A stretch of DNA of 64,000 nucleotides. Origin: Sphingobacteriales bacterium. GTDB taxonomy: Bacteria; Bacteroidota; Bacteroidia; Sphingobacteriales; Sphingobacteriaceae. The DNA lies in NCBI GenBank assembly GCA_028288165.1, contig JAQBOG010000014.1:124001-188000 (forward strand), given 5' to 3'. A program made the translations under genes and the position numbers. The notes below the pieces were generated by a model. That model made no database searches. It worked only from the letters and a program-made list of their open reading frames with translations, and was not told where the DNA came from. Below are positions 1 to 64,000 of this stretch, in pieces. Positions within the stretch are counted from its first letter, which is position 1. Every line of letters starts with the position of its first letter.

Positions 1-69
1 CCAGATGTCCAAATCGGCATTCAAAAATGCTCAACCCTGCTATTTAGTAAAGCAAGCTGTGCAAGTCAA

Positions 70-954
70 TTACTTTTTATGTTTTTTCCTGTATTCAGAT
101 GGTGATGTACCGATGAGTTTACTGAATAAGCGAGAGAAATAATACTGATCATCAATACCAAGTTGCATGCAAATTTCTTTAATGCTTTTGTCTGTAAAAT
201 ATAGGTACTGGCAGGAATGTTGTATTTTCAGCTGATTAAAATAGGCAATAGGCGACTGCCCGGTTTTATGTTTAAATATTCTTAGATAATGAGAAAGGGA
301 GATTTTCTGTTGCTCTGCCAATTGATTTACTGAAAGTTTTTTAGCAAAATTTGCTTTCATAAATAGTATGGAGTTGCTTACTGCGTCCTGGTTATTTACG
401 GATGGGTTTATTTCTTTATAATAAATTAAAGAAGTTACAAAATAGAGCAGATGAAAGTTCATAATCTCCATTTCTTTGGTGCTGAAGCTTTCTTCCAGGA
501 TAGTGTAAATCTGATTGAATAATTTAATACGATACTCTTCAAATGCTATCGGATGTACCTGGTGCAGGCCATTAACCAGGGAACGTTCATAAATCATACG
601 GGCGTTTGTCCCACTAAAATGTAACCAGTAAATACTCCAGGGATTTTTTACTGAACTGAAATATCGGTGTGGAATATTTTTAGGTATAATAAAAAAAGTA
701 TTAGCCTTTAAGTTGTAGATGGTGCTTTCCATTTCAATAAAGCCTTCTCCATCAATGCAATATAATAGGATAAATTCAGCGCTTCCTGTCTTTCTTTCGC
801 GGTCATGACCCACGGCGTGCGGATAATAGCCAATAGCAGTAAGATAAAAAGAACTAATTAAAGGATTGTTTTTAATGTCTTTTCTGATGTTCGGAGTTAA
901 CACAATCATTTTCTGTCCCAAAAACCCTTCTTTAATTTTCTTTTGTTCTTCCAT
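70..954 (-). CDS. AraC-family transcriptional regulator
   Basis: Probable sugar-responsive activator of the divergent galM operon. The N-terminal ~150 residues look like an AraC cupin-type ligand-binding domain (HAVGHDRERKTGSAEF, then FIIPKNIPHRYFSS). The C-terminal ~100 residues carry two helix-turn-helix units: LAEQQKISLSHYLRIFKHKTGQSP, split as LAEQQKISLSHYLRIF and KHKTGQSPIAYF, and IKEICMQLGIDDQYYFSRLF followed by GTSPSEYRKKHKK, the typical AraC ending. Length 294 aa is normal for the family. The upstream ATG is used here; a second Met at residue 16 is possible. It is separated from galM by 212 bp that hold a direct repeat, the likely operator. The ligand cannot be told from sequence; galactose, arabinose or a galactoside fits the neighbours. 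Confidence 0.9.
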   Translation of the reverse strand: MEEQKKIKEGFLGQKMIVLTPNIRKDIKNNPLISSFYLTAIGYYPHAVGHDRERKTGSAEFILLYCIDGEGFIEMESTIYNLKANTFFIIPKNIPHRYFSSVKNPWSIYWLHFSGTNARMIYERSLVNGLHQVHPIAFEEYRIKLFNQIYTILEESFSTKEMEIMNFHLLYFVTSLIYYKEINPSVNNQDAVSNSILFMKANFAKKLSVNQLAEQQKISLSHYLRIFKHKTGQSPIAYFNQLKIQHSCQYLYFTDKSIKEICMQLGIDDQYYFSRLFSKLIGTSPSEYRKKHKK

Positions 955-1040
955 TGTATGGTAACGTTTTAAGCAATTGTAAATGTATTAAATTTAGCGT
1001 TTACTACCTCTCGAAATAATGGTGATATTATCCATGTTTT

Positions 1041-1096
1041 GTTTGTGATAATCCATTTATACTTTGTCTCTTTCATTGTATGTTTATGATAACCAA
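1041..1096. promoter_or_regulatory. Direct repeat, candidate AraC operator
   Basis: Two 15-bp direct repeats, GTTTGTGATAATCCA (1041-1055) and GTTTATGATAACCAA (1082-1096), match at 12 of 15 positions and start 41 bp apart, about four helical turns. A weaker partial match (GATATTATCCA) lies near 1025-1035. They sit between the divergent regulator and galM, the arrangement expected for AraC-type half-sites. Seen in sequence; the binding role is inferred. Confidence 0.4.
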
Positions 1097-1166
1097 CAAC
1101 TGATTATTTTAAACTAAAGTAGAGTTAGGTATCAGTCTTTTCAAACCAATAATAAGTGAATTTAAT

Positions 1167-2201
1167 ATGGGCGTCAGTATTTCCAGCAAGCTTTGGGGCA
1201 AATACAAGGGTGAAGATATTTACCTCTTTAAGATGGAGAATAGCAATGGAGCTTTTGTAGAATTAACCAATTATGGAGCTACCGTAGTTTCAATTGTTGT
1301 GCCTGATAAAAATAACAAATTGGGTAATGTGGTTCTTGGATTTCCAACATTGCAGGGTTATTTAGATGATCAATGTTATCTGGGTTCAACCATTGGAAGA
1401 TTTGCTAATAGAATTGCGAAAGCTAGGTTCAGTCTTGATGGTATTGAATATCAATTAGAGCCAAATGATAATGATAACTCCAATCATAGTGCATCTGCTG
1501 GATTTAATTCAAAAGTATTTGATTTTAGTGTGGATGAAGAAAAGGTATCATTCAGTATGTTAAGTAAAGATGGAGAGGGTGGTTATCCAGGCAATCTTCA
1601 GTTTTCAGTGCATTATAAATGGACCGATGATAACAAACTATTGATTAATTATACGGCAGAAACCGATCAGAAAACGGTGGTAAGCTTTACCAATCACTGC
1701 TATTTTAATTTGACAGCAGGAACGGATACTATTTTTGATCACGAGCTTACAATAAAGGCCAATCAAATTGTAGAAGCAGACAGCGATTATATTCCAACGG
1801 GAAATATTGTTCCGGCAGATGATACTTCATTTCAGAATACCAAAATACATCAGCGGCTCCAAAAGAAGGGTGCCGATATTAATGGCCTAAATGTCTGCTA
1901 CGTTTTAAACAAGGACGAAGTACAATCCGGAGAGCCGGCAGCCGTTTTAAAAGATCCGCATTCGGCAAGAACGTTAAGCATCTATACTACATTTCCTGGA
2001 GTAATGCTGTATACTGGCGATTACTTAAATAGTATCCATAAAGGTCATTTAGGTAAGACTTATAAACCATTTGACGGGCTGTGCTTAGAGTGCCAGTATT
2101 TCCCCGATAGCCCAAATCATTCAAACTTTCCTTCAACCATACTAAATTCGGGTGAGATCTATGATGAATGTATCACCCTTGAATTTAATGTCGAATCGTA
2201 A
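1167..2201 (+). CDS. galM: Aldose 1-epimerase (galactose mutarotase)
   Basis: Interconverts alpha and beta anomers of galactose and related aldoses, feeding the Leloir pathway. Motifs follow the GalM family: GRFANRIAKARF near residue 90, NHCYFNL with the candidate catalytic acid H177, and LCLECQYFPDSPNH with the candidate base E308. Length 344 aa is normal. There is no signal peptide, so it is cytoplasmic. The usual NHLHGG segment is replaced by NSNHSASAGF, a modest deviation. It ends 4 nt before the GH97 start, so the two are almost certainly co-transcribed: the glycosidase releases sugar and this enzyme equilibrates it. Control is probably by the divergent AraC protein. Confidence 0.93.
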   Translation: MGVSISSKLWGKYKGEDIYLFKMENSNGAFVELTNYGATVVSIVVPDKNNKLGNVVLGFPTLQGYLDDQCYLGSTIGRFANRIAKARFSLDGIEYQLEPNDNDNSNHSASAGFNSKVFDFSVDEEKVSFSMLSKDGEGGYPGNLQFSVHYKWTDDNKLLINYTAETDQKTVVSFTNHCYFNLTAGTDTIFDHELTIKANQIVEADSDYIPTGNIVPADDTSFQNTKIHQRLQKKGADINGLNVCYVLNKDEVQSGEPAAVLKDPHSARTLSIYTTFPGVMLYTGDYLNSIHKGHLGKTYKPFDGLCLECQYFPDSPNHSNFPSTILNSGEIYDECITLEFNVES

Positions 2202-2205
2202 TAAT

Positions 2206-4134
2206 ATGAGAACAAAGTTTAGTCTGGTTATCTTCTTTTTAGTTGTTTTTATAGGTTCAAGTGCTTTTGCATCTGATAAAAAATACGAGGTTAAATCACC
2301 TGATCAAAGGTTGAAAATTGATATAATAGTTGGAGACAGCGTTACGTATGCTGTACGGTTTAAAAATTCAGCGATTATTCTGCCCTCATCCATTGCAATG
2401 ACATTGCAAAATCAAATATTGGGGCATGCCGGCACTGTTAAAAAAATAAAGACCGCAAAATCCAGTCATTTTAATGAATTGTCTATTAATTTTTCTGCAC
2501 ACTATTTTATAATATTCAGGGCTTATAACGAAGGTATTGCTTATCGGTTCGTATCTGATATTAAAGATTCTGTTAAAGTGCTAAGCGAAAAAGCTAATTT
2601 TATAATGAATGGCACACCGACTGCTATACTGCAAGAAACAAATAATTATACCACCTGGGAAGGACCTTATGTTACTTATCCATCAACTACATTAATTGCT
2701 GAAGGTAAGCGGGCCACAACCCCGGCTCTTTTTAATTACAAAGTCTCGGGGGTAAATGTTGTTATTGCTGAATCTGACCTTTTCGGTTATCCGGGCATGT
2801 ACGTGCAAAAAGATAAGGATAAATATATCGGAAACTGGGCTCAATATCCCACGAAAACAGTATTAGGAAGCTGGGGCAATTTTGTTTCGGTAGTTAAGGA
2901 AAGAGGCAATTTTATTGCAAAGACTAACGGGAAAAGATCGTTCCCTTGGCGGGTTGTTATTGTAACTGATGATGATAAAGATCTGCTAAATAATCATTTG
3001 ATTGCTAAGCTGGCCCGGCCATCAGTAATTAAAGATACCAGTTGGATAAAGCCTGGTAAAGCTGCCTGGGAATGGTGGCATGATGCCATGTTACCGGGTG
3101 CAAATGTTCCATCGGGTATGGATAATAGAAACACCGCTCTTTATAATTACTATGTAGATTTTGCTGCGGATAATAAATTAGAGTACCTGATGATAGATGC
3201 AGGTTGGTCTGACAATTATGATCTCACAAAGGTAAATCCCAAATTAAATGTTCAGGGGGTAATAAAACGGGCAAATGAAAAACAGGTGGGTGTTTTTTTA
3301 TGGTGCGTAGGTACCACATTATTAAAGGATCTGGATAAGAATCTGGATTTTTTACAATCAATAGGAGCAGCAGGTATTAAAGTTGATTTTTTTGACAGAG
3401 ATGACCAGGAAGTTATTCAATGGATTGAAGAAATTGCTAAAGCGGCTGCTAAACGAAAACTTATGATAGATTTTCATGGTTGCAGCAAGCCAACCGGCTT
3501 AGAAATAACGTATCCCAATATTGTAAATTATGAATCTGTAAGGGGAGCAGAATCTGATAAATGGGATTATACCATTAATCCGGATCATCATCTGATTATT
3601 CCATTCATAAGAATGCTGGCTGGCCCGATGGATTATACACCCGGAGCCATGAGAAATAAAACCAAGGCATCTTTTAAACCGATTGATCCTGGTTTACCCT
3701 CTGGTCAGGGTACGAGGTGCCATGAACTGGCTATGTATGTTATCTATCACCAGCCTTTGGGTATGCTTTCTGATTCGCCAACAGAATACAAAAAGTATCC
3801 CGACATTATGGAATATTTATCTAAGGTGCCCACTGTATTTGATGAAACCACTGTTTTAAACGCTAAAGTTGCTGAATATGCAGTAATGGCGAAAAGAAAA
3901 GGAAATGACTGGTTTGTTGGAGCGATGACTAATTGGGATTCAAGAGAACTTAAGTTGGATTTTAAATTTTTAAAACCGGGAATAACCTTTAAAGCCGAAA
4001 TTTATACCGACGGGAAAGATGCAAATACAGATGCTGAACAGTATGAACGCAAAACTATATCTGTAACCAATAAAACGCAGATTGATCTCAAACTGGCACA
4101 GGGCGGTGGTGCAGCAATTTATATTCATCCATAA
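2206..4134 (+). CDS. GH97 glycoside hydrolase, probable retaining alpha-galactosidase type
   Basis: Exported glycosidase of family GH97. An in-frame ATG lies 54 nt upstream inside galM, but the start at 2206 is preferred because a clean signal peptide follows at once (MRTKFSLVIFFLVVFIGSSAFA) and it leaves a 4-nt gap to galM. The product is 642 aa. The N-terminal ~270 residues form the GH97 beta-sandwich, then a TIM barrel (KAAWEWWHDAMLPGA, YLMIDAGWSD, GIKVDFFDRDDQ), then a C-terminal beta domain. D394 in the KVD motif matches the nucleophile position of retaining GH97 enzymes, and the inverting-type NAHE motif is here DFHG. This favours an alpha-galactosidase or beta-L-arabinopyranosidase over a SusB-like alpha-glucosidase. 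E443 or E449 is the candidate acid/base. The subfamily is inferred from recalled motifs. Confidence 0.88.
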   Translation: MRTKFSLVIFFLVVFIGSSAFASDKKYEVKSPDQRLKIDIIVGDSVTYAVRFKNSAIILPSSIAMTLQNQILGHAGTVKKIKTAKSSHFNELSINFSAHYFIIFRAYNEGIAYRFVSDIKDSVKVLSEKANFIMNGTPTAILQETNNYTTWEGPYVTYPSTTLIAEGKRATTPALFNYKVSGVNVVIAESDLFGYPGMYVQKDKDKYIGNWAQYPTKTVLGSWGNFVSVVKERGNFIAKTNGKRSFPWRVVIVTDDDKDLLNNHLIAKLARPSVIKDTSWIKPGKAAWEWWHDAMLPGANVPSGMDNRNTALYNYYVDFAADNKLEYLMIDAGWSDNYDLTKVNPKLNVQGVIKRANEKQVGVFLWCVGTTLLKDLDKNLDFLQSIGAAGIKVDFFDRDDQEVIQWIEEIAKAAAKRKLMIDFHGCSKPTGLEITYPNIVNYESVRGAESDKWDYTINPDHHLIIPFIRMLAGPMDYTPGAMRNKTKASFKPIDPGLPSGQGTRCHELAMYVIYHQPLGMLSDSPTEYKKYPDIMEYLSKVPTVFDETTVLNAKVAEYAVMAKRKGNDWFVGAMTNWDSRELKLDFKFLKPGITFKAEIYTDGKDANTDAEQYERKTISVTNKTQIDLKLAQGGGAAIYIHP

Positions 4135-4235
4135 ACTCCTCCTTAAATAGTAATAAAATCCATCTATAAGAAATAATCGTCTATTGAACTTCCTGACAAA
4201 AGGAGCATTTTTATTAAACCATTTATATAAACCAA

Positions 4236-5582
4236 ATGAGTGCAGAACAAACAAGCTTTAATCATAAATATATTATCGGAATATCCTTTATTTCTGCCCT
4301 TGGTGGGTATTTGTTTGGGTTCGATTTTGCTGTAATATCAGGTGCATTACCTTTTTTAAGAACCCAGTTTATGCTTGATGCCTGGCGGGAAGGTTTTTTA
4401 ACTGGCTCGCTTGCCCTGGGCTGTATAGCCGGATGTTTAATTGCTGGAAATATTGCTGACCGATACGGAAGAAAACCTGGTTTAATGATCGCTGCACTAA
4501 TTTTTGCAGTTTCATCAGTCTGCATTGCTTTTGCATCAAGCCTGACATTGTTTGTTATTATGCGCTTTGCAGCAGGTATCGGTGTGGGTATGGCATCTAT
4601 GTTATGCCCTATGTACATTGCAGAAATCTCTCCTGCTAAAGTTAGAGGCCGCAATGTGGCCATTAATCAACTCACCGTTGTAATTGGAATTCTGGTAACT
4701 AACCTGGTTAATTATTTCCTTGCGGATACTGGTCCTGATGCCTGGCGATGGATGTTTGGTTTAGGAGTAGTTCCTTCTATTGTTTTTTTTATCGGCGTAT
4801 TATGGCTTCCGGAAAGCCCCAGATGGCTGGTAAAAGCTGGCCAGCAGGTAAAAGCAAAACAAGTGCTTTATAAACTGGGATCTGAAACGTTTGTCAATAC
4901 AACGTTTAACGATATTGAAAAGTCATTAGTTGGGATTAAAAAGCAATCATATAAAGCTGTATTTGATAAAAGCGTACGCCCTGCTGTTATTGTGGGTATT
5001 GTTTTGGCTGTTTTTCAGCAATTATGCGGTATTAATGTTGTGTTTAATTATACCTCCACGATATTTGAATCTGTTGGTGCTAACTTAAATCGTCAGCTGT
5101 TCGAAACCGTATCAATTGGTGCTGTAAACCTTGTATTTACTCTTTTAGCTATGTGGCAGGTTGATAAACTGGGTAGAAAACCTTTAATGCTTTTTGGTTC
5201 GCTTGGCTTGTCAGTTGTATATATTATTCTGGCTTTCTTGCTTCAAAATCATTATCCGGCTGGTATGGTTTCTATTTTTGTATTGCTGGCCATCAGCATG
5301 TATGCTATTTCATTGGCTCCGGTTACCTGGGTATTAATTTCGGAGATCTTTCCTAATAAAATTCGTGGTGCAGCTTCATCGGTAGCTATCATATCCTTGT
5401 GGGGTGCTTATTTTATTCTGGTGTTTACCTTCCCGATTCTGGCTAAGAAACTAGGAACATTCGGCCCTTTCTATCTTTATGCTGCTATTTGCTTTCTTGG
5501 CTTTTTATTTATAAAGCGCAAGGTTAAAGAAACAAAGGGCCAAACTCTCGAAGAACTGGAACAAACTTTAATAAGACATTAA
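4236..5582 (+). CDS. MFS sugar:proton symporter (sugar porter family)
   Basis: Inner-membrane uptake of a monosaccharide, likely the one released by the upstream glycosidase. Sugar-porter signatures are clear: GGYLFGFDFAVISGALPF in TM1, ADRYGRKPG in the first cytoplasmic loop, PESPRWLV after TM6, QQLCGINVVFNYT in TM7, DKLGRKPLML between TM8 and TM9, and KETKGQTLEELE at the C-terminus, a variant of PETKG. There are twelve predicted membrane segments in 448 aa, like XylE/GalP. It lies 101 nt after the GH97 gene on the same strand with no obvious terminator between, so it probably belongs to the galM operon. The exact substrate (galactose, arabinose, xylose or glucose) cannot be fixed from sequence. 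Confidence 0.92.
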   Translation: MSAEQTSFNHKYIIGISFISALGGYLFGFDFAVISGALPFLRTQFMLDAWREGFLTGSLALGCIAGCLIAGNIADRYGRKPGLMIAALIFAVSSVCIAFASSLTLFVIMRFAAGIGVGMASMLCPMYIAEISPAKVRGRNVAINQLTVVIGILVTNLVNYFLADTGPDAWRWMFGLGVVPSIVFFIGVLWLPESPRWLVKAGQQVKAKQVLYKLGSETFVNTTFNDIEKSLVGIKKQSYKAVFDKSVRPAVIVGIVLAVFQQLCGINVVFNYTSTIFESVGANLNRQLFETVSIGAVNLVFTLLAMWQVDKLGRKPLMLFGSLGLSVVYIILAFLLQNHYPAGMVSIFVLLAISMYAISLAPVTWVLISEIFPNKIRGAASSVAIISLWGAYFILVFTFPILAKKLGTFGPFYLYAAICFLGFLFIKRKVKETKGQTLEELEQTLIRH

Positions 5583-5607
5583 ATTTAATATTGAATAAAG
5601 TTTCCAT

Positions 5608-5637
5608 CATTCATCTGCTAATAAAGCAAGATGAATG
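5608..5637 (+). terminator. Hairpin after sugar transporter, possible terminator or attenuator
   Basis: CATTCATCTGCT pairs with AGC-A-AGATGAATG (12 bp with one bulged A) around an AATAA loop, 26 nt after the transporter stop codon. No T-run follows, so it may be a weak terminator or an mRNA-processing structure. Confidence 0.4.
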
Positions 5638-5650
5638 ACCTCATATCAGT

Positions 5651-5770
5651 TTCATTACCATTAAAAAAAATCAATAATTTAATGAAATCATCATGATCAT
5701 CGATCACATTCAGTAATGAAAAAGATCATGATCGCTTCATTACTATTAAAAAACAATCAATAATCAAATG
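5651..5770 (+). repeat. Imperfect 34-35 bp direct repeat flanking GATC-rich palindromes
   Basis: The segment 5651-5684 (TTCATTACCATTAAAAAAAA to AATG) recurs at 5736-5770 (TTCATTACTATTAAAAAAC to AAATG). The second copy ends on the start codon of the DUF5107 gene. Between them lie the palindromes ATGATCAT (5693-5700) and GATCATGATC (5724-5733). It looks like a duplicated leader; in the first copy the ATG opens a frame that stops after three further codons. Confidence 0.6.
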
Positions 5771-8700
5771 AAAAACAAGTGTGTAAACGTCTGGGAAGAA
5801 AAAGTAACCATACCTACTTATGGCATTGGCAAGCCCAACAAAAATCCGATGTTCTTTGAAAAAAGGATTTATCAGGGGAGCAGTGGCGTTGTTTATCCTA
5901 ACCCGGTAATCGAAAAAATACTGGATGAAAAAACAGATAAGGAATATACAGGATTATTTTTGGAGAACGATTATTTGAAGATCATGATATTGCCTGAACT
6001 TGGCGGGCGGATACAAATGGCCTATGATAAAATAAAGCAGAGGCATTTTATATATTATAACCAGGTAATAAAACCGGCACTGGTTGGCCTAACGGGACCA
6101 TGGATTTCTGGAGGAATTGAATTTAACTGGCCACAACATCACCGTCCAAGCACTTTTGATCCGATTGATTATAAAATAGAGGAGAATAATGACGGTAGTA
6201 AAACGGTTTGGGTTAATGAAATAGAACAAATGTTTCATACCAAAGGGATGGCTGGTTTTACCCTTTATCCCGATAAAGCATATATCGAAATCAAAGCCAA
6301 ATTATTAAACCGGTCTGATTTGCCACAAACCTTTTTGTGGTGGGCAAACCCGGCTGTTAAAGTAAATGATGATTATCAGTCTGTTTTCCCGCCGGATGTA
6401 AATGCTGTTTTTGATCATGGCAAGCGTGATGTATCCACATTTCCAATTGCAACTGGTACGTATTATAAAGTTGATTATTCTCCAGGTACGGATATATCTA
6501 TGTACAAAAACATACCGGTGCCAACGTCCTACATGGCTATTAATTCAGATTATGATTTTGTGGGAGGATATGAGCATGATACACAAGCAGGTTTATTGCA
6601 TGTAGCCAACCATCACGTTTCACCAGGGAAAAAGCAATGGACATGGGGACATAGTGATTTTGGTGTTGCGTGGGATAGAAATTTGACGGATGAAGATGGT
6701 CCATACATCGAATTAATGACGGGGATGTTTACAGATAACCAGCCCGATTTTACATGGCTAATGCCCAATGAAGAGAAGTCGTTTACGCAATACTTTATGC
6801 CATACAGAGATTTAGGTGTGGTAAAAAATGCATCTAAAGACATTCTTCTGGCTATAAATAAGGTTGAAGATAAAGTACAACTGAAAATATATGTAACGTC
6901 AACTCAACATGATATCCATATTAAATTGAGCCACAATGAAGCACTTTATTTTGAGGACAATGTCAGTATTTCACCTGAAAACGTCTATGTAAAAGAAATA
7001 GAAGCTGGTAAAGATTTTATAGAAGATCGGCTGTTACTGATAATCAGCTCTGCTGCTGGCCGTGAATTGTTGCGGTATGAGCCAGCGAAAAATAGAAAGA
7101 ATGCAATTCCACAGCCTGCAAAACCAGCTTTGGCTCCAAATGAAATTTTAAGTAACGAACAACTGTTTCTTACCGGGCAACATCTTGAGCAATATAGGCA
7201 TGCAACTTATAGTCCAGTTCCTTATTATGAAAAAGCATTAGAGAGAGAACCAGGCGATATTCGGAACAATAATGCGTTGGGGCTATGGTATTTGAGGAGA
7301 GGTCAGTTCGAAAAAAGTGAGGCATATTTTCAGAAAGCTATTGAAACCAGTACACAGCGAAATCCTAATCCGTACGATGGTGAACCTTATTATCACCTGG
7401 GTTTATGTTTAAAATTTTTAGGGAGACAGGACGAGGCATATAAAGCATTTTATAAATCTTCCTGGAGCAATGCGTGGAAGGATAGTGGTTATTTTTCTGT
7501 ATCGCAGATTGATATGGGCCGGGGCGATTATGAATTGGCTTTGCAGCACCTTGTTTTATCTTTAGATCGTAATGCGAATAACAGCAAAGCGTATGTGCTA
7601 AAATCAGCAGCTTTTAGAAAGCTAAATCAGTTTGAAAACTCTATTGCAGTTACAGATCTTGCCTTACAAAGGGATGCTTTTAACCTGGGTGCTTTATTCG
7701 AGAAAGTTTGTGTTTATAAAAGCCTCGGTGAAACTGAAAAGTCAGAGAAATACCTCAAAGAGCTTTTAAAGCTTTCAAGAGGCTATGAGCAAAACTTTAT
7801 AGAATATGCCAATGATTACGCTGCTGCGGATTTATTTACTGAAGCCATTGATCTCTTAACGTATGCCATTAAGGGTGAAACAACAAATCCTCTGGTTTTT
7901 TATTACCTCGGATTTTTCAATCATAAATCTGGTAATATAGAACAGGCTTTAATCTGGTTTAAACAAGCTGCATCAGCAGATTCCTACCTCTGTTTTCCTA
8001 ACCGTTTAAAAGAAATAAATGTTTTAAGATCAGCTTCGCTGTTAAATCCTTCTGACGCAAAGGCGCCTTATTATTTGGGAAATTTGTATTATGATAAGCG
8101 TCAGTATAACGAGGCAATAGCATGTTGGGAAGCTTCGGTTAACATAGATGCAGCTTTTCCAACAGCGCTAAGGAATCTGGGCATTGCCTATTTTAATAAA
8201 CGCAATGATGATCAAAAAGCTTTAGCATATTTTGAAAAGGCATTTGAATTAGATCCGGAAGATGATCGCTTATGCATGGAGCTTCATCAATTATATAAAA
8301 GACTAAACCGCACGCCGCAACAGCGTTTGGAGTTTTTAGAACAGCATCTGGAAACAGCCTTACAGCGGGATGATGTCTATTTAGAACGGGTAGCTATTTA
8401 CAACTTTATCGGTAAATATGATGAGGCCTTGCAGTTGATCAGGAACAGGCAATTCCATCCATGGGAAGGTGGAGAAGGAATGGCATCCGGCCAATATGTT
8501 CACAGTCTGGTGCAGTTGGCGAGAATTAAAATCCAGGATGGAGCCTATCTGGAAGCTATAGATCTGTTAAATAAGGCACAAGTTTATCCATATAACTTAG
8601 GCGAAGGAAAACTTTTTGGAGCACAGGAAAATGATATTTTTTATTGGTTAGGTTGCGCATATGAAGCATTAAAGGATCAGGGAGCCTGCCAGAAATACTT

Positions 8701-9112
8701 TATTAAGGCAACCTCAGGGTTAGATGAGCCGTCGGCCGCTATGTTCTACAATGATCAGCAACCTGATAAAATATTTTACCAGGGGCTGGCCTGGAAAAAA
8801 TTAGGCGGTACTGATAAGGCGCAGCATATATTTAATAAGTTGATAGCTTATGGTGATCAGCATCTTAATGATCATATAGCAGTTGACTACTTTGCAGTCT
8901 CTTTACCAAACTTGTTGATATTTGAAGATGATCTGAATGTCAGAAATAAAGTTCATTGCTATTTTATCCAGGGCTTAGGTAATCTTGGTCTGGAAAAGAT
9001 CGAACAAGCTAATGATGCATTTTTAAAAGTACTTAAGCTTGATTCGGAACATTTAGGAGCGAAATTGCATTTGGGTATGGTAAAACAACTTATGGCGAGT
9101 ATAATCTCTTAA
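5768..9112 (+). CDS. DUF5107 domain protein with TPR repeats
   Basis: Large 1114-aa protein with no signal peptide, so probably cytoplasmic. Residues ~1-390 match the DUF5107 type, a galactose-mutarotase-like beta-sandwich seen in sugar-utilisation loci; visible pieces include GGRIQMAYDKIKQRHFIYYN, SGGIEFNWPQHHRPS, WWANPAVKVNDDYQSVFPPD and GPYIELMTGMFTDNQPDFTW. From ~450 to the end it is an array of TPR helices, with NALGLWYLRRGQFEKSEAYF, PYYHLGLCLKFLGRQDEAYK and ALRNLGIAYFNKRNDDQKAL as clear units. It follows the sugar transporter by 185 nt. Function is not established. A sugar-binding or epimerase-like domain on a protein-interaction scaffold is a fair reading. Confidence 0.85.
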   Translation: MKNKCVNVWEEKVTIPTYGIGKPNKNPMFFEKRIYQGSSGVVYPNPVIEKILDEKTDKEYTGLFLENDYLKIMILPELGGRIQMAYDKIKQRHFIYYNQVIKPALVGLTGPWISGGIEFNWPQHHRPSTFDPIDYKIEENNDGSKTVWVNEIEQMFHTKGMAGFTLYPDKAYIEIKAKLLNRSDLPQTFLWWANPAVKVNDDYQSVFPPDVNAVFDHGKRDVSTFPIATGTYYKVDYSPGTDISMYKNIPVPTSYMAINSDYDFVGGYEHDTQAGLLHVANHHVSPGKKQWTWGHSDFGVAWDRNLTDEDGPYIELMTGMFTDNQPDFTWLMPNEEKSFTQYFMPYRDLGVVKNASKDILLAINKVEDKVQLKIYVTSTQHDIHIKLSHNEALYFEDNVSISPENVYVKEIEAGKDFIEDRLLLIISSAAGRELLRYEPAKNRKNAIPQPAKPALAPNEILSNEQLFLTGQHLEQYRHATYSPVPYYEKALEREPGDIRNNNALGLWYLRRGQFEKSEAYFQKAIETSTQRNPNPYDGEPYYHLGLCLKFLGRQDEAYKAFYKSSWSNAWKDSGYFSVSQIDMGRGDYELALQHLVLSLDRNANNSKAYVLKSAAFRKLNQFENSIAVTDLALQRDAFNLGALFEKVCVYKSLGETEKSEKYLKELLKLSRGYEQNFIEYANDYAAADLFTEAIDLLTYAIKGETTNPLVFYYLGFFNHKSGNIEQALIWFKQAASADSYLCFPNRLKEINVLRSASLLNPSDAKAPYYLGNLYYDKRQYNEAIACWEASVNIDAAFPTALRNLGIAYFNKRNDDQKALAYFEKAFELDPEDDRLCMELHQLYKRLNRTPQQRLEFLEQHLETALQRDDVYLERVAIYNFIGKYDEALQLIRNRQFHPWEGGEGMASGQYVHSLVQLARIKIQDGAYLEAIDLLNKAQVYPYNLGEGKLFGAQENDIFYWLGCAYEALKDQGACQKYFIKATSGLDEPSAAMFYNDQQPDKIFYQGLAWKKLGGTDKAQHIFNKLIAYGDQHLNDHIAVDYFAVSLPNLLIFEDDLNVRNKVHCYFIQGLGNLGLEKIEQANDAFLKVLKLDSEHLGAKLHLGMVKQLMASIIS

Positions 9113-9225
9113 TTCAATTTAGAACCATACTCAAGTTCGACAAATTTAATGCACAGTTATTTGAAGTTATGAAAGTATAAAAGAGTGTTCAGATGAACAT
9201 AATTCCTGATCTTCAGTATTTTAAG

Positions 9226-9274
9226 CAGATTAAATAATCTGATTTAAAGATTTCATTTTGCTGTCTTAAATCAG
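9226..9274. other. Two overlapping, mutually exclusive hairpins
   Basis: CAGATT-AAAT-AATCTG (9226-9241) overlaps a second stem, CTGATTTAAAGA (9239-9250) with TCTTAAATCAG (9264-9274), which has one bulge and a 13-nt loop. They share the CTG at 9239-9241 and cannot both form. They lie between the DUF5107 gene and the acetate operon and could be a terminator or a leader element. The rest of this 290-nt gap (9113-9402) is AT-rich with nothing else I can name. Confidence 0.35.
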
Positions 9275-9402
9275 AATGGGTTAATTGTTTAAAAACTTTA
9301 TAATGGTCGATGACCAAAGTTTCATTAAATCATAAATTATATTGGATTATTTTTTTTATTGTTTCTAAATTGCTGGTTCTAATTAATTTATAAAAAAGAT
9401 CT

Positions 9403-9687
9403 ATGCATCACGGACCAGCCGCTGAATTGGGCACTGACCATGCCTCCGCTAAAAAAGCCAAACTTGGAGTTTGGTTCTTCTATTTATACCTTTTTCTGTA
9501 TGCCGGTTTTGTCGTAGTGGGCGTATTAAACTATGAACTTTTAGGCCTAGAGGTTTTTGGAGGATTAAATTTAGCTATCGTATATGGTATAGGTTTAATA
9601 GTTTTTGCAGTGCTTTTGGGCGTTCTTTATAATAATATGTGTTCTCGATATGAAGATGATTTAAATAAGGAGGAGACAGGTTTATGA
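9403..9687 (+). CDS. DUF485 small membrane protein, ActP partner
   Basis: 94-aa protein with two membrane segments (VWFFYLYLFLYAGFVVVGVL and NLAIVYGIGLIVFAVLLGVL) and the YNNMCSRYEDDLN tail typical of DUF485, the family of E. coli YjcH, which is encoded between acs and actP. The stop codon overlaps the next start (ATGA at 9684-9687), which points to translational coupling and probably a joint complex with the symporter. It is the first gene of a three-gene acetate module. Confidence 0.88.
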   Translation: MHHGPAAELGTDHASAKKAKLGVWFFYLYLFLYAGFVVVGVLNYELLGLEVFGGLNLAIVYGIGLIVFAVLLGVLYNNMCSRYEDDLNKEETGL

Positions 9688-11609
9688 TTTATGGCGTTTC
9701 GTATACTGCTTTAGTTTTCTTCATATTTTTTGTTGGACTCGTGTTAGGGCTCTCCTTTTATTTTGCACGAAAAACCAAGTCGGCCTCATCATATTACGCT
9801 GCAGGCGGACAAATACATTGGGCAATAAATGGGATTGCCTTTGCGGGAGATTATCTTTCCGCTGCCTCATTTCTAGGGATTTGCGGCATGATCGCCACCT
9901 TCGGCTTTGATGGGTTTCTGTACTCCATAGGTTTCCTTGCGGGATGGATTGTTGCACTATTTTTAATTGCCGAACCTCTTAAACGATTAGGTAAATACAC
10001 GTTTACAGATGCCTTAAATTCCAAGTTTAAATCAAGAGCAATTACGCTTACAGCAGCAATTAGTACATTAATAGTATCGATATTTTACCTAATACCACAA
10101 ATGGTGGGTGCTGGAGATTTAGTTACTCCTCTTTTAGGGCTGCCGCATTGGGTGGGCGTAGTTTTAGTGGGGATCATCGTCATATTTATTGTAGCCAGTG
10201 CAGGAATGACTTCTACAACATATGTGCAGTTTATAAAAGGCGGGCTGTTATTAGTATTATCAACTATATTAACAATTTATATATTCAAAAACGGATTTAC
10301 TTTAAACCCTGTTAATGATGGTAGCGCCTATCATAAGTTTATAACACTCACACCTGAAGTTGCAGATAGCGTTGTTATTAGTGTGGCTGATTACAAGGTT
10401 ATAAGTCAGCAGAATGTTAAAACTAAGCACTTTGTTAAACTAGAGAAAGACAACGTTCAACGATGGTTCGACTTAGTTAAAGACAACGATCAGTATCTTT
10501 TGAAGGAGGTTCTTTCAATATCCGAAGGGGAACAAGGCATTATGCTTTATAATGGCGAGCCAAGAGAAAAAGCTAAGTTTTTTCAAGTGGGACACATGAG
10601 TAAGATAATAGTTGATGGAAAGGAAGTTGAAAAAACGGGTCCTGTTAGTCCTTTTCGATTTTTATCGATCATCAACAAAAGTGAAATCGTCAGGTTTTCG
10701 GAAGTTAAGTTAACAGACGAAGGGAAAAAAGTTACTTTATTTTATCAGAACATTACCAAAGGGAAAGATTTTATGCTTCCGGGATTGAAATATAAAATAG
10801 GTAAAGGTGCTAGTGTTTGGAGCCGCCTGGACTTTATATCCTTGATGCTTGCACTTTTCTTAGGGACTGCTGCTTTGCCTCACATTTTAATAAGATATTA
10901 TACGGTAAAATCTCAACGAGATGCACGTAAGTCAACCATTTTAGCAATAGCTGCAATCGGAATATTCTATGTTCTTACCTTATTTATGGGATTAGGAGCT
11001 GCTATTAATGGAGTTATGGATGTAGAATCAAGTAATATGGCGGCACCTCTTTTGGCAAAAGCTTTTGGTGTGGTTCTTTTTTCGGTGATTTCTGCAGTAG
11101 CATTTGCAACCATATTAGGAACCGTTGCTGGGTTGATTATTGCCTCATCTGGTGCCATTGCACATGACTTGCTCGACAATTATTTTAACTGGAATTTAAG
11201 TGATAATAAGAAAGTTAAAGTGGGGAAAATTTCTGCGTTTGCAGTGGGAATTTTTGCAATTGCTTTAGGGATCGCTTTTAAAGGCATGAATGTTTCTTTC
11301 CTGGTTGGTTGGGCATTTTCGATAGCTGCATCAGCTAATCTTCCTGCCATCTTGTTTTTGCTTTTCTGGAAAAAGACCACTGCAAAAGGCATAGCTTCTT
11401 CGATTGTAGTAGGGATTATGTCTTCTTTAACCATTATTTTAACGTCTCCTACTATGTGGGACAGATACGGTTTAGATCCGGCAAACGCTATTCACAAATT
11501 AGATAATCCGGCTATTATTTCGTTTCCATTAGCAGTGCTTACGATTTATATAGTTTCCCTATTAACTCAAGATAAATTGGTGGAGGTACATGTAGAAGCG
11601 AATGTTTAA
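9684..11609 (+). CDS. actP: Sodium:solute symporter, acetate permease ActP-like, with large insertion
   Basis: Inner-membrane transporter for acetate or another short monocarboxylate. Family signatures include YYAAGGQIHWAINGIAFAGD near the N-terminus, ASAGMTSTTYVQFIKG, GTAALPHILIRYYTV and SNMAAPLLAKAFG followed by SAVAFATILGTVAGLIIA, all close to E. coli ActP. At 641 aa it is about 90 residues longer than ActP. A hydrophilic stretch from about residue 202 to 380, rich in Lys, Asp and Val, separates the segment ending TILTIYI from the one starting RLDFISLMLAL, where I recall ActP having a much shorter loop. The gene overlaps DUF485 by 4 nt and is followed by acs 67 nt on. Substrate is inferred from context. 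Confidence 0.88.
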   Translation: MIYGVSYTALVFFIFFVGLVLGLSFYFARKTKSASSYYAAGGQIHWAINGIAFAGDYLSAASFLGICGMIATFGFDGFLYSIGFLAGWIVALFLIAEPLKRLGKYTFTDALNSKFKSRAITLTAAISTLIVSIFYLIPQMVGAGDLVTPLLGLPHWVGVVLVGIIVIFIVASAGMTSTTYVQFIKGGLLLVLSTILTIYIFKNGFTLNPVNDGSAYHKFITLTPEVADSVVISVADYKVISQQNVKTKHFVKLEKDNVQRWFDLVKDNDQYLLKEVLSISEGEQGIMLYNGEPREKAKFFQVGHMSKIIVDGKEVEKTGPVSPFRFLSIINKSEIVRFSEVKLTDEGKKVTLFYQNITKGKDFMLPGLKYKIGKGASVWSRLDFISLMLALFLGTAALPHILIRYYTVKSQRDARKSTILAIAAIGIFYVLTLFMGLGAAINGVMDVESSNMAAPLLAKAFGVVLFSVISAVAFATILGTVAGLIIASSGAIAHDLLDNYFNWNLSDNKKVKVGKISAFAVGIFAIALGIAFKGMNVSFLVGWAFSIAASANLPAILFLLFWKKTTAKGIASSIVVGIMSSLTIILTSPTMWDRYGLDPANAIHKLDNPAIISFPLAVLTIYIVSLLTQDKLVEVHVEANV

Positions 11610-11676
11610 AAGTTTTTAAATATTTTAAAAACAATATTATACTTTAGCCAACTAATTAATTAGAATCATTTTTACA

Positions 11677-13584
11677 ATGAACATTGAAATTAAAACCTTT
11701 GAAGATTACAAACGTGTATATGATTACAGCGTATCAGAACCAGAAAGCTTTTGGTCTGACGTTGCTGAAAAGTTTGTATGGCGAAAAAAATGGGATAAAG
11801 TTTTAGAGTGGAATTTTCGTGAGCCTAAAATTGAGTGGTTTAAGGGAGCCAAACTTAATATAACGGAAAATTGCCTGGACAGACATCTTGCAAAAGATGG
11901 AGACAAAACGGCTTTGATCTGGGAGCCAAACGACCCTGAAGAGCACTATCGTAAATTCACTTATAAGGAGCTTCATTTTAAGGTTTGTCAATTTGCAAAC
12001 GCTTTAAAAAATAATGGTGTAAAAAAGGGCGACCGAGTTTGCATTTATATGCCAATGGTGCCGGAATTAGCAATTGCTGTATTGGCTACTGCCCGGGTTG
12101 GGGCTATCCATTCGGTAGTTTTCGGTGGTTTTTCTGCTCAATCCATAGCAGATAGAATAAATGATGCACAATGCTCAGTGATCATAACATCTGATGGAGG
12201 TTTCAGGGGGAATAAAGAAGTTCCTCTGAAAAATATAATTGACGATGCGCTGGTTCAATGTAGTTCCGTTCAAAAAGTAATTGTATTGACAAGAAGCCGT
12301 ACCCCGGTTTCTATGATTAAAGGTCGTGACGTTTGGTGGGAAGATGAAATTCGCAAGGTCGAAACCCAAGGAAATCCAGAATGCCCAGCAGAGGAAATGG
12401 ATGCAGAAGATGTTTTATTTATTCTTTATACATCCGGTTCAACCGGTAAGCCAAAAGGAGTTGTTCATACTTGTGGTGGATATATGGTTTACACAGGGTA
12501 TACTTTTAGCAATGTATTTCAATATGAACCAGGCGAAGTTCATTTCTGCACTGCTGACATAGGCTGGATAACCGGGCACTCGTACATTGTTTACGGACCA
12601 TTATCACAGGGTGCTACCACTTTATTGTTTGAAGGTATCCCGACGTGGCCTAATGCAGGGCGGTTTTGGGAAATTGTAGATAAGTACAAAGTAAATATTT
12701 TATATACTGCACCTACAGCCATTCGTTCGTTAATGAGTTTTGGAGATGAACCTTTAATTGGGAAGGATTTAAGCTCTTTAAAGAAATTAGGTTCTGTAGG
12801 AGAACCGATTAATGAAGAGGCGTGGCATTGGTATGATGAAAAAATTGGTAAAGGTAAATGCCCGATTGTTGACACATGGTGGCAAACAGAAAATAGCGGA
12901 ATCTTAATTTCTCCAATTGCTGGAGTAACTCCAACCAAGCCTGGTTATGCGACTTTGCCGTTACCGGGAGTTCAACCGTGTTTAGTTGACGAAAATGGAA
13001 ATGAGTTAGAAGGAAATGATGTATCAGGTAATTTATGTATTAAATTTCCGTGGCCCGGGATAATAAGGACTACGTATGGTGATCATGAGCGGTGCAGAAC
13101 TACCTACTTTACCACATATGAAAATAAATATTTTACTGGAGATGGTTGCTTACGGGATGAAGATGGTTACTATCGCATCACTGGAAGGGTTGATGATGTA
13201 ATTAATGTTTCTGGACATAGAATTGGAACCGCAGAAGTAGAAAATGCAATAAACATGCATGCTGATGTAATTGAAAGCGCAGTAGTTGGCTATCCTCATG
13301 ATATTAAAGGCCAGGGAATTTACGCGTATGTAATTTTAGGTAGTTCAAGTCATGATATAGAACTTACCAGGCGTGATATTTTACAAACGGTTACCCGGAT
13401 TATTGGTGCCATCGCAAAACCAGATAAAATTCAATTTGTTTCCGGCTTACCAAAAACAAGATCGGGTAAAATAATGAGAAGAATATTACGGAAAATTGCT
13501 GAGGGTGAAACTGCTAATCTTGGCGATACTTCTACCTTGCTCGACCCTGCAGTTGTTGAAGAAATTAAAATAGGAGCGATCTAA
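11677..13584 (+). CDS. acs: Acetyl-CoA synthetase
   Basis: AMP-forming acetate:CoA ligase of 635 aa. It shows the N-terminal ACAS segment (FWSDVAEKFVWRKKWDKVLE), the P-loop YTSGSTGKPKGVVHT at ~250-264, DTWWQTENSG, TGDGCLRDEDGYYRITGR, DDVINVSGHRIGTAEVE, and the C-terminal KTRSGKIMRRILRK. In that last motif K598 is the catalytic lysine that is reversibly acetylated in this family. Together with the preceding symporter it forms an acetate uptake and activation module. A strong hairpin terminator follows 9 nt after the stop codon. Confidence 0.97.
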   Translation: MNIEIKTFEDYKRVYDYSVSEPESFWSDVAEKFVWRKKWDKVLEWNFREPKIEWFKGAKLNITENCLDRHLAKDGDKTALIWEPNDPEEHYRKFTYKELHFKVCQFANALKNNGVKKGDRVCIYMPMVPELAIAVLATARVGAIHSVVFGGFSAQSIADRINDAQCSVIITSDGGFRGNKEVPLKNIIDDALVQCSSVQKVIVLTRSRTPVSMIKGRDVWWEDEIRKVETQGNPECPAEEMDAEDVLFILYTSGSTGKPKGVVHTCGGYMVYTGYTFSNVFQYEPGEVHFCTADIGWITGHSYIVYGPLSQGATTLLFEGIPTWPNAGRFWEIVDKYKVNILYTAPTAIRSLMSFGDEPLIGKDLSSLKKLGSVGEPINEEAWHWYDEKIGKGKCPIVDTWWQTENSGILISPIAGVTPTKPGYATLPLPGVQPCLVDENGNELEGNDVSGNLCIKFPWPGIIRTTYGDHERCRTTYFTTYENKYFTGDGCLRDEDGYYRITGRVDDVINVSGHRIGTAEVENAINMHADVIESAVVGYPHDIKGQGIYAYVILGSSSHDIELTRRDILQTVTRIIGAIAKPDKIQFVSGLPKTRSGKIMRRILRKIAEGETANLGDTSTLLDPAVVEEIKIGAI

Positions 13585-13592
13585 TAAAATTG

Positions 13593-13619
13593 ACCCCAAA
13601 GCATTTTGTACTTTGGGGT
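13593..13619 (+). terminator. Terminator hairpin after acs
   Basis: ACCCCAAAG and CTTTGGGGT form a perfect 9-bp stem around the 9-nt loop CATTTTGTA, directly after the acs stop. Confidence 0.8.
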
Positions 13620-13715
13620 TACTCAGAATTTGCAAGTTAAGTTGGAGAATACTTCCGAAGGAGTTATAACAGTCTTTACCATATTCGTTAGCGTATAATG
13701 CTTTTGCTGTATATG

Positions 13716-13738
13716 GCGGCGCTTATTTAATGCGTCGC
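13716..13738 (+). terminator. GC-rich hairpin upstream of the CsbD gene
   Basis: GCGGCGC pairs with GCGTCGC (7 bp, one G:T wobble) over the loop TTATTTAAT and is followed by TTTA. It stands out in AT-rich DNA. It may be a second terminator or a structured leader of the CsbD transcript. Confidence 0.4.
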
Positions 13739-13795
13739 TTTACTCACAAATAATGTTTTGGTATATGAATTGCATACCTTTCCTAAACTACCATT

Positions 13796-13981
13796 ATGGA
13801 CAAATTAGAATTGAAAGGTTCCTGGAACGAGTTGAAGGGAAAAGTTAAACAAGCATATGGCGATCTTACCGATGATGATTTAAAATATGAAGAAGGTAAA
13901 GATGACGAACTTTACGGAAGATTGCAACAAAAAACAGGTAAAACACGTGAAGGTGTTATTGATTGGTTGAAAAGCTTGTAA
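13796..13981 (+). CDS. CsbD-family stress-response protein
   Basis: 61-aa soluble, highly charged protein. It starts [20 protein letters not shown] and continues with [18 protein letters not shown] and [18 protein letters not shown], the standard CsbD repeat-like pattern. Members are induced by general stress (CsbD is a sigma-B target in Bacillus) but the molecular role is unknown. It is monocistronic, bounded by hairpins on both sides. Abundant expression under stress is inferred from family behaviour only. Confidence 0.93.
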
Positions 13982-14005
13982 GTTTTTCTAACGTAATTTT
14001 TATAA

Positions 14006-14040
14006 AGTAAAAGAGCGCTGTTTCACAGGGCTCTTTTACT
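14006..14040 (+). terminator. Terminator hairpin after the CsbD gene
   Basis: AGTAAAAGAGC and GCTCTTTTACT form a perfect 11-bp stem, with an inner CTGT/ACAG pairing in the 13-nt loop, followed by a T-run that leads into the surE start region. Confidence 0.85.
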
Positions 14041-14058
14041 TTTTTGTACTTTCGCTAT

Positions 14059-14832
14059 GTGAAAAATTCAAAACCAACCATTTTAGTTGTTAATGACGAT
14101 GGTATAACTGCTCCAGGTATAAAGGCATTGATAGATGTTGTAAAGGAACTTGGGAGGGTAGTAGTAGTAGCACCAGATAGTCCTCAATCAGGAATGGGGC
14201 ATGCTATCACAATAGCTAAACCTTTGCGTATGGATCAAATTCAGTTGTACGAAGGTGTTGAAATGTATAAATGTTCTGGTACTCCGGTTGATTGTGTAAA
14301 ACTGGCGGTTAATAAAATTTTTAAAGGTAAAAAGCCCGAGTTATGCGTTTCAGGCATCAATCATGGGCTGAATAATTCTATAAATGTAATTTATTCAGGC
14401 ACCATGTCTGCGGCAGTTGAAGGTGCCATTGAAAGCATACCTTCTATCGGGTTTTCACTAGATGATTTTACCTATGATGCCAATTTTGAACACTGTAAAA
14501 AATATATTAAAATAATAGTAAAGCAAGTTTTAGAGCATGGGTTGCCTTCCGGTTCTTTATTAAATGTGAATTTTCCTAATGGAGGAGACTTGAAGGGGAT
14601 CAAGATCTGTCGTCAAGCAAATGCAAAATGGGCCGAAGAATTTGATGAAAGGGTTGATCCCTATAAACGAAATTACTACTGGCTAACTGGAGTGTTTCAA
14701 AACAACGACAAGGGTGACGATACAGATGTTTGGGCTCTACAAAACAGGTATGTTTCTGTCGTGCCGGTTCAATTTGATATGACTGCTCATCATGTGATAC
14801 CTATCTTAAATACCTGGGAATTTAATGTTTAA
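14059..14832 (+). CDS. surE: 5'/3'-nucleotidase SurE
   Basis: Divalent-metal-dependent nucleotidase and stationary-phase survival protein. Diagnostic motifs: ILVVNDDGITAPGI with the metal-binding Asp pair, PDSPQSGMGHAIT, CSGTPVDCVKLA and SGINHGLNNSINVIYSGTMS, ending in the EGAI helix. The frame can be extended to a TTG at 14044, but GTG at 14059 is preferred: it gives MKNSKPTILVVNDDG, 257 aa, and keeps the start clear of the preceding terminator. TACTTTCG just upstream resembles a Bacteroidota -7 box. The 3' end overlaps the next small gene by 8 nt, then comes lpxB, so surE leads a three-gene operon. Confidence 0.93.
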   Translation: MKNSKPTILVVNDDGITAPGIKALIDVVKELGRVVVVAPDSPQSGMGHAITIAKPLRMDQIQLYEGVEMYKCSGTPVDCVKLAVNKIFKGKKPELCVSGINHGLNNSINVIYSGTMSAAVEGAIESIPSIGFSLDDFTYDANFEHCKKYIKIIVKQVLEHGLPSGSLLNVNFPNGGDLKGIKICRQANAKWAEEFDERVDPYKRNYYWLTGVFQNNDKGDDTDVWALQNRYVSVVPVQFDMTAHHVIPILNTWEFNV

Positions 14833-15085
14833 AAAAGATAATATTTGGTTGGGGATGCTTATAGGCTTAATTTTTCCGGCTATAGCTTTCTTTTTCGTCG
14901 AGATTTTAAAAAAAAATATTGAGTTATTAAAAAAGGATGACCTGCTGTATATAGGCTGTGTTGCTATAAACCTTTTAATGGTAAGATATTTTTTCAAACA
15001 GGATAAGGAAAATACAGTTCGGGGAATAATTGGGGCTACTTTTATCTGTGCTTTTATCTTCTTTTTTTATAAAGTGCGCTCATGA
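14825..15085 (+). CDS. Small membrane protein between surE and lpxB
   Basis: 86-aa protein with about three hydrophobic segments: WLGMLIGLIFPAIAFFFVEI, LLYIGCVAINLLMVRYFF and GIIGATFICAFIFFFYKV. It overlaps surE by 8 nt and lpxB by 4 nt (ATGA), so it is translationally coupled on both sides. I do not recognise a characterised family. Its fixed position beside a lipid A gene suggests an inner-membrane role near LpxB, but that is inference. Confidence 0.8.
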   Translation: MFKKDNIWLGMLIGLIFPAIAFFFVEILKKNIELLKKDDLLYIGCVAINLLMVRYFFKQDKENTVRGIIGATFICAFIFFFYKVRS

Positions 15086-16197
15086 AGTATTATTTAATTG
15101 CGGGAGAAGCGTCTGGCGACTTACATGGATCTAACTTAATGAAAGCTTTAAAGTTAGAGGATTCCGAAGCAGACTTTAGATTTTTCGGTGGAGATTTAAT
15201 GAAAGCTCAGGGTGGCACCTTGGTAAAACATTATGCTGATATGGCTTACATGGGTTTTGTGGAGGTGATTATCAACTTTCGGGCTATTCTTAAAAACATG
15301 AAGCAAGCTAAAGAAGATGTGTTAGCTAATCATCCAGATGTACTTATCTTAATTGACTTTCCTGGCTTTAATCTTAAAATTGCCAGCTTTGCAAAGCAGC
15401 ACAATATCAAGGTTTTCTATTACATCTCACCAAAGGTTTGGGCTTGGAATCAAAAACGGGTTTTAAAAATCAAAAAGGTGGTTGATAAGATGTTTTGTAT
15501 TCTGCCATTTGAAGTAGATTTTTACAAAAAATGGGAGATGGATGTTGATTACATTGGCAACCCTTTACTAGATGCGATCTCTGAAAACACTCCGGACGAA
15601 CTTTTTTCGGTCAACAATAATCTAAGCGTAAAACCCATTATTGCATTGTTACCGGGGAGCAGAAAGCAAGAGTTATTGAATATCCTCCCTGACATGGTCG
15701 CTGTATCAGACCTATTTCCAAATAACCAGTTTATAATAGCAGGTGCACCAACATTCACCTTACAAGATTATCAACCTTATATTGGAAACAGAGATATACG
15801 GGTAATTTTCAATAACACGTATAATCTTTTGCTCCATTCAGAAGCTGCAATTGTAGCTTCAGGAACAGCTACCTTAGAAACAGCCTTATTAAAAACGCCT
15901 CAAGTTGTTGTATATAAAGGTAATACCATAAGTATTGCTATTGCCAGATTATTAATAAAAATAAAATTTATATCCCTGGTAAATCTGATCATGGATGATT
16001 TGGTTGTTAAAGAACTCATTCAAAATGATTGCACTCCGATTACGATAACTGAGGAATTAAAGAGCATTTTATATGATAAAACTTATCGCACTCAAATGCT
16101 TATTAATTATGAGGAACTTGCATTAAGAATGGGCCAACCAGGTGCATCATTTAAAGCAGCCAAGTTGATGGTGGGATATTTAAACCAAACTCAATAG
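15082..16197 (+). CDS. lpxB: Lipid-A-disaccharide synthase
   Basis: Glycosyltransferase (GT19) joining UDP-2,3-diacylglucosamine and lipid X into the lipid A disaccharide, at the inner membrane. Motifs: YYLIAGEASGDLHGSNLM at the N-terminus, LILIDFPGFNLKIA, FYYISPKVWAWNQKRV, YIGNPLLDAI, IALLPGSRKQEL and VASGTATLETALL. 371 aa is a normal length. The start overlaps the upstream small gene stop. The gene confirms an LPS-bearing, Gram-negative envelope. Confidence 0.96.
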   Translation: MKYYLIAGEASGDLHGSNLMKALKLEDSEADFRFFGGDLMKAQGGTLVKHYADMAYMGFVEVIINFRAILKNMKQAKEDVLANHPDVLILIDFPGFNLKIASFAKQHNIKVFYYISPKVWAWNQKRVLKIKKVVDKMFCILPFEVDFYKKWEMDVDYIGNPLLDAISENTPDELFSVNNNLSVKPIIALLPGSRKQELLNILPDMVAVSDLFPNNQFIIAGAPTFTLQDYQPYIGNRDIRVIFNNTYNLLLHSEAAIVASGTATLETALLKTPQVVVYKGNTISIAIARLLIKIKFISLVNLIMDDLVVKELIQNDCTPITITEELKSILYDKTYRTQMLINYEELALRMGQPGASFKAAKLMVGYLNQTQ

Positions 16198-16241
16198 ATC
16201 AACTATTAAAAATTTAAAATTAACCTATAACCAATTCAAAT

Positions 16242-16712
16242 ATGAAAAGAACAACCCCCTTATTTTTATTTTGTATTCTACTTTTAACAATATCAACTGT
16301 AAACGCTCAAAAAGGTCCTGATGCGCCACTTAAAGTTCGCATAAATCACATTGCAGTTTATGTGTACGATTTAGAAAAAAGCCGTGATTTTTATGAAAAT
16401 ATTGTTCAACTTAAACGGATACCAGAACCTTTCAAAGATGGTCTCCATGAGTGGTTCTCTGTTGGTGAACCTGCTCAACTACACCTCATTAAAGGTGCTA
16501 AAGAGATAACGGAGCATAGCAAAAACGGTCACATATGCTTTAGTGTGCCAGTAATTGACGACTTTATTCAAAACTTAAAGAAGAATAATATTAGTTATAC
16601 CAATTGGAAAGGTGATTCAGATCAACCAACCGTTAGAGTAGATGGCGTAAAGCAGATTTATTTCAAAGATCCGGATGGTAATTGGATTGAAATTAATGAC
16701 GACCATCGATAA
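16242..16712 (+). CDS. Exported VOC/glyoxalase-like protein
   Basis: 156-aa vicinal-oxygen-chelate fold protein with an N-terminal signal peptide (MKRTTPLFLFCILLLTISTVNA), so periplasmic or lipid-side. The two beta-alpha-beta-beta-beta halves are visible: NHIAVYVYDLEKSRDFYENI with a metal-ligand His, LHLIKG, NGHICFSVPVIDDF with a second His, and YFKDPDGNWIEIND with the terminal Glu. The ligand set resembles glyoxalase I or fosfomycin-resistance type enzymes, but an exported form argues against a methylglyoxal role. The substrate is unknown. It lies 44 nt after lpxB. Confidence 0.85.
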   Translation: MKRTTPLFLFCILLLTISTVNAQKGPDAPLKVRINHIAVYVYDLEKSRDFYENIVQLKRIPEPFKDGLHEWFSVGEPAQLHLIKGAKEITEHSKNGHICFSVPVIDDFIQNLKKNNISYTNWKGDSDQPTVRVDGVKQIYFKDPDGNWIEINDDHR

Positions 16713-16795
16713 CATCCATTATTATTACAGTAATTGAGTAATTGTGACGGAATAGGTGGTATCTTATTTGTGGTGTTATAATTTACACCTATACG

Positions 16796-17170
16796 ATGAT
16801 TATGAGTAAGAGAGTTTTGGCCATTGATGACAATCCTTATATTTTAGAAATTTTAGATGAACTACTGAAATATTACGGGTATGAAATAAAATTGTCCTCA
16901 AATGCTGAAAACATTCTTGGCCAAATTGCTGATTTCAATCCTAATTTGATTTTACTTGATGTAATGCTGGAGGGTAGAGACGGTCGGGATTTGTGCAAAA
17001 TAATTAAGAATGACCCCAATACAGGTCATATACCAATAATACTTATATCGGCAACGCCCGGAGTATCAGAAAATATACACGAAGAGGGTGGGGCAGATGA
17101 TTATGTAGCTAAACCTTTTGATATATATAAGCTGTTGGAAAAAATAGAAAAATATACCTTCGTAAGCTAA
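16796..17170 (+). CDS. Single-domain response regulator
   Basis: 124-aa CheY-like receiver without an output domain. It has the acidic pair in LAIDDNPYILEIL, the phosphoacceptor D55 in LILLDVMLEGRDG, the LISATP switch threonine region, and ADDYVAKPFD with the conserved Lys. A second ATG at 16802 is an equally good start. It converges on the PAS histidine kinase gene, separated by a copy of a dispersed repeat, so it could be that kinase's target, though pairing is only positional. Confidence 0.9.
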   Translation: MIMSKRVLAIDDNPYILEILDELLKYYGYEIKLSSNAENILGQIADFNPNLILLDVMLEGRDGRDLCKIIKNDPNTGHIPIILISATPGVSENIHEEGGADDYVAKPFDIYKLLEKIEKYTFVS

Positions 17171-17184
17171 CTTTAATTATTTGA

Positions 17185-17264
17185 GCGTTTGGGCGGGCTT
17201 TCCGTTACAATCTTTTTGCCCCAGAGAAGGGCAAAAAGGATTTTCACTAAAATCCCTAACGCAA
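17185..17264 (+). repeat. Dispersed intergenic repeat, copy A
   Basis: Begins GCGTTTGGGCGGGCTT and ends AAAATCCCTAACGC. Its centre is a perfect 10-bp hairpin, CTTTTTGCCC (17212-17221) with GGGCAAAAAG (17229-17238). An inverted, near-identical copy (B) lies at 18982-19062 on the far side of the kinase gene. It may also act as a bidirectional terminator between the converging regulator and kinase genes. Confidence 0.8.
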
Positions 17265-17329
17265 ACCTGGCAAATCTTATAACTACTTTCGGAGTGTTAT
17301 TGGTATATTTTGAACTGAACGGACATTAC

Positions 17330-18817
17330 TCATTTTGTTAATGGAAGACTGAAGCTAAATGTTGAGCCGGTATTTTGTTCGCTTTCTACCCAAATTTCAC
17401 CTTTATGCTGCTTTATTATTTCTAACGAGATATACAAACCGATTCCGTGACCACTAAAGTCGTTGATTATCTCCTCCACACGATAGAATTTCCCGAATAA
17501 GCTCCCTTGATCTTTAGAGGAAATGCCTACTCCATAATCTTTTACACTTATTAAAAGTGAATTATTCTGTATTGTGCTAGTCACTTCAATTATCTCTTTA
17601 CCTGGCGAATATTTAGCAGCATTGGTAATTAAGTTCGTGATCACTTGTTCAAGATGCAAAGAATCAATTTCAATTTTCAAAGGTACTGACTCTAGAATAA
17701 CTATTTTATGAGTTGGGATAGTTAACTGAATATTATTAATAGTTTCCTGAAAATAGGGCTCAAAATCAACCAAGGTTTTACTCAATATCATTTTACCTGA
17801 CTGAATTCTGGAAACATCTAGAAGTTCGTTAACCAAGTGGGTAAGCTTTGATGTTTGTGTATTTATTTTTTCTAAATAGCTAAGTATGGTTGGGTCGGCT
17901 TTGTTTTTTCCCACCATTAAGGCTAGCTGTGAAAACGCTTTGATGGTGGTTAACGGAGTTTTAAGCTCATGACTGGCAACGCTTAAGAAGTCATTTTTTT
18001 TCTCATTTAAGAGCTGCGATTGCTTTAATTCATTTTCCTGTTTTTCCGTTTTTTCTTTTATGGCCTTCTGCTCTGTTATGTCCGAAATGAAGGCAATAAA
18101 TAACCATTCATCCTCTATTTTAACATTTGAAATGCTCAAACTAATACTAAACTCATAGCCGGTTTTATGAATAGCAATAACTTCAATGGTTTTATTTAAA
18201 ACTGGCCCATCTCCCGTCTTTAAAAAATAAGCCATTCCCTTATTATGTGCATCGCGATACCTGTGTGGTATCATAATCTCATTTAAACTTCGGTGTTTAA
18301 CTTCTTCTTTAGTATGTCCAAAAATAGCTTCAGCTTTAAGGTTCCATTCTTTAATTTTCTGATTTTCATCGATTATAATAACAGCCTCTGGAGCATTTTG
18401 TAGAAAGAGATTGAGGCGGGTAATGAGATCTTCCTTTTCTTTATCAGATTTTTTTTGAACGGTTATATCTCTAAAAACACCTCGGTTGTAAACGTCGTCA
18501 TCATTCAATATAATTGATCCTGTATATCCCTCCACAAGTAGTAGTGAGCCATCTTTTTTAATTAAAGAGAGTTCAAGAGTGTAGTCAATCCCATCGTTAA
18601 TTCGATCTTGAACAATTTTTTTATAAAGTATTCTCTCAGATGGACTTATGAAGTTTAATATGGGATTTCCTACAACTTCAGGAAGTGTATAACCTAGTTT
18701 ATTTAATAAGGTATTATTAGCTATTTCGATTTCACCATCCGAATTGGCAAAATAAATTAAATCACTTGATTTTTGAAAGAGATCCTGATAAAGTGAAGCA
18801 AATTGAAGTTTAGCCAT
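17330..18817 (-). CDS. PAS-PAS sensor histidine kinase
   Basis: Soluble hybrid-free histidine kinase of 495 aa, with start taken at MAKLQFASLYQDLF. An upstream extension of 19 residues (MYYTSLYKIYFYNN...) is possible but looks non-coding. PAS 1 spans ~8-115 (SSDLIYFANSDGEIEIANN), PAS 2 ~125-245 (NAPEAVIIIDENQKIKEWN), and a coiled linker ~248-275. The HisKA domain has H283 in SVASHELKTPLTTIKAF. The HATPase has an N box NLITNAAKYSPG, a G1 box VKDYGVGIS, an F box LFGKFYR and a G2 box GHGIGLYIS. There are no membrane segments, so it senses an internal signal. The gene is flanked by inverted repeat copies A and B; its likely partner is the convergent single-domain regulator. Confidence 0.93.
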   Translation of the reverse strand: MAKLQFASLYQDLFQKSSDLIYFANSDGEIEIANNTLLNKLGYTLPEVVGNPILNFISPSERILYKKIVQDRINDGIDYTLELSLIKKDGSLLLVEGYTGSIILNDDDVYNRGVFRDITVQKKSDKEKEDLITRLNLFLQNAPEAVIIIDENQKIKEWNLKAEAIFGHTKEEVKHRSLNEIMIPHRYRDAHNKGMAYFLKTGDGPVLNKTIEVIAIHKTGYEFSISLSISNVKIEDEWLFIAFISDITEQKAIKEKTEKQENELKQSQLLNEKKNDFLSVASHELKTPLTTIKAFSQLALMVGKNKADPTILSYLEKINTQTSKLTHLVNELLDVSRIQSGKMILSKTLVDFEPYFQETINNIQLTIPTHKIVILESVPLKIEIDSLHLEQVITNLITNAAKYSPGKEIIEVTSTIQNNSLLISVKDYGVGISSKDQGSLFGKFYRVEEIINDFSGHGIGLYISLEIIKQHKGEIWVESEQNTGSTFSFSLPLTK

Positions 18818-18981
18818 AGGTACGATTGGTAAGTTATTATAAAAATAAATTTTATAAAGCGAAGTATAATACAACTTCCTAAAGAATTAGTATAGATTCT
18901 ATAATTGTAATAGTACAAAATTTAAGTTAATACCTTGTTGAAAGTTCAATCAGACGATTCATTTCGGGTTAAGTCAGATTT

Positions 18982-19062
18982 TGCGTTAGGGATTGACGTG
19001 AAAATCCTTTTTGCACCCTTCGCAAAAAGATTGTAACATAAAGCCCGCCCGAACGCCCAAAG
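18982..19062 (-). repeat. Dispersed intergenic repeat, copy B (inverted relative to A)
   Basis: Reads TGCGTTAGGGATTGACGTG, then GAAAATCC, a hairpin CTTTTTGC (19007-19014) with GCAAAAAG (19022-19029), GATTGTAACAT, AAAGCCCGCCC and GAACGCCC. Apart from the hairpin loop and a few positions it is the reverse complement of copy A, about 1.7 kb away. Confidence 0.8.
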
Positions 19063-19084
19063 CCAAATTATACGCTTTGTCAGA

Positions 19085-19666
19085 TTAAACTATAACAATT
19101 CCATAAGTCAAGAGGAGGCCAGGTAATCCATTTAATGATAGTTTTGCTTTTCTTAATGAGTTGATTTCGGGATTAATTACAAAGTTATAGGAAGTTGAAA
19201 GGTCAGCATTATTTAGGTTTGTTCTGTTGAATACGGCAGCTATTAAATCGCAGTTGTCAAAAGTAGAGTTGGTAAGATCGGATTCTGTAAAATCAGCTCC
19301 TTTAACGGAGCAATCTATGAAATTGCATTTTCTGTTTTTCTTTTTTACAAAAGAAGTGTAATCAAGAATACAATTCGAAAATTGAACACTAAATAGGAAA
19401 TCTTTACTTCTAGCAAAATCTACCCCGGTTAATTTACAGTGTTTAAAGATAGTATCTTTTAATCCTGAGCCTGCCAACGAAGCATTACTAAAATTGCAGT
19501 TGATAAATAGAGTTTCTATGAAATCAGTTCCCGAAAAATCTTTGTCCGAAAAATTATAATTCTCAAATGTGCAATTTTCAAATACACTGTGTTGGAAGAA
19601 ATGATCAGGGAAGTTATAGTTCTTGAATAGTTCGTCAGAATGATATATTGTACCTTTAGGAGACAT
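19085..19666 (-). CDS. Pentapeptide-repeat protein
   Basis: 193-aa protein built from A(D/N)LXX-like pentapeptides, a right-handed quadrilateral beta-helix. Examples in order: CTFENYNFSDKDFSGTDF, NCNFSNASLAGSG, HCKLTGVDFARS, CSVKGADFTESDL, NSTFDNCDLIAA and FNRTNLNNADLS. Cysteine recurs at the turn positions. There is no signal peptide or membrane segment. Qnr/MfpA-type proteins of this fold bind DNA gyrase, but the fold alone does not show that function. Separated from the kinase gene by repeat copy B. Confidence 0.88.
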   Translation of the reverse strand: MSPKGTIYHSDELFKNYNFPDHFFQHSVFENCTFENYNFSDKDFSGTDFIETLFINCNFSNASLAGSGLKDTIFKHCKLTGVDFARSKDFLFSVQFSNCILDYTSFVKKKNRKCNFIDCSVKGADFTESDLTNSTFDNCDLIAAVFNRTNLNNADLSTSYNFVINPEINSLRKAKLSLNGLPGLLLTYGIVIV

Positions 19667-19849
19667 ACACTTGATTGATAATCACAATATTGAATAGTTC
19701 TAATTTTGAAGATTTCTTTAGGCTAGAAGAGTAGCTTTATGCAAATAGTTTATGGTAAATTGATAAGATAGTTGATGATGAAGCCAATCTCTTACTATGC
19801 AGGAATGCTTAATTAATTATTTACAAGGGCGATTTTTGTTAATATTAGC

Positions 19850-20020
19850 TCATCTTCTGTAGAATTCTTCCCAAGCCATTCGTTTAGCTTCTGATTTTGA
19901 ATAGCCCTGCTTTCGCAAGCGTTTTTGTCGTTCTATTATCGCTTTTCTGGCTTCAACCCATCTGCTAAGGAAAAAAAAGGCAGAGATCAAAACGGATATA
20001 TATAGAAGGTTTCTAATCAT
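19850..20020 (-). CDS. Small membrane-anchored ORF, 56 codons
   Basis: Reverse-strand ATG at 20020 to TGA at 19850, 56 codons. The product begins MIRNLLYISVLISAFFFLS, a single hydrophobic anchor, and continues with a strongly basic helix (RWVEARKAIIERQKRLRKQG) and an amphipathic tail ending AWEEFYRR. The hydrophobic anchor plus charged helix composition looks coding and the ORF sits in a 470-nt gap otherwise without genes. No family is recognised. Confidence 0.45.
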   Translation of the reverse strand: MIRNLLYISVLISAFFFLSRWVEARKAIIERQKRLRKQGYSKSEAKRMAWEEFYRR

Positions 20021-20078
20021 GTTAGCTCTTGATTGGCTTGGTCATCAAAGATAGAACCATATGGGGAAAAAAGAATAT

Positions 20079-20119
20079 AAAAAGAAAGCCCGGTAAGATT
20101 ATTACCAGGCTTTCTTTTT
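20079..20119. terminator. Strong bidirectional terminator hairpin
   Basis: AAAAAGAAAGCC (20079-20090) pairs with GGCTTTCTTTTT (20108-20119). After one C/A mismatch, GGTAA pairs with TTACC around a GATTA loop. It lies 18 nt beyond the LruC gene stop and has A-run/T-run tails on both strands. Confidence 0.88.
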
Positions 20120-20136
20120 AACGAAATATGAAATTA

Positions 20137-22251
20137 TTATTTAGAATATATGTTCTTAGTATCCCGGTATCCGCTTCCAAGATTGCTGTACCAGTCATCA
20201 TATAGTGAACCACCACTTGACACCCATTCCAAGAAATGAGGGAATGCCAGATCAATTCTTTTTTCTTCTATGGGATATTCAAAAGGAACTAATATACTCA
20301 AAGCCCAAGGTTCGTTTGATGATGAAAGATAATAAACACCATTTGATGGAGTAGAATTATCATCTTCAGTACCAAATAAAGATGTTGTAGCCTTATCTGT
20401 AGGAACATATCCTGGTAAGTGAATCTCATAGCCTCTGGTTTGATTAGCTATCAAGAAAGGATTGAATGGTGCACTTCCTAAAGTAGCCGGAGTAATTGGA
20501 GAAGCAAACTTGATATAAACTTTAGCGGTATCGCCTTGCACTTTATCTAAACTCTCTTCTGTATTTATAAAGTTTTGATTTCCAGTATTCTTTATAAGAG
20601 CAGTATGGTTATCAAAAGGTATAATAACTGCTTTAGTCTGCCCAGCCTCTAAGCCGTTTGACGCAAATTGTATGTAGTTACCGATCGATTTTTGTCCTGT
20701 AACCTTACTTACGGCTGAAGCGCTAAAAGGAAACTGAACTCCGAAACCATTTTTAAAATTAGCTCCGGCAGCTGTTGGAACGAAGTTTCCAGTCATTTCA
20801 ACCACATTGTTACTCGCATTACTAATCATTTCATAACGATAATTAACAACAAGGTCATTCATATCATAATCACCTTTTTTCGGCCAATTATCTTCAAAAG
20901 CTAAAGTTCCATATGTGTTTTTAGATGGGAAATAACTGATGAAAGCTCTAGCTGGGTCACAAGGGAAAGCATCTGCTGCATCAAGCACACCATCATTATC
21001 GCAATCATTAACAGTTGGAGGGGTTGGAATCAGACCAACTGTTGATACACCTTCAGTGGAAGCGAATAATACTAGATCGTTAAAGTCATTGTCACAATAC
21101 GATGTTAGATCGCCATTAGGTTGTTGTCTCTCAACATCTTCAAAACCCAAAACAAATAATTGGTTTGGAACATTATGTAATAGAACAGTGTGTCTTCTGT
21201 TTGTAGAAGATGGCTCGGGGTTGAATTCACTTTGTGAATAAAATTTAGTGCCAGTCAAATTCACATCGTAATTATTAGTTGTAGAATTGTATTTCCATGC
21301 ATCTTGGAATAATACGAAACCTATTGATGTGCCAGCATTAAAATGACCGATGTTCACCTTGTCACCAGATAGAAGTCCGTTGGCTAGGCCTGCAGAAGCA
21401 TTTGGAAAAATGAAAGTAACATCTCCAGCTTCAGCTGGACTTGTAGGTGGAGAATTAGTTGGGTAAGTATAGAATCCTACTCCATTTAAATATCCTGCGC
21501 CTTCAGAAACAAAGGTGACATAGATATCAGTTGCAGAAATAATATTTAGTGTTGATGTTGCCTGATCAGATATAAATTCTGGATGAGCTGTAGGTACGCG
21601 TTGGTATTCAGGTAATGCACTGTTTACTAAAGCCAATAATCCGCTGGTTATAACATCCCCAATAGGTTCTAAGTATGTTGGACGTCCGTTGGGTTGATTA
21701 GTCGAGCTTGCAGCTGAACCGTTTCCTGGGTATAAATAGTTAATTCCTTGATAAGCGGTTTTTACAGTAAATGAATTTTTAGACATTGTTCTTGACGGCA
21801 AACCTTGAGGGATCGCGTTTCCAAAGTAACCTTTTGACCCGCCTATTATAGCATCAAGGGAATTGTTAACGATTACCGCTTTGGTATTACTCAATAAACC
21901 AATATAATGTGGTTCAATTACTAGCGTGTCTATATAAGAGGGGATAGTAACAGTGCCTTTAACTTCGCCGTTTTCATCACTTACTGCCTTGAAGATAGCA
22001 TTATCGGATTTTGAGCTATTGCTGAAAGTGTTAAATAAGCTTAATACAACACCTTTAATTGGCTGATTATTGTTTGTTAGTAACCGAATGTTGACTTTAA
22101 CTTCTTTTGATGTTGAGTACGTAAATCCGTCTGGAGCAATTTTGTTTCCAGTTACCTCTGGAGAGGTGCCGTCGCTAGTTTTTTCTTTTTTACAAGAAGC
22201 TAAGGAAAAAGTGGCAAGTACTAAGAGTAAGAAAGGGTAGTTATACTTCAT
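20137..22251 (-). CDS. LruC-domain lipoprotein (DUF4842/DUF4114 type)
   Basis: 704-aa lipoprotein: signal ending FSLASC (lipobox LASC, Cys at residue 20) then KKEKTSDG. Residues ~50-125 form an Ig-like/carboxypeptidase-regulatory beta domain. The middle contains the DUF4114-like motif DNDFNDLVLFAS near 387-398 and a thrombospondin-type calcium loop, DCDNDGVLDAADAFPCDP, near 416-433. The C-terminal ~260 residues are the LruC domain, starting around NWPKKGDYDMNDLVVNYRY. Such proteins are surface or outer-membrane associated in Bacteroidota; the function is unknown. A hairpin lies in its leader and a strong terminator follows it. Monocistronic. Confidence 0.88.
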   Translation of the reverse strand: MKYNYPFLLLVLATFSLASCKKEKTSDGTSPEVTGNKIAPDGFTYSTSKEVKVNIRLLTNNNQPIKGVVLSLFNTFSNSSKSDNAIFKAVSDENGEVKGTVTIPSYIDTLVIEPHYIGLLSNTKAVIVNNSLDAIIGGSKGYFGNAIPQGLPSRTMSKNSFTVKTAYQGINYLYPGNGSAASSTNQPNGRPTYLEPIGDVITSGLLALVNSALPEYQRVPTAHPEFISDQATSTLNIISATDIYVTFVSEGAGYLNGVGFYTYPTNSPPTSPAEAGDVTFIFPNASAGLANGLLSGDKVNIGHFNAGTSIGFVLFQDAWKYNSTTNNYDVNLTGTKFYSQSEFNPEPSSTNRRHTVLLHNVPNQLFVLGFEDVERQQPNGDLTSYCDNDFNDLVLFASTEGVSTVGLIPTPPTVNDCDNDGVLDAADAFPCDPARAFISYFPSKNTYGTLAFEDNWPKKGDYDMNDLVVNYRYEMISNASNNVVEMTGNFVPTAAGANFKNGFGVQFPFSASAVSKVTGQKSIGNYIQFASNGLEAGQTKAVIIPFDNHTALIKNTGNQNFINTEESLDKVQGDTAKVYIKFASPITPATLGSAPFNPFLIANQTRGYEIHLPGYVPTDKATTSLFGTEDDNSTPSNGVYYLSSSNEPWALSILVPFEYPIEEKRIDLAFPHFLEWVSSGGSLYDDWYSNLGSGYRDTKNIYSK

Positions 22252-22266
22252 ATAATGTGGAAAAAG

Positions 22267-22287
22267 ATGTGTACTCGTTGTACACGT
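22267..22287. other. Palindromic hairpin in the LruC gene leader
   Basis: ATGTGTAC pairs with GTACACGT (8 bp, one wobble) around TCGTT, 16 nt upstream of the LruC start codon. It may be an operator or a leader structure. The remaining 22288-22543 is AT-rich with no gene seen. Confidence 0.35.
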
Positions 22288-22543
22288 GGAGACAATATTT
22301 GTTCCTGCTATGTAACATGCTGTAAACCACCCTTATGGGCTTTATGGAATATTTAATTGGGTATAAATGGGGAAATTTAGGTACATGTAAATGTGAAATA
22401 TGAGTATTTATTTCTCATATTTAATTCGTGTATAATAGACTAACAACCATTAAAGCAAGCAGTAGAGGATAAAAATAAGTATTTGCTAGGCTAGTAGAAT
22501 TACATTTGATAAATAGGATTATTTTAACGAAAATTGTATCCTC

Positions 22544-22616
22544 GGGGAATTAGCTCATCTGGTAGAGCGCAAGCATGGCATGTTTGAGGTGATCGGTTCG
22601 AGTCCGATATTCTCCA
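22544..22616 (+). tRNA. tRNA-Ala (anticodon GGC)
   Basis: 73-nt cloverleaf. The acceptor stem GGGGAAT pairs with ATTCTCC (one G:T), with discriminator A. The D arm is GCTC/GAGC, the anticodon stem CAAGC/GTTTG has the loop ATGGCAT with GGC at positions 34-36, and the T arm is ATCGG-TTCGAGT-CCGAT. The variable loop is five nucleotides. CCA is not encoded. A T-rich stretch follows directly and probably terminates transcription. Confidence 0.95.
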
Positions 22617-22842
22617 CTTTTTGTTTTTTACCACTTATTGTACCTATTCTCTTCAAGTTCCGTTTTTCGATATTCAAGAGCATTGTCATAAATTCGAATG
22701 CTCAGAATGCTCAAGTCATATTTAAAGACGATACATCTTTTGTGAAAATAGTTCACAAGTCTGGTAGAAACCTTCACATATCTTGATATTAGCAAACTAT
22801 TACATGGGTAGCCTGTTCATTAGTGTACAACTAATTTTATTA

Positions 22843-23091
22843 ATGACTGGTCAAGAGATTTTAGGGAGCTTACAAGAAGATATAGATAGAAAAAAGGGAA
22901 AGTTTATCGAGTTGATGCGTGAATTTCATTTAAATCAACCGTTAGATAAAAAAACGCGGGATGAAGTCGAAAGAGCAAGGGTTGAATGGTTAATAGCAAT
23001 TAATCATTTAAAGGTTTCTTTGCCATTTTTAGGAGCTAATGATCTTGTAAACTCACTTCTAGTTCCTGATCAAGAAATCAAGAAGGCGTAG
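22843..23091 (+). CDS. Hypothetical small helical protein
   Basis: 82 aa from the ATG at 22843 (MTGQEILGSLQEDIDRKKG). The frame stays open upstream to a TTG at 22783, but that part reads as non-coding. The product is mostly charged helix (DKKTRDEVERARVEWLIAIN) with no membrane segment and no family I recognise. It follows tRNA-Ala by 226 nt, a stretch holding a small hairpin at 22678-22703 (GAGCATT/AATGCTC) and nothing else evident, and precedes the DUF92 gene by 71 nt. Confidence 0.6.
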   Translation: MTGQEILGSLQEDIDRKKGKFIELMREFHLNQPLDKKTRDEVERARVEWLIAINHLKVSLPFLGANDLVNSLLVPDQEIKKA

Positions 23092-23162
23092 TATCTCAAG
23101 CCTAAAGTGATTTAGTTTAAGTAATTCTATTTTATTGAAGACATTCGTGAAAAGAATTATTA

Positions 23163-23870
23163 ATGACTACCAAGTACCTCCTTTTCCTCTTTATTGCTTT
23201 ATTAGCTTGTTTAGTTACAATCAAATTGAACAAGTTGACCACATTTGGAGCCATAACTGGTTTTATTATAGCATTAGCAATTTTCTCCGCTTTTGGATTT
23301 CCTGGCCTTGCTTTTCTTGCAACATTTTTTATCACCGCCACACTGGCTACATCCTGGAAGAAACAAACCAAACAAGTAATTTATCGTCTAGAAAAACATC
23401 AAGTTAAAAGGGATGCAAATCAAGTTTTAGCAAACGGTGGGGTTGCCGCAATAGCCGCGTTATTATCTATTGTCTTGCCATCTTTTCAAGATTGGTTTTT
23501 ATTGATGATGGTGGCAAGTTTTTCATCTGCTACCGCGGATACCATTTCTTCTGAATTAGGGAATGTTTATGGAACTAGATTTTTTAATATTTTATCCTTC
23601 AAGCCTGATATGAAAGGCGAAAACGGTGTAGTTAGTTTAGAAGGTTTGTTTTTTGGGTTTATCGGTTCTTTTTTTATTGCTATAGTTTTTTCAATTGTTT
23701 TTTGTTGGGACTATCGTTTTCTAATCATCATTGTTTCCGGCACCATAGGAAATTTAGCTGATTCGATATTAGGAGCAACTCTTGAACGAAAAGGCATTTT
23801 GGGAAATAACCAGGTAAATTTCCTAAACACATTAATCGCAGCCTTAAGTAGTTGTTTGTTTCTTTATTAA
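23163..23870 (+). CDS. DUF92 family integral membrane protein
   Basis: 235-aa polytopic protein of the DUF92 (TIGR00297/TMEM19) family. Diagnostic stretches: RDANQVLANGGVAAIAAL, SFSSATADTISSELGNVYG, KGENGVVSLEGLFFGFIG and GNLADSILGATLERKG followed by NNQVNFLNT. About six membrane segments are evident. Plant relatives (VTE6) phosphorylate phytyl phosphate, so a polyprenyl-phosphate kinase role is possible; in bacteria the function is undetermined. It lies 225 nt upstream of secA on the same strand. Confidence 0.92.
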   Translation: MTTKYLLFLFIALLACLVTIKLNKLTTFGAITGFIIALAIFSAFGFPGLAFLATFFITATLATSWKKQTKQVIYRLEKHQVKRDANQVLANGGVAAIAALLSIVLPSFQDWFLLMMVASFSSATADTISSELGNVYGTRFFNILSFKPDMKGENGVVSLEGLFFGFIGSFFIAIVFSIVFCWDYRFLIIIVSGTIGNLADSILGATLERKGILGNNQVNFLNTLIAALSSCLFLY

Positions 23871-24095
23871 AGTGTGCATTGTTTCTGGAACTTTTACAGC
23901 AACTCATATAGATCAGTAATGAAAAACCTTTATTATTCTCAGTGAAATATTTTATGTTCAACTGTGAATATTACATGATATAATTATAATAATATGCCGT
24001 TTTGCTGTAATTTGCGCTTTGTTTATGCCATGTTGACTTAATGCAGTCCATGGCTTAGTTGTTGATAAATACGTTTTTTATTATTAAAATTTAAC

Positions 24096-27000
24096 ATGTT
24101 AGGATTCTTAAACAAGATATTCGGAAGTAAATCTGATCGAGATATAAAGTTAATACAACCATTGGTTGATAAAATTAAAGAAGAATATGCCAAGCTTTCT
24201 TCGTTAAGTAACGATGAATTAAGGCAAAAATCACTTGATTTTAAGGCTCGAATTCAAACTTCGCTAGAGAAAATTGACTCGGAAATAAATGCTATTAAGG
24301 TTAAAGCTGAAGAATCTGAAATTGATATTACTGAAAAAACTGCTTTGTATGATCAGGTAGATCTGTTACAGAAAGAACGCGACAAAGAAATAGAGAAAAT
24401 ACTTCTTGAGATTCTGCCCGAGGCCTTTGCGGTAATGAAAGATACTGCGAGAAGATTTACAGAAAATACTGCTATTGAAGTTACCGCTACACCATTCGAT
24501 AGAGAATTAGCTACTCGCAAACCTAATGTGGTTATAAAAGGTGATAAAGCTATACATCATAATACATGGTTAGCAGCAGGTACAGAAGTTACCTGGAACA
24601 TGATTCATTACGATGTTCAATTAATAGGTGGCGTCGTATTGCATCAAGGTAAAATTGCTCAAATGGCAACTGGAGAGGGTAAAACCTTGGTAGGAACACT
24701 TCCTGCATACTTAAATGCCTTAGCTGGAAACGGAGTACACATTGTAACTGTCAATGATTACTTAGCTCGTCGTGACTCTGAATGGAATGGCCCTTTATTC
24801 GAATTTCATGGTTTAAGTGTAGATTGTATCGATAAGCATCAGCCTAATTCTGATGAGCGCCGCAAAGCTTACTTAGCAGATATCACATTCGGTACCAATA
24901 ACGAATTTGGATTCGATTATTTGCGTGACAATATGACATTGTCTCCAGAAAGTCTTGTGCAACGTAAATTGCATTTCGCAATGGTTGATGAGGTTGACTC
25001 TGTTTTAATTGATGATGCTCGTACTCCGCTAATCATTTCAGGCCCAATTCCTCGCGGTGATGAACATGAATTTTACGATTTAAAACCAAGAATTGAACGT
25101 TTAGTGTCTGCTCAAAAAAACTTCATTAACGGGGTTTTAATCGAAGCAAAAAAATCAATTACAGAAGGCAAAGCTGGTGTAGATGACGGAGGCTTGGCTT
25201 TATTAAGAGCATTCCGGGGCTTACCCAAAAGCAAGGCGTTAATCAAGTTTTTAAGCGAAGGTGGAAATAAAACCATTTTAAATAAAACTGAAAACTACTA
25301 CATGCAAGATCAGAACAAGGAGATGCCAAAGGTAGATTCTGAACTGTTCTTTGTAATTGACGAAAAGCATAACCAGGTAGAACTTACAGAAAAAGGTATT
25401 GAACTAATTACTGCATCAGGAGAAGACCCTAATTTCTTTGTGATGCCAGATGTAGGTACAGAGATAGCTGAATTAGAAAAATCTACTTTAAGTACAGAAG
25501 AGAAAATTACTAAGAAAGATGAGTTGATGCGTGATTTTTCAATTAAATCAGAACGTATTCACTCGGTAAACCAACTTCTAAAAGCGTATACCTTATTCGA
25601 AAAGGATGTAGAATACATCATTGATGAAGGTAAAATTAAATTAGTTGATGAGCAAACAGGCCGTATCATGGATGGCCGCCGTTACTCTGATGGTTTGCAC
25701 CAGGCTATTGAGGCTAAAGAGAATGTGAAGGTTGAAGATGCTACTCAAACATACGCAACGATCACGCTTCAAAATTATTTCCGGATGTACCACAAACTTT
25801 GCGGTATGACCGGTACTGCTACAACAGAAGCTGGGGAGCTTTGGCAAATTTATAAGTTAGATGTTGTAGAAATCCCAACTCACGTTCCTACCAGACGTAC
25901 CGATCATGAAGACATGGTTTATCGTACTGTTCGTGAAAAATATAACGCTGTAGCTGATGAAATAACCAAATTAACTCAAGCGGGTAGACCAGTTTTAGTG
26001 GGTACCACATCCGTAGAAATATCTGAATTACTAAGCAGGATGCTGAAACTTCGTGGTATTAAGCACAATGTTTTAAATGCGAAACTTCACCAGAAAGAGG
26101 CTGATATTGTTGCAGAAGCTGGTCAGGCTGGCACTGTAACGATAGCCACCAACATGGCTGGTCGTGGTACCGATATTAAATTAGGTGAAGGAGTTGTTGC
26201 TGCAGGTGGTTTGGCCATTGTGGGTACAGAGCGTCATGAATCTCGTCGTGTGGATCGTCAGTTACGTGGTCGTGCAGGTCGTCAAGGAGATCCAGGTTCA
26301 ACCCAATTTTTTGTTTCCTTAGAAGACAATTTGATGCGTTTATTCGGTTCTGAACGTATTTCTAGCATTATGGTTAGAATGGGAATTGAAGAAGGTGAAG
26401 TAATTCAGCATTCGATGATTACCAAATCTATTGAACGTGCTCAACGTAAGGTAGAGGAAAACAACTTTGGTATTCGTAAAAGATTATTGGAGTATGATGA
26501 TGTGATGAATTCTCAGCGTACCGTTGTTTATTCAAAACGTAAAAATGCGTTATTCGGTGAACGTTTAGATGTTGATTTGAATAATACCATTTTTGATGTT
26601 GTAGAAGATATCGTTTCAGAATACAAAACAGAAGGAAATTTCGAAGGTTTTCAATTAGAAATTATTCGGATTTTCTCTGTAGATGCAGAAATTACTGAGA
26701 AGGAATTTGCCGATACTTCCGTTTCAAAATTAACAGACATTGTTTTCGATAAGATAAATGAGTTTTACCATCGTAAATCTGAAGCAATAGCACAACAAAC
26801 TTTCCCTATTCTTCAGGATGTTTTAAGAGAACGCGGTGAACACATTGAAAATATTGTTGTTCCGTTTACAGACGGTATTCGCGGTGTGCAGGTAAATACA
26901 AACTTGCGCAAGTCTGTAGAAAACAAAGGGCATGAAGTGTTTAAATCTTTCGAGAAAACCGTTGTTCTTGCTTTAACGGATGATGCCTGGAAAGAACACT

Positions 27001-27398
27001 TACGTGAAATGGATGAGTTAAAACAGTCTGTTCAAAATGCTGTTTATGAGCAAAAAGATCCACTGGTAGTTTACAAAATGGAGGCTTATAATTTGTTTAA
27101 GCAAATGTTAGCTACCGTAAATAAAGATGTGGTAAGTTTCCTTTTCAAGGGTGGTATTCCGCAACAAGAACCCCAAGAAGTTAGAGAAGCCCGCCCTCTG
27201 CCTAAACAAGATTTGAGTAAGATCAGAACTTCTAAACCTGAACTAGTCCATGAAAATAATGGCGTATTGATAGAAGACACACGTGAAATTCAAAAACCAC
27301 AGCCTATACGGGTGGAGAATAAAATCGGACGTAACGATCCTTGCCCATGCGGAAGCGGCAAAAAATATAAAAATTGCCACGGTGTTGGCCAAGACTAA
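24096..27398 (+). CDS. secA: Preprotein translocase ATPase SecA
   Basis: Motor of the Sec pathway, peripheral at the inner membrane with SecYEG. It shows Walker [38 protein letters not shown] (Walker B), [36 protein letters not shown], and the C-terminal SecB/zinc-binding tail [17 protein letters not shown]. At 1100 aa it is longer than E. coli SecA (901 aa). The extra residues fall in an N-terminal coiled insertion and in a segment at ~340-460 within the first nucleotide-binding region, as usual in Bacteroidota. A strong terminator follows 9 nt after the stop. Confidence 0.98.
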
Positions 27399-27407
27399 AA
27401 ATTTATT

Positions 27408-27439
27408 AGCAGATATGAGGAGTAGTTCTCATATCTGCT
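27408..27439 (+). terminator. Terminator hairpin after secA
   Basis: AGCAGATATGAG and CTCATATCTGCT form a perfect 12-bp stem with an 8-nt loop, followed by TTTTTAAT. The next gene starts only 16 nt later. Confidence 0.9.
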
Positions 27440-27455
27440 TTTTAATCTTTTCCTA

Positions 27456-27851
27456 ATGAGATTACTGCTTTTTGGACTTGTATCGTTTTTCAGTACGATT
27501 AGTTTAGCCTATGCCCAATCTGGCAAAGTAGAAATCACTAAAGATCCAAAAATTGATGTCTTGATTGCAAGGCGTTTAGAGCTTAGTAAAAAGGGACAGT
27601 CTGCTGCCCAGATTGAGGGCTATAGAATTCAAATTTATTCAGGCTCTGATCGAAAATTGGCATATGCTGAGCAAACCCGTTTCAAGGGGCTTTATCCTCA
27701 AATTTTTGCTTACATAACTTATATCCAACCAAACTACAAAGTTCGTGTCGGTGATTTCAGAACTCGCATGGATGCTGAAAAGTTTATGTACTCAATCAAG
27801 CAGAATTTCTCAACTGTTTTTATATTTCCTGATCAAGTTTCCCCCCGTTAA
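27456..27851 (+). CDS. Exported SPOR-domain protein
   Basis: 131 aa: signal peptide MRLLLFGLVSFFSTISLAYA, then a short linker and a C-terminal SPOR-like fold (GYRIQIYSGSDRKLAYAEQT, YKVRVGDFRTRMDAEKFMYSI). SPOR domains bind septal, denuded peptidoglycan, so the protein probably acts in the periplasm at cell division sites. No enzymatic domain is fused to it. It lies between secA and the M20 hydrolase, with its own 5' region next to the secA terminator. Confidence 0.85.
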   Translation: MRLLLFGLVSFFSTISLAYAQSGKVEITKDPKIDVLIARRLELSKKGQSAAQIEGYRIQIYSGSDRKLAYAEQTRFKGLYPQIFAYITYIQPNYKVRVGDFRTRMDAEKFMYSIKQNFSTVFIFPDQVSPR

Positions 27852-27924
27852 AATTAGCTACTTTCTATAATAAATACTTAACAAGTGGTTCACACTTATT
27901 AGATTTGTGCCTTAATTCGAAAAC

Positions 27925-29130
27925 ATGTCAGGCGAAACTCTAAAAGATAAAGTAAGCAGATTAGCAGATCAAATACATAGTGGCGTAATTAGCAATCGTC
28001 GTCATTTGCACGCTAACCCTGAACTGTCTTTCCATGAATATAATACTTCCGCTTTTGTAAAATCACAACTGGATGCTTTAGGTATTTCTTATAAAAGCAT
28101 GGCTGATACAGGTATTGTGGCGCTTATTAAGGGAAATATTCCATCTGAAAAAGTGGTAGCATTGCGTGCCGATATGGATGCATTGCCTATTATTGAGGCC
28201 AATAATGTTCCCTACAAGTCAACAAACGAGGGTGTAATGCATGCTTGTGGTCATGACGTTCATACCTCTTCTTTATTAGGTACAGCCAAAATTTTGAACG
28301 AGTTAAGAGACGATTTTGCGGGTACTGTCAAATTAATATTCCAGCCGGCAGAAGAAAAGCTCCCAGGTGGAGCCAGCATCATGATTAAAGAGGGTGTGTT
28401 GGAAAATCCGAAACCCGATGCAATTTTAGGGCAACATGTTATGCCATTAATAGAAGTTGGTAAAGTTGGATTTCGAGCTGGCAAATACATGGCCTCCACC
28501 GATGAAATTTACGTTACGGTGAAAGGTAAAGGTGGCCACGGTGCCCAGCCTCAACAAAATATCGATCCAGTAGTTATTACTTCCCATATAATTATTGCAT
28601 TACAGCAGATTGTAAGTCGGATAGCTGATCCTAAAATGCCATCAGTATTATCATTTGGTAAGGTAATTGCAAATGGAGCCACCAATGTAATTCCTAATGA
28701 AGTGTACCTGGAAGGAACATTTCGTACCATGGATGAAGTTTGGCGCACAGAAGCTCATGTAAAAATGAAAAAAATGGCCGAAGGTATTGCAGAAGCAATG
28801 GGCGGAAGCTGTGATTTCAATATCATGAATGGTTACCCCTTTTTAGTGAATGAAGAAAAATTAACCAATCAGGTACGGGGTTTCGCCGAAGATTATTTAG
28901 GTAAAGAAAATGTGGTTGATTTAGATATTTGGATGGCCGCCGAAGATTTCGCGTATTATTCTCAAGCTGCAGATGCTTGTTTTTATCGTTTAGGTACTCG
29001 TAATGAAGAACGTGGTATCACCTCATCTGTTCATACCCCAACATTTGACATTGACGAAAACGCATTAAAAGTTAGTACCGGATTGATGGCATATATAGCG
29101 GCAAAAAGGTTAAGCCCCCTAATCCCCTAA
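27925..29130 (+). CDS. M20 family amidohydrolase (N-acyl-amino-acid/hippurate hydrolase type)
   Basis: 401-aa metallohydrolase. The metal-binding and catalytic motifs are HACGHDVHTSSLLG, FQPAEEKLPGGA (with the Glu pair), GQHVMPLIEVGKVG and AEDFAYYSQ, arranged as in M20D peptidases. The dimerisation domain starts near KGKGGHGAQP. No signal peptide, so cytosolic. It probably removes N-acyl groups from amino acids or small peptides. The last few codons (SPLIP) and the stop lie inside a short C-rich dispersed repeat, so the C-terminus may have been altered by repeat insertion. Confidence 0.93.
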   Translation: MSGETLKDKVSRLADQIHSGVISNRRHLHANPELSFHEYNTSAFVKSQLDALGISYKSMADTGIVALIKGNIPSEKVVALRADMDALPIIEANNVPYKSTNEGVMHACGHDVHTSSLLGTAKILNELRDDFAGTVKLIFQPAEEKLPGGASIMIKEGVLENPKPDAILGQHVMPLIEVGKVGFRAGKYMASTDEIYVTVKGKGGHGAQPQQNIDPVVITSHIIIALQQIVSRIADPKMPSVLSFGKVIANGATNVIPNEVYLEGTFRTMDEVWRTEAHVKMKKMAEGIAEAMGGSCDFNIMNGYPFLVNEEKLTNQVRGFAEDYLGKENVVDLDIWMAAEDFAYYSQAADACFYRLGTRNEERGITSSVHTPTFDIDENALKVSTGLMAYIAAKRLSPLIP

Positions 29131-29138
29131 AGGAGGAA
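29114..29138 (+). repeat. Short C/G-rich dispersed repeat, copy 1
   Basis: A ~25-nt near-palindrome beginning GCCCCCTAATCCCCTAAAG and ending GAGGAA covers the end of the M20 gene. A similar unit is at 33931-33955 on the other strand, and a looser relative (CTCCTATCCTTTAGG) is at 29209-29223. The pattern looks like a Bacteroidota short palindromic repeat. Confidence 0.5.
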
Positions 29139-29255
29139 GTATAGCTAACATATAGCAGTGAAATAAAAATTAGATTTAGCAGTTAACTAGGAATGGTATA
29201 TAATTTAAACTCCTATCCTTTAGGAAAGGGTGCGGTAAGAATAGTGCGTAGGCGG

Positions 29256-30194
29256 GTGAGGCTCTTTTTTATTTTTTTATTTTTCCCATTTTTGGGATTT
29301 ACACAACAAATTCCGCGTTTTAATCCTGATACGATTTTAACGGTAAATATTGATTCTGCTATTAATATCACCTCCACTAGGTTAACAGCGAATTCTTTTA
29401 TTAACGAAATTTTAAGGGATACAAGTTTTTATCAAGCGTTTCGCCAAATGAAGCGATACAGCTTTACCGCTGAAAACCGGGTTTTTACTTATGATAAGAA
29501 AAATAAAGTAGAAGGAAAAATTTTTCGTAAAATATACCACAATAATGAAGGGCCTTACAAAATGCAATTTTTGGCTAAAAGCGATAGTGGGAAGATTTAT
29601 AAAAGAAACGGCAAATATCAATTGTATACCACCGAAATGTTTGATTACATTTTTATGAATGCATACAACTCAGATTTTTCAGATGGGCCATCGTCTGGAA
29701 GTAAGGGGGGCGGTAATAATGAATCGTATAAGGACAAACTCAAAACACTGATATTTAGTCCTGGTAAACCTGTGAAAGGAATTCCTTTTATCAGTAATAA
29801 AACGGAGATTTTTACTCCGAATATGCGTCAGTATTATGATTATACGTATTATAAAGGTACTTATCTAGATACTATTCCTGTTTACAGGTTTAAAGTAAAA
29901 ATGAAGCCAGATCTATCTTCATGGACAAAAGACGGGATTATGATCAAAGAGCTTACAACCATTTTTGATCGACGTGATTTGAAAATATTAGGTCGATATG
30001 TGGATATGAAGTACGGCAATATGGCCTTTGATTTCGATGTACAAATGAATATAGAGTTGGGATATGCGGACGATAATGAAACTCTGCTTCCATTAAAAAT
30101 TACTTACCAAGGCAACTGGGATATTCCGTTTAAAAAGGAAGAGAGAGCCAGCTTTTTAATTGTTCATAAGGGGTATAAGTTGGGGAAGAGGTGA
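29256..30194 (+). CDS. Exported hypothetical protein
   Basis: 312 aa from a GTG at 29256, which gives a compact signal peptide (MRLFFIFLFFPFLGFTQQ). An ATG at 29193 is in frame, but the intervening codons read through the C/G-rich repeat relative and are unlikely to be native protein. The mature part is beta-rich without membrane segments; visible segments include FRQMKRYSFTAENRVFTYDK, KTEIFTPNMRQYYDYTYYKG and DFDVQMNIELGYADD. It resembles exported Bacteroidota proteins of unknown function and may be an outer-membrane-associated or lipoprotein-carrier-like fold; I do not assign a family. The gene ends just before a tandem-repeat region. Confidence 0.75.
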   Translation: MRLFFIFLFFPFLGFTQQIPRFNPDTILTVNIDSAINITSTRLTANSFINEILRDTSFYQAFRQMKRYSFTAENRVFTYDKKNKVEGKIFRKIYHNNEGPYKMQFLAKSDSGKIYKRNGKYQLYTTEMFDYIFMNAYNSDFSDGPSSGSKGGGNNESYKDKLKTLIFSPGKPVKGIPFISNKTEIFTPNMRQYYDYTYYKGTYLDTIPVYRFKVKMKPDLSSWTKDGIMIKELTTIFDRRDLKILGRYVDMKYGNMAFDFDVQMNIELGYADDNETLLPLKITYQGNWDIPFKKEERASFLIVHKGYKLGKR

Positions 30195-30228
30195 GTTGTG
30201 AGTTGTGAGAGGTGTACACCGCACTGGA

Positions 30229-30263
30229 CTTTTAACTTTTAACTTTTAACTTTAAACTTTTAA
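30229..30263. repeat. Tandem CTTTTAA heptamer, about five units
   Basis: Units CTTTTAA, CTTTTAA, CTTTTAA, CTTTAAA and CTTTTAA in direct succession, preceded at ~30192-30212 by a GAGTTGTGA-type duplication. It lies directly 5' of repeat copy D and upstream of dnaG. A length-variable tract is plausible. Confidence 0.75.
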
Positions 30264-30270
30264 CTTCTTC

Positions 30271-30371
30271 GCATGAGGGATTGAAGAGGAAAGCCCACAG
30301 CCCAATTCTTCATTGGGCGAGGACTTGGAACGTAAAGCCCGACCCTGCTCTCCACAGGGGCATGCCCAAAG
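30271..30371 (+). repeat. Dispersed intergenic repeat, copy D (divergent)
   Basis: It follows the plan of copy B: GCATGAGGGATTGAAGAGG, then a hairpin GCCCAAT (30300-30306) with ATTGGGC (30312-30318), GTAAAGCCCGACCC, a second small hairpin CCCTG/CAGGG and a final GCATGCCCAAAG. The hairpin sequence differs from copies A and B but the flanking blocks are shared. Confidence 0.6.
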
Positions 30372-30478
30372 TATTCGTAATATTCTAAATTTGATTTCAA
30401 ATAAATATAAACTTGCGGCTCTAAAATATTCTGAAGCTACAATTACATATTCGGGTTCATTGCCTATTTTTGCTATTC

Positions 30479-32413
30479 ATGATTCCACAGGAAACGGTAG
30501 ATAAGATTATAAATGCTTCTTTAATTGAAGAGGTGGTTGGGGATTTTGTGCATCTTAAAAAACGCGGAACCAGTTTAATTGGTTTATGTCCGTTTCATAA
30601 TGAAAAAAGTCCATCATTTAACGTATCTGTAACCAAGGGGATTTACAAATGCTTTGGCTGCGGCAAAGGTGGTGATTCGGTTCATTTTATCATGGAGCAT
30701 GAAAAGGCAACCTATCCGGAGGCATTACGTTTCCTTGCTTCGAAATATAATATTGAGATAGCCGAGGTTGAAAATACTCCGGAAGAGCAGGCGGTAAACA
30801 ACCGACGTGAAAGTTTATTTATAGTTTCTGAATGGGCAGCCAAGTTTTTTCAGAATGAAATGTGGAATACTGATGGCGGCAAAACAATTGGGTTAAGTTA
30901 TTTCAAAGAGAGAGGCTTCCGCGATGATGTTATCAAAAAGTTTGAACTTGGTTACTCGCCTGATGTTTGGGATGCCTTAACACAAAAGGCCGTAAGCGAT
31001 GGTTATAAGTTAGAGTTTTTAGAAGATACCGGTTTAACTATCCGAAAGGATAACGATAGGTTTTACGATCGGTTTCGAGGACGGGTAATGTTCCCGATTC
31101 ATAGTTTTACAGGTAGGGTAATTGGATTTGGAGGGCGAACACTTAAAACGGATAAAACAGTCCCTAAATACGTTAACTCGCCAGAAAGCGACATTTACCA
31201 TAAATCGAATGTTCTTTACGGATTGTTTTTTGCGAAAAAATCAATTAGGGATAATGACAACTGTTACCTGGTAGAAGGTTATGCAGATGTGTTATCCGTG
31301 CATCAGGCTGGAGTCGAAAATGTGGTTGCATCTTCGGGTACTTCGCTTACCACAGAGCAAATTCGACTTATCGGCAGGTTTACAAAAAACGTTACCATAC
31401 TTTATGATGGAGATGCGGCGGGAATAAAAGCCTCGTTGAGAGGCTTGGATATGATTTTGGAAGAGGGCTTGAATGTAAAAGTCGTTCTTTTTCCTGATGG
31501 TCATGATCCGGATTCTTTCGTTCAAAAGAACGGAAGTGCTGCCTTTAAAAATCATATTGAGAGAAGTAAAAAGGACTTTGTTCTTTTTAAAACTTCTATA
31601 CTCTTAAAAGATGCAGGTGATGATCCGCTCAAGAAGGCAGGCGTTATTCGCGAAGTGGTTGAAAGTATTGCGAAAATTCCGGATAGTATAAAAGCGTCCG
31701 TATTTTTAAGAGAGTGCAGTTCATTGCTTCAGATTGAAGAGCGGATCTTGATTGTTGAGCTCAACAAAATGCGTTTGGGCAAGGCAAAAAAGGATAGCTA
31801 CAAACCGCAATCTCCAGACGAACCACCTGCAGATTTTTTTAGTGATGATCCGTCACAACAAGAATCGACGCCTTCGTTTTCTGCCTTTGACGAGCCACAA
31901 GAGAAGGAAATTGTGCGTTTATTGCTTAATTACGGCCATGAAGTGGTGAATTGGGATGGGATAACTGACACGTATATCGCTCCATATTTGATATCGAATT
32001 TGTCCGACGTAACGTTCAATGATCCTGATTGCGCTCATATCATTAATGAGTACAAGTCTAAATTAGAAGCCGGAGATTTACCTACAGAAGATGAATTTAT
32101 AAAAAACAGCGATAACCGAATTGCTACGTTTGCCATATCGCTCGTTACTTCTCCTTATCATCTAAGCGAAAATTGGGCTGTCGAGCGGAAAATTTATGTA
32201 AAGCGGGAACATGAAAACCTGCGTGCAACCATACATGGAGGCATATTCCATCTCAAAAAACATAAAGTGGAACAAATTTTAAAAGATTTACTTCAACAAT
32301 TGCAAAGTGAAAAGGATGCTGTTAATCAAGAGATTTTGCAAAAGAAATATATCCAGGTAAAAGAAGTTGAAAAGGGAATTGCTAAGTATCTGGGTTCTGT
32401 GATTGTGAAATAG
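30479..32413 (+). CDS. dnaG: DNA primase
   Basis: 644 aa from the ATG at 30479 (MIPQETVDKIINASLIEEVV); a TTG three codons upstream is less likely. It has an N-terminal CHC2 zinc finger (CPFHNEKSPSFNV ... CFGCGKGGDSVHFI), the catalytic core with YFKERGFRDDVIKKFELGY and GRVIGFGGRTL, a Toprim domain with the Glu in YLVEGYADVLSVHQAG and the DGD in LYDGDAAGIKAS, and a C-terminal DnaB-interacting helical domain. It synthesises RNA primers at the replication fork. yraN follows 10 nt on, so the two are probably co-transcribed. Confidence 0.97.
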   Translation: MIPQETVDKIINASLIEEVVGDFVHLKKRGTSLIGLCPFHNEKSPSFNVSVTKGIYKCFGCGKGGDSVHFIMEHEKATYPEALRFLASKYNIEIAEVENTPEEQAVNNRRESLFIVSEWAAKFFQNEMWNTDGGKTIGLSYFKERGFRDDVIKKFELGYSPDVWDALTQKAVSDGYKLEFLEDTGLTIRKDNDRFYDRFRGRVMFPIHSFTGRVIGFGGRTLKTDKTVPKYVNSPESDIYHKSNVLYGLFFAKKSIRDNDNCYLVEGYADVLSVHQAGVENVVASSGTSLTTEQIRLIGRFTKNVTILYDGDAAGIKASLRGLDMILEEGLNVKVVLFPDGHDPDSFVQKNGSAAFKNHIERSKKDFVLFKTSILLKDAGDDPLKKAGVIREVVESIAKIPDSIKASVFLRECSSLLQIEERILIVELNKMRLGKAKKDSYKPQSPDEPPADFFSDDPSQQESTPSFSAFDEPQEKEIVRLLLNYGHEVVNWDGITDTYIAPYLISNLSDVTFNDPDCAHIINEYKSKLEAGDLPTEDEFIKNSDNRIATFAISLVTSPYHLSENWAVERKIYVKREHENLRATIHGGIFHLKKHKVEQILKDLLQQLQSEKDAVNQEILQKKYIQVKEVEKGIAKYLGSVIVK

Positions 32414-32423
32414 CATAAATCAT

Positions 32424-32789
32424 ATGGCAAAACACAATACTTTTGGCAAACAGGGTGAAGAAATAGCAAAGTTGTTCCTGGAAAAATCTGGCTACGAGAT
32501 ACTAGATGAAAACTGGACACATAAAAAATCTGAAGTAGACTTAATAGTTTACAAAAACCGCCAAATCATTTTTGTAGAAGTAAAAACCAGAAGCGGTGCT
32601 GGGTTTGGCCAACCAGAAGATTTCGTCAGCTTATCCAAACAACTCCAGATGGAAAAAGCTGCAAACGAATACATCTACCTTATGAGCCATAAAGGTGAGA
32701 TCAGATTCGATATTATTTCTATATTATTTTCTTCAGAAAGCGTTTATACACTAAAACATATTGAGGATGCATTTTGGCCTGAAGCTTAA
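32424..32789 (+). CDS. UPF0102 (YraN) family endonuclease-fold protein
   Basis: 121 aa with the YraN pattern: FGKQGEEIAKLFLEKSGYEI, then a restriction-endonuclease-like core with KKSEVDLIVYK and IIFVEVKTRSG, giving the D...E-V-K active-site arrangement. Members of UPF0102 are widespread; their biochemical role is unsettled, though the fold suggests DNA binding or cleavage. It sits 10 nt after dnaG and 39 nt before the cyclotransferase gene. Confidence 0.92.
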   Translation: MAKHNTFGKQGEEIAKLFLEKSGYEILDENWTHKKSEVDLIVYKNRQIIFVEVKTRSGAGFGQPEDFVSLSKQLQMEKAANEYIYLMSHKGEIRFDIISILFSSESVYTLKHIEDAFWPEA

Positions 32790-32828
32790 TCGTTCAATAT
32801 GTATCTTGCGAAAAATAAATCATTAACA

Positions 32829-33884
32829 ATGCGTTTAAATTTTCTATACTTATTGGCTGTAGTTTTACTGGTAGCTTCCCTTCATTGTACTTCTGATAAT
32901 GATTCTAATGTAAGTAGCTGGGTGAGTCCCGAAACGGATAAATCGATAAATCTGGGAGATAAAATTACTTTTCAGGTGAAGCCTGCCGGCGATACAAAGC
33001 CAGATTCGATTGTTTATTTTGTGGATGCTTTACGGATGGCATCTAGTACAAATACAAATCCAGTGTCTGTGAATTCTGATAGCCTTACGCTTGGAAACAA
33101 ATCATTAATTGCAAAAATTTATAAAGCTGGTCAAGCTGAAGAAATCACGACAAATATCACAATCAGATCGGCCTTAATTCCCATAAAATTCGAATATACT
33201 ATTGTCAAAACATTACCTCATGATACTGCATCTTACACGGAAGGTTTAGAATATCATAACGGCTTTTTATACGAAAGTGATGGCGAATATAAAACATCGA
33301 GTATCCGTAAGGTTGATCCGAATAGCGGTAAGGTTATACAAGTAACACCTATTAAAGATTCAATTTTTGCAGAAGGAATAGCGGTAATTGATAATAAAAT
33401 ATTAATGCTTACCTACCGGGAAAAAATAGCAAGAGAGTATGACGTAAATACGTTGAAATTGATTAGAGAATTCCCTTTTATGTATGCAATAGAAGGGTGG
33501 GGAATGTGTTTGGTTGGAGATAGAATATATTACACAGATAGCTCTAATACCATTCATATTTTGAATAAAAACACTTATCAAGAAGAAGGTTATATTGAAG
33601 TTTATGATCAAAACGGCCCCGTACAACAAGTGAATGAACTAGAATATATCAATGGGCAACTGTATGCTAACATTTATCAATCGGAAAGAGTAATAATCAT
33701 AAATCCCAAAAACGGCCAAGTTACTGGTGAGATAGATTTCTCTAATTTATACCCTGAGTTAGATCGCTTAAGAGATAATCCCTATTCTGACGTATTGAAC
33801 GGAATAGCTTGGGATGCAAAGGGCAAACGTCTATTTGTAACGGGTAAAAAGTGGACTAAGATGTTTCAGGTTGTGATAAAATAA
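32829..33884 (+). CDS. Glutaminyl-peptide cyclotransferase (bacterial beta-propeller type)
   Basis: 351 aa from ATG 32829 (MRLNFLYLLAVVLLVASLHC); an in-frame ATG ten codons earlier gives a poorer signal. The signal ends in a cysteine at SLHC, a non-canonical lipobox, so anchoring is uncertain. Residues ~30-115 form an Ig-like domain. The rest is the five-bladed propeller of PF05096: EGLEYHNGFLYESDGEY, GWGMCLVGDRIYYTDSS, VNELEYINGQLYANIYQSE and LNGIAWDAKGKRLFVTGKKW. It forms N-terminal pyroglutamate on exported proteins, a modification reported for many periplasmic proteins in Bacteroidota. A terminator follows immediately. Confidence 0.9.
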   Translation: MRLNFLYLLAVVLLVASLHCTSDNDSNVSSWVSPETDKSINLGDKITFQVKPAGDTKPDSIVYFVDALRMASSTNTNPVSVNSDSLTLGNKSLIAKIYKAGQAEEITTNITIRSALIPIKFEYTIVKTLPHDTASYTEGLEYHNGFLYESDGEYKTSSIRKVDPNSGKVIQVTPIKDSIFAEGIAVIDNKILMLTYREKIAREYDVNTLKLIREFPFMYAIEGWGMCLVGDRIYYTDSSNTIHILNKNTYQEEGYIEVYDQNGPVQQVNELEYINGQLYANIYQSERVIIINPKNGQVTGEIDFSNLYPELDRLRDNPYSDVLNGIAWDAKGKRLFVTGKKWTKMFQVVIK

Positions 33885-33917
33885 AAAAGAGGCTGTCTCA
33901 AAAAGGCAGCCTCTTTT
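33885..33917. terminator. Bidirectional terminator between cyclotransferase and pgi
   Basis: AAAAGAGGCTG and CAGCCTCTTTT form an 11-bp stem with an 11-nt loop, extended by A/T tails. It begins right after the stop codon of the upstream gene and also lies beyond the end of pgi on the other strand. Confidence 0.9.
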
Positions 33918-33930
33918 TTTGCTGTTACTA

Positions 33931-33955
33931 TTCCCCCATCAGGAGGCTAGGGGGC
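33931..33955 (-). repeat. Short C/G-rich dispersed repeat, copy 2
   Basis: On the reverse strand it begins GCCCCCTAGCCTCCTGATG and ends GGGGAA, roughly 18 of 25 positions shared with copy 1 at 29114. It sits 6 nt past the pgi stop codon. Confidence 0.5.
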
Positions 33956-33960
33956 AGGCT

Positions 33961-35607
33961 TTATCTCCAGCTTTTATACAAATTGATCAAGCCATTTGTA
34001 GATGAATCATGATTGGATATTTTCTCATCACTTTCTAATTCAGGTAGTATTTGATTAGCCAATTGTTTCCCTAATTCAACACCCCACTGGTCGAAACTGA
34101 ACACATTCCATATCACGCCTTGTGTAAATATTTTGTGCTCGTACATCGCGATAAGCGAACCTAGAACACGAGGTGTAATTTTCTTTACCAGAATAGAGTT
34201 AGTTGGGCGATTGCCTTCAAAAACTTTGAACGGAGCCAATTTTTCAATTTCCTCGGCACTTTTACCTGCTTTTTGAAATTCGGCTACCACTTCATCTTTA
34301 GTTTTGCCATTCATTAAAGCTTCCGTTTGAGCAAAGAAATTAGTAAGCAATAATTGGTGATGATTGCCAATTGGGTTATGGCTTTGAGCCGGAGCGATAA
34401 AATCAGAAGGAATTAATTTAGTGCCTTGATGAATTAATTGGTAAAAAGCATGTTGTCCGTTTGTGCCGGGCTCTCCCCAAATAATCGGACCTGTTTGATA
34501 ATCAACGGGATTCCCGTTTCTATCAACTGATTTACCGTTACTTTCCATGTCTCCTTGTTGGAAGTATGCAGCAAAACGATGTAAATATTGGTCGTAAGGT
34601 AAAATCGCCTGGCTCTCAGCTCCGAAAAAATTGTTATACCAAATACCTAATAGGGCTAAAATCACAGGGATATTTTGATCCAATTCAGCTTCCTGAAAAT
34701 GGTTATCCATATCGTGGGCGCCATTTAATAACTCTTTAAAATTATTAAAACCTACTGCGCAAGCTATGCTTAAGCCAATCGCACTCCAGATAGAATATCT
34801 TCCACCAACCCAATCCCAAAAGCCAAACATGTTTGCGGTATCAATCCCAAATTCAGCTACTCCTTTAGCATTAGTAGAGATAGCCACGAAATGTTTTGCT
34901 ACATCTTGCTGAGCTGCACCATGATCTAAAAACCAGTTACGTGCCGTAAAGGCGTTAGCCATGGTTTCCTGTGTAGTAAACGTTTTAGAAGCGATCATGA
35001 ATAAAGTGGTTTCAGGATCTACATTTTTTAGAGCTTCTGCGATGTGTGTTCCATCTACATTAGATACAAAATGTACTTTTATATGATTGCTATAAGCTTT
35101 TAGAGCTTCGGTTACCATTACTGGTCCCAGATCAGAACCACCAATGCCAATATTAACAATGTGTTGGATGGATTTACCTGTGTAACCCTTCCATTCACCG
35201 CTTATCACTTGTTTTGAAAACGTCTCCATTTGGCCGAGGACCTCGTGAATGTCAGGCATAATATCGTTACCATTAACGATCACTCCACTCGTATTCGGAT
35301 TACGAAGAGCAGTATGTAAAACCGCACGACCTTCCGTTTCGTTAATCTGTTCGCCAGCAAACATGGCCTTTATAGCATCTGCTAAGCCAGTTTCTTTGGC
35401 CAGATCAGTTAGAAGGCTTATAGTTTCTTTAGTAACTCTGTTTTTAGAATAGTCTAATAATATATCATTAAATGAGATCGAAAAGTCCTCAAATCGTGAT
35501 CCCGAAGACGCAAACAGGTCTCTAAGCTTTGCGTCATTTATTTGACTATAATGATTTTGAAGATTTTGATATGCAGTTGTGGTTGTAAATCCTTTTTTGG
35601 GAAACAT
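33961..35607 (-). CDS. pgi: Glucose-6-phosphate isomerase
   Basis: 548 aa from the ATG at 35607 ([20 protein letters not shown]). A frame-open ATG 14 codons upstream adds a segment not expected in Pgi, and 548 is close to E. coli Pgi (549). Signatures: [53 protein letters not shown] with the catalytic His, and [20 protein letters not shown] with the terminal Lys. It interconverts glucose-6-phosphate and fructose-6-phosphate in the cytosol. It is divergent from the M16 pseudogene. Confidence 0.97.
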
Positions 35608-35708
35608 ATACGAATACTTGATGAAAAATTCTTGTAAATAATTGGCCAAAATTAATATTATATCTACTATTTTGGGTTAGTTTCTTATAAACTGTAAAAC
35701 AATTTTGC

Positions 35709-36648
35709 ATGAAGAGTTTAATAATCGGCTTGCTCACAGCTTTTTGCCTTCCCGTTTATGCGCAAACAAAGGCAGAAGAAGTGAAATCCTTTACATTACG
35801 TAATGGAATGAAGTTTTTAGTTCTGGAAGATAATACCATTCCCAATGCTAATATGTACTTTTTTTACAAGGTTGGTTCACGCAATGAGTATACGGGTATT
35901 ACCGGTTTATCACATTTTTTTGAACACATGATGTTTAACGGCGCTAAAAAGTACGGACCGAAAATGTTTGATAGAAAAATGGAATATAGCGGAGGATCAA
36001 ACAATGCCTATACTTCGCAAAACATAACCGTCTACACGGATTGGTTTCCGTCATCAGCATTAGAGACCATGTTTGATTTGGAAGCTGATCGAATCGCCAC
36101 ACTAAAAAGGGATAACCATGATTATGTTGCGATTACCGTTGTGAATACAGTAGAGGAGGAAGATTCACCTCCTTATTAAATGCGGGTAAACAGTGGGCTG
36201 CCCTATGGCGCCAGAAGTGCTTTTGTACCTTGAAAAATTCAGGCACTTTTTACATATCAACTTTTACCGCGTTAAAAAATACTGAACAAGCGATTGCTAA
36301 AGCAGTTGAAGTGTACCATAAATTTCATGCAAATGGCCTTGATGAAGAGGCATTAACTTCCGCTAAAAATTATGTAAAGGGGATGTTCCCACCACGATAT
36401 GAAACTCCGAGCCAGCTATCCGGCTTATTAACGCAGATGTTTTGGTATGACTTTGATGAATCTTATATCAATAATTTTCAAAGTAATGTGGACGCTTAAC
36501 CACCGGCAAAGTCAAGGAAATTATTGCAAAATATTTTCCTAAAGATAATCTTCAATTTGTGCTGATTGGTAAATCAGCCGATATCAAAAAGATTGCTGAA
36601 AAGTAGGGGGTTGTGGTGGAGAAGAATATTAAAGATAATGGGTTTTGA
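35709..36648 (+). pseudogene. Decayed M16 zinc metalloprotease
   Basis: The N-terminal part (35709-36179) is a good M16 start: signal peptide MKSLIIGLLTAFCLPVYAQ, then GITGLSHFFEHMMFNGAKKY with the HxxEH zinc motif, then SGGSNNAYTSQNITVYTDWF. After LEADRIATL the sequence degenerates and meets a TAA at 36177. The continuation MRVNSGLPYGARSAFVP is short and then stops. C-terminal sequence resumes in another frame near 36230 (NSGTFYISTFTALKNTEQ, NGLDEEALTSAKNYVKG), is broken by a one-base shift at the TAA at 36497, and continues LTTGKVKEIIAKYFPKDN to a TAG at 36604 where KYG would be expected. An internal block is missing. It cannot make an intact peptidase. Confidence 0.85.
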
Positions 36649-36885
36649 AAGAACAACTGTAATTAGAGAACTGTTTTGAACTTCATATTCCATTGGGGGG
36701 CTGACGATGCGAGCATTCTTCCTCACGAATATATATTTTAACAAGTCAAATAACATTGATATAAGGCGGTACTACATGAGAAAGACTGACTTTTTTCAAA
36801 ATTTAGCAAGATTGCGCTTCAAAAAAAATACACTTATATTTTTTATAGCCACCCCAATGGTAGCTGTTTCTTTCAATATGTTTGT

Positions 36886-36893
36886 TAAGTTTG
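36886..36893 (+). promoter_or_regulatory. Candidate -7 box of the FkbH/MBOAT operon
   Basis: TAAGTTTG matches the Bacteroidota -7 consensus TAnnTTTG exactly and lies about 53 nt upstream of the FkbH-like start. The -33 TTTG is not clear at the expected spacing. The rest of 36649-36946 (about 300 nt) is AT-rich; it holds an open frame at 36707-36928 that I do not accept as a gene, and nothing else evident. Confidence 0.4.
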
Positions 36894-36946
36894 ATGATCA
36901 ATGTAGAGGATCTGCGTTGTTATTTTGAACATCTTGCAGAGAAAGT

Positions 36947-38671
36947 ATGATATCTTTTAAAGAACTAAAGAAAAATTTAAAGAAGGAAAGTTCTGCACTC
37001 CCTGCCTTGAAAGTTGCCTTATTGGGTGATGTTACTACGCAATTTTTGGCTGTTTCTGTCATGGGAATGGGATTTGAAAGAAATTATAACATAACCTTGT
37101 TTGAAGCTGAATTTAATCAGATAGAACGCCAGGTATTAGATCCGACTTCAGATTTACATGATTTCGGAGCCACTTATACTATTGTTTTTCAATCAACCCA
37201 CAAGTTATTGGAAAAATATAGCATGATGCATCCAGATGCCCAAGTGCTTTTGGCCAATGACCGGCTAGATTTTATCCGTACTATTTGTGGCTCAGTTAAA
37301 GGTCGCATCATCTATTATAACTATCCCGAAATTGAGGATACTGTTTTCGGAAGTTATGCGAATAAGGTAGAGGCCTCATTCACCTTCCAACTTCGGAAAC
37401 TGAATTTTGAACTGATGGAGCTCGCTCAGGAAATTCCTAATCTCTTCATCTGTGACATATCTGGACTACAGAATAAATTTGGTCGTGATGTGATGTTCAA
37501 TAGCAGTATATATATCAGTACTGAAATGGTGTTAAGCCTGGATATACTACCTTATGTAGCTTCCCGAACACTGGATGTGATCTGTGCAGTTGAGGGGAAA
37601 TTCAAGAAGTGCCTCATTTTAGACCTTGATAACACCGTCTGGGGCGGCGTGGTTGGAGATGATGGATGGGAAAATGTGCAGGTTGGCCACGGTTTGGGGA
37701 TAGGTACAGCATTTACTGAGTTTCAGCAATGGGTTAGAAAACTTAAGAACCGGGGAATTATAATTGCCGTTTGTAGCAAAAATGATGAAGACAAAGCACG
37801 GTCTCCATTTGAAAAAAATCCCGAAATGGTGCTTAAAATGGATGACATTGCCGTTTTCATTGCCAACTGGGAAACTAAAGTGGATAATATACGGCACATT
37901 CAAAGCATACTTAATATTGGGTTCGACTCCATAGTCTTTTTGGATGATAATCCCTTCGAGCGAAATATTGTAAGGGAGAATGTACGGGATATTACAGTGC
38001 CCGAACTTCCAGAAGATCCTGCTGAATATCTTGAATATCTTTATTCATTAAATCTTTTTGAGACGGCATCACACTCAACAACTGATGCAGACCGCACCTT
38101 GCAATATCAAGTAGAAAGTAAGAGAGCATCCATAATGAAAAGCTTCACCGATGAAGCAGACTTCTTAAAGTCGCTAAATATGGTTTCGGAAGTAAAGAAA
38201 TTCGATTCATTTAATACGTCTCGTGTTGCGCAGCTTTCCCAGCGGAGTAATCAGTTTAACCTTCGCACTATTCGCTACACAGAGGCAGAGCTTGGATCGA
38301 TAGTGGAAGATGATTATTATGCCACATTTGCTTTTACTCTCGAAGACAAATTTGGTGATAATGGCTTAATCTGTGTCATTATTCTGAAAACATTAGATAG
38401 TGATACCCTTTTCATCGACACCTGGTTTATGAGTTGCCGCGTATTAAAGCGGGGGATGGAAAACTTTACATTGGAGACAATAGTAAATTATGCAAAGGAA
38501 AATGGTTTTAAGCGAATAATAGGCGAATATTTACCTACGGCTAAAAACAAAATGACAGAGAACCACTACACTAAACTTGGTTTTATCTTGATAGATGGGG
38601 CAGAATCAGAGCAATTTGAATTGAGTGTAGATGATTGTCAGATTGGAGAACATTTTATTAATAAACATTAA
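36947..38671 (+). CDS. FkbH-like HAD-family glyceryl-ACP-type loading protein
   Basis: 574 aa. The N-terminal ~200 residues look SGNH/flavodoxin-like (ALLGDVTTQFLAVSV, then FNSSIYIST). The HAD-IIIC core has D226/D228 in LILDLDNTVWGGVVGDDG, the motif II serine in IIIAVCSKNDEDKA, and the acidic motif IVFLDDNPFERNIVREN. A GNAT-like C-terminus includes DTWFMSCRVLKRG, where C497 is the candidate acyl-thioester residue. FkbH proteins take 1,3-bisphosphoglycerate, remove phosphate and load a glyceryl group on an acyl carrier protein. The next gene is such a carrier (10 nt away), which supports that role. An almost complete conserved set suggests activity; product identity is inferred. Confidence 0.88.
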   Translation: MISFKELKKNLKKESSALPALKVALLGDVTTQFLAVSVMGMGFERNYNITLFEAEFNQIERQVLDPTSDLHDFGATYTIVFQSTHKLLEKYSMMHPDAQVLLANDRLDFIRTICGSVKGRIIYYNYPEIEDTVFGSYANKVEASFTFQLRKLNFELMELAQEIPNLFICDISGLQNKFGRDVMFNSSIYISTEMVLSLDILPYVASRTLDVICAVEGKFKKCLILDLDNTVWGGVVGDDGWENVQVGHGLGIGTAFTEFQQWVRKLKNRGIIIAVCSKNDEDKARSPFEKNPEMVLKMDDIAVFIANWETKVDNIRHIQSILNIGFDSIVFLDDNPFERNIVRENVRDITVPELPEDPAEYLEYLYSLNLFETASHSTTDADRTLQYQVESKRASIMKSFTDEADFLKSLNMVSEVKKFDSFNTSRVAQLSQRSNQFNLRTIRYTEAELGSIVEDDYYATFAFTLEDKFGDNGLICVIILKTLDSDTLFIDTWFMSCRVLKRGMENFTLETIVNYAKENGFKRIIGEYLPTAKNKMTENHYTKLGFILIDGAESEQFELSVDDCQIGEHFINKH

Positions 38672-38681
38672 CAAGTTAAAT

Positions 38682-38924
38682 ATGGAATTCAACGAAATTT
38701 TAGAGAGAGTGCAAGACGTGTTTCGTGACGTGTTGGAAAACGAAGACATTGTATTAACTTCCCAAACTACAGCTAATGATGTTGAGGATTGGGATTCTTT
38801 AAATCATATTCAACTGGTGGTCGCTATTGAAAAGGACTTTAAAATCAGATTTACATCTCACGAAATTCAAAGCTGGAAAAATGTAGGAAAGATGGTTGAT
38901 TGTATTGTAAAGAAAAAAGCATGA
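38682..38924 (+). CDS. Acyl carrier protein
   Basis: 80 aa from the ATG at 38682 (MEFNEILERVQDVFRDVLEN). Frame-open sequence upstream overlaps the FkbH end and is unlikely to be translated. The phosphopantetheine attachment serine is S39 in VEDWDSLNHIQLVVAIEK, and the helix-IV region is SHEIQSWKNVGKMVDCI. It is a dedicated carrier, distinct from a housekeeping AcpP, which normally lies beside fabF. It starts 10 nt after the FkbH stop and overlaps the next gene by 4 nt, so it is probably produced in step with both. Confidence 0.93.
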   Translation: MEFNEILERVQDVFRDVLENEDIVLTSQTTANDVEDWDSLNHIQLVVAIEKDFKIRFTSHEIQSWKNVGKMVDCIVKKKA

Positions 38925-39319
38925 ATTTAAAAGTTCATGACCGATTCGAAGAAACGTTCACTGTTTCCGATCATATTTATGAAGGCTTTATATCCATGTT
39001 TAGAGATAAAAATCCACTTCATACCGATGAAAGGTTCGCAATAGAACAAGGATTCAACGGAAGAGTAATGCATGGTAATATTCTAAACGGGTTTCTTTCT
39101 TATTTTATTGGCGAATGCCTCCCAGTGAAAAATGTGATCATTCATACCCAAAGCATTCAATTTAAAAATCCTATATACTTGAATAATAAGGTTTTTTTTG
39201 AAGGTGTTGTAACCAACATATTTGAATCTGTAAACGCTATTGAATTTAAATTCAGCTTTAAAAATGAACAATTAAAGGAAGTTGCGAAAGGTAAGATTCA
39301 AATAGGCTTATTGATATGA
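38921..39319 (+). CDS. MaoC-like hotdog dehydratase
   Basis: 132 aa from the ATG overlapping the carrier stop (ATGA); an earlier in-frame ATG at 38900 lies inside the carrier gene. The R-hydratase signature is present: MFRDKNPLHTDERFA, with D29 and H34 as the candidate catalytic pair, then GFNGRVMHGNILNGFLSYF. Family members hydrate or dehydrate 2-enoyl or 3-hydroxyacyl thioesters. On a glyceryl-ACP, loss of water would give a pyruvyl/enol thioester, which the next gene could reduce. That step order is inference. Ends in an ATGA overlap with the SDR gene. Confidence 0.85.
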   Translation: MNLKVHDRFEETFTVSDHIYEGFISMFRDKNPLHTDERFAIEQGFNGRVMHGNILNGFLSYFIGECLPVKNVIIHTQSIQFKNPIYLNNKVFFEGVVTNIFESVNAIEFKFSFKNEQLKEVAKGKIQIGLLI

Positions 39320-40038
39320 TCATTTTAATAACAGGAGGAGCATCCGGGTTGGGCGAAACGTTAACTCGTATGATTGCAAAAAGACTGAATGATAGAGTCT
39401 TTTTCACATATGCACATTCTGACAAACAGGCCAGACAAATTGAAACGGAATGTTCAAATGCAACCGCCTTAAAATGTGATTTTAGGAATCGAGAAGAGGT
39501 TGATGCACTCGTAGCAAACGTCGGACAATTGAACATTGATGTCTTGATTAATAATGCCTATACAGGCGATTTTACGAAATCATATTTTCACAAAACCGCT
39601 GCCGATGATTTCATTGAGGCATTTAATGTGAATATTGTTCCATCAATACTTATTACACAAGCTGCCATTAACGTATTTAGAAAGAAAAAGTTTGGTAAAA
39701 TAATTACCATCTCAACGGCCGCTCTGGTAAATGCTCCACCTGTGGGATCCTCAGTTTATGTAGCAAATAAGGCTTATATCGAGCAGCTTTCTAAGGTTTG
39801 GGCTAGCGAAAATGCGAAGTTTAATGTCACATCGAATATAGTGTCACCAGCGTTTATGTTAACTGGTTTTACAAATTCGATGGATGAAAGAGTCGTTGAG
39901 CAAATAATAAGTAATCATCCTCTCAAAAAGCTACTTACAACAGAAGAAGTTGCTGAAAGTGTGTGCTTTCTAATAAACTCAAGTCAGCAAATTAATGGAG
40001 TCAACCTTATACTCAATGCTGCAATGAATATTAAATGA
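39316..40038 (+). CDS. Short-chain dehydrogenase/reductase (FabG-like)
   Basis: 240 aa Rossmann protein. Cofactor site TGGASGLG at residues 6-13, NNAYTG at ~79-84 in place of the usual NNAG, and the catalytic Tyr-Lys pair Y148/K152 in SSVYVANKAYIEQLSKVW, with a serine near S133 (ISTAALVNAP). The pattern suits an NAD(P)H-dependent ketoacyl-thioester reductase. In this operon it could reduce a pyruvyl-ACP to lactyl-ACP or oxidise glyceryl-ACP. It is coupled to the dehydratase upstream (4-nt overlap) and to the small frame downstream. Confidence 0.9.
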   Translation: MIILITGGASGLGETLTRMIAKRLNDRVFFTYAHSDKQARQIETECSNATALKCDFRNREEVDALVANVGQLNIDVLINNAYTGDFTKSYFHKTAADDFIEAFNVNIVPSILITQAAINVFRKKKFGKIITISTAALVNAPPVGSSVYVANKAYIEQLSKVWASENAKFNVTSNIVSPAFMLTGFTNSMDERVVEQIISNHPLKKLLTTEEVAESVCFLINSSQQINGVNLILNAAMNIK

Positions 40039-40223
40039 AATTTGCCGCTTTCTTTCGATCTAAGAAACTATTCACCTATCCGAGTTTCCTTAATGTAAAT
40101 CTGGTGAGGAGTGACTGTAACCACAGGCACCTTCTTTTCGTAATGTATATCCAATTCAACAGAACAATAATTAATTCTCCTGTCATAATAAAGCAGACTG
40201 TAACTGGTAAAAATAAATGGTAG
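40035..40223 (+). CDS. Possible 62-aa ORF bridging SDR and MBOAT genes
   Basis: An open frame that overlaps the SDR stop (ATGA) and the MBOAT start (7 nt), so spacing fits a coupled gene. The product starts MKFAAFFRSKKLFTYPSFLN and ends in KNKW, with one weak hydrophobic stretch (HLLFVMYIQF). It has no recognised family. It may be a small accessory peptide, as dlt operons often have (DltX), or simply a 179-nt leader between two genes. Confidence 0.3.
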   Translation: MKFAAFFRSKKLFTYPSFLNVNLVRSDCNHRHLLFVMYIQFNRTIINSPVIIKQTVTGKNKW

Positions 40224-41680
40224 TAAACTCAGTCAATTTTTTTATATTCTTTTCAATTGTTTTTGTCAGTTACTATTTCTTGTTCAATGGGAGAAGCAAG
40301 GCTCAAAATATTTTACTGCTACTGGCCAGCTATTTTTTTTACGGCTTTGCCGAATGGAAAATGCTTCCGTTGTTATTAGTAGCTACTTGTGTTTTTTTCG
40401 TCCTTGGCATTGCTATTTGGAAATATAACAACAATTCAAGTTCCCGAAAAGCTTCAGCTCTTACTAATCTCGGTGTAATACTCGGAATTGGCTTGCTGCT
40501 ATACTTTAAATATCTCAATTTCTTTATTCAGTCGTTCAGCGATTTTTTTAATGCGTTAGGCTTGCAAACTCGCTGGGGAGTGCTTGACATAGTTATGCCT
40601 CTTGGAATCAGTTTCTTCACGTTCAAGCTCATTGCTTATGTGATTGAAATATACCGCGGACGTATTCAACCGTCTCGCAACTTTGTAGACTTTGCTGTCT
40701 ATATTGCATTCTTCCCAACTATTCTTTCTGGGCCGATTGATCGTCCTAATACGTTGCTTACGCAGCTATCACGGGGGCGTGAGTTTGACTATGATCTGGC
40801 ATTGATCGGTTTAAAGCGGATCTTCTGGGGAATGTTTATGAAAATGTGTGTGGCAGACCGATTAGCGATTTATGGTGATGCGGTCTTTAACAATGCAGAG
40901 CATCACAACGGAACTTCGCTTACGTTTGCTACACTACTCTACCCAATTCAACTATATGCTGATTTTGCTGGCTACTCCGAGATGGCAATTGGTGTGGGAG
41001 CACTTTTAGGGTTTAAGATTACGGAAAACTTCAAGCGCCCATTTTTTTCGCAAAACATTGCAGAATACTGGCGTAAATGGCATATCTCTCTAACAGGCTG
41101 GCTAACAGATTACGTATTTATGCCCTTAAACATCTATTTTCGAAACATAGAAAAATGGGGATCCATCTTTGCAATTATTATCACATTTGTACTGATTGGT
41201 TTTTGGCATGGAGCTGATTGGAAATTTGCCTTATTCGGACTCTACCACGGCTTACTTTACATACCATTAATGCTATCCGGGGCATTCTTCAAAAAGAATA
41301 AAATGAAGAAGACTGAAAGCGGATTACCAACTTTTAATGCCATCTCTAAAATGTTCGGAACTTTCCTGTTAGTTGCATTTGGACTTATACTTTTTAGAAC
41401 AACAGGTCTCGACCAAAGTATACTAGTTACTCAAAAGATCTTTACCAGCTGGGGCAGCTTATTTGTTGATTCCAAAACGTTAATAAATGGTTTGCTTTGT
41501 ATGACTATCCTTTTATATAAGGACTTCAGAGACGAATTTTTTCCGATAATGCACGAGCAAGGGAGGCCGCAGGGCTTTGTTAAGCGCTATGGGTATGAAC
41601 TAACCGTGTCTGTTTATATCGTTTTGATCCTGTTTCTTGGGGTATTCGATGGGAGTCAGTTTATCTATTTTAAATTTTAG
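40217..41680 (+). CDS. MBOAT family membrane O-acyltransferase (AlgI/DltB/PatA-like)
   Basis: 487-aa polytopic enzyme. Family pattern: NSVNFFIFFSIVFVSYYFLF at the start, LASYFFYGFAEW, PLGISFFTFKLIAYVIEIYR, FFPTILSGPIDRPNTL, AEYWRKWHISLTGWLTDYVF and the catalytic His region IGFWHGADWKFALFGLYHG, with H331 as the essential residue. MBOATs of this group pass an acyl group across the inner membrane to a polysaccharide or teichoic acid acceptor, usually with an SGNH partner, which is the next gene (5 nt away). With an upstream dedicated carrier, the acyl donor is probably the ACP thioester, as in DltB/DltC. Confidence 0.92.
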   Translation: MVVNSVNFFIFFSIVFVSYYFLFNGRSKAQNILLLLASYFFYGFAEWKMLPLLLVATCVFFVLGIAIWKYNNNSSSRKASALTNLGVILGIGLLLYFKYLNFFIQSFSDFFNALGLQTRWGVLDIVMPLGISFFTFKLIAYVIEIYRGRIQPSRNFVDFAVYIAFFPTILSGPIDRPNTLLTQLSRGREFDYDLALIGLKRIFWGMFMKMCVADRLAIYGDAVFNNAEHHNGTSLTFATLLYPIQLYADFAGYSEMAIGVGALLGFKITENFKRPFFSQNIAEYWRKWHISLTGWLTDYVFMPLNIYFRNIEKWGSIFAIIITFVLIGFWHGADWKFALFGLYHGLLYIPLMLSGAFFKKNKMKKTESGLPTFNAISKMFGTFLLVAFGLILFRTTGLDQSILVTQKIFTSWGSLFVDSKTLINGLLCMTILLYKDFRDEFFPIMHEQGRPQGFVKRYGYELTVSVYIVLILFLGVFDGSQFIYFKF

Positions 41681-41685
41681 TTGTA

Positions 41686-42627
41686 ATGAGAAAATTCCTA
41701 ATAAAGCTTTTTATCGTTACGGTAATTACATTAATCGCCGACAGGGTGTTGGCTCTTATTGTAGGCCATTTTTACAAAACAACTACTACTGCTGATGAAT
41801 ATAAACTGAACCAAGTAACCTATAAACTGAAAGCACCTGTAATTTTTATGGGGAGTTCTCGATGTCACCACCATTATGTTCCTTCAATTATTAGCGATAC
41901 TTTGAAAACAGATGTCTACAATGCTGGACTGTGGGGCATGCGGAACATTTACTTCCAATATTCCTTACTTAGCAATATTGTGGAAAACTATACACCTAAA
42001 ACCATTATTCTTGAAATCCATCCTATCGACTATTTACATACTCCTTTCTCAGACATTGAGACAATGGGCGTGCTTACCCCGTTTATAGGCTATAGCTCAG
42101 GCTGTGACGAGGTATTGAAAAAGGCAAAGCTTTATAATAAAACCTCACTATCTCATTTATACCGTTATAATAGTCTTTTTCCAAATATCATCGCTGGTAA
42201 TATTGCTCAACGTTCCAATCCTGCTGATAAAGGATTGAAGCCCTTGATTGGCCAATTAGATATTAAGTCGGGCGATATCAAGCCCGAAAAGTTTCCGTAT
42301 CCTGTTGATGAAGAAAAATTGAGGTATCTTCAACTTTTCGTCAATGTATGTAAGCAAAAGAAAATTCAACTTATTTTTATCTTCTCCCCAATGTACGCTG
42401 TAGAAAAAAGAAGTAGTTTGTTTATAATTCCGAATAAGATCGCCTTAAAAAATAATATACCTTTTATAAATCATTATTATTTGGAAGGGATAACCGGACA
42501 TGCTGAATATTTCTTTGATTATGGTCACCTCAATTCTGAGGGAGCAAAGAAATATTCTTCAATTGTAGCATCGGAATTGAAACAATACTTTAAGAAGAAG
42601 TCAACCTCTGTCGCGACTTTCCATTAA
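41686..42627 (+). CDS. SGNH-like acyl-transfer partner of the MBOAT (DltD/AlgX-type)
   Basis: 313 aa: one N-terminal membrane anchor (FLIKLFIVTVITLIADRVLA), then a periplasmic SGNH fold. Block I is VIFMGSSRCHHHYVP with the candidate nucleophile at S57/S58, followed by DVYNAGLWGMRNIYFQYSLL. The C-terminal block FDYGHLNSEGAKKYS carries the D278/H281 pair. Proteins of this kind complete acyl transfer to the polymer outside the membrane. It is the last gene of the operon. The C-terminus ends in a basic Lys-rich tail. Confidence 0.82.
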   Translation: MRKFLIKLFIVTVITLIADRVLALIVGHFYKTTTTADEYKLNQVTYKLKAPVIFMGSSRCHHHYVPSIISDTLKTDVYNAGLWGMRNIYFQYSLLSNIVENYTPKTIILEIHPIDYLHTPFSDIETMGVLTPFIGYSSGCDEVLKKAKLYNKTSLSHLYRYNSLFPNIIAGNIAQRSNPADKGLKPLIGQLDIKSGDIKPEKFPYPVDEEKLRYLQLFVNVCKQKKIQLIFIFSPMYAVEKRSSLFIIPNKIALKNNIPFINHYYLEGITGHAEYFFDYGHLNSEGAKKYSSIVASELKQYFKKKSTSVATFH

Positions 42628-42763
42628 CACTTCTACTTTGCTTTGGCTTTTTAGACAAACACATGCAAAGCGAGAAATGTAGGCCTTCCTATTTGGCCAG
42701 CAAAGCGCTGCCATTGGGAGATTGAGCACGCATGGTAATTGACCTATTTTCTTTAAAATTGTT

Positions 42764-43501
42764 TTACTCCCTCAAATCCCCCTTTTTAATTGCACAACCC
42801 TTTAACGTCTCTCTATTAATCACTACCTCCGCCGAATAATTGTAATTACTGTCAGACATCCCATCAGAGCATTTTTCTTCCCGAAGTATAATCACCAATT
42901 TTTCGTTCTTAGCGTTTTTCGTTTCAAACCGGTGAACACCTCCACCCACATTAGCAGGCTGATAAGGAAATATATATACTTTCTCTTTTGCTACATTTTT
43001 TAAAACAATCTTTTGTTCTGCGGGAATGATATCAATCGACCAAAAAGGTTCATTCCCTATGGCGATAAACTCAAAATCATAACAAGGCGTTTTGTAGCTT
43101 TTCTGTTCCAATTTATCCACAGAAGTGACAATTAACACATTTTCGTAATCTGATGCGTATCCAGAGGCAGCTTTACCTGCTAAGTAACCCTTCACCTCGG
43201 CATAAACAGTTTCTTCCGGGTATGAAAGCGAACTAGTAGCTTTTTTATATGCTTGAGAAATAGTGGCTGAACTGTCATTCACCCAGTACATCTTGCTCGG
43301 GTCATTGCAATCCTGGAAAGTATTTGCCTCTTTACTGTATTTGTAAAGTCCTTTGAAAGAACGGAGAGTTTTATCGACAACATTAATTACTTTTTCATCT
43401 TTTAAATGCTCGGATGTGCCAGTTGCCGAACGCTCGTGGTTGCTTGAGTTGCAGGAAATAAATAGTCCCAGAGTAATAATTGCACTTATTAGTTTTTTCA
43501 T
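42764..43501 (-). CDS. COG3650-type lipoprotein
   Basis: 245 aa lipoprotein with signal MKKLISAIITLGLFISC (Cys at residue 17). The C-terminal ~100 residues match the COG3650 pattern: FIAIGNEPFWSIDI, then VLKNVAKEKVYIFPY, EEKCSDGMSDSNYNYSAEVV and LKGCAIKKGD, with the conserved cysteines. Its function is unknown; envelope stress or heat-shock-like roles have been suggested for HslJ-related proteins. The N-terminal half (LRSFKGLYKYSKEANTFQDC and onward) is a second, less familiar domain. Divergent from prfB. Confidence 0.82.
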   Translation of the reverse strand: MKKLISAIITLGLFISCNSSNHERSATGTSEHLKDEKVINVVDKTLRSFKGLYKYSKEANTFQDCNDPSKMYWVNDSSATISQAYKKATSSLSYPEETVYAEVKGYLAGKAASGYASDYENVLIVTSVDKLEQKSYKTPCYDFEFIAIGNEPFWSIDIIPAEQKIVLKNVAKEKVYIFPYQPANVGGGVHRFETKNAKNEKLVIILREEKCSDGMSDSNYNYSAEVVINRETLKGCAIKKGDLRE

Positions 43502-43548
43502 AAGTTAATTGTTGTACTCAAAGATGGTTATTTTTATATTTTTGCAAC

Positions 43549-44626
43549 ATGACCAAAGAACAAATTTCGGATTTAAGGGACAGAGTTACGTCCTTGAGGA
43601 GGCATCTTTGACATCGACAAGAAGTTAAATGCACTGCACGAAGAAGAGGGAATTACTCTTGACCCTGATTTCTGGAACGACCCTAAAAGAGCTCAAAAAG
43701 TACTGCACTCCATAAACAGTAAAAAAGTCTGGACTAAAGGTTATGTTGACGTAAATGCGGCTGTAGAAGATGCTGCCATTATGTTAGAATTTTTTCAATC
43801 TGGGGACGCATCGGAAGACGATTTAAAAGACCAATACCAAACTGCTTTAACAAAAGTTGAAGAACTGGAGCTTAAAAATATGCTTAGTTCTGAAGAAGAT
43901 CAACTACATGCTGTTATGCAAATTACCGCTGGCGCTGGAGGTACAGAAAGCTGTGATTGGGCATCAATGCTCATGAGGATGTACATCATGTGGGGCGAAA
44001 AACATGGGTGTAAAGTAACTGAACAAGATTATCAGGAAGGCGAGGTTGCTGGCATAAAAACGGTCACCATTCAGTTTGAAGGCGATTTTGCTTATGGTTA
44101 TTTAAAAGGTGAAAACGGTGTACATCGTCTGGTGCGCATTTCTCCGTTTGATTCAAATGCCAAACGTCACACTTCCTTTGCTTCTGTTTATGTATACCCT
44201 TTGGTTGATGATACCATTGAAATTGATGTGAATCCAGCCGATATAGAATTTGAAACCTTCCGTTCTGGTGGGGCAGGTGGTCAAAATGTAAATAAGGTGG
44301 AAACGGCTGTTCGATTATACCATAAACCTTCCGGAATTATAATCAAGAACCAAGAATCACGATCTCAGCTCCAGAATAAAGAAAATGCTATCCGGTTGTT
44401 AAAATCTCAATTGTATGAAATTGAAATGCGTAAACGAATGGAAGCTTCTGCTGCGGTAGAAGGTAATAAAAAGAAAATTGAATGGGGATCTCAGATCCGC
44501 AACTACGTTTTACATCCGTATAAGCTGGTAAAAGATTTAAGAACTAACCATGAAACATCAAACGCCCAAGCTGTTTTGGATGGCGATTTGGACGAATTTC
44601 TGAAAGCTTATTTAATGGAATTTTAA
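43549..44626 (+). CDS. prfB: Peptide chain release factor 2, with programmed +1 frameshift
   Basis: Starts at ATG 43549 ([20 protein letters not shown]), hits an in-frame TGA at 43609-43611 and continues in the +1 frame ([20 protein letters not shown]). The joined protein is ~358 aa, close to E. coli RF2 (365). The shift site is the classic one: AGGAGG three nt before CTT TGA C. The stop-codon recognition loop is SPF in [17 protein letters not shown] and the catalytic GGQ is in [17 protein letters not shown]2 releases chains at UGA and UAA; scarce RF2 slows UGA decoding and raises frameshifting, an autoregulatory loop known from E. coli. A plain ORF scan finds only the 3' portion, from about 43781. 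Confidence 0.96.
43597..43612 (+). promoter_or_regulatory. prfB +1 ribosomal frameshift site
   Basis: AGGAGG (43597-43602), a 3-nt spacer CAT, the slip codon CTT (43606-43608), stop TGA (43609-43611) and a following C. This equals the E. coli prfB element (AGGGGG TAT CTT TGA C) in layout, with an internal Shine-Dalgarno-like sequence in a genome that otherwise makes little use of one. Confidence 0.95.
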
Positions 44627-44636
44627 TAATGTTTCT

Positions 44637-44669
44637 AAACGATGCTTCAGTCTCATTGAAGCATCGTTT
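44637..44669 (+). terminator. Terminator hairpin after prfB
   Basis: AAACGATGCTTCA and TGAAGCATCGTTT form a 13-bp perfect stem with a 7-nt loop, starting 10 nt after the prfB stop and followed by TTTAAT. Confidence 0.9.
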
Positions 44670-44689
44670 TAATCATTTTGCCTGATTGT

Positions 44690-44945
44690 AAGGAGTATTG
44701 TTCTATCATTTCCATTGCGTAAATTTATCACCAATAGCGGTTTCTAATATTTCTTTAAACTTTCGCCGGTATTGTTACTTTTCATGATAAGTAGTGCAAT
44801 TCCTTTATCGGGAAAGCCAATAGAGTAATGTCCCCAACCATCGTCATGCCCTTTTTAAAAAAAAACTCTGCCATCTGGGGTTTCCATTATACCCATTGCA
44901 AAGCCATAACTTAATGGAATGCCATTGAAGAAACAATTACCAATA
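44690..44945 (-). pseudogene. Remnant of a serine hydrolase (beta-lactamase-related)
   Basis: The reverse strand carries two frames of one protein: IPLSYGFAMGIMETPDGRVF, then a frameshift at an A/T homopolymer near 44855-44870, then KGHDDGWGHYSIGFPDKGIA followed by LLIMKSNNTGE. The GHDDGW motif resembles the KTG-proximal HxGxxxG region of class C beta-lactamase-like serine hydrolases. Only the C-terminal part survives, with a further stop near 44750. Upstream of it (44946-45122) nothing else is evident apart from a small AT-rich hairpin (45063-45083, AAATTTGAA/TTCAAATTT). Confidence 0.55.
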
Positions 44946-45122
44946 ATATAGTATTTTTTAATTATTGAAAAGGCTTGAGAAAAGCTGTATTTAAATGGTT
45001 AGTAGATTCACAGCTAATCAATTCGCATTGTAACAAAGTGGATATTTATTAAGACATCTAACAAATTTGAATTCTTCAAATTTATATTAGCTAATTATTA
45101 TAAACTCATAGTCATCACCTAA

Positions 45123-48100
45123 ATGTTTAAAATATACAACTCAAAAATTGGGTCCGCCCTTTTATGCACTGCCTGTATATCAGGCTTTTTTTACGCTTGT
45201 AAGACGGTAGTTCCTCAAACAACCGCAGTAGTAAACCCACAACAACCTACTCAAACAACAAAACCTCCAAGGGTTCTGGTGTTTTCGAAGACGAAAGGAT
45301 GGTATCATACCTCCATACCAAGTGGTATTGCAGCCTTGCAAAAGCTTGGTAAAGAGAATAACTTTTTGGTTGACACTACAAAGAATGCTGATTATTTCGT
45401 AGAAGACAGTCTGAAAAATTACAGCGCTGTTGTTTTTTTAAGTACAACGCTGAATGTCCTCAATCCTGATCAACAAGTTCAGTTCGAACGTTATATTCAA
45501 TCTGGTGGAAATTATGTAGGTATTCACGCTGCGGCGGATACTGAATACGATTGGCCATGGTACAATCGGCTTGTTGGTGCTTATTTCTTGAGCCATCCGG
45601 GAAATCCGAATGTTAGAAAAGCCACTGTCGAGATACTTGACAGCACACACATCTCCACAAAAGAACTTCCGAAACGTTGGGAGCGTACAGATGAATGGTA
45701 CAACTACAAAAACATTCAAGGGGATTTAAAAGTACTTGCCAATCTGGATGAAGAATCGTACGAAGGTGGCGAAAATGGCGAAAATCATCCCATTGCATGG
45801 TACCATGAATTTGATGGTGGAAGAGCTTTTTATACAGGCGGCGGTCATACCGACGAAAGTTTTAGCGAACCTTTGTTTTTAAAACATGTGCTTGGTGGTA
45901 TTCAGTATGCAATTGGTAAAAATGAGCCAGTAGATTACCGTAAAGCATATGCTGTGAAAAAGCCAGAAGACAATAGGTTTATAAAAACGGTACTTTCTAA
46001 CGATTTAAATGAGCCCATGGAGCTTTCTGTTGCACCAGATGGACGAGTTTTCTTTATTGAACGAACAGGTAATTTCTTCACATATTCTCCTTCAACTGGC
46101 AAAACGAAGTTGGTTCGTAAATTTCCGGTAGCTGCAGTAGAAAAGTATTTGAATGGATTATTAGGAATCACTATTGATCCAGATTTCAGTACAAACAACT
46201 TTATTTACTTCTTCAACACGGTCGCAGATAATAACAAAACTAAACAGCACATTTCCAGATTCACTATCAGCAAAGACAATGTACTTGATCTGAAATCAGA
46301 GAAGGTATTATTAGAAATTCCAATAGATTTGGAAGTAAGTGCACATACCGGCGGATCGATGACCTGGGATAAGGACAAGAATTTGTTTATATCTACAGGC
46401 GACAATACTGTTCCGTTTGCGTCAGATGGTTATGCTCCAATTGATAGAAGACCTGGAAGAAATACATTTGATGCAGAGCGTTCTGCTGGTAATACAAATG
46501 ATCTGAGAGGTAAAATTTTGCGGATTCATCCAGAAGCTAACGGTAGCTATACTATCCCGGAAGGAAATCTTTTCCCAAAAGGAGCTCCTAAAACCAAGCC
46601 TGAAATCTATATAATGGGATGCCGTAATCCGTATCGGATATCAGTTGACAAGCAAACAGGGATTCTTTATTGGGGCGAAATTGGGCCGGATGCAGGTACA
46701 GATGCTAAACAAGGGCCGCGTGGTTATGATGAATTTAATCAAGCAAAAAAAGCCGGTAATTATGGTTGGCCATATTTTGTTGGTGATAGTAAAATGTATA
46801 AAGAATATGATTTTGAAACTAAGGTAGTAGGAAATTTTTTCGATCCGAATGCACCAGTTAATAAATCGCCTTTAAATACGGGCTTAGAAATATTGCCACC
46901 TACCCAAAAACCAATGGTTTGGTATCCATACAATAGTTCGGAGGAGTTTCCGCTTTTAGGTTTGGGAGGACGATGCGCAATGGGTGGTCCGGTGTATAAC
47001 TTCGATCCAAGCTTAAAATCTGATACCAAGATTCCGCAATATTTTGACAAAGCGTTATTTATGTATGATTGGATGCGTAATTGGGTTTTTGCAGTTCGTT
47101 TAGATGAGAATCAAAACTACAAGCGCATCGAACCTTTTATGGAAACCAACGGTGATTTCAGACGCCCAGTTGATATGGAAGTAGGCCCGGAAGGATCATT
47201 TTATATGCTTGAGTATGGTTCTGTTTACGGTATTGATAACGTTGATGCCAGATTAGTCCGAATTGATTTTAACGCCGGTAATCGCACTCCCATTGCAAAA
47301 ATTCAAACTAGAGACACCATCGGTATTGCACCTTATAAAACTTCGTTCAGCTCAAACAGTGTTGATTTTGATGAAGATGATAAATTAAGTTACGAATGGC
47401 GCTTTGAAGGCAATGAGGTAGCATCAACGGAAGCGAACCCAAAATATACCTTTCAAAAAAATGGAATTTACAAAGCCAAACTAAAAGTAACGGATGCAGC
47501 TGGTAAAAGTTCTACGGATGCAATTGAAATTAAGGTAGGTAATACATTGCCTAAAGTTGCCATCACAACAGATAATAACAGCACTTTTTTCTTTGCGGAT
47601 AAAACTACGTTTAAATATAAAGTTGATGTAAAGGACGATGAAGATAAAGTGATCGATCCAAAACGGGTAAAAGTTAACTTAAATTACATAGCAAAAGTTG
47701 AAGATAACAAGTCAGTTGTTGGTCATCAGGAAATTACTCCTACGTATAATTTTGGCAAGGCGTTAATTTCTAAAAGCGATTGTAAAGCTTGCCATCAGTT
47801 AAATGCAAAATCGATTGGTCCAGCATTTATGGAAGTTTCCAGACGTTACAAAGGGGATAAGGGTGCGGTGAATAGATTGGCAAATAAAATTATTAAAGGT
47901 GGTGGAGGAGTTTGGGGGGAACATTCAATGAGTGCGCATCCTCAAATATCTAAACAAAATGCCACTGAAATTGTAAATTATATTTTATCACTTACTGCAA
48001 AGAAAGAAAATGGAATTTTACCTCAAAACGGTACGGCGCTATTGAAAGATCATGTAGGTAATGCAGATCAGGGCAGATATATTTTATCAGCTTCGTATAC

Positions 48101-48557
48101 TGACAAAGGAGGAAATCTAAAATCCTTAACCAAAACAGAAACTATTGTTTTAAGACCAGCAAAAGTTCAATTTGAAGAAGCGGATGTACTAAAGAATGCG
48201 GAGATCTTTGGTGCCCAGATTGGTAGAATCCACAATAAATCATACGTCGTTTTAAAGAATATCGATTTAAAAGGAATTAATCAATTAACCTACCGATATT
48301 CTTCTCAACTTCATAATGCTGCTATCGAAGTGCATATCGGATCTCCAAAAGGAAAACTTTTAAGTACACTAAATTATACCGCTACGGGTAAGTGGGATAG
48401 TTTCGCAGAAGCAAGTACTTCAATTTCCGATCCGGGCGGTAAAAATGATTTGTATTTTGTTTTCATAAAAGCTATAAAACCCAATCAAAACCTTATCGCC
48501 CTTGATTGGGTGAAATTTGAAAGAGTAAGTGGTTTAAGTAGTACTGGGAGTAGATAG
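45123..48557 (+). CDS. Multidomain lipoprotein: ThuA, sugar dehydrogenase, PKD, cytochrome c, C-terminal carbohydrate-binding-like
   Basis: 1144 aa exported protein; the signal ends FFYAC, a non-canonical lipobox. The ThuA-like domain is ~50-265 (RVLVFSKTKGWYHTSIPSGI, GGNYVGIHAAADTEYDWPWY, GGRAFYTGGGHTDESFSEPL). A PQQ/GSDH-like beta-propeller is ~290-710 (LGITIDPDFSTNNFIYFF, GGSMTWDKDKNLFISTGDN, MGCRNPYRISVDKQTG, AKKAGNYGWPYFVGDS). A PKD domain is ~735-815 (TSFSSNSVDFDEDDKLSYEW). Cytochrome c is ~880-985, with heme motif CKACH. A beta-sandwich of CBM6 type is at ~1020-1135. Bacteroidota have many such fused sugar-oxidising lipoproteins. Electrons from sugar oxidation could pass to the attached cytochrome. 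Confidence 0.9.
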   Translation: MFKIYNSKIGSALLCTACISGFFYACKTVVPQTTAVVNPQQPTQTTKPPRVLVFSKTKGWYHTSIPSGIAALQKLGKENNFLVDTTKNADYFVEDSLKNYSAVVFLSTTLNVLNPDQQVQFERYIQSGGNYVGIHAAADTEYDWPWYNRLVGAYFLSHPGNPNVRKATVEILDSTHISTKELPKRWERTDEWYNYKNIQGDLKVLANLDEESYEGGENGENHPIAWYHEFDGGRAFYTGGGHTDESFSEPLFLKHVLGGIQYAIGKNEPVDYRKAYAVKKPEDNRFIKTVLSNDLNEPMELSVAPDGRVFFIERTGNFFTYSPSTGKTKLVRKFPVAAVEKYLNGLLGITIDPDFSTNNFIYFFNTVADNNKTKQHISRFTISKDNVLDLKSEKVLLEIPIDLEVSAHTGGSMTWDKDKNLFISTGDNTVPFASDGYAPIDRRPGRNTFDAERSAGNTNDLRGKILRIHPEANGSYTIPEGNLFPKGAPKTKPEIYIMGCRNPYRISVDKQTGILYWGEIGPDAGTDAKQGPRGYDEFNQAKKAGNYGWPYFVGDSKMYKEYDFETKVVGNFFDPNAPVNKSPLNTGLEILPPTQKPMVWYPYNSSEEFPLLGLGGRCAMGGPVYNFDPSLKSDTKIPQYFDKALFMYDWMRNWVFAVRLDENQNYKRIEPFMETNGDFRRPVDMEVGPEGSFYMLEYGSVYGIDNVDARLVRIDFNAGNRTPIAKIQTRDTIGIAPYKTSFSSNSVDFDEDDKLSYEWRFEGNEVASTEANPKYTFQKNGIYKAKLKVTDAAGKSSTDAIEIKVGNTLPKVAITTDNNSTFFFADKTTFKYKVDVKDDEDKVIDPKRVKVNLNYIAKVEDNKSVVGHQEITPTYNFGKALISKSDCKACHQLNAKSIGPAFMEVSRRYKGDKGAVNRLANKIIKGGGGVWGEHSMSAHPQISKQNATEIVNYILSLTAKKENGILPQNGTALLKDHVGNADQGRYILSASYTDKGGNLKSLTKTETIVLRPAKVQFEEADVLKNAEIFGAQIGRIHNKSYVVLKNIDLKGINQLTYRYSSQLHNAAIEVHIGSPKGKLLSTLNYTATGKWDSFAEASTSISDPGGKNDLYFVFIKAIKPNQNLIALDWVKFERVSGLSSTGSR

Positions 48558-48582
48558 TCGTAGATTTATTGTATTCTCATTG

Positions 48583-48613
48583 AAACACACCTTCATAACT
48601 TGAAGGTGTGTTT
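48583..48613 (+). terminator. Terminator hairpin after the ThuA/dehydrogenase gene
   Basis: AAACACACCTTCA and TGAAGGTGTGTTT form a 13-bp stem with a TAACT loop, followed by TTTT. Confidence 0.92.
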
Positions 48614-48770
48614 TTTTCAGTTAACTAGTCGTTTCAATAAAAGATTTAGTTGAAGCGATAAAAGGGGGCGTCCTTAAAGAACTTTGATTATCTTGTTAAG
48701 TTAATGGCTAACTTATCCTTTATATAAATAGTCAGTACTTATTAATTGACATAATAAATCCTGTAAAAAT

Positions 48771-49226
48771 ATGAAGGTATTTCTTATTCTACTTGTTATG
48801 ATGTCAACCATATGTTCTTGTAATAATAATCATTCAAGTAACAAAGTGGCTTCTGAAAAACTAAATATTGATCTGCAATACGATACATTGTGTTTTCAAA
48901 AAGTAAGTGGTATTTCACATCAAGACACTGCGACGATTCAATTATTGATTAATGGTGAATCGGTTACAGGAAGATTTTCTAATGTGCCATCTGAAAAAGA
49001 TGCTCGAATTGGAACGCTAACAGGCACTAAAAAGGATGATGTTATAAATGGTGTTTGGGCTTATAATCAAGAAGGTATGGCGGGTTCATTGCCGGTTGTA
49101 TTTAAGTTAAGTGGAAACACACTTAATCAAAAAGATTTTCAAATTGATAATAAAACAGGAAGAGAAATTATAACTGACAGTTCGAAGTTTTCTATTGTAT
49201 TTGATAAAATCAAGTGCCTTAATTAA
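48771..49226 (+). CDS. Small lipoprotein of unknown function
   Basis: 151 aa with a lipoprotein signal (MKVFLILLVMMSTICSC, Cys at residue 17). The mature part is a small beta-rich domain: TATIQLLINGESVTGRFSN, IGTLTGTKKDDVINGVWAYN, EGMAGSLPVVFKLSGN. No family is recognised, though this pattern is recurrent in exported Bacteroidota proteins. Its stop overlaps that of the convergent glycosyltransferase gene by 4 nt (shared TTAA). Confidence 0.8.
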   Translation: MKVFLILLVMMSTICSCNNNHSSNKVASEKLNIDLQYDTLCFQKVSGISHQDTATIQLLINGESVTGRFSNVPSEKDARIGTLTGTKKDDVINGVWAYNQEGMAGSLPVVFKLSGNTLNQKDFQIDNKTGREIITDSSKFSIVFDKIKCLN

Positions 49227-50392
49227 CTCGCTCGTTTCGCTTTTTCCCAAATAACTGATTGAGCACCATTGATATATCTGTTAATGCCAGCTATAACCGC
49301 ATAATTCATCACGCAAAAATAATAGGGAATGAAAAGAATTTTAACCCGTATCTTTTTGTTTTCCAAGATCAATCCTAGTAGGGCAGATAAGTAAAAGCCG
49401 AGCTGACAGATAAGCACTAATTGAAATAATAGGCCTCCATCCGTAGAAACAATTAATACATTTAATAATAATGTAAGGACCATTAAAAAAGGTGTTATTG
49501 TCCACCTTAAAACACGGTGACTAATGTATTGAAATGATAAAACGGGTTGTTTAAAAGGGTTTAATAAATTCTTCAACCACACGATTGATTGGATGCCGCC
49601 GGCCGCTATCCTGATCTTCCTTTTTAATTCTTCCGAAACGTTTTCAGAGGAGCGTTCAGTTGCATAGGCTTCAGGTTCATATACAATTTTATATCCTCTT
49701 TGGGCTATTAACATAGAGATCATAAAATCATCTAATACACTGTTCTTTGGAACAGGTTGGTACAAACTGGTTTTGATACTAAATAGTTCGCCGGCAGCAC
49801 CCACTACAGAATACAACTCGGAGTCCCAGGCCTTTAGTTTTGATTCATATTTCCAATAAAAACCTTCACCAGCAGTAGCACCATCTTTCTCTTCTATTTT
49901 AACACGTTTTTCTCCAGCTACGGCTCCGGTTTTTGGATCTAAATAGTGCTTGCAGATATTAATTAATGCATCTTTATTCAAAAAAGTATTTGCATCAGTA
50001 AATACAACAACTTCCGTATCAACTTCCTGCATTGCTCTGTGTACTGCTACAATTTTCCCCAAACGATCGGGCTTGTGCATTAATTTAATTTGCGGGTATT
50101 TGTTAACTAAATTAGGAGTTTGATCAGATGAGCCATCCGTAATAAAAATAAATTTTAATAGGTGATTAGGGTAATTTAAAGACAGGGTGTTTGCTATTTT
50201 CTCTTCAATAAATTCTTCCTCATTATAAGCTGCTACTATTAAAGTGCAGGTGGGTAAAGTGTTAAAATTGGGTACTATTTGAGGGTTTCCCTTAAGCAAT
50301 CTTTTGAGTTTTACCAATATGAATAGAAGTATTCCATATCCTAAAAACGTATAAAAAATCAGGAATAAACTTATCCATAAGGTGACTTTCAT
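49223..50392 (-). CDS. Membrane-anchored GT2 glycosyltransferase
   Basis: 389 aa, GT-A fold inverting transferase. An N-terminal membrane segment (LWISLFLIFYTFLGYGILLF) precedes the catalytic domain: CTLIVAAYNEEEFIEEKI, FIFITDGSSDQTPNL, MHKPDRLGKIVAVHRAMQE, VVVFTDANTFLNKDAL with the DxN metal motif, and VLDDFMISMLIAQRGYKIV with the ED/DD base region. Three C-terminal membrane segments follow. This is the bcs/pga-type (cellulose-synthase-like) architecture but shorter. It transfers an activated sugar onto a polysaccharide or lipid-linked acceptor. It lies 39 nt from the second glycosyltransferase gene and is probably in its operon. Confidence 0.92.
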   Translation of the reverse strand: MKVTLWISLFLIFYTFLGYGILLFILVKLKRLLKGNPQIVPNFNTLPTCTLIVAAYNEEEFIEEKIANTLSLNYPNHLLKFIFITDGSSDQTPNLVNKYPQIKLMHKPDRLGKIVAVHRAMQEVDTEVVVFTDANTFLNKDALINICKHYLDPKTGAVAGEKRVKIEEKDGATAGEGFYWKYESKLKAWDSELYSVVGAAGELFSIKTSLYQPVPKNSVLDDFMISMLIAQRGYKIVYEPEAYATERSSENVSEELKRKIRIAAGGIQSIVWLKNLLNPFKQPVLSFQYISHRVLRWTITPFLMVLTLLLNVLIVSTDGGLLFQLVLICQLGFYLSALLGLILENKKIRVKILFIPYYFCVMNYAVIAGINRYINGAQSVIWEKAKRAS

Positions 50393-50431
50393 TTTGATGT
50401 ATTAAGGTATTTAAATATGAGATTTTTGATA

Positions 50432-51349
50432 CTACTTCCTGATCGGGAATCCTAGGTATGTACTATCAATGCTGTTTGTTAAATTCCAATAGATAGCTTT
50501 AAATAAAACGCCAATATAAGCCCAATTTTTCTCACGGATATACGTAAGGATATTTCTGGGAGTTACGACTAGAAAGAAAAAAGGGTAGAAAATTAGCTTT
50601 TGGAAGGTTTTTGCGTTCCTTCTAATGAATAAAATGCGATTACGGTTCATAAAGTATTCCTTTAGCGCACTTTTCTTCCCAACTGAAACCGATTCTTTAT
50701 GATAAATAAGTGCTTTTAAATCAACCCAAATTTCGAATCCCGCTTGTTTAAATTTTTCACACCAATCGATTTCTTCATAATAGAGGAAAAAATTTTCAGC
50801 CATTAAACCTGCTTTTTCTAATGCTATTTTTCGGATGAACATGGCGGCTCCATGTGCATACCCTGTTTTCCCACTTAAAGAATCATATTGGTGATTATCT
50901 TTTTCAAACTGGCCAATACAGGAATTTCTTGCGGTGTAATAGTTCATTTCTGTAAAGCCAACATATTGAAGTAATTCAGGTTTATGAAAATATCTTATTT
51001 TTGGAGATAGTATGCCGATCTGTTGATTACGATACATTGTCGACAATAATTGTTCAATTAAACCGCCTGTGAATTCAGTGTCGTTATTTATTAAAAACAA
51101 AAATTCGCCTTTTGCAACTTTTATCCCCAAATTATTGCCACCGGCAAAACCTAAATTAACATCTGACCGTATAAAGGTAACATCTGGATATTTATTGCCC
51201 CATTCATGTACAGGATTTGTGTCGCTCCCGTTATCAACTACTATTATTTCAGTTTCTGAATACTTGTTGAGTAGATATATAGAGCCGAGCAGCTCTTCTG
51301 TTATATGATTGTGATTGTAATTCACAGTAATAATTGAAACAAGTGACAT
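50432..51349 (-). CDS. GT2 glycosyltransferase, rhamnosyltransferase-like (WbbL type)
   Basis: 305 aa. N-terminal GT-A motifs: VSIITVNYNHNHITEELLGS, EIIVVDNGSDTNPVHEW, RSDVNLGFAGGNNLGIKVA and FLFLINNDTEFTGG with the metal-binding region. The acceptor part has GYAHGAAMFIRK, YYEEIDWCEKFKQAGFE and YHKESVSVGKKS. This pattern fits the WbbL/rhamnosyltransferase group acting in O-antigen or capsule assembly on the cytosolic side of the inner membrane. It is divergent from the partner-switching operon. Confidence 0.9.
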   Translation of the reverse strand: MSLVSIITVNYNHNHITEELLGSIYLLNKYSETEIIVVDNGSDTNPVHEWGNKYPDVTFIRSDVNLGFAGGNNLGIKVAKGEFLFLINNDTEFTGGLIEQLLSTMYRNQQIGILSPKIRYFHKPELLQYVGFTEMNYYTARNSCIGQFEKDNHQYDSLSGKTGYAHGAAMFIRKIALEKAGLMAENFFLYYEEIDWCEKFKQAGFEIWVDLKALIYHKESVSVGKKSALKEYFMNRNRILFIRRNAKTFQKLIFYPFFFLVVTPRNILTYIREKNWAYIGVLFKAIYWNLTNSIDSTYLGFPIRK

Positions 51350-51385
51350 CAGGTATAATTTGAGAAATTGAAATATAGTTAAATC

Positions 51386-51934
51386 TTGAGCATTAAAAAA
51401 AACATAAAAAACCAGGTTAGCAAAATTCAGGAGCTTGTTGAAACTACTCCGGATTTAGATAGCCGCCTAGATGATCTTATCAAATTACTTGAAAAGAGTG
51501 ATTTAGATAGCGAGACTGCTGCGATATTTAAGTTGAAACTTGATAACGCTTTAGAAAATGCCATATCATCAAAAGCAAAAATTGAGGCTTTTAAAGAATT
51601 AGATTCTAAAGACGATTTATCCCGGGAACGCATGCTTGATAATATCAGCCTGCTGTTAGAAAGACATGATATTGATAGTAAACAAGCTAAATCGTACTTA
51701 TGGCATGAATCAGTAAAACGAGTCGTAGTATCTATGATCTCCATTGTACTTATCTGTTTAGGGTTTGCTATGATTATAATGCCGGCGCCTCCGTACTTTG
51801 AGATGTTTACTATATTCTACTTCAACCCCAATGATGGAGTAACTTTAATGGACTTAATTTCACTGCTAATTGTGTTAAGTGGTGTATATTTACTCATTAA
51901 ATCAATATTTTTAAAGCAGAACCCGGAATATTAA
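51386..51934 (+). CDS. Hypothetical protein with coiled N-terminus and two C-terminal membrane segments
   Basis: 182 aa from a TTG at 51386; I saw no good ATG nearby. The first ~110 residues are charged helix (IQELVETTPDLDSRLDDLIK, ETAAIFKLKLDNALENAI, ERMLDNISLLLERHDID). Two hydrophobic segments follow: VVVSMISIVLICLGFAMIIM and TLMDLISLLIVLSGVYLLI. No family is recognised. It lies 2 nt upstream of the REC-PP2C gene and so is presumably the first gene of the partner-switching operon, possibly a membrane-tethered input or output protein. Confidence 0.75.
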   Translation: MSIKKNIKNQVSKIQELVETTPDLDSRLDDLIKLLEKSDLDSETAAIFKLKLDNALENAISSKAKIEAFKELDSKDDLSRERMLDNISLLLERHDIDSKQAKSYLWHESVKRVVVSMISIVLICLGFAMIIMPAPPYFEMFTIFYFNPNDGVTLMDLISLLIVLSGVYLLIKSIFLKQNPEY

Positions 51935-51936
51935 AT

Positions 51937-53079
51937 ATGTCAGCCTCTCCGTTAAAGAAAATCCTGTTGGTTGATGATAGCCGTTTCATGTTAGAAATAA
52001 TGGGGAAGGCATTTAAAAATCAGGGATTTACCTGTTTTAAGGCTGAGTCAGTCGAGCAGGGCTTGCAAATATTGAAAGGTGTCGTGCCAGACATTATTTT
52101 GTCTGACTATGAAATGCCTAAACTCAATGGGTTCGATTTCCGTAAACTTTTAATAGATAGCCCTCAATTAAAAAATATTCCATTCGTTTTTTTAACTTCT
52201 CACACGGATAAAAAAACGATGATGAAGGGCCTTGATCTTCAGGCTGTTGATTATATAAATAAAGATACCCCAATAAGTGTTGTGGTATCTAAAATTAATA
52301 ATATTCTTTATACACTGCGGGTACAACATGAAAGGTCTATTCAAGAGTTACGGACCGCTGCCGAAGCGCTTAATTTAATTTCTATCCCGCAAGATGCACC
52401 TAAAATTCCGGGCTTTTCTATTAATTTCTGGCATCAATCCTACCAAAATTATCCTGGAGGTGATTTTATTGATTTCATAAAAATCGATGATCGTTTCACC
52501 TTTATTGTGTTGGGAGATGTGATGGGCAAAAAATGGGGCGCTTGGTTTTTTTCGTTTAATTTTTTAAGCTATATACGTTCTGCAGTACGTTTATGTGTTT
52601 ATGACGGAGATTTTACCACTTCGAGTATACTCCAAAAAATTAATCAAATAATCTGTCTTGATTCAGTATTAAGTGATGTGCTATCAACGTTATCGCTAGT
52701 TATGATTGATCATCAGGAAAGCAAACTTGCCTATGCGGGTGCTGGTGATTTGCCCTTGATTTATTATAATAAAATCACGAACCAAATTACACCTTTGCGG
52801 TCAACCGGCTTAATTTTAGGTCTTTTTCAGGAAGGTTTCTACACAGAAGAAGTTTTAAGTTTAAGTTCAGGTGATCAGTTACTAATAATATCTGATGGGA
52901 TGACAGATTTTCAGGATAATAAAGGGAAAATGAGTGATTTTACCTTATTTTTAAAGAATATACAGAACTATATGGGGCACGAAGATGCATTTAGCCTTTT
53001 GAAGCAAAATGTGTGTTTTACTGATCCAACAAAAGAACAAGTAGACGACTGTAGTCTTATATTTATACAAAAAGATTAA
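51937..53079 (+). CDS. Response regulator with PP2C phosphatase output (RsbU/SpoIIE type)
   Basis: 380 aa. The receiver domain is ~8-125 with acidic pair LVDDSRF, phosphoacceptor D57 in DIILSDYEMPKLNG, and NKDT in place of the usual KP motif. A coiled linker leads to a SpoIIE/RsbU-like PP2C domain (~165-380): GGDFIDFIKIDDRFTFIV, LGDVMGKKWGAWFFSFNF, AYAGAGDLPLIYY and LLIISDGMTDFQDNKG, with the metal-binding aspartates. It should dephosphorylate a STAS protein, here the next gene (4 nt apart), upon signal from an unknown histidine kinase. Confidence 0.93.
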   Translation: MSASPLKKILLVDDSRFMLEIMGKAFKNQGFTCFKAESVEQGLQILKGVVPDIILSDYEMPKLNGFDFRKLLIDSPQLKNIPFVFLTSHTDKKTMMKGLDLQAVDYINKDTPISVVVSKINNILYTLRVQHERSIQELRTAAEALNLISIPQDAPKIPGFSINFWHQSYQNYPGGDFIDFIKIDDRFTFIVLGDVMGKKWGAWFFSFNFLSYIRSAVRLCVYDGDFTTSSILQKINQIICLDSVLSDVLSTLSLVMIDHQESKLAYAGAGDLPLIYYNKITNQITPLRSTGLILGLFQEGFYTEEVLSLSSGDQLLIISDGMTDFQDNKGKMSDFTLFLKNIQNYMGHEDAFSLLKQNVCFTDPTKEQVDDCSLIFIQKD

Positions 53080-53083
53080 CCAA

Positions 53084-53413
53084 ATGATAGAAACTATTTT
53101 ATTAAACGACAGCCTGGTGGTACGTTTAACAATTAAAGAGGCCAGTTTAGTGCAGTCAGACCAATTTAAGCAAGAATTATTTGTTTTACTTGATAAAGGA
53201 CATAAACGGATTGTAATTAATTTAGAAGAAGTTACTTACATAGACAGTTCTTTTTTAGGAGCATTAGTAGCCTCATTAAAGCATGCTTTATTTCTTAAAG
53301 CGGATATTGTACTGGCAAATTTGAACAAAGATATATTGGGCTTATTTGAACTTATAAGAATGGATAAAGTGTTCTCAATTTATCAAAGTGTTGAAGAGGC
53401 CGTGGAAAATTAA
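53084..53413 (+). CDS. STAS-domain anti-anti-sigma-type protein (RsbV/SpoIIAA-like)
   Basis: 109 aa single STAS domain. The phosphorylation loop is INLEEVTYIDSSFLGALV; S56 (the second Ser of DSSFLG) is the expected kinase target. The protein would be held by the RsbW-like kinase when phosphorylated and released when the PP2C protein removes the phosphate. Spacing to neighbours: 4 nt upstream, 18 nt downstream. Confidence 0.92.
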   Translation: MIETILLNDSLVVRLTIKEASLVQSDQFKQELFVLLDKGHKRIVINLEEVTYIDSSFLGALVASLKHALFLKADIVLANLNKDILGLFELIRMDKVFSIYQSVEEAVEN

Positions 53414-53431
53414 TATGAAAGGGAGAGGACG

Positions 53432-53974
53432 TTGGTAAACCAGGAATTTAATTTTAAAATTAAAGAGCAGGATGTGCTGCCTTTTGTAATAAAAATAAAC
53501 GAATGGATCGAGCAGGGGCTACCCCGGGATCGGTCTAATGATGTATTATTTTTTAAATCCAAGTTAATATTAACTGAGTTAGTAACGAATGCGATTAAGC
53601 ATTCCCATACTAACGAATTTAAATTAATTGTAGCAATAGAATCAGACATGGTAAAACTTACTCGGATTGAGAATGGAAATCCGTTTAGTTTATTTTCAGA
53701 AGGCCGAGCCTTGGAGTGGCCTCTTGCACCAAGTTTTATAGGTAAACCTGTGATGATATTGAAAGACAAAATGTCTCATATGTTTGCTATAATAAATGAT
53801 TATTACAACATCGAATTTAAATTAGAAGAGTACTCCAAGGATGATGAAGTAGTTATTGATACACTTTTGGAACATTTTGGTCTTATTATAATTACAAAAT
53901 TATCTGACAAATTTAATTATAGTTATGATCCTACCCATCACCTAAACATATTTGAAGCCAAAATCAAATTTTAA
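53432..53974 (+). CDS. RsbW-like anti-sigma-type serine kinase (HATPase)
   Basis: 180 aa GHKL-fold protein from a TTG start at 53432, preceded by GGGAGAGG, a good Shine-Dalgarno for a genome poor in them. The N box is LILTELVTNAIKHSH. The G boxes are weak (RIENGNPFSLFSEGR, with SEGRALEWPLAP). The C-terminal ~60 residues are less typical. It should phosphorylate the STAS protein and in turn sequester an output partner. Bacteroidota generally lack sigma-B, so the output target is unknown. Ends the operon. Confidence 0.82.
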   Translation: MVNQEFNFKIKEQDVLPFVIKINEWIEQGLPRDRSNDVLFFKSKLILTELVTNAIKHSHTNEFKLIVAIESDMVKLTRIENGNPFSLFSEGRALEWPLAPSFIGKPVMILKDKMSHMFAIINDYYNIEFKLEEYSKDDEVVIDTLLEHFGLIIITKLSDKFNYSYDPTHHLNIFEAKIKF

Positions 53975-54202
53975 TTTGTTATTTTTTTAACGGTAAGAAT
54001 TCATCACAGCGATGCATCCAACACGTGCTATTTATCTGAAATGTTAAAAAATGATGAAAAAAATACTTATGCAAGAAAATTACTTTTATTTATAAAATAA
54101 TACGATACTTGTTGATGTTTAGAATTGTAACTTTTTACGGTGCTAAATTATTGCCATCATACTAGCTTCAACTAGAAGAATGAAATGTAACTCTTTGCAT
54201 TC

Positions 54203-54222
54203 TAGATAGTATAAGCTATCTA
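54203..54222 (+). other. Hairpin directly upstream of the CHU_C adhesin start
   Basis: TAGATAG pairs with CTATCTA (7 bp) around TATAAG and ends 6 nt before the ATG at 54229, so it could limit ribosome access. The gap 53975-54228 is otherwise AT-rich with no gene seen. Confidence 0.4.
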
Positions 54223-54228
54223 AATCAC

Positions 54229-57066
54229 ATGACAAGAAAACTTCTTCTTTCAATATTTATTTTTATAGCATTATTTTCATTCGAGAAAGTTAATGCTCAG
54301 TTTCCTTATTTCGAAAGCTTCAAAAACAAAACGGCGCCAGGAGTAACTTTTGGCGGTGACCCCGTGGCCTATCTTACAGCAAATTCTATTGATCCTGATG
54401 GAGATGGTTATCTGCGTCTGACATCGAATGACTTATTTCAAAAAGGATATATCTATAGTGACCGAATTTTCCCATCAACATTTGGGCTCAAAGTAGATTT
54501 TGAATACTTCACCTATGGAGGTAACGGTGCTGATGGTATTACATTCTTTTTATTCGACGCAGCAGCTGAGCCTGCAATAGGAAGTTTTGGGGGTTCTTTA
54601 GGATATGCACAATTTAGCAATAATGCCGTTGCCACTACTCCTGGAGTAAGTAAAGGATATCTAGGAATCGGCTTAGATGAGTACGGCAATTTCTCTAACC
54701 CATCAGAAGGTAGGCAAGGTGGCCCCGGCTTTAAACCTGGATCCGTAACAATAAGGGGCCAAGGAGATGGTGCAGCCTTAACATCGGGTAACTATAGTTA
54801 TCTTACTAGTTTACAGACATCAGAGTTGGGATTCAGCCTTACACCTCCGGGAGGAAATACAACCACCAGATATCCGTTATCTTCAAATCCAGGTTACCGC
54901 AAAGTATTTATAAATTTAAAACCCAATCCGACAGGCGGCTATGATGTTTCAATTAAGATTTTGGTTGGCGGAATACCTACACAAACTTATACAGTAATTA
55001 GTAACTATCATTATACTCAAACTGCCCCTTCAAATTTAAAATATGGGATAGCTTCTTCTACTGGAAGCTTGAAAAACTTCCATGAAATAAGAAATGTGTC
55101 TGTAGATGTATTTGATAATTCGTTAGCCAATAATCCTGTTGCCAAGAATGATTTGATTTCTGCATGCGTTGGTGAACCTATCAGTAAAAATGTCTTAGCA
55201 AATGATAGTTTAGTAAATCCGAATTCGTCATTCAATATGTCTAGCATCGATTTGAATCCTGATGTGGCCGGTGTTCAAGTAACAAGAGATATTGCCGGAA
55301 AGGGTACATTTGATGTTAATAGCTCTGGGGTGGTGACTTTTACCCCTTTGAACAGCACCGTAACTGGAGTAACCAGCATCTTCTATTCTGTTAAAGATAA
55401 CTTCGGGTTTGCTGCTGAGCCAGCAACGATTGCGGTAACGATATATCCGCTGCCTCCGAATGCGAATGCAGGGCCGGATCAAATTGTAAATAAATCAACA
55501 GCTTTAACCTATGCTAATTTGGCAGGTGTAAATAATCCCGGAATATCGGGTAAGTGGACACAAATATCAGGGCCCAATGTCGCTACCTATTCTAATGTTG
55601 TAAATCCATTTAGTCAAGTGTCAAATTTAGCAGCAGGTGATTACATATTTAGATGGCGCATCACTCCTGGCGGCTCTTGTTTTAGTGAAGATGATGTTTC
55701 GATAACAGTTAATGATATTCCAATTAGTCTTCCAGAGAACATATCAACTAATGCAAATACAAATGTTATAATTAAGGTGCTTGAAAACGATACCGACGTT
55801 AATGGAAATAATACCATTGACAAAGGAACGCTGGTAGTAAAAATGCCTCCACTACATGGAACCACAGTCATAGACATAATTAATGGCACCGTAACATACA
55901 AACCTAATAACGGCTATAGCGGAGTCGATTTTTTCAATTATACTGTTAAAGATAATTTTGGTGCAGAATCTCTTCCTGCAAGAGTAACCATTGCGGTTGA
56001 CGTGAAACCCAAAGGTGATCCTGATGTTGATACTACTGTAGTAAACGTCACCAAGATTATTGACGTTAAAAAAAATGATATTAATATCGTACCGGTTACT
56101 ATCACTCAAGGTACAAGCCCCCTTCATGGAAAAATTGTTATCAACCCTAATGGCACGATTTCCTATCAACCGGAAACTAACTTTCATGGGATAGATAATT
56201 TTACCTATATATTAAAGAATGCAGATGGAGATGAGTCAGCACCTATTAATGTCACGGTCTACGTTCGACCAGTGGGCAGTCCGGATGTGCTTTCAACTCC
56301 AGTGAATACCCCTTTAACCATTGTATCTAAAGATAATGACATAAGTAAGTTAGAAACTACCATTGTTTTAGAAAGTACACCATTGCATGGTACAGTTTTA
56401 GTAAATTCTGATAATACAGTTACCTATACACCCAACAAAGATTTTAGCGGAAAGGATAATTACATCTACCATTTGCTGAATTTGGAAGGTTTAAAGTCTG
56501 ACCCAATTTTGGTTAGCATCAGTATTAAACCAGTTGGAACTAACGATAAATCATCCACACCAATAAATACACCCGTACAAATAAAGGTAACTGATAACGA
56601 TATAAGCAAAATTGGAACAACCATCATAAAGAAAAGTAACCCTTTGTATGGAGTAGTTATCTTAAACCCTGACGGTACTTTCACTTATACTCCTAAAAAC
56701 GATTTTAAGGGAAAAGACACATTTAGTTATTCCTTAATAAATGCTGATGGAATTGAATCAGATCAAATTACTGTTACTATTGATGTAAGCTCAATTTTTA
56801 TACCCGCTGGGTTTTCGCCCAATAATGACGGTATCAATGATTATTTTATACTGTACAATACGGCTTCACAAACTTTAATATCTCTTGAAGTTTATAATAG
56901 ATGGGGAAATTTGGTTCATCGATCATCTGATTATAAAAATGGGTGGGATGGTAAATGTACAGAAGGTATACATGTTGGTGAGGACGTCCCCGCTGGCACT
57001 TACTATTATATTGTTATTCTAAATAATAAAGACAGTTACACCGGCTATCTGACAATTAACAGATAA
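54229..57066 (+). CDS. T9SS type B (CHU_C) secreted adhesin-like protein with lectin and tandem Ig/cadherin-like repeats
   Basis: 945 aa: signal peptide (LLLSIFIFIALFSFEKVNA), then a legume-lectin-like domain ~25-290 (FPYFESFKNKTAPGVTFGG, DFEYFTYGGNGADGITFFLF, GRQGGPGFKPGSVTIRG). Then come tandem ~85-residue repeats of the pattern 'TPLHG-N-DGT-TYTP-FxGxDxFxY' from about 490 to 850, with units such as GTVTYKPNNGYSGVDFFNY and DGTFTYTPKNDFKGKDTFSY. The C-terminal ~90 residues are the gliding-motility/CHU_C sorting domain (AGFSPNNDGINDYFILYN, EVYNRWGNLVHRSSDY, GTYYYIVILNNKDSYTGYLT). It is exported by the type IX system and probably anchored via PorP/SprF. PorP follows 2 nt on. Confidence 0.92.
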   Translation: MTRKLLLSIFIFIALFSFEKVNAQFPYFESFKNKTAPGVTFGGDPVAYLTANSIDPDGDGYLRLTSNDLFQKGYIYSDRIFPSTFGLKVDFEYFTYGGNGADGITFFLFDAAAEPAIGSFGGSLGYAQFSNNAVATTPGVSKGYLGIGLDEYGNFSNPSEGRQGGPGFKPGSVTIRGQGDGAALTSGNYSYLTSLQTSELGFSLTPPGGNTTTRYPLSSNPGYRKVFINLKPNPTGGYDVSIKILVGGIPTQTYTVISNYHYTQTAPSNLKYGIASSTGSLKNFHEIRNVSVDVFDNSLANNPVAKNDLISACVGEPISKNVLANDSLVNPNSSFNMSSIDLNPDVAGVQVTRDIAGKGTFDVNSSGVVTFTPLNSTVTGVTSIFYSVKDNFGFAAEPATIAVTIYPLPPNANAGPDQIVNKSTALTYANLAGVNNPGISGKWTQISGPNVATYSNVVNPFSQVSNLAAGDYIFRWRITPGGSCFSEDDVSITVNDIPISLPENISTNANTNVIIKVLENDTDVNGNNTIDKGTLVVKMPPLHGTTVIDIINGTVTYKPNNGYSGVDFFNYTVKDNFGAESLPARVTIAVDVKPKGDPDVDTTVVNVTKIIDVKKNDINIVPVTITQGTSPLHGKIVINPNGTISYQPETNFHGIDNFTYILKNADGDESAPINVTVYVRPVGSPDVLSTPVNTPLTIVSKDNDISKLETTIVLESTPLHGTVLVNSDNTVTYTPNKDFSGKDNYIYHLLNLEGLKSDPILVSISIKPVGTNDKSSTPINTPVQIKVTDNDISKIGTTIIKKSNPLYGVVILNPDGTFTYTPKNDFKGKDTFSYSLINADGIESDQITVTIDVSSIFIPAGFSPNNDGINDYFILYNTASQTLISLEVYNRWGNLVHRSSDYKNGWDGKCTEGIHVGEDVPAGTYYYIVILNNKDSYTGYLTINR

Positions 57067-57068
57067 GT

Positions 57069-57992
57069 ATGAAATTTAAGATAACCATAGCCCTGATATT
57101 TTTAACAAGCCTTTACATAGGGAAGTTGCACGCTCAGCAATCGGCTATGTATTCGCAATATATGTTCAATACATTGGCCGTAAATCCAGCTTATGCTGGC
57201 AGTAGAAATGTAATATCCGCTACAGCTTTATTAAGAAGTCAGTGGACTGGTATTACAGGAGCGCCAAAAACAAGTACTTTCACCATCGATGCACCTTTAA
57301 AGGATAAGCGTATTGGTGTCGGACTACAGATTTTTAATGATAAGCTAGGGGTAACTAATTCAACAGGCGCTGTTTTTAGCTATGCTTATAGAATTCGGAT
57401 GGAAAAAGCCACTTTATCATTTGGCATGCAAGGAAGCGCAAGCCAGTACAGTGCTACTTTTTCGAATGTTTCACTCCAGCCAACTTCAGAGGTTTATGAC
57501 CCTGCTTTCGCCAATGATGTAAGAAAAGTGCTTTTTAATGTAGGTACGGGTGTTTATTATAATTCAGACAAGTTTTATGCAGGACTATCATCTCCTGAAT
57601 TATTAAATAGCAGATTATCATCCGATACTGGTAATTTGTCCAGAAAAGCTTTCCATTTATACCTGGCATCCGGTTACGTTTTTGACATTAACAATGATTT
57701 TAAGTTTAAGCCTTCATTTCTATTTAAAGCTGTAAATGGATCTCCTTTACAAGCAGATTTAAATGCCACCATTTGGATAAAAGACAAAGTTGCAGTTGGA
57801 GCACAATACAGAACAAGCGCTGATATTCTTGGATTATTAGAGATTCAAATTAGTCCACAGATAAGATTTGGGTATGCCTATGATCACAGTGTTACCCCTC
57901 TTAGAAATTATAATTCTGGTAGCCATGAAATTATGTTGAGATATGAATTTGGCTTTAACGGAAGTAAGGTTTTATCTCCGAGATATTTTTAG
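57069..57992 (+). CDS. PorP/SprF-family type IX secretion membrane protein
   Basis: 307 aa outer-membrane beta-barrel with signal peptide (MKFKITIALIFLTSLYIGKL...HA). The PorP/SprF start SAMYSQYMFNTLAVNPAYAG is clear, followed by RSQWTGITGAPKTSTFTID, KRIGVGLQIFNDKLGVT and the closing strand HEIMLRYEFGF. Family members are paired with CHU_C-bearing substrates and help attach or secrete them. It is placed directly after such a substrate gene. Confidence 0.93.
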   Translation: MKFKITIALIFLTSLYIGKLHAQQSAMYSQYMFNTLAVNPAYAGSRNVISATALLRSQWTGITGAPKTSTFTIDAPLKDKRIGVGLQIFNDKLGVTNSTGAVFSYAYRIRMEKATLSFGMQGSASQYSATFSNVSLQPTSEVYDPAFANDVRKVLFNVGTGVYYNSDKFYAGLSSPELLNSRLSSDTGNLSRKAFHLYLASGYVFDINNDFKFKPSFLFKAVNGSPLQADLNATIWIKDKVAVGAQYRTSADILGLLEIQISPQIRFGYAYDHSVTPLRNYNSGSHEIMLRYEFGFNGSKVLSPRYF

Positions 57993-58010
57993 CATATAGA
58001 ATCACAAAAA

Positions 58011-60131
58011 ATGCGGATAAGAATATTAATAATTTTAATATTATTTTTAGTACAAGGTTCTTTACAAAAAACATTTGCTATTTCGTTTAACGATGATGCT
58101 GTTTTAAAGAGGGCAATTGCCGACTATGAAAAATTAAATTTCGTAGCAGCTATTAAAGGCCTAAAGGTGGTTTTGCAAAAGAATTCAAGAAATGTTTTAG
58201 CTCAGGAATTAATTGCAAATAGCTACCGTAATATCCGAAATTACGATGAAGCATTATTCTGGTACTCCGAATTAGTGAAGCAACCATCACTTAAGCAAGA
58301 GTGGGTAATACACTATGCTGAAGCTTTAGCGAATAAAGAAAGATACGAAGAATCTGAACAGTGGTATAGAAAATATCAACGATTAGCCCCCAAGGATCAG
58401 CGAACAATAGCGTTCATAAAAGCTGGTATAAACAAATGGTCACAAGAAAGTGCTGAATGGAAAGTATCATCTATTAATATAAATACTTCAGCTTCAGAAT
58501 ATTCTCCAATTTATTATAACGGCGGGCTTCTTTTTAGTTCTAACAGACCAAAACCCTCGATACTTAAGCACGTGTTCGGTTGGGATCAAACTCCATTCTC
58601 AGATTTATATGTTGTGGAAAATTTAGATGATGTTTTAGATTTGGATTCGACAAAACATGGTGATAAAATTTTCAAAAAGCATACGTCTTATAAATATAAC
58701 GATGACGATACAGAAATGTCTAGTAATGATAGCCGTACATTAGGCAACATGACTTTAAAATTGGATGATTCTGTTAATTTCCAAGAGTATAAAGCAATTG
58801 CTTTACCGCTTAAGGGCAAAGTTAATACACGTTTCCACGAAGGAGCACCCTTATTATTGCCTGATGGATCCCTAATGTTTACCAGGAATAATTTCTATAA
58901 CGGGAAGGCAAAGAATAGTCAGAGAGGAATTAATAAATTAAAGCTATTTACAGCAACAGGCTTGAGTTTAAATCATATAGAGAATTTCCCTTATAATAGT
59001 GATGAATATTCGGTTGGGCATCCAGCAATTAGTGCGGATGGCAATACCTTGATTTTTGCTTCGGATATGCCAGGTAGCTATGGTGGTACAGATCTTTTTT
59101 ATAGCACAAGGCTTTCGTCTGGACGCCCATGGAGCAAGCCTACAAATATGGGCAGAAAAATAAATACCGAAGGCAATGAGCTATTTCCGTATTGGGACAA
59201 ATCGGGCAAATTGTTTTTCTCATCTACAGGTCATCCTGGCTTTGGTGGTCTGGATATTTTTGAAACGTCACTTAAGAATATGAAAGTGGTAGGTACTCCT
59301 CATAATTTGGGTGTGCCATTCAATTCGTCTGTTGATGATTTCGGATTTATAAGAAGTGACGATGAAAATAGTGGTTTCTTTAGCTCTAATAGATCTGGTA
59401 ATGATGACATCTATAGTTTTAAACGAATAACGTACGCTGTAAAGTTAGAAGGACTGGTTATTGATCCACGTACAAGCCTTCCTGTTGGCGGAAGTAAGGT
59501 ATTATTAAAGCATGGCAAATTTATAGATACCATTACCACTGATTCAAAAGGTGCATTTAACAAAGATTTGTTGAAGCAGATGGATTACGAAGTGACGGCA
59601 AAAAACCCCGGGTATTTTAGTAATAGTATCGTGGTAACAACTACAGGAATCGAAACCGATTCTGTGATTAATGTGGTATTGAAACTAGACAAACCTGATT
59701 TATCTCAACAATATGTGTTAAATAATTGTGACTCATTAAAGAGAGCATTCTCAGTAGAAAGTATATATTACGATTTAGACAAGTGGGATATTCGCCCAGA
59801 TGCAAGGCCTGCTCTTAATGAATTAGTGGAATTGATGAAGACCTATCCGAATATTAAGCTAATATCAGCGAGCCATACCGATACAAGGGCATCTGATACT
59901 TATAATAAGGCGCTGTCACTAAGAAGAGGACAATCTGCCAAAAATTATTTGGTATCTAAGGGTATAAATGCGAATAGAATAAGAATAGAATATTATGGTA
60001 AAAGCAGATTAGTTAATAATTGTAAAGATGATGTGCCGTGTACTGAAGACGACCAGCAATTAAACAGAAGAACTGAATTTGAAGTTTTGTTGAATGGTGT
60101 TAATCTAAGTCAGCTTGATTGTGATATATAA
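58011..60131 (+). CDS. OmpA-family protein with TPR and PD40 repeats (PorE-like)
   Basis: 706 aa: signal peptide, TPR helices ~30-145 (YEKLNFVAAIKGLKVVLQ, NYDEALFWYSELVKQ), then a PD40/WD40-like beta-propeller ~150-470 (YSPIYYNGGLLFSSNRPKP, GHPAISADGNTLIFASDM, GGLDIFETSLKN). A CarboxypepD_reg-like domain is ~480-555 (KLEGLVIDPRTSLPVGGS). The C-terminal OmpA domain is ~585-705 (YYDLDKWDIRPDARPALNEL, SHTDTRASDTYNKALSLRRG, RRTEFEVL). It would tie the outer-membrane type IX/adhesin complex to peptidoglycan. Third gene of the CHU_C/PorP operon. Confidence 0.93.
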   Translation: MRIRILIILILFLVQGSLQKTFAISFNDDAVLKRAIADYEKLNFVAAIKGLKVVLQKNSRNVLAQELIANSYRNIRNYDEALFWYSELVKQPSLKQEWVIHYAEALANKERYEESEQWYRKYQRLAPKDQRTIAFIKAGINKWSQESAEWKVSSININTSASEYSPIYYNGGLLFSSNRPKPSILKHVFGWDQTPFSDLYVVENLDDVLDLDSTKHGDKIFKKHTSYKYNDDDTEMSSNDSRTLGNMTLKLDDSVNFQEYKAIALPLKGKVNTRFHEGAPLLLPDGSLMFTRNNFYNGKAKNSQRGINKLKLFTATGLSLNHIENFPYNSDEYSVGHPAISADGNTLIFASDMPGSYGGTDLFYSTRLSSGRPWSKPTNMGRKINTEGNELFPYWDKSGKLFFSSTGHPGFGGLDIFETSLKNMKVVGTPHNLGVPFNSSVDDFGFIRSDDENSGFFSSNRSGNDDIYSFKRITYAVKLEGLVIDPRTSLPVGGSKVLLKHGKFIDTITTDSKGAFNKDLLKQMDYEVTAKNPGYFSNSIVVTTTGIETDSVINVVLKLDKPDLSQQYVLNNCDSLKRAFSVESIYYDLDKWDIRPDARPALNELVELMKTYPNIKLISASHTDTRASDTYNKALSLRRGQSAKNYLVSKGINANRIRIEYYGKSRLVNNCKDDVPCTEDDQQLNRRTEFEVLLNGVNLSQLDCDI

Positions 60132-60228
60132 GTTATACTGGATTAGTATAAACCTAACAGTTATTTCCGAACAACAATCGTGTAAATAGGGGCATCACTG
60201 GTGTTAAAACTAATCTTAAAGAGGAGGA

Positions 60229-61110
60229 ATGAGTATTGCCGATAAAATAACAATTGTTACCGTATGCGATAATCATTATACAGTGATGCTTGCAGCTTTA
60301 ATTAAATCAATTGAAGTAAATCATAAGTCAGGTGCGTGCATTGACATTTATATTGTAACAGATAAGGTTTCAAAAAAGAATATAGGGAAATTAATTGCTT
60401 CTGTAAATTCTCCACTTATAACGTTAAAATGGCTTAAGATGGAGGACATATTTCCATCTGACTTGAAGTTGCCACTGGACGGCTCATCATTTCCATTAAA
60501 TGTTTATGCACGGTTATTTATACCTCATTTTGTTCCGGAAAATGTCGAGAGGGTTCTGTACTTAGATGTTGATATGATTGTTTTAAAAGACATTTCAATA
60601 CTCTGGAAAACTAATCTTCAAAATCGAATAGTTGCGGGTGTAGTTGATAGAGCTGAAACCGTTGCTAATATTTGGGGAGGTATCACTAATTATAAAGAAT
60701 TACACATACAGCCAGATACTAAATATTTTAACAGTGGGCTTTTGATAATCGATACTTTTAAATGGCGGGATTTTCATATAGCCGAAAGAGTTATTGAGTG
60801 TGTAAACCAAAACAAAAAATATGCTGGCTTCCCTGACCAATATGGCTTGAATGTAATACTTGCTAACCAGTGGTACGAATTAGATCCCAAATGGAATACT
60901 TATGCGGTACTATTTGAGAAAAACCCTTTTATTATACACTTCATAGGACGAAAGCCGATTTATAATTCCTATTCTTATAACCAGCTGTATGAGCTTGAGT
61001 TTTACAAATATCTTAAACTGACTTCTTGGAGTAATTTCAAGCCCTTAAGTGAGAATAACAGGCTGTTTAAGAAAATTTTAAATAAACTAGAGAAGTTCCT
61101 AAAGAAATAA
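60229..61110 (+). CDS. GT8 family glycosyltransferase
   Basis: 293 aa retaining GT-A enzyme of the WaaJ/LgtC family. Motifs: ITIVTVCDNHYTVMLAALIK, LPLDGSSFPLNVYARLFIPH, RVLYLDVDMIVLKDISILW with the DxD metal site, YFNSGLLIIDTFKWRDF, FPDQYGLNVILANQWYELD and HFIGRKPIYNSYSYN with the C-terminal His. It transfers a hexose to LPS core or another envelope glycan. AGGAGG lies only 1 nt before ATG 60229, too close to be an ideal Shine-Dalgarno. Convergent with the flippase gene (2 nt apart). Confidence 0.92.
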   Translation: MSIADKITIVTVCDNHYTVMLAALIKSIEVNHKSGACIDIYIVTDKVSKKNIGKLIASVNSPLITLKWLKMEDIFPSDLKLPLDGSSFPLNVYARLFIPHFVPENVERVLYLDVDMIVLKDISILWKTNLQNRIVAGVVDRAETVANIWGGITNYKELHIQPDTKYFNSGLLIIDTFKWRDFHIAERVIECVNQNKKYAGFPDQYGLNVILANQWYELDPKWNTYAVLFEKNPFIIHFIGRKPIYNSYSYNQLYELEFYKYLKLTSWSNFKPLSENNRLFKKILNKLEKFLKK

Positions 61111-61112
61111 GT

Positions 61113-62474
61113 TTAGCTAACACGATTCTGCTTAGATATACCCTTTTGATACATAGTTTTTAGATTAGAGAATCCAGAACGGTACATCTCCAGCAATCTG
61201 AAAGTCTGATATTTTTGAATTGCCCAAAAGCCTATAATTGCACCCGTTAAAATTGGAAACACAGTTGCGAGGGTAATTCCATAAACATTTTTAAAAAGCA
61301 GTACTCCGATAAAATCAGTGCTAATGTTTACTGCAAGCATGATCAAAACTTTTACAAAATTTATCCGGGGTTTATGAATTGCATCAAGTGTTACAGCAAA
61401 GAATCTATCAGCTGGATAAATTAATGCAAAACCCATAAAAAACCGGAGCACATTCGCTGCTTGAGTACCCGCTTCGGTATCAATGTATTGCTTCCCACCA
61501 ATAATACCGACTATAAATCCGGCAAAAATAAAAGTAAGTATGAAAACGGGTACTAACAGAATGGTTAACACTCCCACATATTCTTTCATTATTTTTATGA
61601 CCTCACTTTTTTTAGCTTGATTATAGGCAGAAGATAGCCGGGGTAATGCAGTGGCAGCAAAGCTTCTTAAGGGTATTTCCACAACCTCCATTAACCTGTT
61701 ACCCAGATTATATATTGCCAATGCGTTGGGTAGAAAATAGTATATAATTAAGGTATCAGATGTCTTAAAAAGACTAGCACTAATGGATGTTCCCACTGTG
61801 TATTTCCCAAAATGATATAATTCCTTACTGCATGAAGCTGTTTTTTTGAGAAAATTCGAAATTTTAGACCAGCCAGCAAACAAGGATAATAAACTGGTAA
61901 TTAAAGATGAAAGCAAGTTGGCATAGATAACAGTATCTAAGGAGGCTTTATCGAAATAAATTAATATTAAAAGTAAAACGAAAAACAGCCCATTTCCTGA
62001 AATTCGAAGATATAATAATCTATCAAAACGTAATTCGCCCTGTGCAATGCACATAGCAACCAAAGAGGGTAAAGTGAAAATCAGGTTTATAGCAAACCAT
62101 TTCATGAAAAATAATAAGCCGGGGTTACTCACGAAATGAAGCGCGAACAATGCTGGAATATTTAAAATCATAAAAAAACCAGTTATCAATGAAGCAACAT
62201 ACCATGTTGACCCAATTACTTCTTCTTTTCGCTTCTCTGTAGAACCTGAATAAAATTTTACAAAGGCTGTAACTAAAAAGCCGGTTCTAAAAGTGTCTAC
62301 AAACACTAAAGATGATTGAAAAAAAATCCAGATACCAGCATCTTTAACAGAAAGAGCTCTGTAAATAGTAGCCATTATAACCATACCCAACACGGCCATA
62401 CTACCATTACCGGCTAAGGACAAGAAATTGGGATCTTTAATTTTGGATTGTATACTTTTGAAGGAGACGTTCAT
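61113..62474 (-). CDS. Oligosaccharide flippase (MATE/Wzx-like)
   Basis: 453 aa polytopic protein with about 12-14 membrane segments. It fits the polysaccharide biosynthesis/MviN-Wzx superfamily: NGSMAVLGMVIMATIYRALS, YHFGKYTVGTSISASLFKTS, RLMEVVEIPLRSFAATALPR and FMGFALIYPADRFFAVTLDA. It would flip a lipid-linked sugar repeat across the inner membrane for surface polysaccharide assembly. Neighbours (GT8 and acyltransferase 3) fit that pathway. The end of the gene is 2 nt from the GT8 stop. The divergent gap to the next gene (62475-62708, 234 nt) shows no clear element. Confidence 0.9.
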   Translation of the reverse strand: MNVSFKSIQSKIKDPNFLSLAGNGSMAVLGMVIMATIYRALSVKDAGIWIFFQSSLVFVDTFRTGFLVTAFVKFYSGSTEKRKEEVIGSTWYVASLITGFFMILNIPALFALHFVSNPGLLFFMKWFAINLIFTLPSLVAMCIAQGELRFDRLLYLRISGNGLFFVLLLILIYFDKASLDTVIYANLLSSLITSLLSLFAGWSKISNFLKKTASCSKELYHFGKYTVGTSISASLFKTSDTLIIYYFLPNALAIYNLGNRLMEVVEIPLRSFAATALPRLSSAYNQAKKSEVIKIMKEYVGVLTILLVPVFILTFIFAGFIVGIIGGKQYIDTEAGTQAANVLRFFMGFALIYPADRFFAVTLDAIHKPRINFVKVLIMLAVNISTDFIGVLLFKNVYGITLATVFPILTGAIIGFWAIQKYQTFRLLEMYRSGFSNLKTMYQKGISKQNRVS

Positions 62475-62708
62475 TAAACTTTATACGATTCTCATAATTG
62501 AATGTTCTGTTAATAAAAGGATATAACAGTTGCAGATTATTTTAACTTATTTAGTGCTTATTACGAAGGCGAACGATTCATATTTAGGATGCAGTATGCC
62601 AGTGTAATATAATTATTCTTAAAGATAATTTTTGCTCCCTTCGTAACATATACATCAATAGTTCAGTAGTAATACGATATAAATGGCCATGGATAACACA
62701 AAGTGTAA

Positions 62709-63860
62709 ATGAAGTATACCAAGAATTTTTTTTGGCTCGATCTTTTAAGAGGGATGGCCGCATTATTAGTTTGTTTAGGGCATTTAAGATTAATATGTTT
62801 TGCTGAACTACCTGCTGAAAATTCCTCGTTGCCAGGGAAGATACTTTTCTTTTTAACTGGATTTGGACATGAATCGGTTATTATTTTTTTCGTTTTAAGC
62901 GGTTTTCTAATAATTAAAAGTATTCATGAGTCCGTATGGAAGCAAAAATGGACATTCTTTGGGTATATAAATAATAGAATGACTAGATTATGGGTAGTAT
63001 TAATACCTGCCCTTATTTTAGGAGTTGTTTGGGATAAGGTTGGACTACATTATTATTCTAATTCTCTGGCCTACACTAATAATATTAGATATTTTAATGG
63101 TGGGCCTTTAATTCAAGATAGAATTTCCGTTTCTATTTTTTTTGAAAATGTATTTTTTCTTCATTCTATATACCAAAATGTTTTGGGTTCTAATTCTCCG
63201 TTATGGAGTCTTTCTTGCGAGTTTTGGTATTATATAATTTTCCCTCTGCTATATTTCAGTATCAGTTCTCAATATAATCTAAGGAGTAGAATTCTCTTTT
63301 TCTGTTTAGGGCTAACTTTCTTTTCTATTCTTAACATCGATACTCAATTATATGCGATTACTTGGCTATGTGGGGGGCTAAGCTACCTGATATATAGGTC
63401 ATCTTTCCAGACCCTGTTTGTTAAAAAGTACTTTTTGATATTTATTTCGGTTGTTTTCTTTATTACCTTGATCATGTTAAGGTTTAAAAAAAATCCATTA
63501 ATATTTAATGACTATTTCCTTGCGCTAGTATTATCTCTTCTTATACCAGCCCTTACTTTATTGCGTATGGATAATGAGAGGTTGAAAAGGGGGGCGATAT
63601 TTATATCTAACATATCATTTACCCTTTATGTGGTTCATCAACCTATATTTGTTTTCATTACTAGCCTAATGAATTTTCAATCTAAACAATTCACTGTAGG
63701 CTATGTATTTAATTATATATTGATTTTAACAATAACTTTTTTATATGCTATCCTCGTATGGTATATTTTTGAAAGGAATACCCATAAGGTAAAAAAATGG
63801 GTAGAAAATAACTTTGTAACGGTTAAGCAGCCTGCTAAAGGTGTTAATCCAATTACTTAG
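62709..63860 (+). CDS. Acyltransferase family 3 (OafA-like) membrane protein
   Basis: 383 aa, ~10 membrane segments. The AT3 signatures are LLRGMAALLVCLGHLRLICF near the N-terminus, with the catalytic-type His, IIFFVLSGFLIIKSI, LWSLSCEFWYYIIFPLLYF and ISFTLYVVHQPIFVFITSL. Members O-acetylate or acylate surface sugars such as O-antigen, or acylate macrolides. With the GT8 enzyme and flippase alongside, O-acylation of a surface glycan is the likely role. No C-terminal SGNH domain is fused to it. Confidence 0.92.
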   Translation: MKYTKNFFWLDLLRGMAALLVCLGHLRLICFAELPAENSSLPGKILFFLTGFGHESVIIFFVLSGFLIIKSIHESVWKQKWTFFGYINNRMTRLWVVLIPALILGVVWDKVGLHYYSNSLAYTNNIRYFNGGPLIQDRISVSIFFENVFFLHSIYQNVLGSNSPLWSLSCEFWYYIIFPLLYFSISSQYNLRSRILFFCLGLTFFSILNIDTQLYAITWLCGGLSYLIYRSSFQTLFVKKYFLIFISVVFFITLIMLRFKKNPLIFNDYFLALVLSLLIPALTLLRMDNERLKRGAIFISNISFTLYVVHQPIFVFITSLMNFQSKQFTVGYVFNYILILTITFLYAILVWYIFERNTHKVKKWVENNFVTVKQPAKGVNPIT

Positions 63861-63907
63861 CAGCAGATTCATGGTATTTATTCTTCAAGCTGGTGGGTTT
63901 GCTTTGT

Positions 63908-63978
63908 GATTTACACTGAAAATCCTTTTTGACCTCTCCTGGGCAAAAGATTGCAAGGTAAAGTACGTTTGAATGTCC
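63908..63978 (-). repeat. Dispersed intergenic repeat, copy C (degenerate, near the window edge)
   Basis: Reads GATTTACACTGAAAATCC, CTTTTTGACC, GGGCAAAAGATTGCAAG, GTAAAG and GAATGTCC. It matches copy B over much of its length but lacks a perfect hairpin and the CCCGCCC block. It lies after the last gene of the window. Confidence 0.55.
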
Positions 63979-64000
63979 ATACCTACTCCGTGGAATGGTT

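Follow-up and report, generated by a model that had tools for sequence, protein, structure and literature searches.

Results

A six-gene operon inside a native locus

The window, that is the whole stretch of 64,000 nucleotides analysed, holds in its list of open reading frames an operon of six open genes in the order FkbH, ACP, MaoC, SDR, MBOAT and SGNH. The features discussed here are the following:

36947..38671, + strand: FkbH-type ACP loader of 574 aa with FkbH_N and HAD-IIIC/FkbH domains; D226, D228, C497
38682..38924, + strand: acyl carrier protein (ACP), 80 aa; PF00550; phosphopantetheine Ser39 in WDSL
38921..39319, + strand: MaoC/R-hydratase-like dehydratase, 132 aa, tailoring gene 1; PF01575; D29/H34
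39316..40038, + strand: SDR reductase, 240 aa, tailoring gene 2; PF13561; Y148/K152
40217..41680, + strand: DltB-like MBOAT, 487 aa; H331; DltB-HC-like stretch 298-310 without PLGG; FIYFKF at 482-487 (Tyr484)
41686..42627, + strand: SGNH-fold protein, 313 aa; S58, D278, H281; probably anchored in the membrane by its N-terminal helix (2-32)
40035..40223, + strand: 62-aa ORF in the SDR-MBOAT gap, probably no gene; without family match or convincing similarity
35709..36499, + strand: what is left of two M16-type peptidase genes, both open in congeners; marks the left border of the operon's slot

The sequence-only reading had placed six genes on one strand in this order, and indeed all of them are open and intact. 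With the ACP start at 38682, chosen from the lengths of its relatives (the ORF list also has an upstream ATG at 38631), the genes are spaced by a 10 nt gap, two successive 4-nt overlaps, a 178 nt gap and a 5 nt gap. The 62-aa ORF in the widest gap found no match in Pfam or NCBIfam, nor did any fetched locus resemble it convincingly, and in a relative from the cultivable Pedobacter cryotolerans (L010) the same gap measures only about 30 nt. We considered this ORF as a DltX-like protein and rejected it, since its FTYPSF (residues 13-18) lies near the N-terminus and similarity is lacking; that it remains from a VOC gene since replaced was likewise rejected, as such similarity was not found. The Bacteroidota-type promoter TTTG-N17-23-TAnnTTTG matches the window 3 times against 5.5 expected, and none of the matches is near the operon.

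On both sides of the operon the gene order matches that of congeners G013, G018 and G007 (gluCyc-PGI-M16-M16-NlpE-prfB), so that it lies inside a native locus. The first piece of the M16 remnant matches Pfam M16, while the second takes its name from its position and its similarity to the second congener gene. The source genome, in 42 contigs, has a completeness of 68.6%, and FkbH is absent from all 19 congeners searched, which could point to a foreign contig or a misjoin in a partial metagenome assembly; given the syntenic flanks and a G+C content of the operon region that resembles its surroundings, we regard such an artefact as highly improbable. Two ACPS-family proteins are encoded in the source genome.

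Protein families and catalytic residues

The loader matches FkbH_N with 295.8 bits and TIGR01686 with 285.3 bits (cut-off 146.65), its residues 2-377 have a solved relative in BF1531 (PDB 3slr), and D226, D228 and C497 are kept in 71/71 relatives. It is the only loader-type protein of the operon, in which the ORF list and Pfam/NCBIfam reveal no ketosynthase for chain extension. The ACP matches the PP-binding family PF00550 with 27.9 bits (cut-off 20.8) and keeps Ser39 in 85/85 relatives. As to the tailoring proteins, the first matches PF01575 with 38.3 bits (cut-off 27), resembles R-specific enoyl-CoA hydratases in a PDB search (relatives 3ir3 and 1iq6) and keeps D29 and H34 in all 20 relatives; the second is a PF13561 protein whose FabG-like NCBIfam matches stay below their cut-offs, with Y148 and K152 kept in 26/26. 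The residues proposed beforehand for FkbH (D226/D228, C497), MaoC (D29/H34), SDR (Y148/K152), MBOAT (H331) and the SGNH protein (D278/H281) were all correct. For the SGNH serine, which had been left as S57 or S58, position 58 is most likely the catalytic one, being serine in 60/60 relatives as against 41/60 for position 57.

The SGNH protein itself has no Pfam or NCBIfam match, and its predicted fold is SGNH. Among solved structures the model comes closest to esterases and thioesterases, while PatB and OatA rank slightly below, tied with many esterases; hence the fold alone shows no transferase. Its helix 2-32, read from the model, makes membrane anchoring probable.

The MBOAT protein scores 76.1 bits against Pfam MBOAT (cut-off 27) and 194.6 bits against the DltB model TIGR04091, below the cut-off of 375. 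DltB is its best PDB match by sequence and by structure, structurally ahead of human MBOATs; since no AlgI- or PatA-type MBOAT is among the PDB matches, this is no test of DltB against AlgI. H331 and the C-terminal FXYXXF (here FIYFKF) are present in 95/95 relatives. In the available text of PMC12148441, this C-terminal motif is the acyl-shuttle motif of the CoA-using PatA. The stretch that matches the DltC docking site of DltB lacks the PLGG loop in the window's MBOAT, and we call MBOATs without it noGG, assigning both types by regular expression. FXYXXF stands at the very C-terminus of 84/84 distinct noGG MBOATs, and under the strict pattern it is missing from the end of 7/95 distinct PLGG MBOATs.

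Linkage in relatives

Among the best 80 of 189 relatives, taken as MBOAT-seeded loci, FkbH, ACP and a DltB-like MBOAT occur together in 52. The exact six-gene order is found in 4 of the 80 (L010, L083, L086 and L087). This recurrence, together with the invariance or near-invariance of the catalytic residues, argues that the operon is not a chance assembly. All six families thus co-occur in this order in a few loci, but what recurs is smaller: judged by gene neighbourhoods, it is FkbH-ACP-MBOAT, in most cases along with SGNH, and an exchangeable middle. Our own SGNH profile matches in 39 of the 52 loci and in none of the other 13, one of which (L051) has a neighbour gene matching ALGX. Many of the 80 loci come from rumen and gut Bacteroidales metagenome-assembled genomes (MAGs).

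Within the window's family (a sample of 201 genomes, its own included), FkbH is present in 12. In seven of these it adjoins a noGG MBOAT whose cluster includes an ACP (the arrangement being divergent in G562), and in two further ones, G609 and G525, the noGG MBOAT lies elsewhere in the genome. Altogether, the linkage of FkbH, ACP and MBOAT is well supported by these neighbourhoods.

An ACP lies upstream of 69/82 noGG MBOATs as against 0/73 PLGG MBOATs. Most of the noGG MBOATs may belong to a single clade, so that this association would not stem from independent events. The raw PLGG count was 2/73 (L032, L120) and was set to zero because in both loci a noGG MBOAT stands between the ACP and the PLGG MBOAT. 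Three proteins, L067 and L072 (with ACP) and L255 (without), were unparsable, and L261 (PLCG, no ACP) was set apart. In another count, over the 80 MBOAT-seeded and 20 FkbH-seeded regions, 5 noGG and 1 PLGG MBOAT with less than 1.5 kb upstream were dropped. In the MBOAT-seeded loci alone the numbers with an upstream ACP are 61/67 noGG and 0/18 PLGG. At the thresholds used, 13 of the 82 noGG MBOATs have no upstream ACP; most are accounted for, L187 and L208 are not, and no FkbH is seen in the genome of a further such locus, L049.

The DltB contact positions for DltC were taken from the available text of PMC11035591. Among 87 noGG proteins, position 306 is I, V, L or F in 79, position 305 (Val in DltB) is mostly Asn (59/87) and position 302 (Met in DltB) is Thr in 19; the putative docking surface is thus only partly DltB-like. 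Contacts are predicted between L40/I43 of the ACP and M302/I306/F308 of the MBOAT. The HC stretches of the ACP-linked noGG set and the PLGG set differ in residues and in spacing (40 vs 38); GG at 305-306 of the PLGG set follows from the way this set is defined, which does not hold for the spacing or the noGG residues. In the window's own stretch, which is unlike that of the PLGG types, some of the DltB contact residues are present.

The ACP goes with the transferase, to judge from gene order, in loci where FkbH is on the other strand too: of the 66 noGG MBOATs with an ACP, 48 have it at most 100 nt upstream, it stays with MBOAT-SGNH in 11 loci with FkbH on the opposite strand, and in L088 a noGG MBOAT keeps an ACP beside a different loader. 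ACP-like ORFs also stand by loaders other than FkbH. In Treponema the loader is KAS III-like and the evidence weak (18.6-30 bits with our own profile; the one ACP-like ORF compared with Pfam and NCBIfam had no match), and in a Saprospiraceae MAG (95.5 bits) the loader belongs to the amino-acid adenylation type.

These observations bear on the idea that the operon does two jobs, the cassette supplying a soluble transferase or metabolite while MBOAT-SGNH uses acetyl-CoA like PatA or AlgI. In its favour, the MBOAT carries the fused FXYXXF of CoA-using MBOATs, the cassette and MBOAT-SGNH lie apart in G609 (L245, L281), and FkbH-ACP-MaoC-SDR without a nearby MBOAT stands beside NeuB-type genes in L135 (G027), so that the cassette also serves something else; in L280 the donor cassette lies beside an AT3 acyltransferase. 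However, the ACP that stays beside noGG MBOATs even where FkbH is on the other strand, and in L088 with another loader, its absence from all 73 PLGG-type MBOATs and the differing HC stretches all argue against two separate jobs, which we consider improbable.

Exchange of the tailoring genes

The middle of the operon varies widely among relatives, the classes being MaoC+SDR, an epimerase-like VOC protein, MaoC with a split transketolase, a methyltransferase, and none, where "none" means none of the families searched for. Several products are therefore probable in the wider family. In two Prevotellaceae MAGs the loci are 94% identical in DNA through FkbH, followed by a clean swap of the tailoring genes. 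With the ACP-MBOAT part constant, and the tailoring genes and sometimes the loader exchanged, the small acyl group delivered by this chassis would differ between loci.

Discussion

We propose, with a probability of about 0.65, that the operon encodes a system for surface acylation in which MBOAT and SGNH depend on a carrier protein and which glycolysis supplies through 1,3-bisphosphoglycerate. By family chemistry, FkbH would transfer the three-carbon unit of 1,3-bisphosphoglycerate via Cys497 to the ACP phosphopantetheine as a glyceryl group. MaoC would then take off the 3-hydroxyl, yielding enol/pyruvyl-ACP, which the SDR would reduce to lactyl-ACP. The acyl-ACP would dock from the cytosol on the MBOAT's HC-like stretch, and H331 would drive transfer to Tyr484 of FIYFKF at the outer face, as modelled on PatA and DltB/DltX. 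Finally, the SGNH protein (S58/D278/H281) would transfer the acyl group onto an envelope-glycan hydroxyl.

The product of the window's operon is probably lactyl. The same ACP-MBOAT-SGNH machine might instead carry glyceryl, pyruvyl or another hydroxyacyl group, with MaoC and SDR acting otherwise, a minority view that we take seriously given the likeness of this MaoC to R-specific enoyl-CoA hydratases and the variability of the tailoring genes; we know of no tested MaoC homologue that acts on glyceryl-ACP. On the other side, FkbH is the sole loader, a ketosynthase is absent from the operon, and loss of the 3-hydroxyl followed by reduction at C2 would be the simplest chemistry for the two enzymes on a glyceryl thioester.

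The acceptor of the proposed acylation system is probably an envelope glycan. No glycan genes or glycosyltransferases directly adjoin the window's operon, as could be expected if the acceptor were a lipid or a protein (e.g. lipid A or a lipoprotein). Yet the exact six-gene relatives L010 and L083 sit amid flippase/O-antigen-ligase/glycosyltransferase-type genes, the FkbH-ACP-MBOAT locus L283 has a GT2 gene two genes away, and known MBOAT-SGNH pairs act on envelope polymers in the available text of PMC12148441, making a lipid or protein acceptor rather unlikely.

The system appears to mix parts known separately from two other systems. With Gram-positive Dlt (DltA-DltX-DltB-DltC-DltD) it shares a dedicated carrier with a DltB-like MBOAT, and the SGNH protein would finish the transfer outside. 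Unlike Dlt, its loader is FkbH instead of the D-Ala ligase DltA, it has two tailoring enzymes for the carrier-bound group, its MBOAT falls short of the DltB model, and a separate DltX with FXYXXF is absent, the motif being fused to the MBOAT. With PatA/PatB, AlgI/AlgJ/AlgX and other Gram-negative MBOAT-SGNH pairs it has in common the catalytic His, the C-terminal FXYXXF and an SGNH partner with Ser-Asp-His and a probable anchor. PatA/PatB- and AlgI/AlgJ/AlgX-type pairs use acetyl-CoA without a carrier (PMC12148441, available text), whereas the window's operon has an ACP and an MBOAT without the PLGG loop seen in ACP-less MBOATs. Judging from its sequence, this MBOAT looks like a Dlt/PatA hybrid, linked to an ACP like DltB and with the acyl-shuttle tyrosine fused at its own C-terminus. 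The earlier suggestion of a Dlt-like, carrier-based, FkbH-fed system is thus favoured by the linkage, the invariant residues, DltB as best structural match and the co-occurrence within the family, and needs amending as regards the smaller recurring unit and this hybrid MBOAT.

The donor half recalls the cassettes of tetronate and methoxymalonyl-ACP pathways, in which FkbH and a free-standing ACP make glyceryl-ACP (PMC7489565, available text). Where those continue with a FabH-like enzyme, with two dehydrogenases and an O-methyltransferase, or with a polyketide synthase, the operon continues with MaoC, SDR and a membrane acyltransferase; the dehydrogenases and O-methyltransferase of the methoxymalonyl-ACP pathway are not present, the interval from ACP to MBOAT holding MaoC and SDR only. 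The bryostatin loading module combines FkbH, dehydratase and reductase for a proposed D-lactyl starter, and resembles the operon in this proposed three-step route to lactyl from a glycolytic intermediate. That module is embedded in a polyketide synthase, whereas the operon's proteins are free-standing and their product would be exported.

A broader proposal, to which we give even odds, is that ACP, noGG MBOAT and SGNH together serve in Bacteroidota and Spirochaetota as a general port for exporting small acyl groups bound to a carrier. Interchangeable loader and tailoring cassettes would plug into this port by recombination, so that lineages would switch the acyl decoration of their surface glycans in the way they switch serotype. 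The cassettes in question comprise FkbH with an epimerase-like VOC protein, MaoC+SDR, transketolase or methyltransferase, as well as KAS III and amino-acid adenylation types.

According to the available text of a 2025 mechanistic paper (PMC12148441), MBOAT/SGNH pathways other than Dlt have no carrier because acyl-CoA is used. Among the matches listed for the open-access literature, we found no description of FkbH, or of an ACP outside Dlt, joined to an MBOAT-SGNH pair, and those listed for FkbH with MBOAT concern cyanobacterial peptides. If our reading is true, a group of Gram-negative systems breaks the rule of no carrier outside Dlt, and the presence or absence of PLGG would help to predict whether a bacterial MBOAT takes its donor from CoA or from a carrier. 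Furthermore, it points to the enzymes that probably make small hydroxy-acyl donors for surface glycans, and the two Prevotellaceae MAGs suggest that decoration may change by the swap of one small gene module. Since many of the 80 loci, of which 52 combine the MBOAT with FkbH and ACP, are from rumen and gut Bacteroidales MAGs, the surface chemistry of these bacteria may be more varied than assumed.

Recurring linkage of carrier and MBOAT

Searching genome contigs with the window's MBOAT yielded 189 relatives, of which the best 80 loci were kept. FkbH is present in 54 of these and ACP in 64. The sequence-only reading had proposed a carrier-fed six-gene system; its carrier-MBOAT linkage recurs, with FkbH, ACP and MBOAT jointly in 52 of these best 80 loci (core loci), but the set is not fixed, the exact order FkbH-ACP-MaoC-SDR-MBOAT-SGNH being found in just 4/80, namely L010 from Pedobacter and L083, L086 and L087 from Flavobacterium. 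One further locus, L119, retrieved via FkbH, has FkbH-ACP-MaoC-SDR-MBOAT ordered as in the window. Our SGNH profile matches a gene in 39 of the 52 core loci; in L051, one of the 13 without a match, a neighbour matches ALGX. The unit is a recurring carrier-MBOAT chassis, mostly with SGNH, to which a swappable donor module is joined.

ACP accompanies the transferase: for 48 of 66 ACP-linked MBOATs lacking the PLGG loop (noGG, see below) it is at most 100 nt upstream, and in 11 loci FkbH is on the opposite strand while ACP stays with MBOAT-SGNH.

Tandem arrays were also seen in L054, L080, L119, L120, L051 and L032, where at least one PLGG-type MBOAT precedes or follows the ACP-linked noGG MBOAT, as though a single locus attached several types of acyl group. 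Furthermore, in L026 the MBOAT-SGNH pair is followed by a SASA-type (PF03629) carbohydrate-esterase-like protein (10366-11637, forward strand). Similar-looking proteins, their family assignment resting on L026, occur in L009, L066, L017 and L020 and not in the window; they may be either a third partner or a corresponding de-acylase.

Sequence signature of the carrier-linked MBOATs

According to PMC11035591, DltC docks on helix HC of DltB via Met302, Val305, Ile306 and Met309. The window segment DYVFMPLNIYFRN was aligned by phmmer onto this stretch, in which MBOATs either have a PLGG-type sequence such as DYLYIPLGGSR (GG) or lack it (noGG). Two WH motifs are 40 residues apart in 86/87 noGG and 38 apart in 92/95 GG sequences. 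Position 306 is I, V, L or F in 79/87 noGG members and 308 is F or L in 75/87, yet Asn at 305 (59/87) and Thr at 302 (19/87) speak against a simple DltB-like surface. The C-terminal FXYXXF motif is found in 84/84 distinct noGG and 88/95 GG MBOATs.

The same pattern also occurs as FTYPSF at residues 13-18 of a 62-aa ORF, unsupported as a gene, between SDR and MBOAT (window 40035-40223, forward strand). Considered as a DltX-like protein, this ORF has the motif at the wrong end, and the match is probably chance.

Among 159 distinct MBOATs judged over all fetched loci (three unparsed and one PLCG sequence set apart), 69 of 82 noGG members have an upstream ACP and none of 73 GG members has its own, two first flagged being filter artefacts. 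The noGG set was partly fetched through FkbH, which biases it toward ACP. MBOAT-seeded loci taken alone have ACP with 61/67 noGG vs 0/18 GG, five noGG with too little upstream sequence being left out. In 20 family regions ACP accompanies 0/16 GG and 1/5 regex-noGG MBOATs, the five including unparsed L255 and PLCG-type L261. In 40 regions hand-picked along the Pfam MBOAT matches listed for 395 genomes of the phylum, a sample that favours the GG type because matches stop at about 90 bits, ACP was found with 0/40 GG and 0/2 noGG.

Most of the 13 noGG entries without upstream ACP have an account. L046 and L062 have FkbH-ACP immediately downstream; L282 and L270 are a single gene of genome G562 counted twice, adjoined by a divergent FkbH-ACP-VOC; L057 has an ACP-like ORF under the threshold of that count; for L017, L020 and L071 a complete FkbH cassette lies at another MBOAT in the genome, and for L245 and L246 genomes G609 and G525 carry the cassette elsewhere. 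L049, L187 and L208 have no such account, and FkbH was not found in L049's genome.

Alternative loaders and exchangeable tailoring genes

Other loaders occur beside noGG MBOATs with a carrier. L088 (Saprospiraceae MAG) has an amino-acid adenylation enzyme (TIGR01733, 321.3 vs 317.4), a GNAT and an ACP scoring 95.5 bits with our profile, its NCBIfam matches being under cut-off. The Treponema MAG loci L057 and L068 have a KAS III-like enzyme (L057 also an SDR), but their ACP-like ORFs are less sure, as they reach just 18.6-30 bits by our profile and the one tried, from L068, has no Pfam or NCBIfam match. These loaders suggest acetoacetyl/hydroxybutyryl or aminoacyl donors on the shared chassis.

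The tailoring genes vary among loci. They may be MaoC+SDR, VOC, a methyltransferase, or MaoC plus a split transketolase, in one case accompanied by an aldo/keto reductase; some loci have none of these. The VOC protein belongs to PF13669; its top NCBIfam match, methylmalonyl-CoA epimerase, scores 48 bits, under the 115-bit cut-off. An FkbH tree was built from 72 rows, of which 56 have a tailoring class and 16, without MBOAT, were left uncounted. On it, tailoring class changes at least 16 times vs a minimum of 4 and a mean of 28.8 with shuffled labels; the classes are thus clustered yet repeatedly exchanged. The window's nearest relatives, L066, L026 and L009 (FkbH 78-80%, MBOAT about 75% identity), have VOC in place of its MaoC+SDR, and the window's MaoC and SDR are closest to Pedobacter L010 (68% and 63%; nine loci compared). 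The clearest case of exchange is L043 vs L051, whose DNA is 94% identical over 2.5 kb until the end of FkbH, after which one has VOC and the other MaoC+SDR, similarity returning at ACP (71%).

Distribution of FkbH and probable acquisition of the operon

The family sample comprises 201 genomes, among them the window's own; an MBOAT relative occurs in 69 of them and FkbH in 12. Seven of these 12 FkbH genes adjoin a noGG MBOAT with ACP in the cluster:

window
G505
G509
G516
G553
G558
G562 (divergent)

In G609 and G525 a noGG MBOAT lies at a separate place in the genome. In G027 (locus L135) FkbH-ACP-MaoC-SDR lies beside NeuB- and UDP-GlcNAc-2-epimerase-type genes and a 347-aa protein without family match; the family-wide MBOAT search gave no match in G027, nor in G042 and G551, whose FkbH is distant (34% and 30%). 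In the phylum sample any FkbH occurs in 30/395 genomes. FkbH has further partners, since an MBOAT is near it in only 4 of 20 fetched phylum regions (L119, L120, L122, L124) and an AT3 acyltransferase adjoins FkbH-ACP-MaoC-SDR in L280 (G525). Judging from L135 and L280, the donor cassette may serve other transferases. As to structure, a close FkbH relative is represented in the PDB by 3slr, deposited as 'uncharacterized protein BF1531', which spans most of its first 380 residues.

The organism's own genome (68.6% complete) has a single FkbH and a single MBOAT, and FkbH is absent from its congeners (0/19). At this locus congeners G013, G018 and G007 have the order gluCyc-PGI-M16-M16-NlpE-prfB; the operon is absent from it and the two M16-type genes are open. 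In the window the operon sits between the NlpE gene and the following remnant:

35709-36499, forward strand, remnant of the M16-type peptidase gene pair, both open in congeners

Only the start of one gene and the end of the other can still be recognised in it. The open, operon-free M16 pair of congeners, set against this remnant, favours acquisition at a native locus over misassembly. Different genes occupy the slot in G003 and G015.

Elsewhere in the window there are two Flavo-1 RNAs (RF01705) that score above the gathering threshold, separated by 1.7 kb and lying on opposite strands:

17187-17276, reverse strand, Flavo-1 RNA
18978-19054, forward strand, Flavo-1 RNA

Discussion

The operon, whose gene content, motifs, folds and linkage are shown, is neither Dlt nor plainly PatAB/AlgI. 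It differs from Dlt in having neither DltA nor DltX and an MBOAT under the DltB cut-off, and from PatAB/AlgI in having a carrier and an MBOAT without PLGG. PMC12148441 describes Dlt as the sole carrier-using pathway, and PatA as acetylating the Tyr of its own C-terminal FXYXXF, which PatB then uses. In searches of an open-access library we found no description of a carrier-MBOAT-SGNH system with a swappable donor module.

The best explanation, to which we assign a probability of about 0.65, is carrier-dependent MBOAT-SGNH surface acylation fed from glycolysis; our confidence is slightly reduced because the Treponema carriers are weak and SGNH was not recognised in 13 of the core loci. Two ACPS-family proteins of the own genome, which also encodes two PP-binding proteins besides the operon ACP, could activate this ACP. 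MaoC would dehydrate glyceryl-ACP to pyruvyl-ACP, and SDR would reduce the latter to lactyl-ACP. The acyl-ACP would dock on the HC stretch of the MBOAT, and the acyl group would pass to Tyr484, to Ser58 of SGNH and on to an envelope hydroxyl. The window operon has no glycan-type genes as direct neighbours. L010, however, lies among Polysacc_synt-, Wzy_C- and GT2-type genes and L083 among UDP-GlcNAc 2-epimerase and GT-type genes, and hence a polysaccharide is the most likely acceptor. By analogy, the system would operate as a Dlt-like pathway with a PatA-type fused shuttle.
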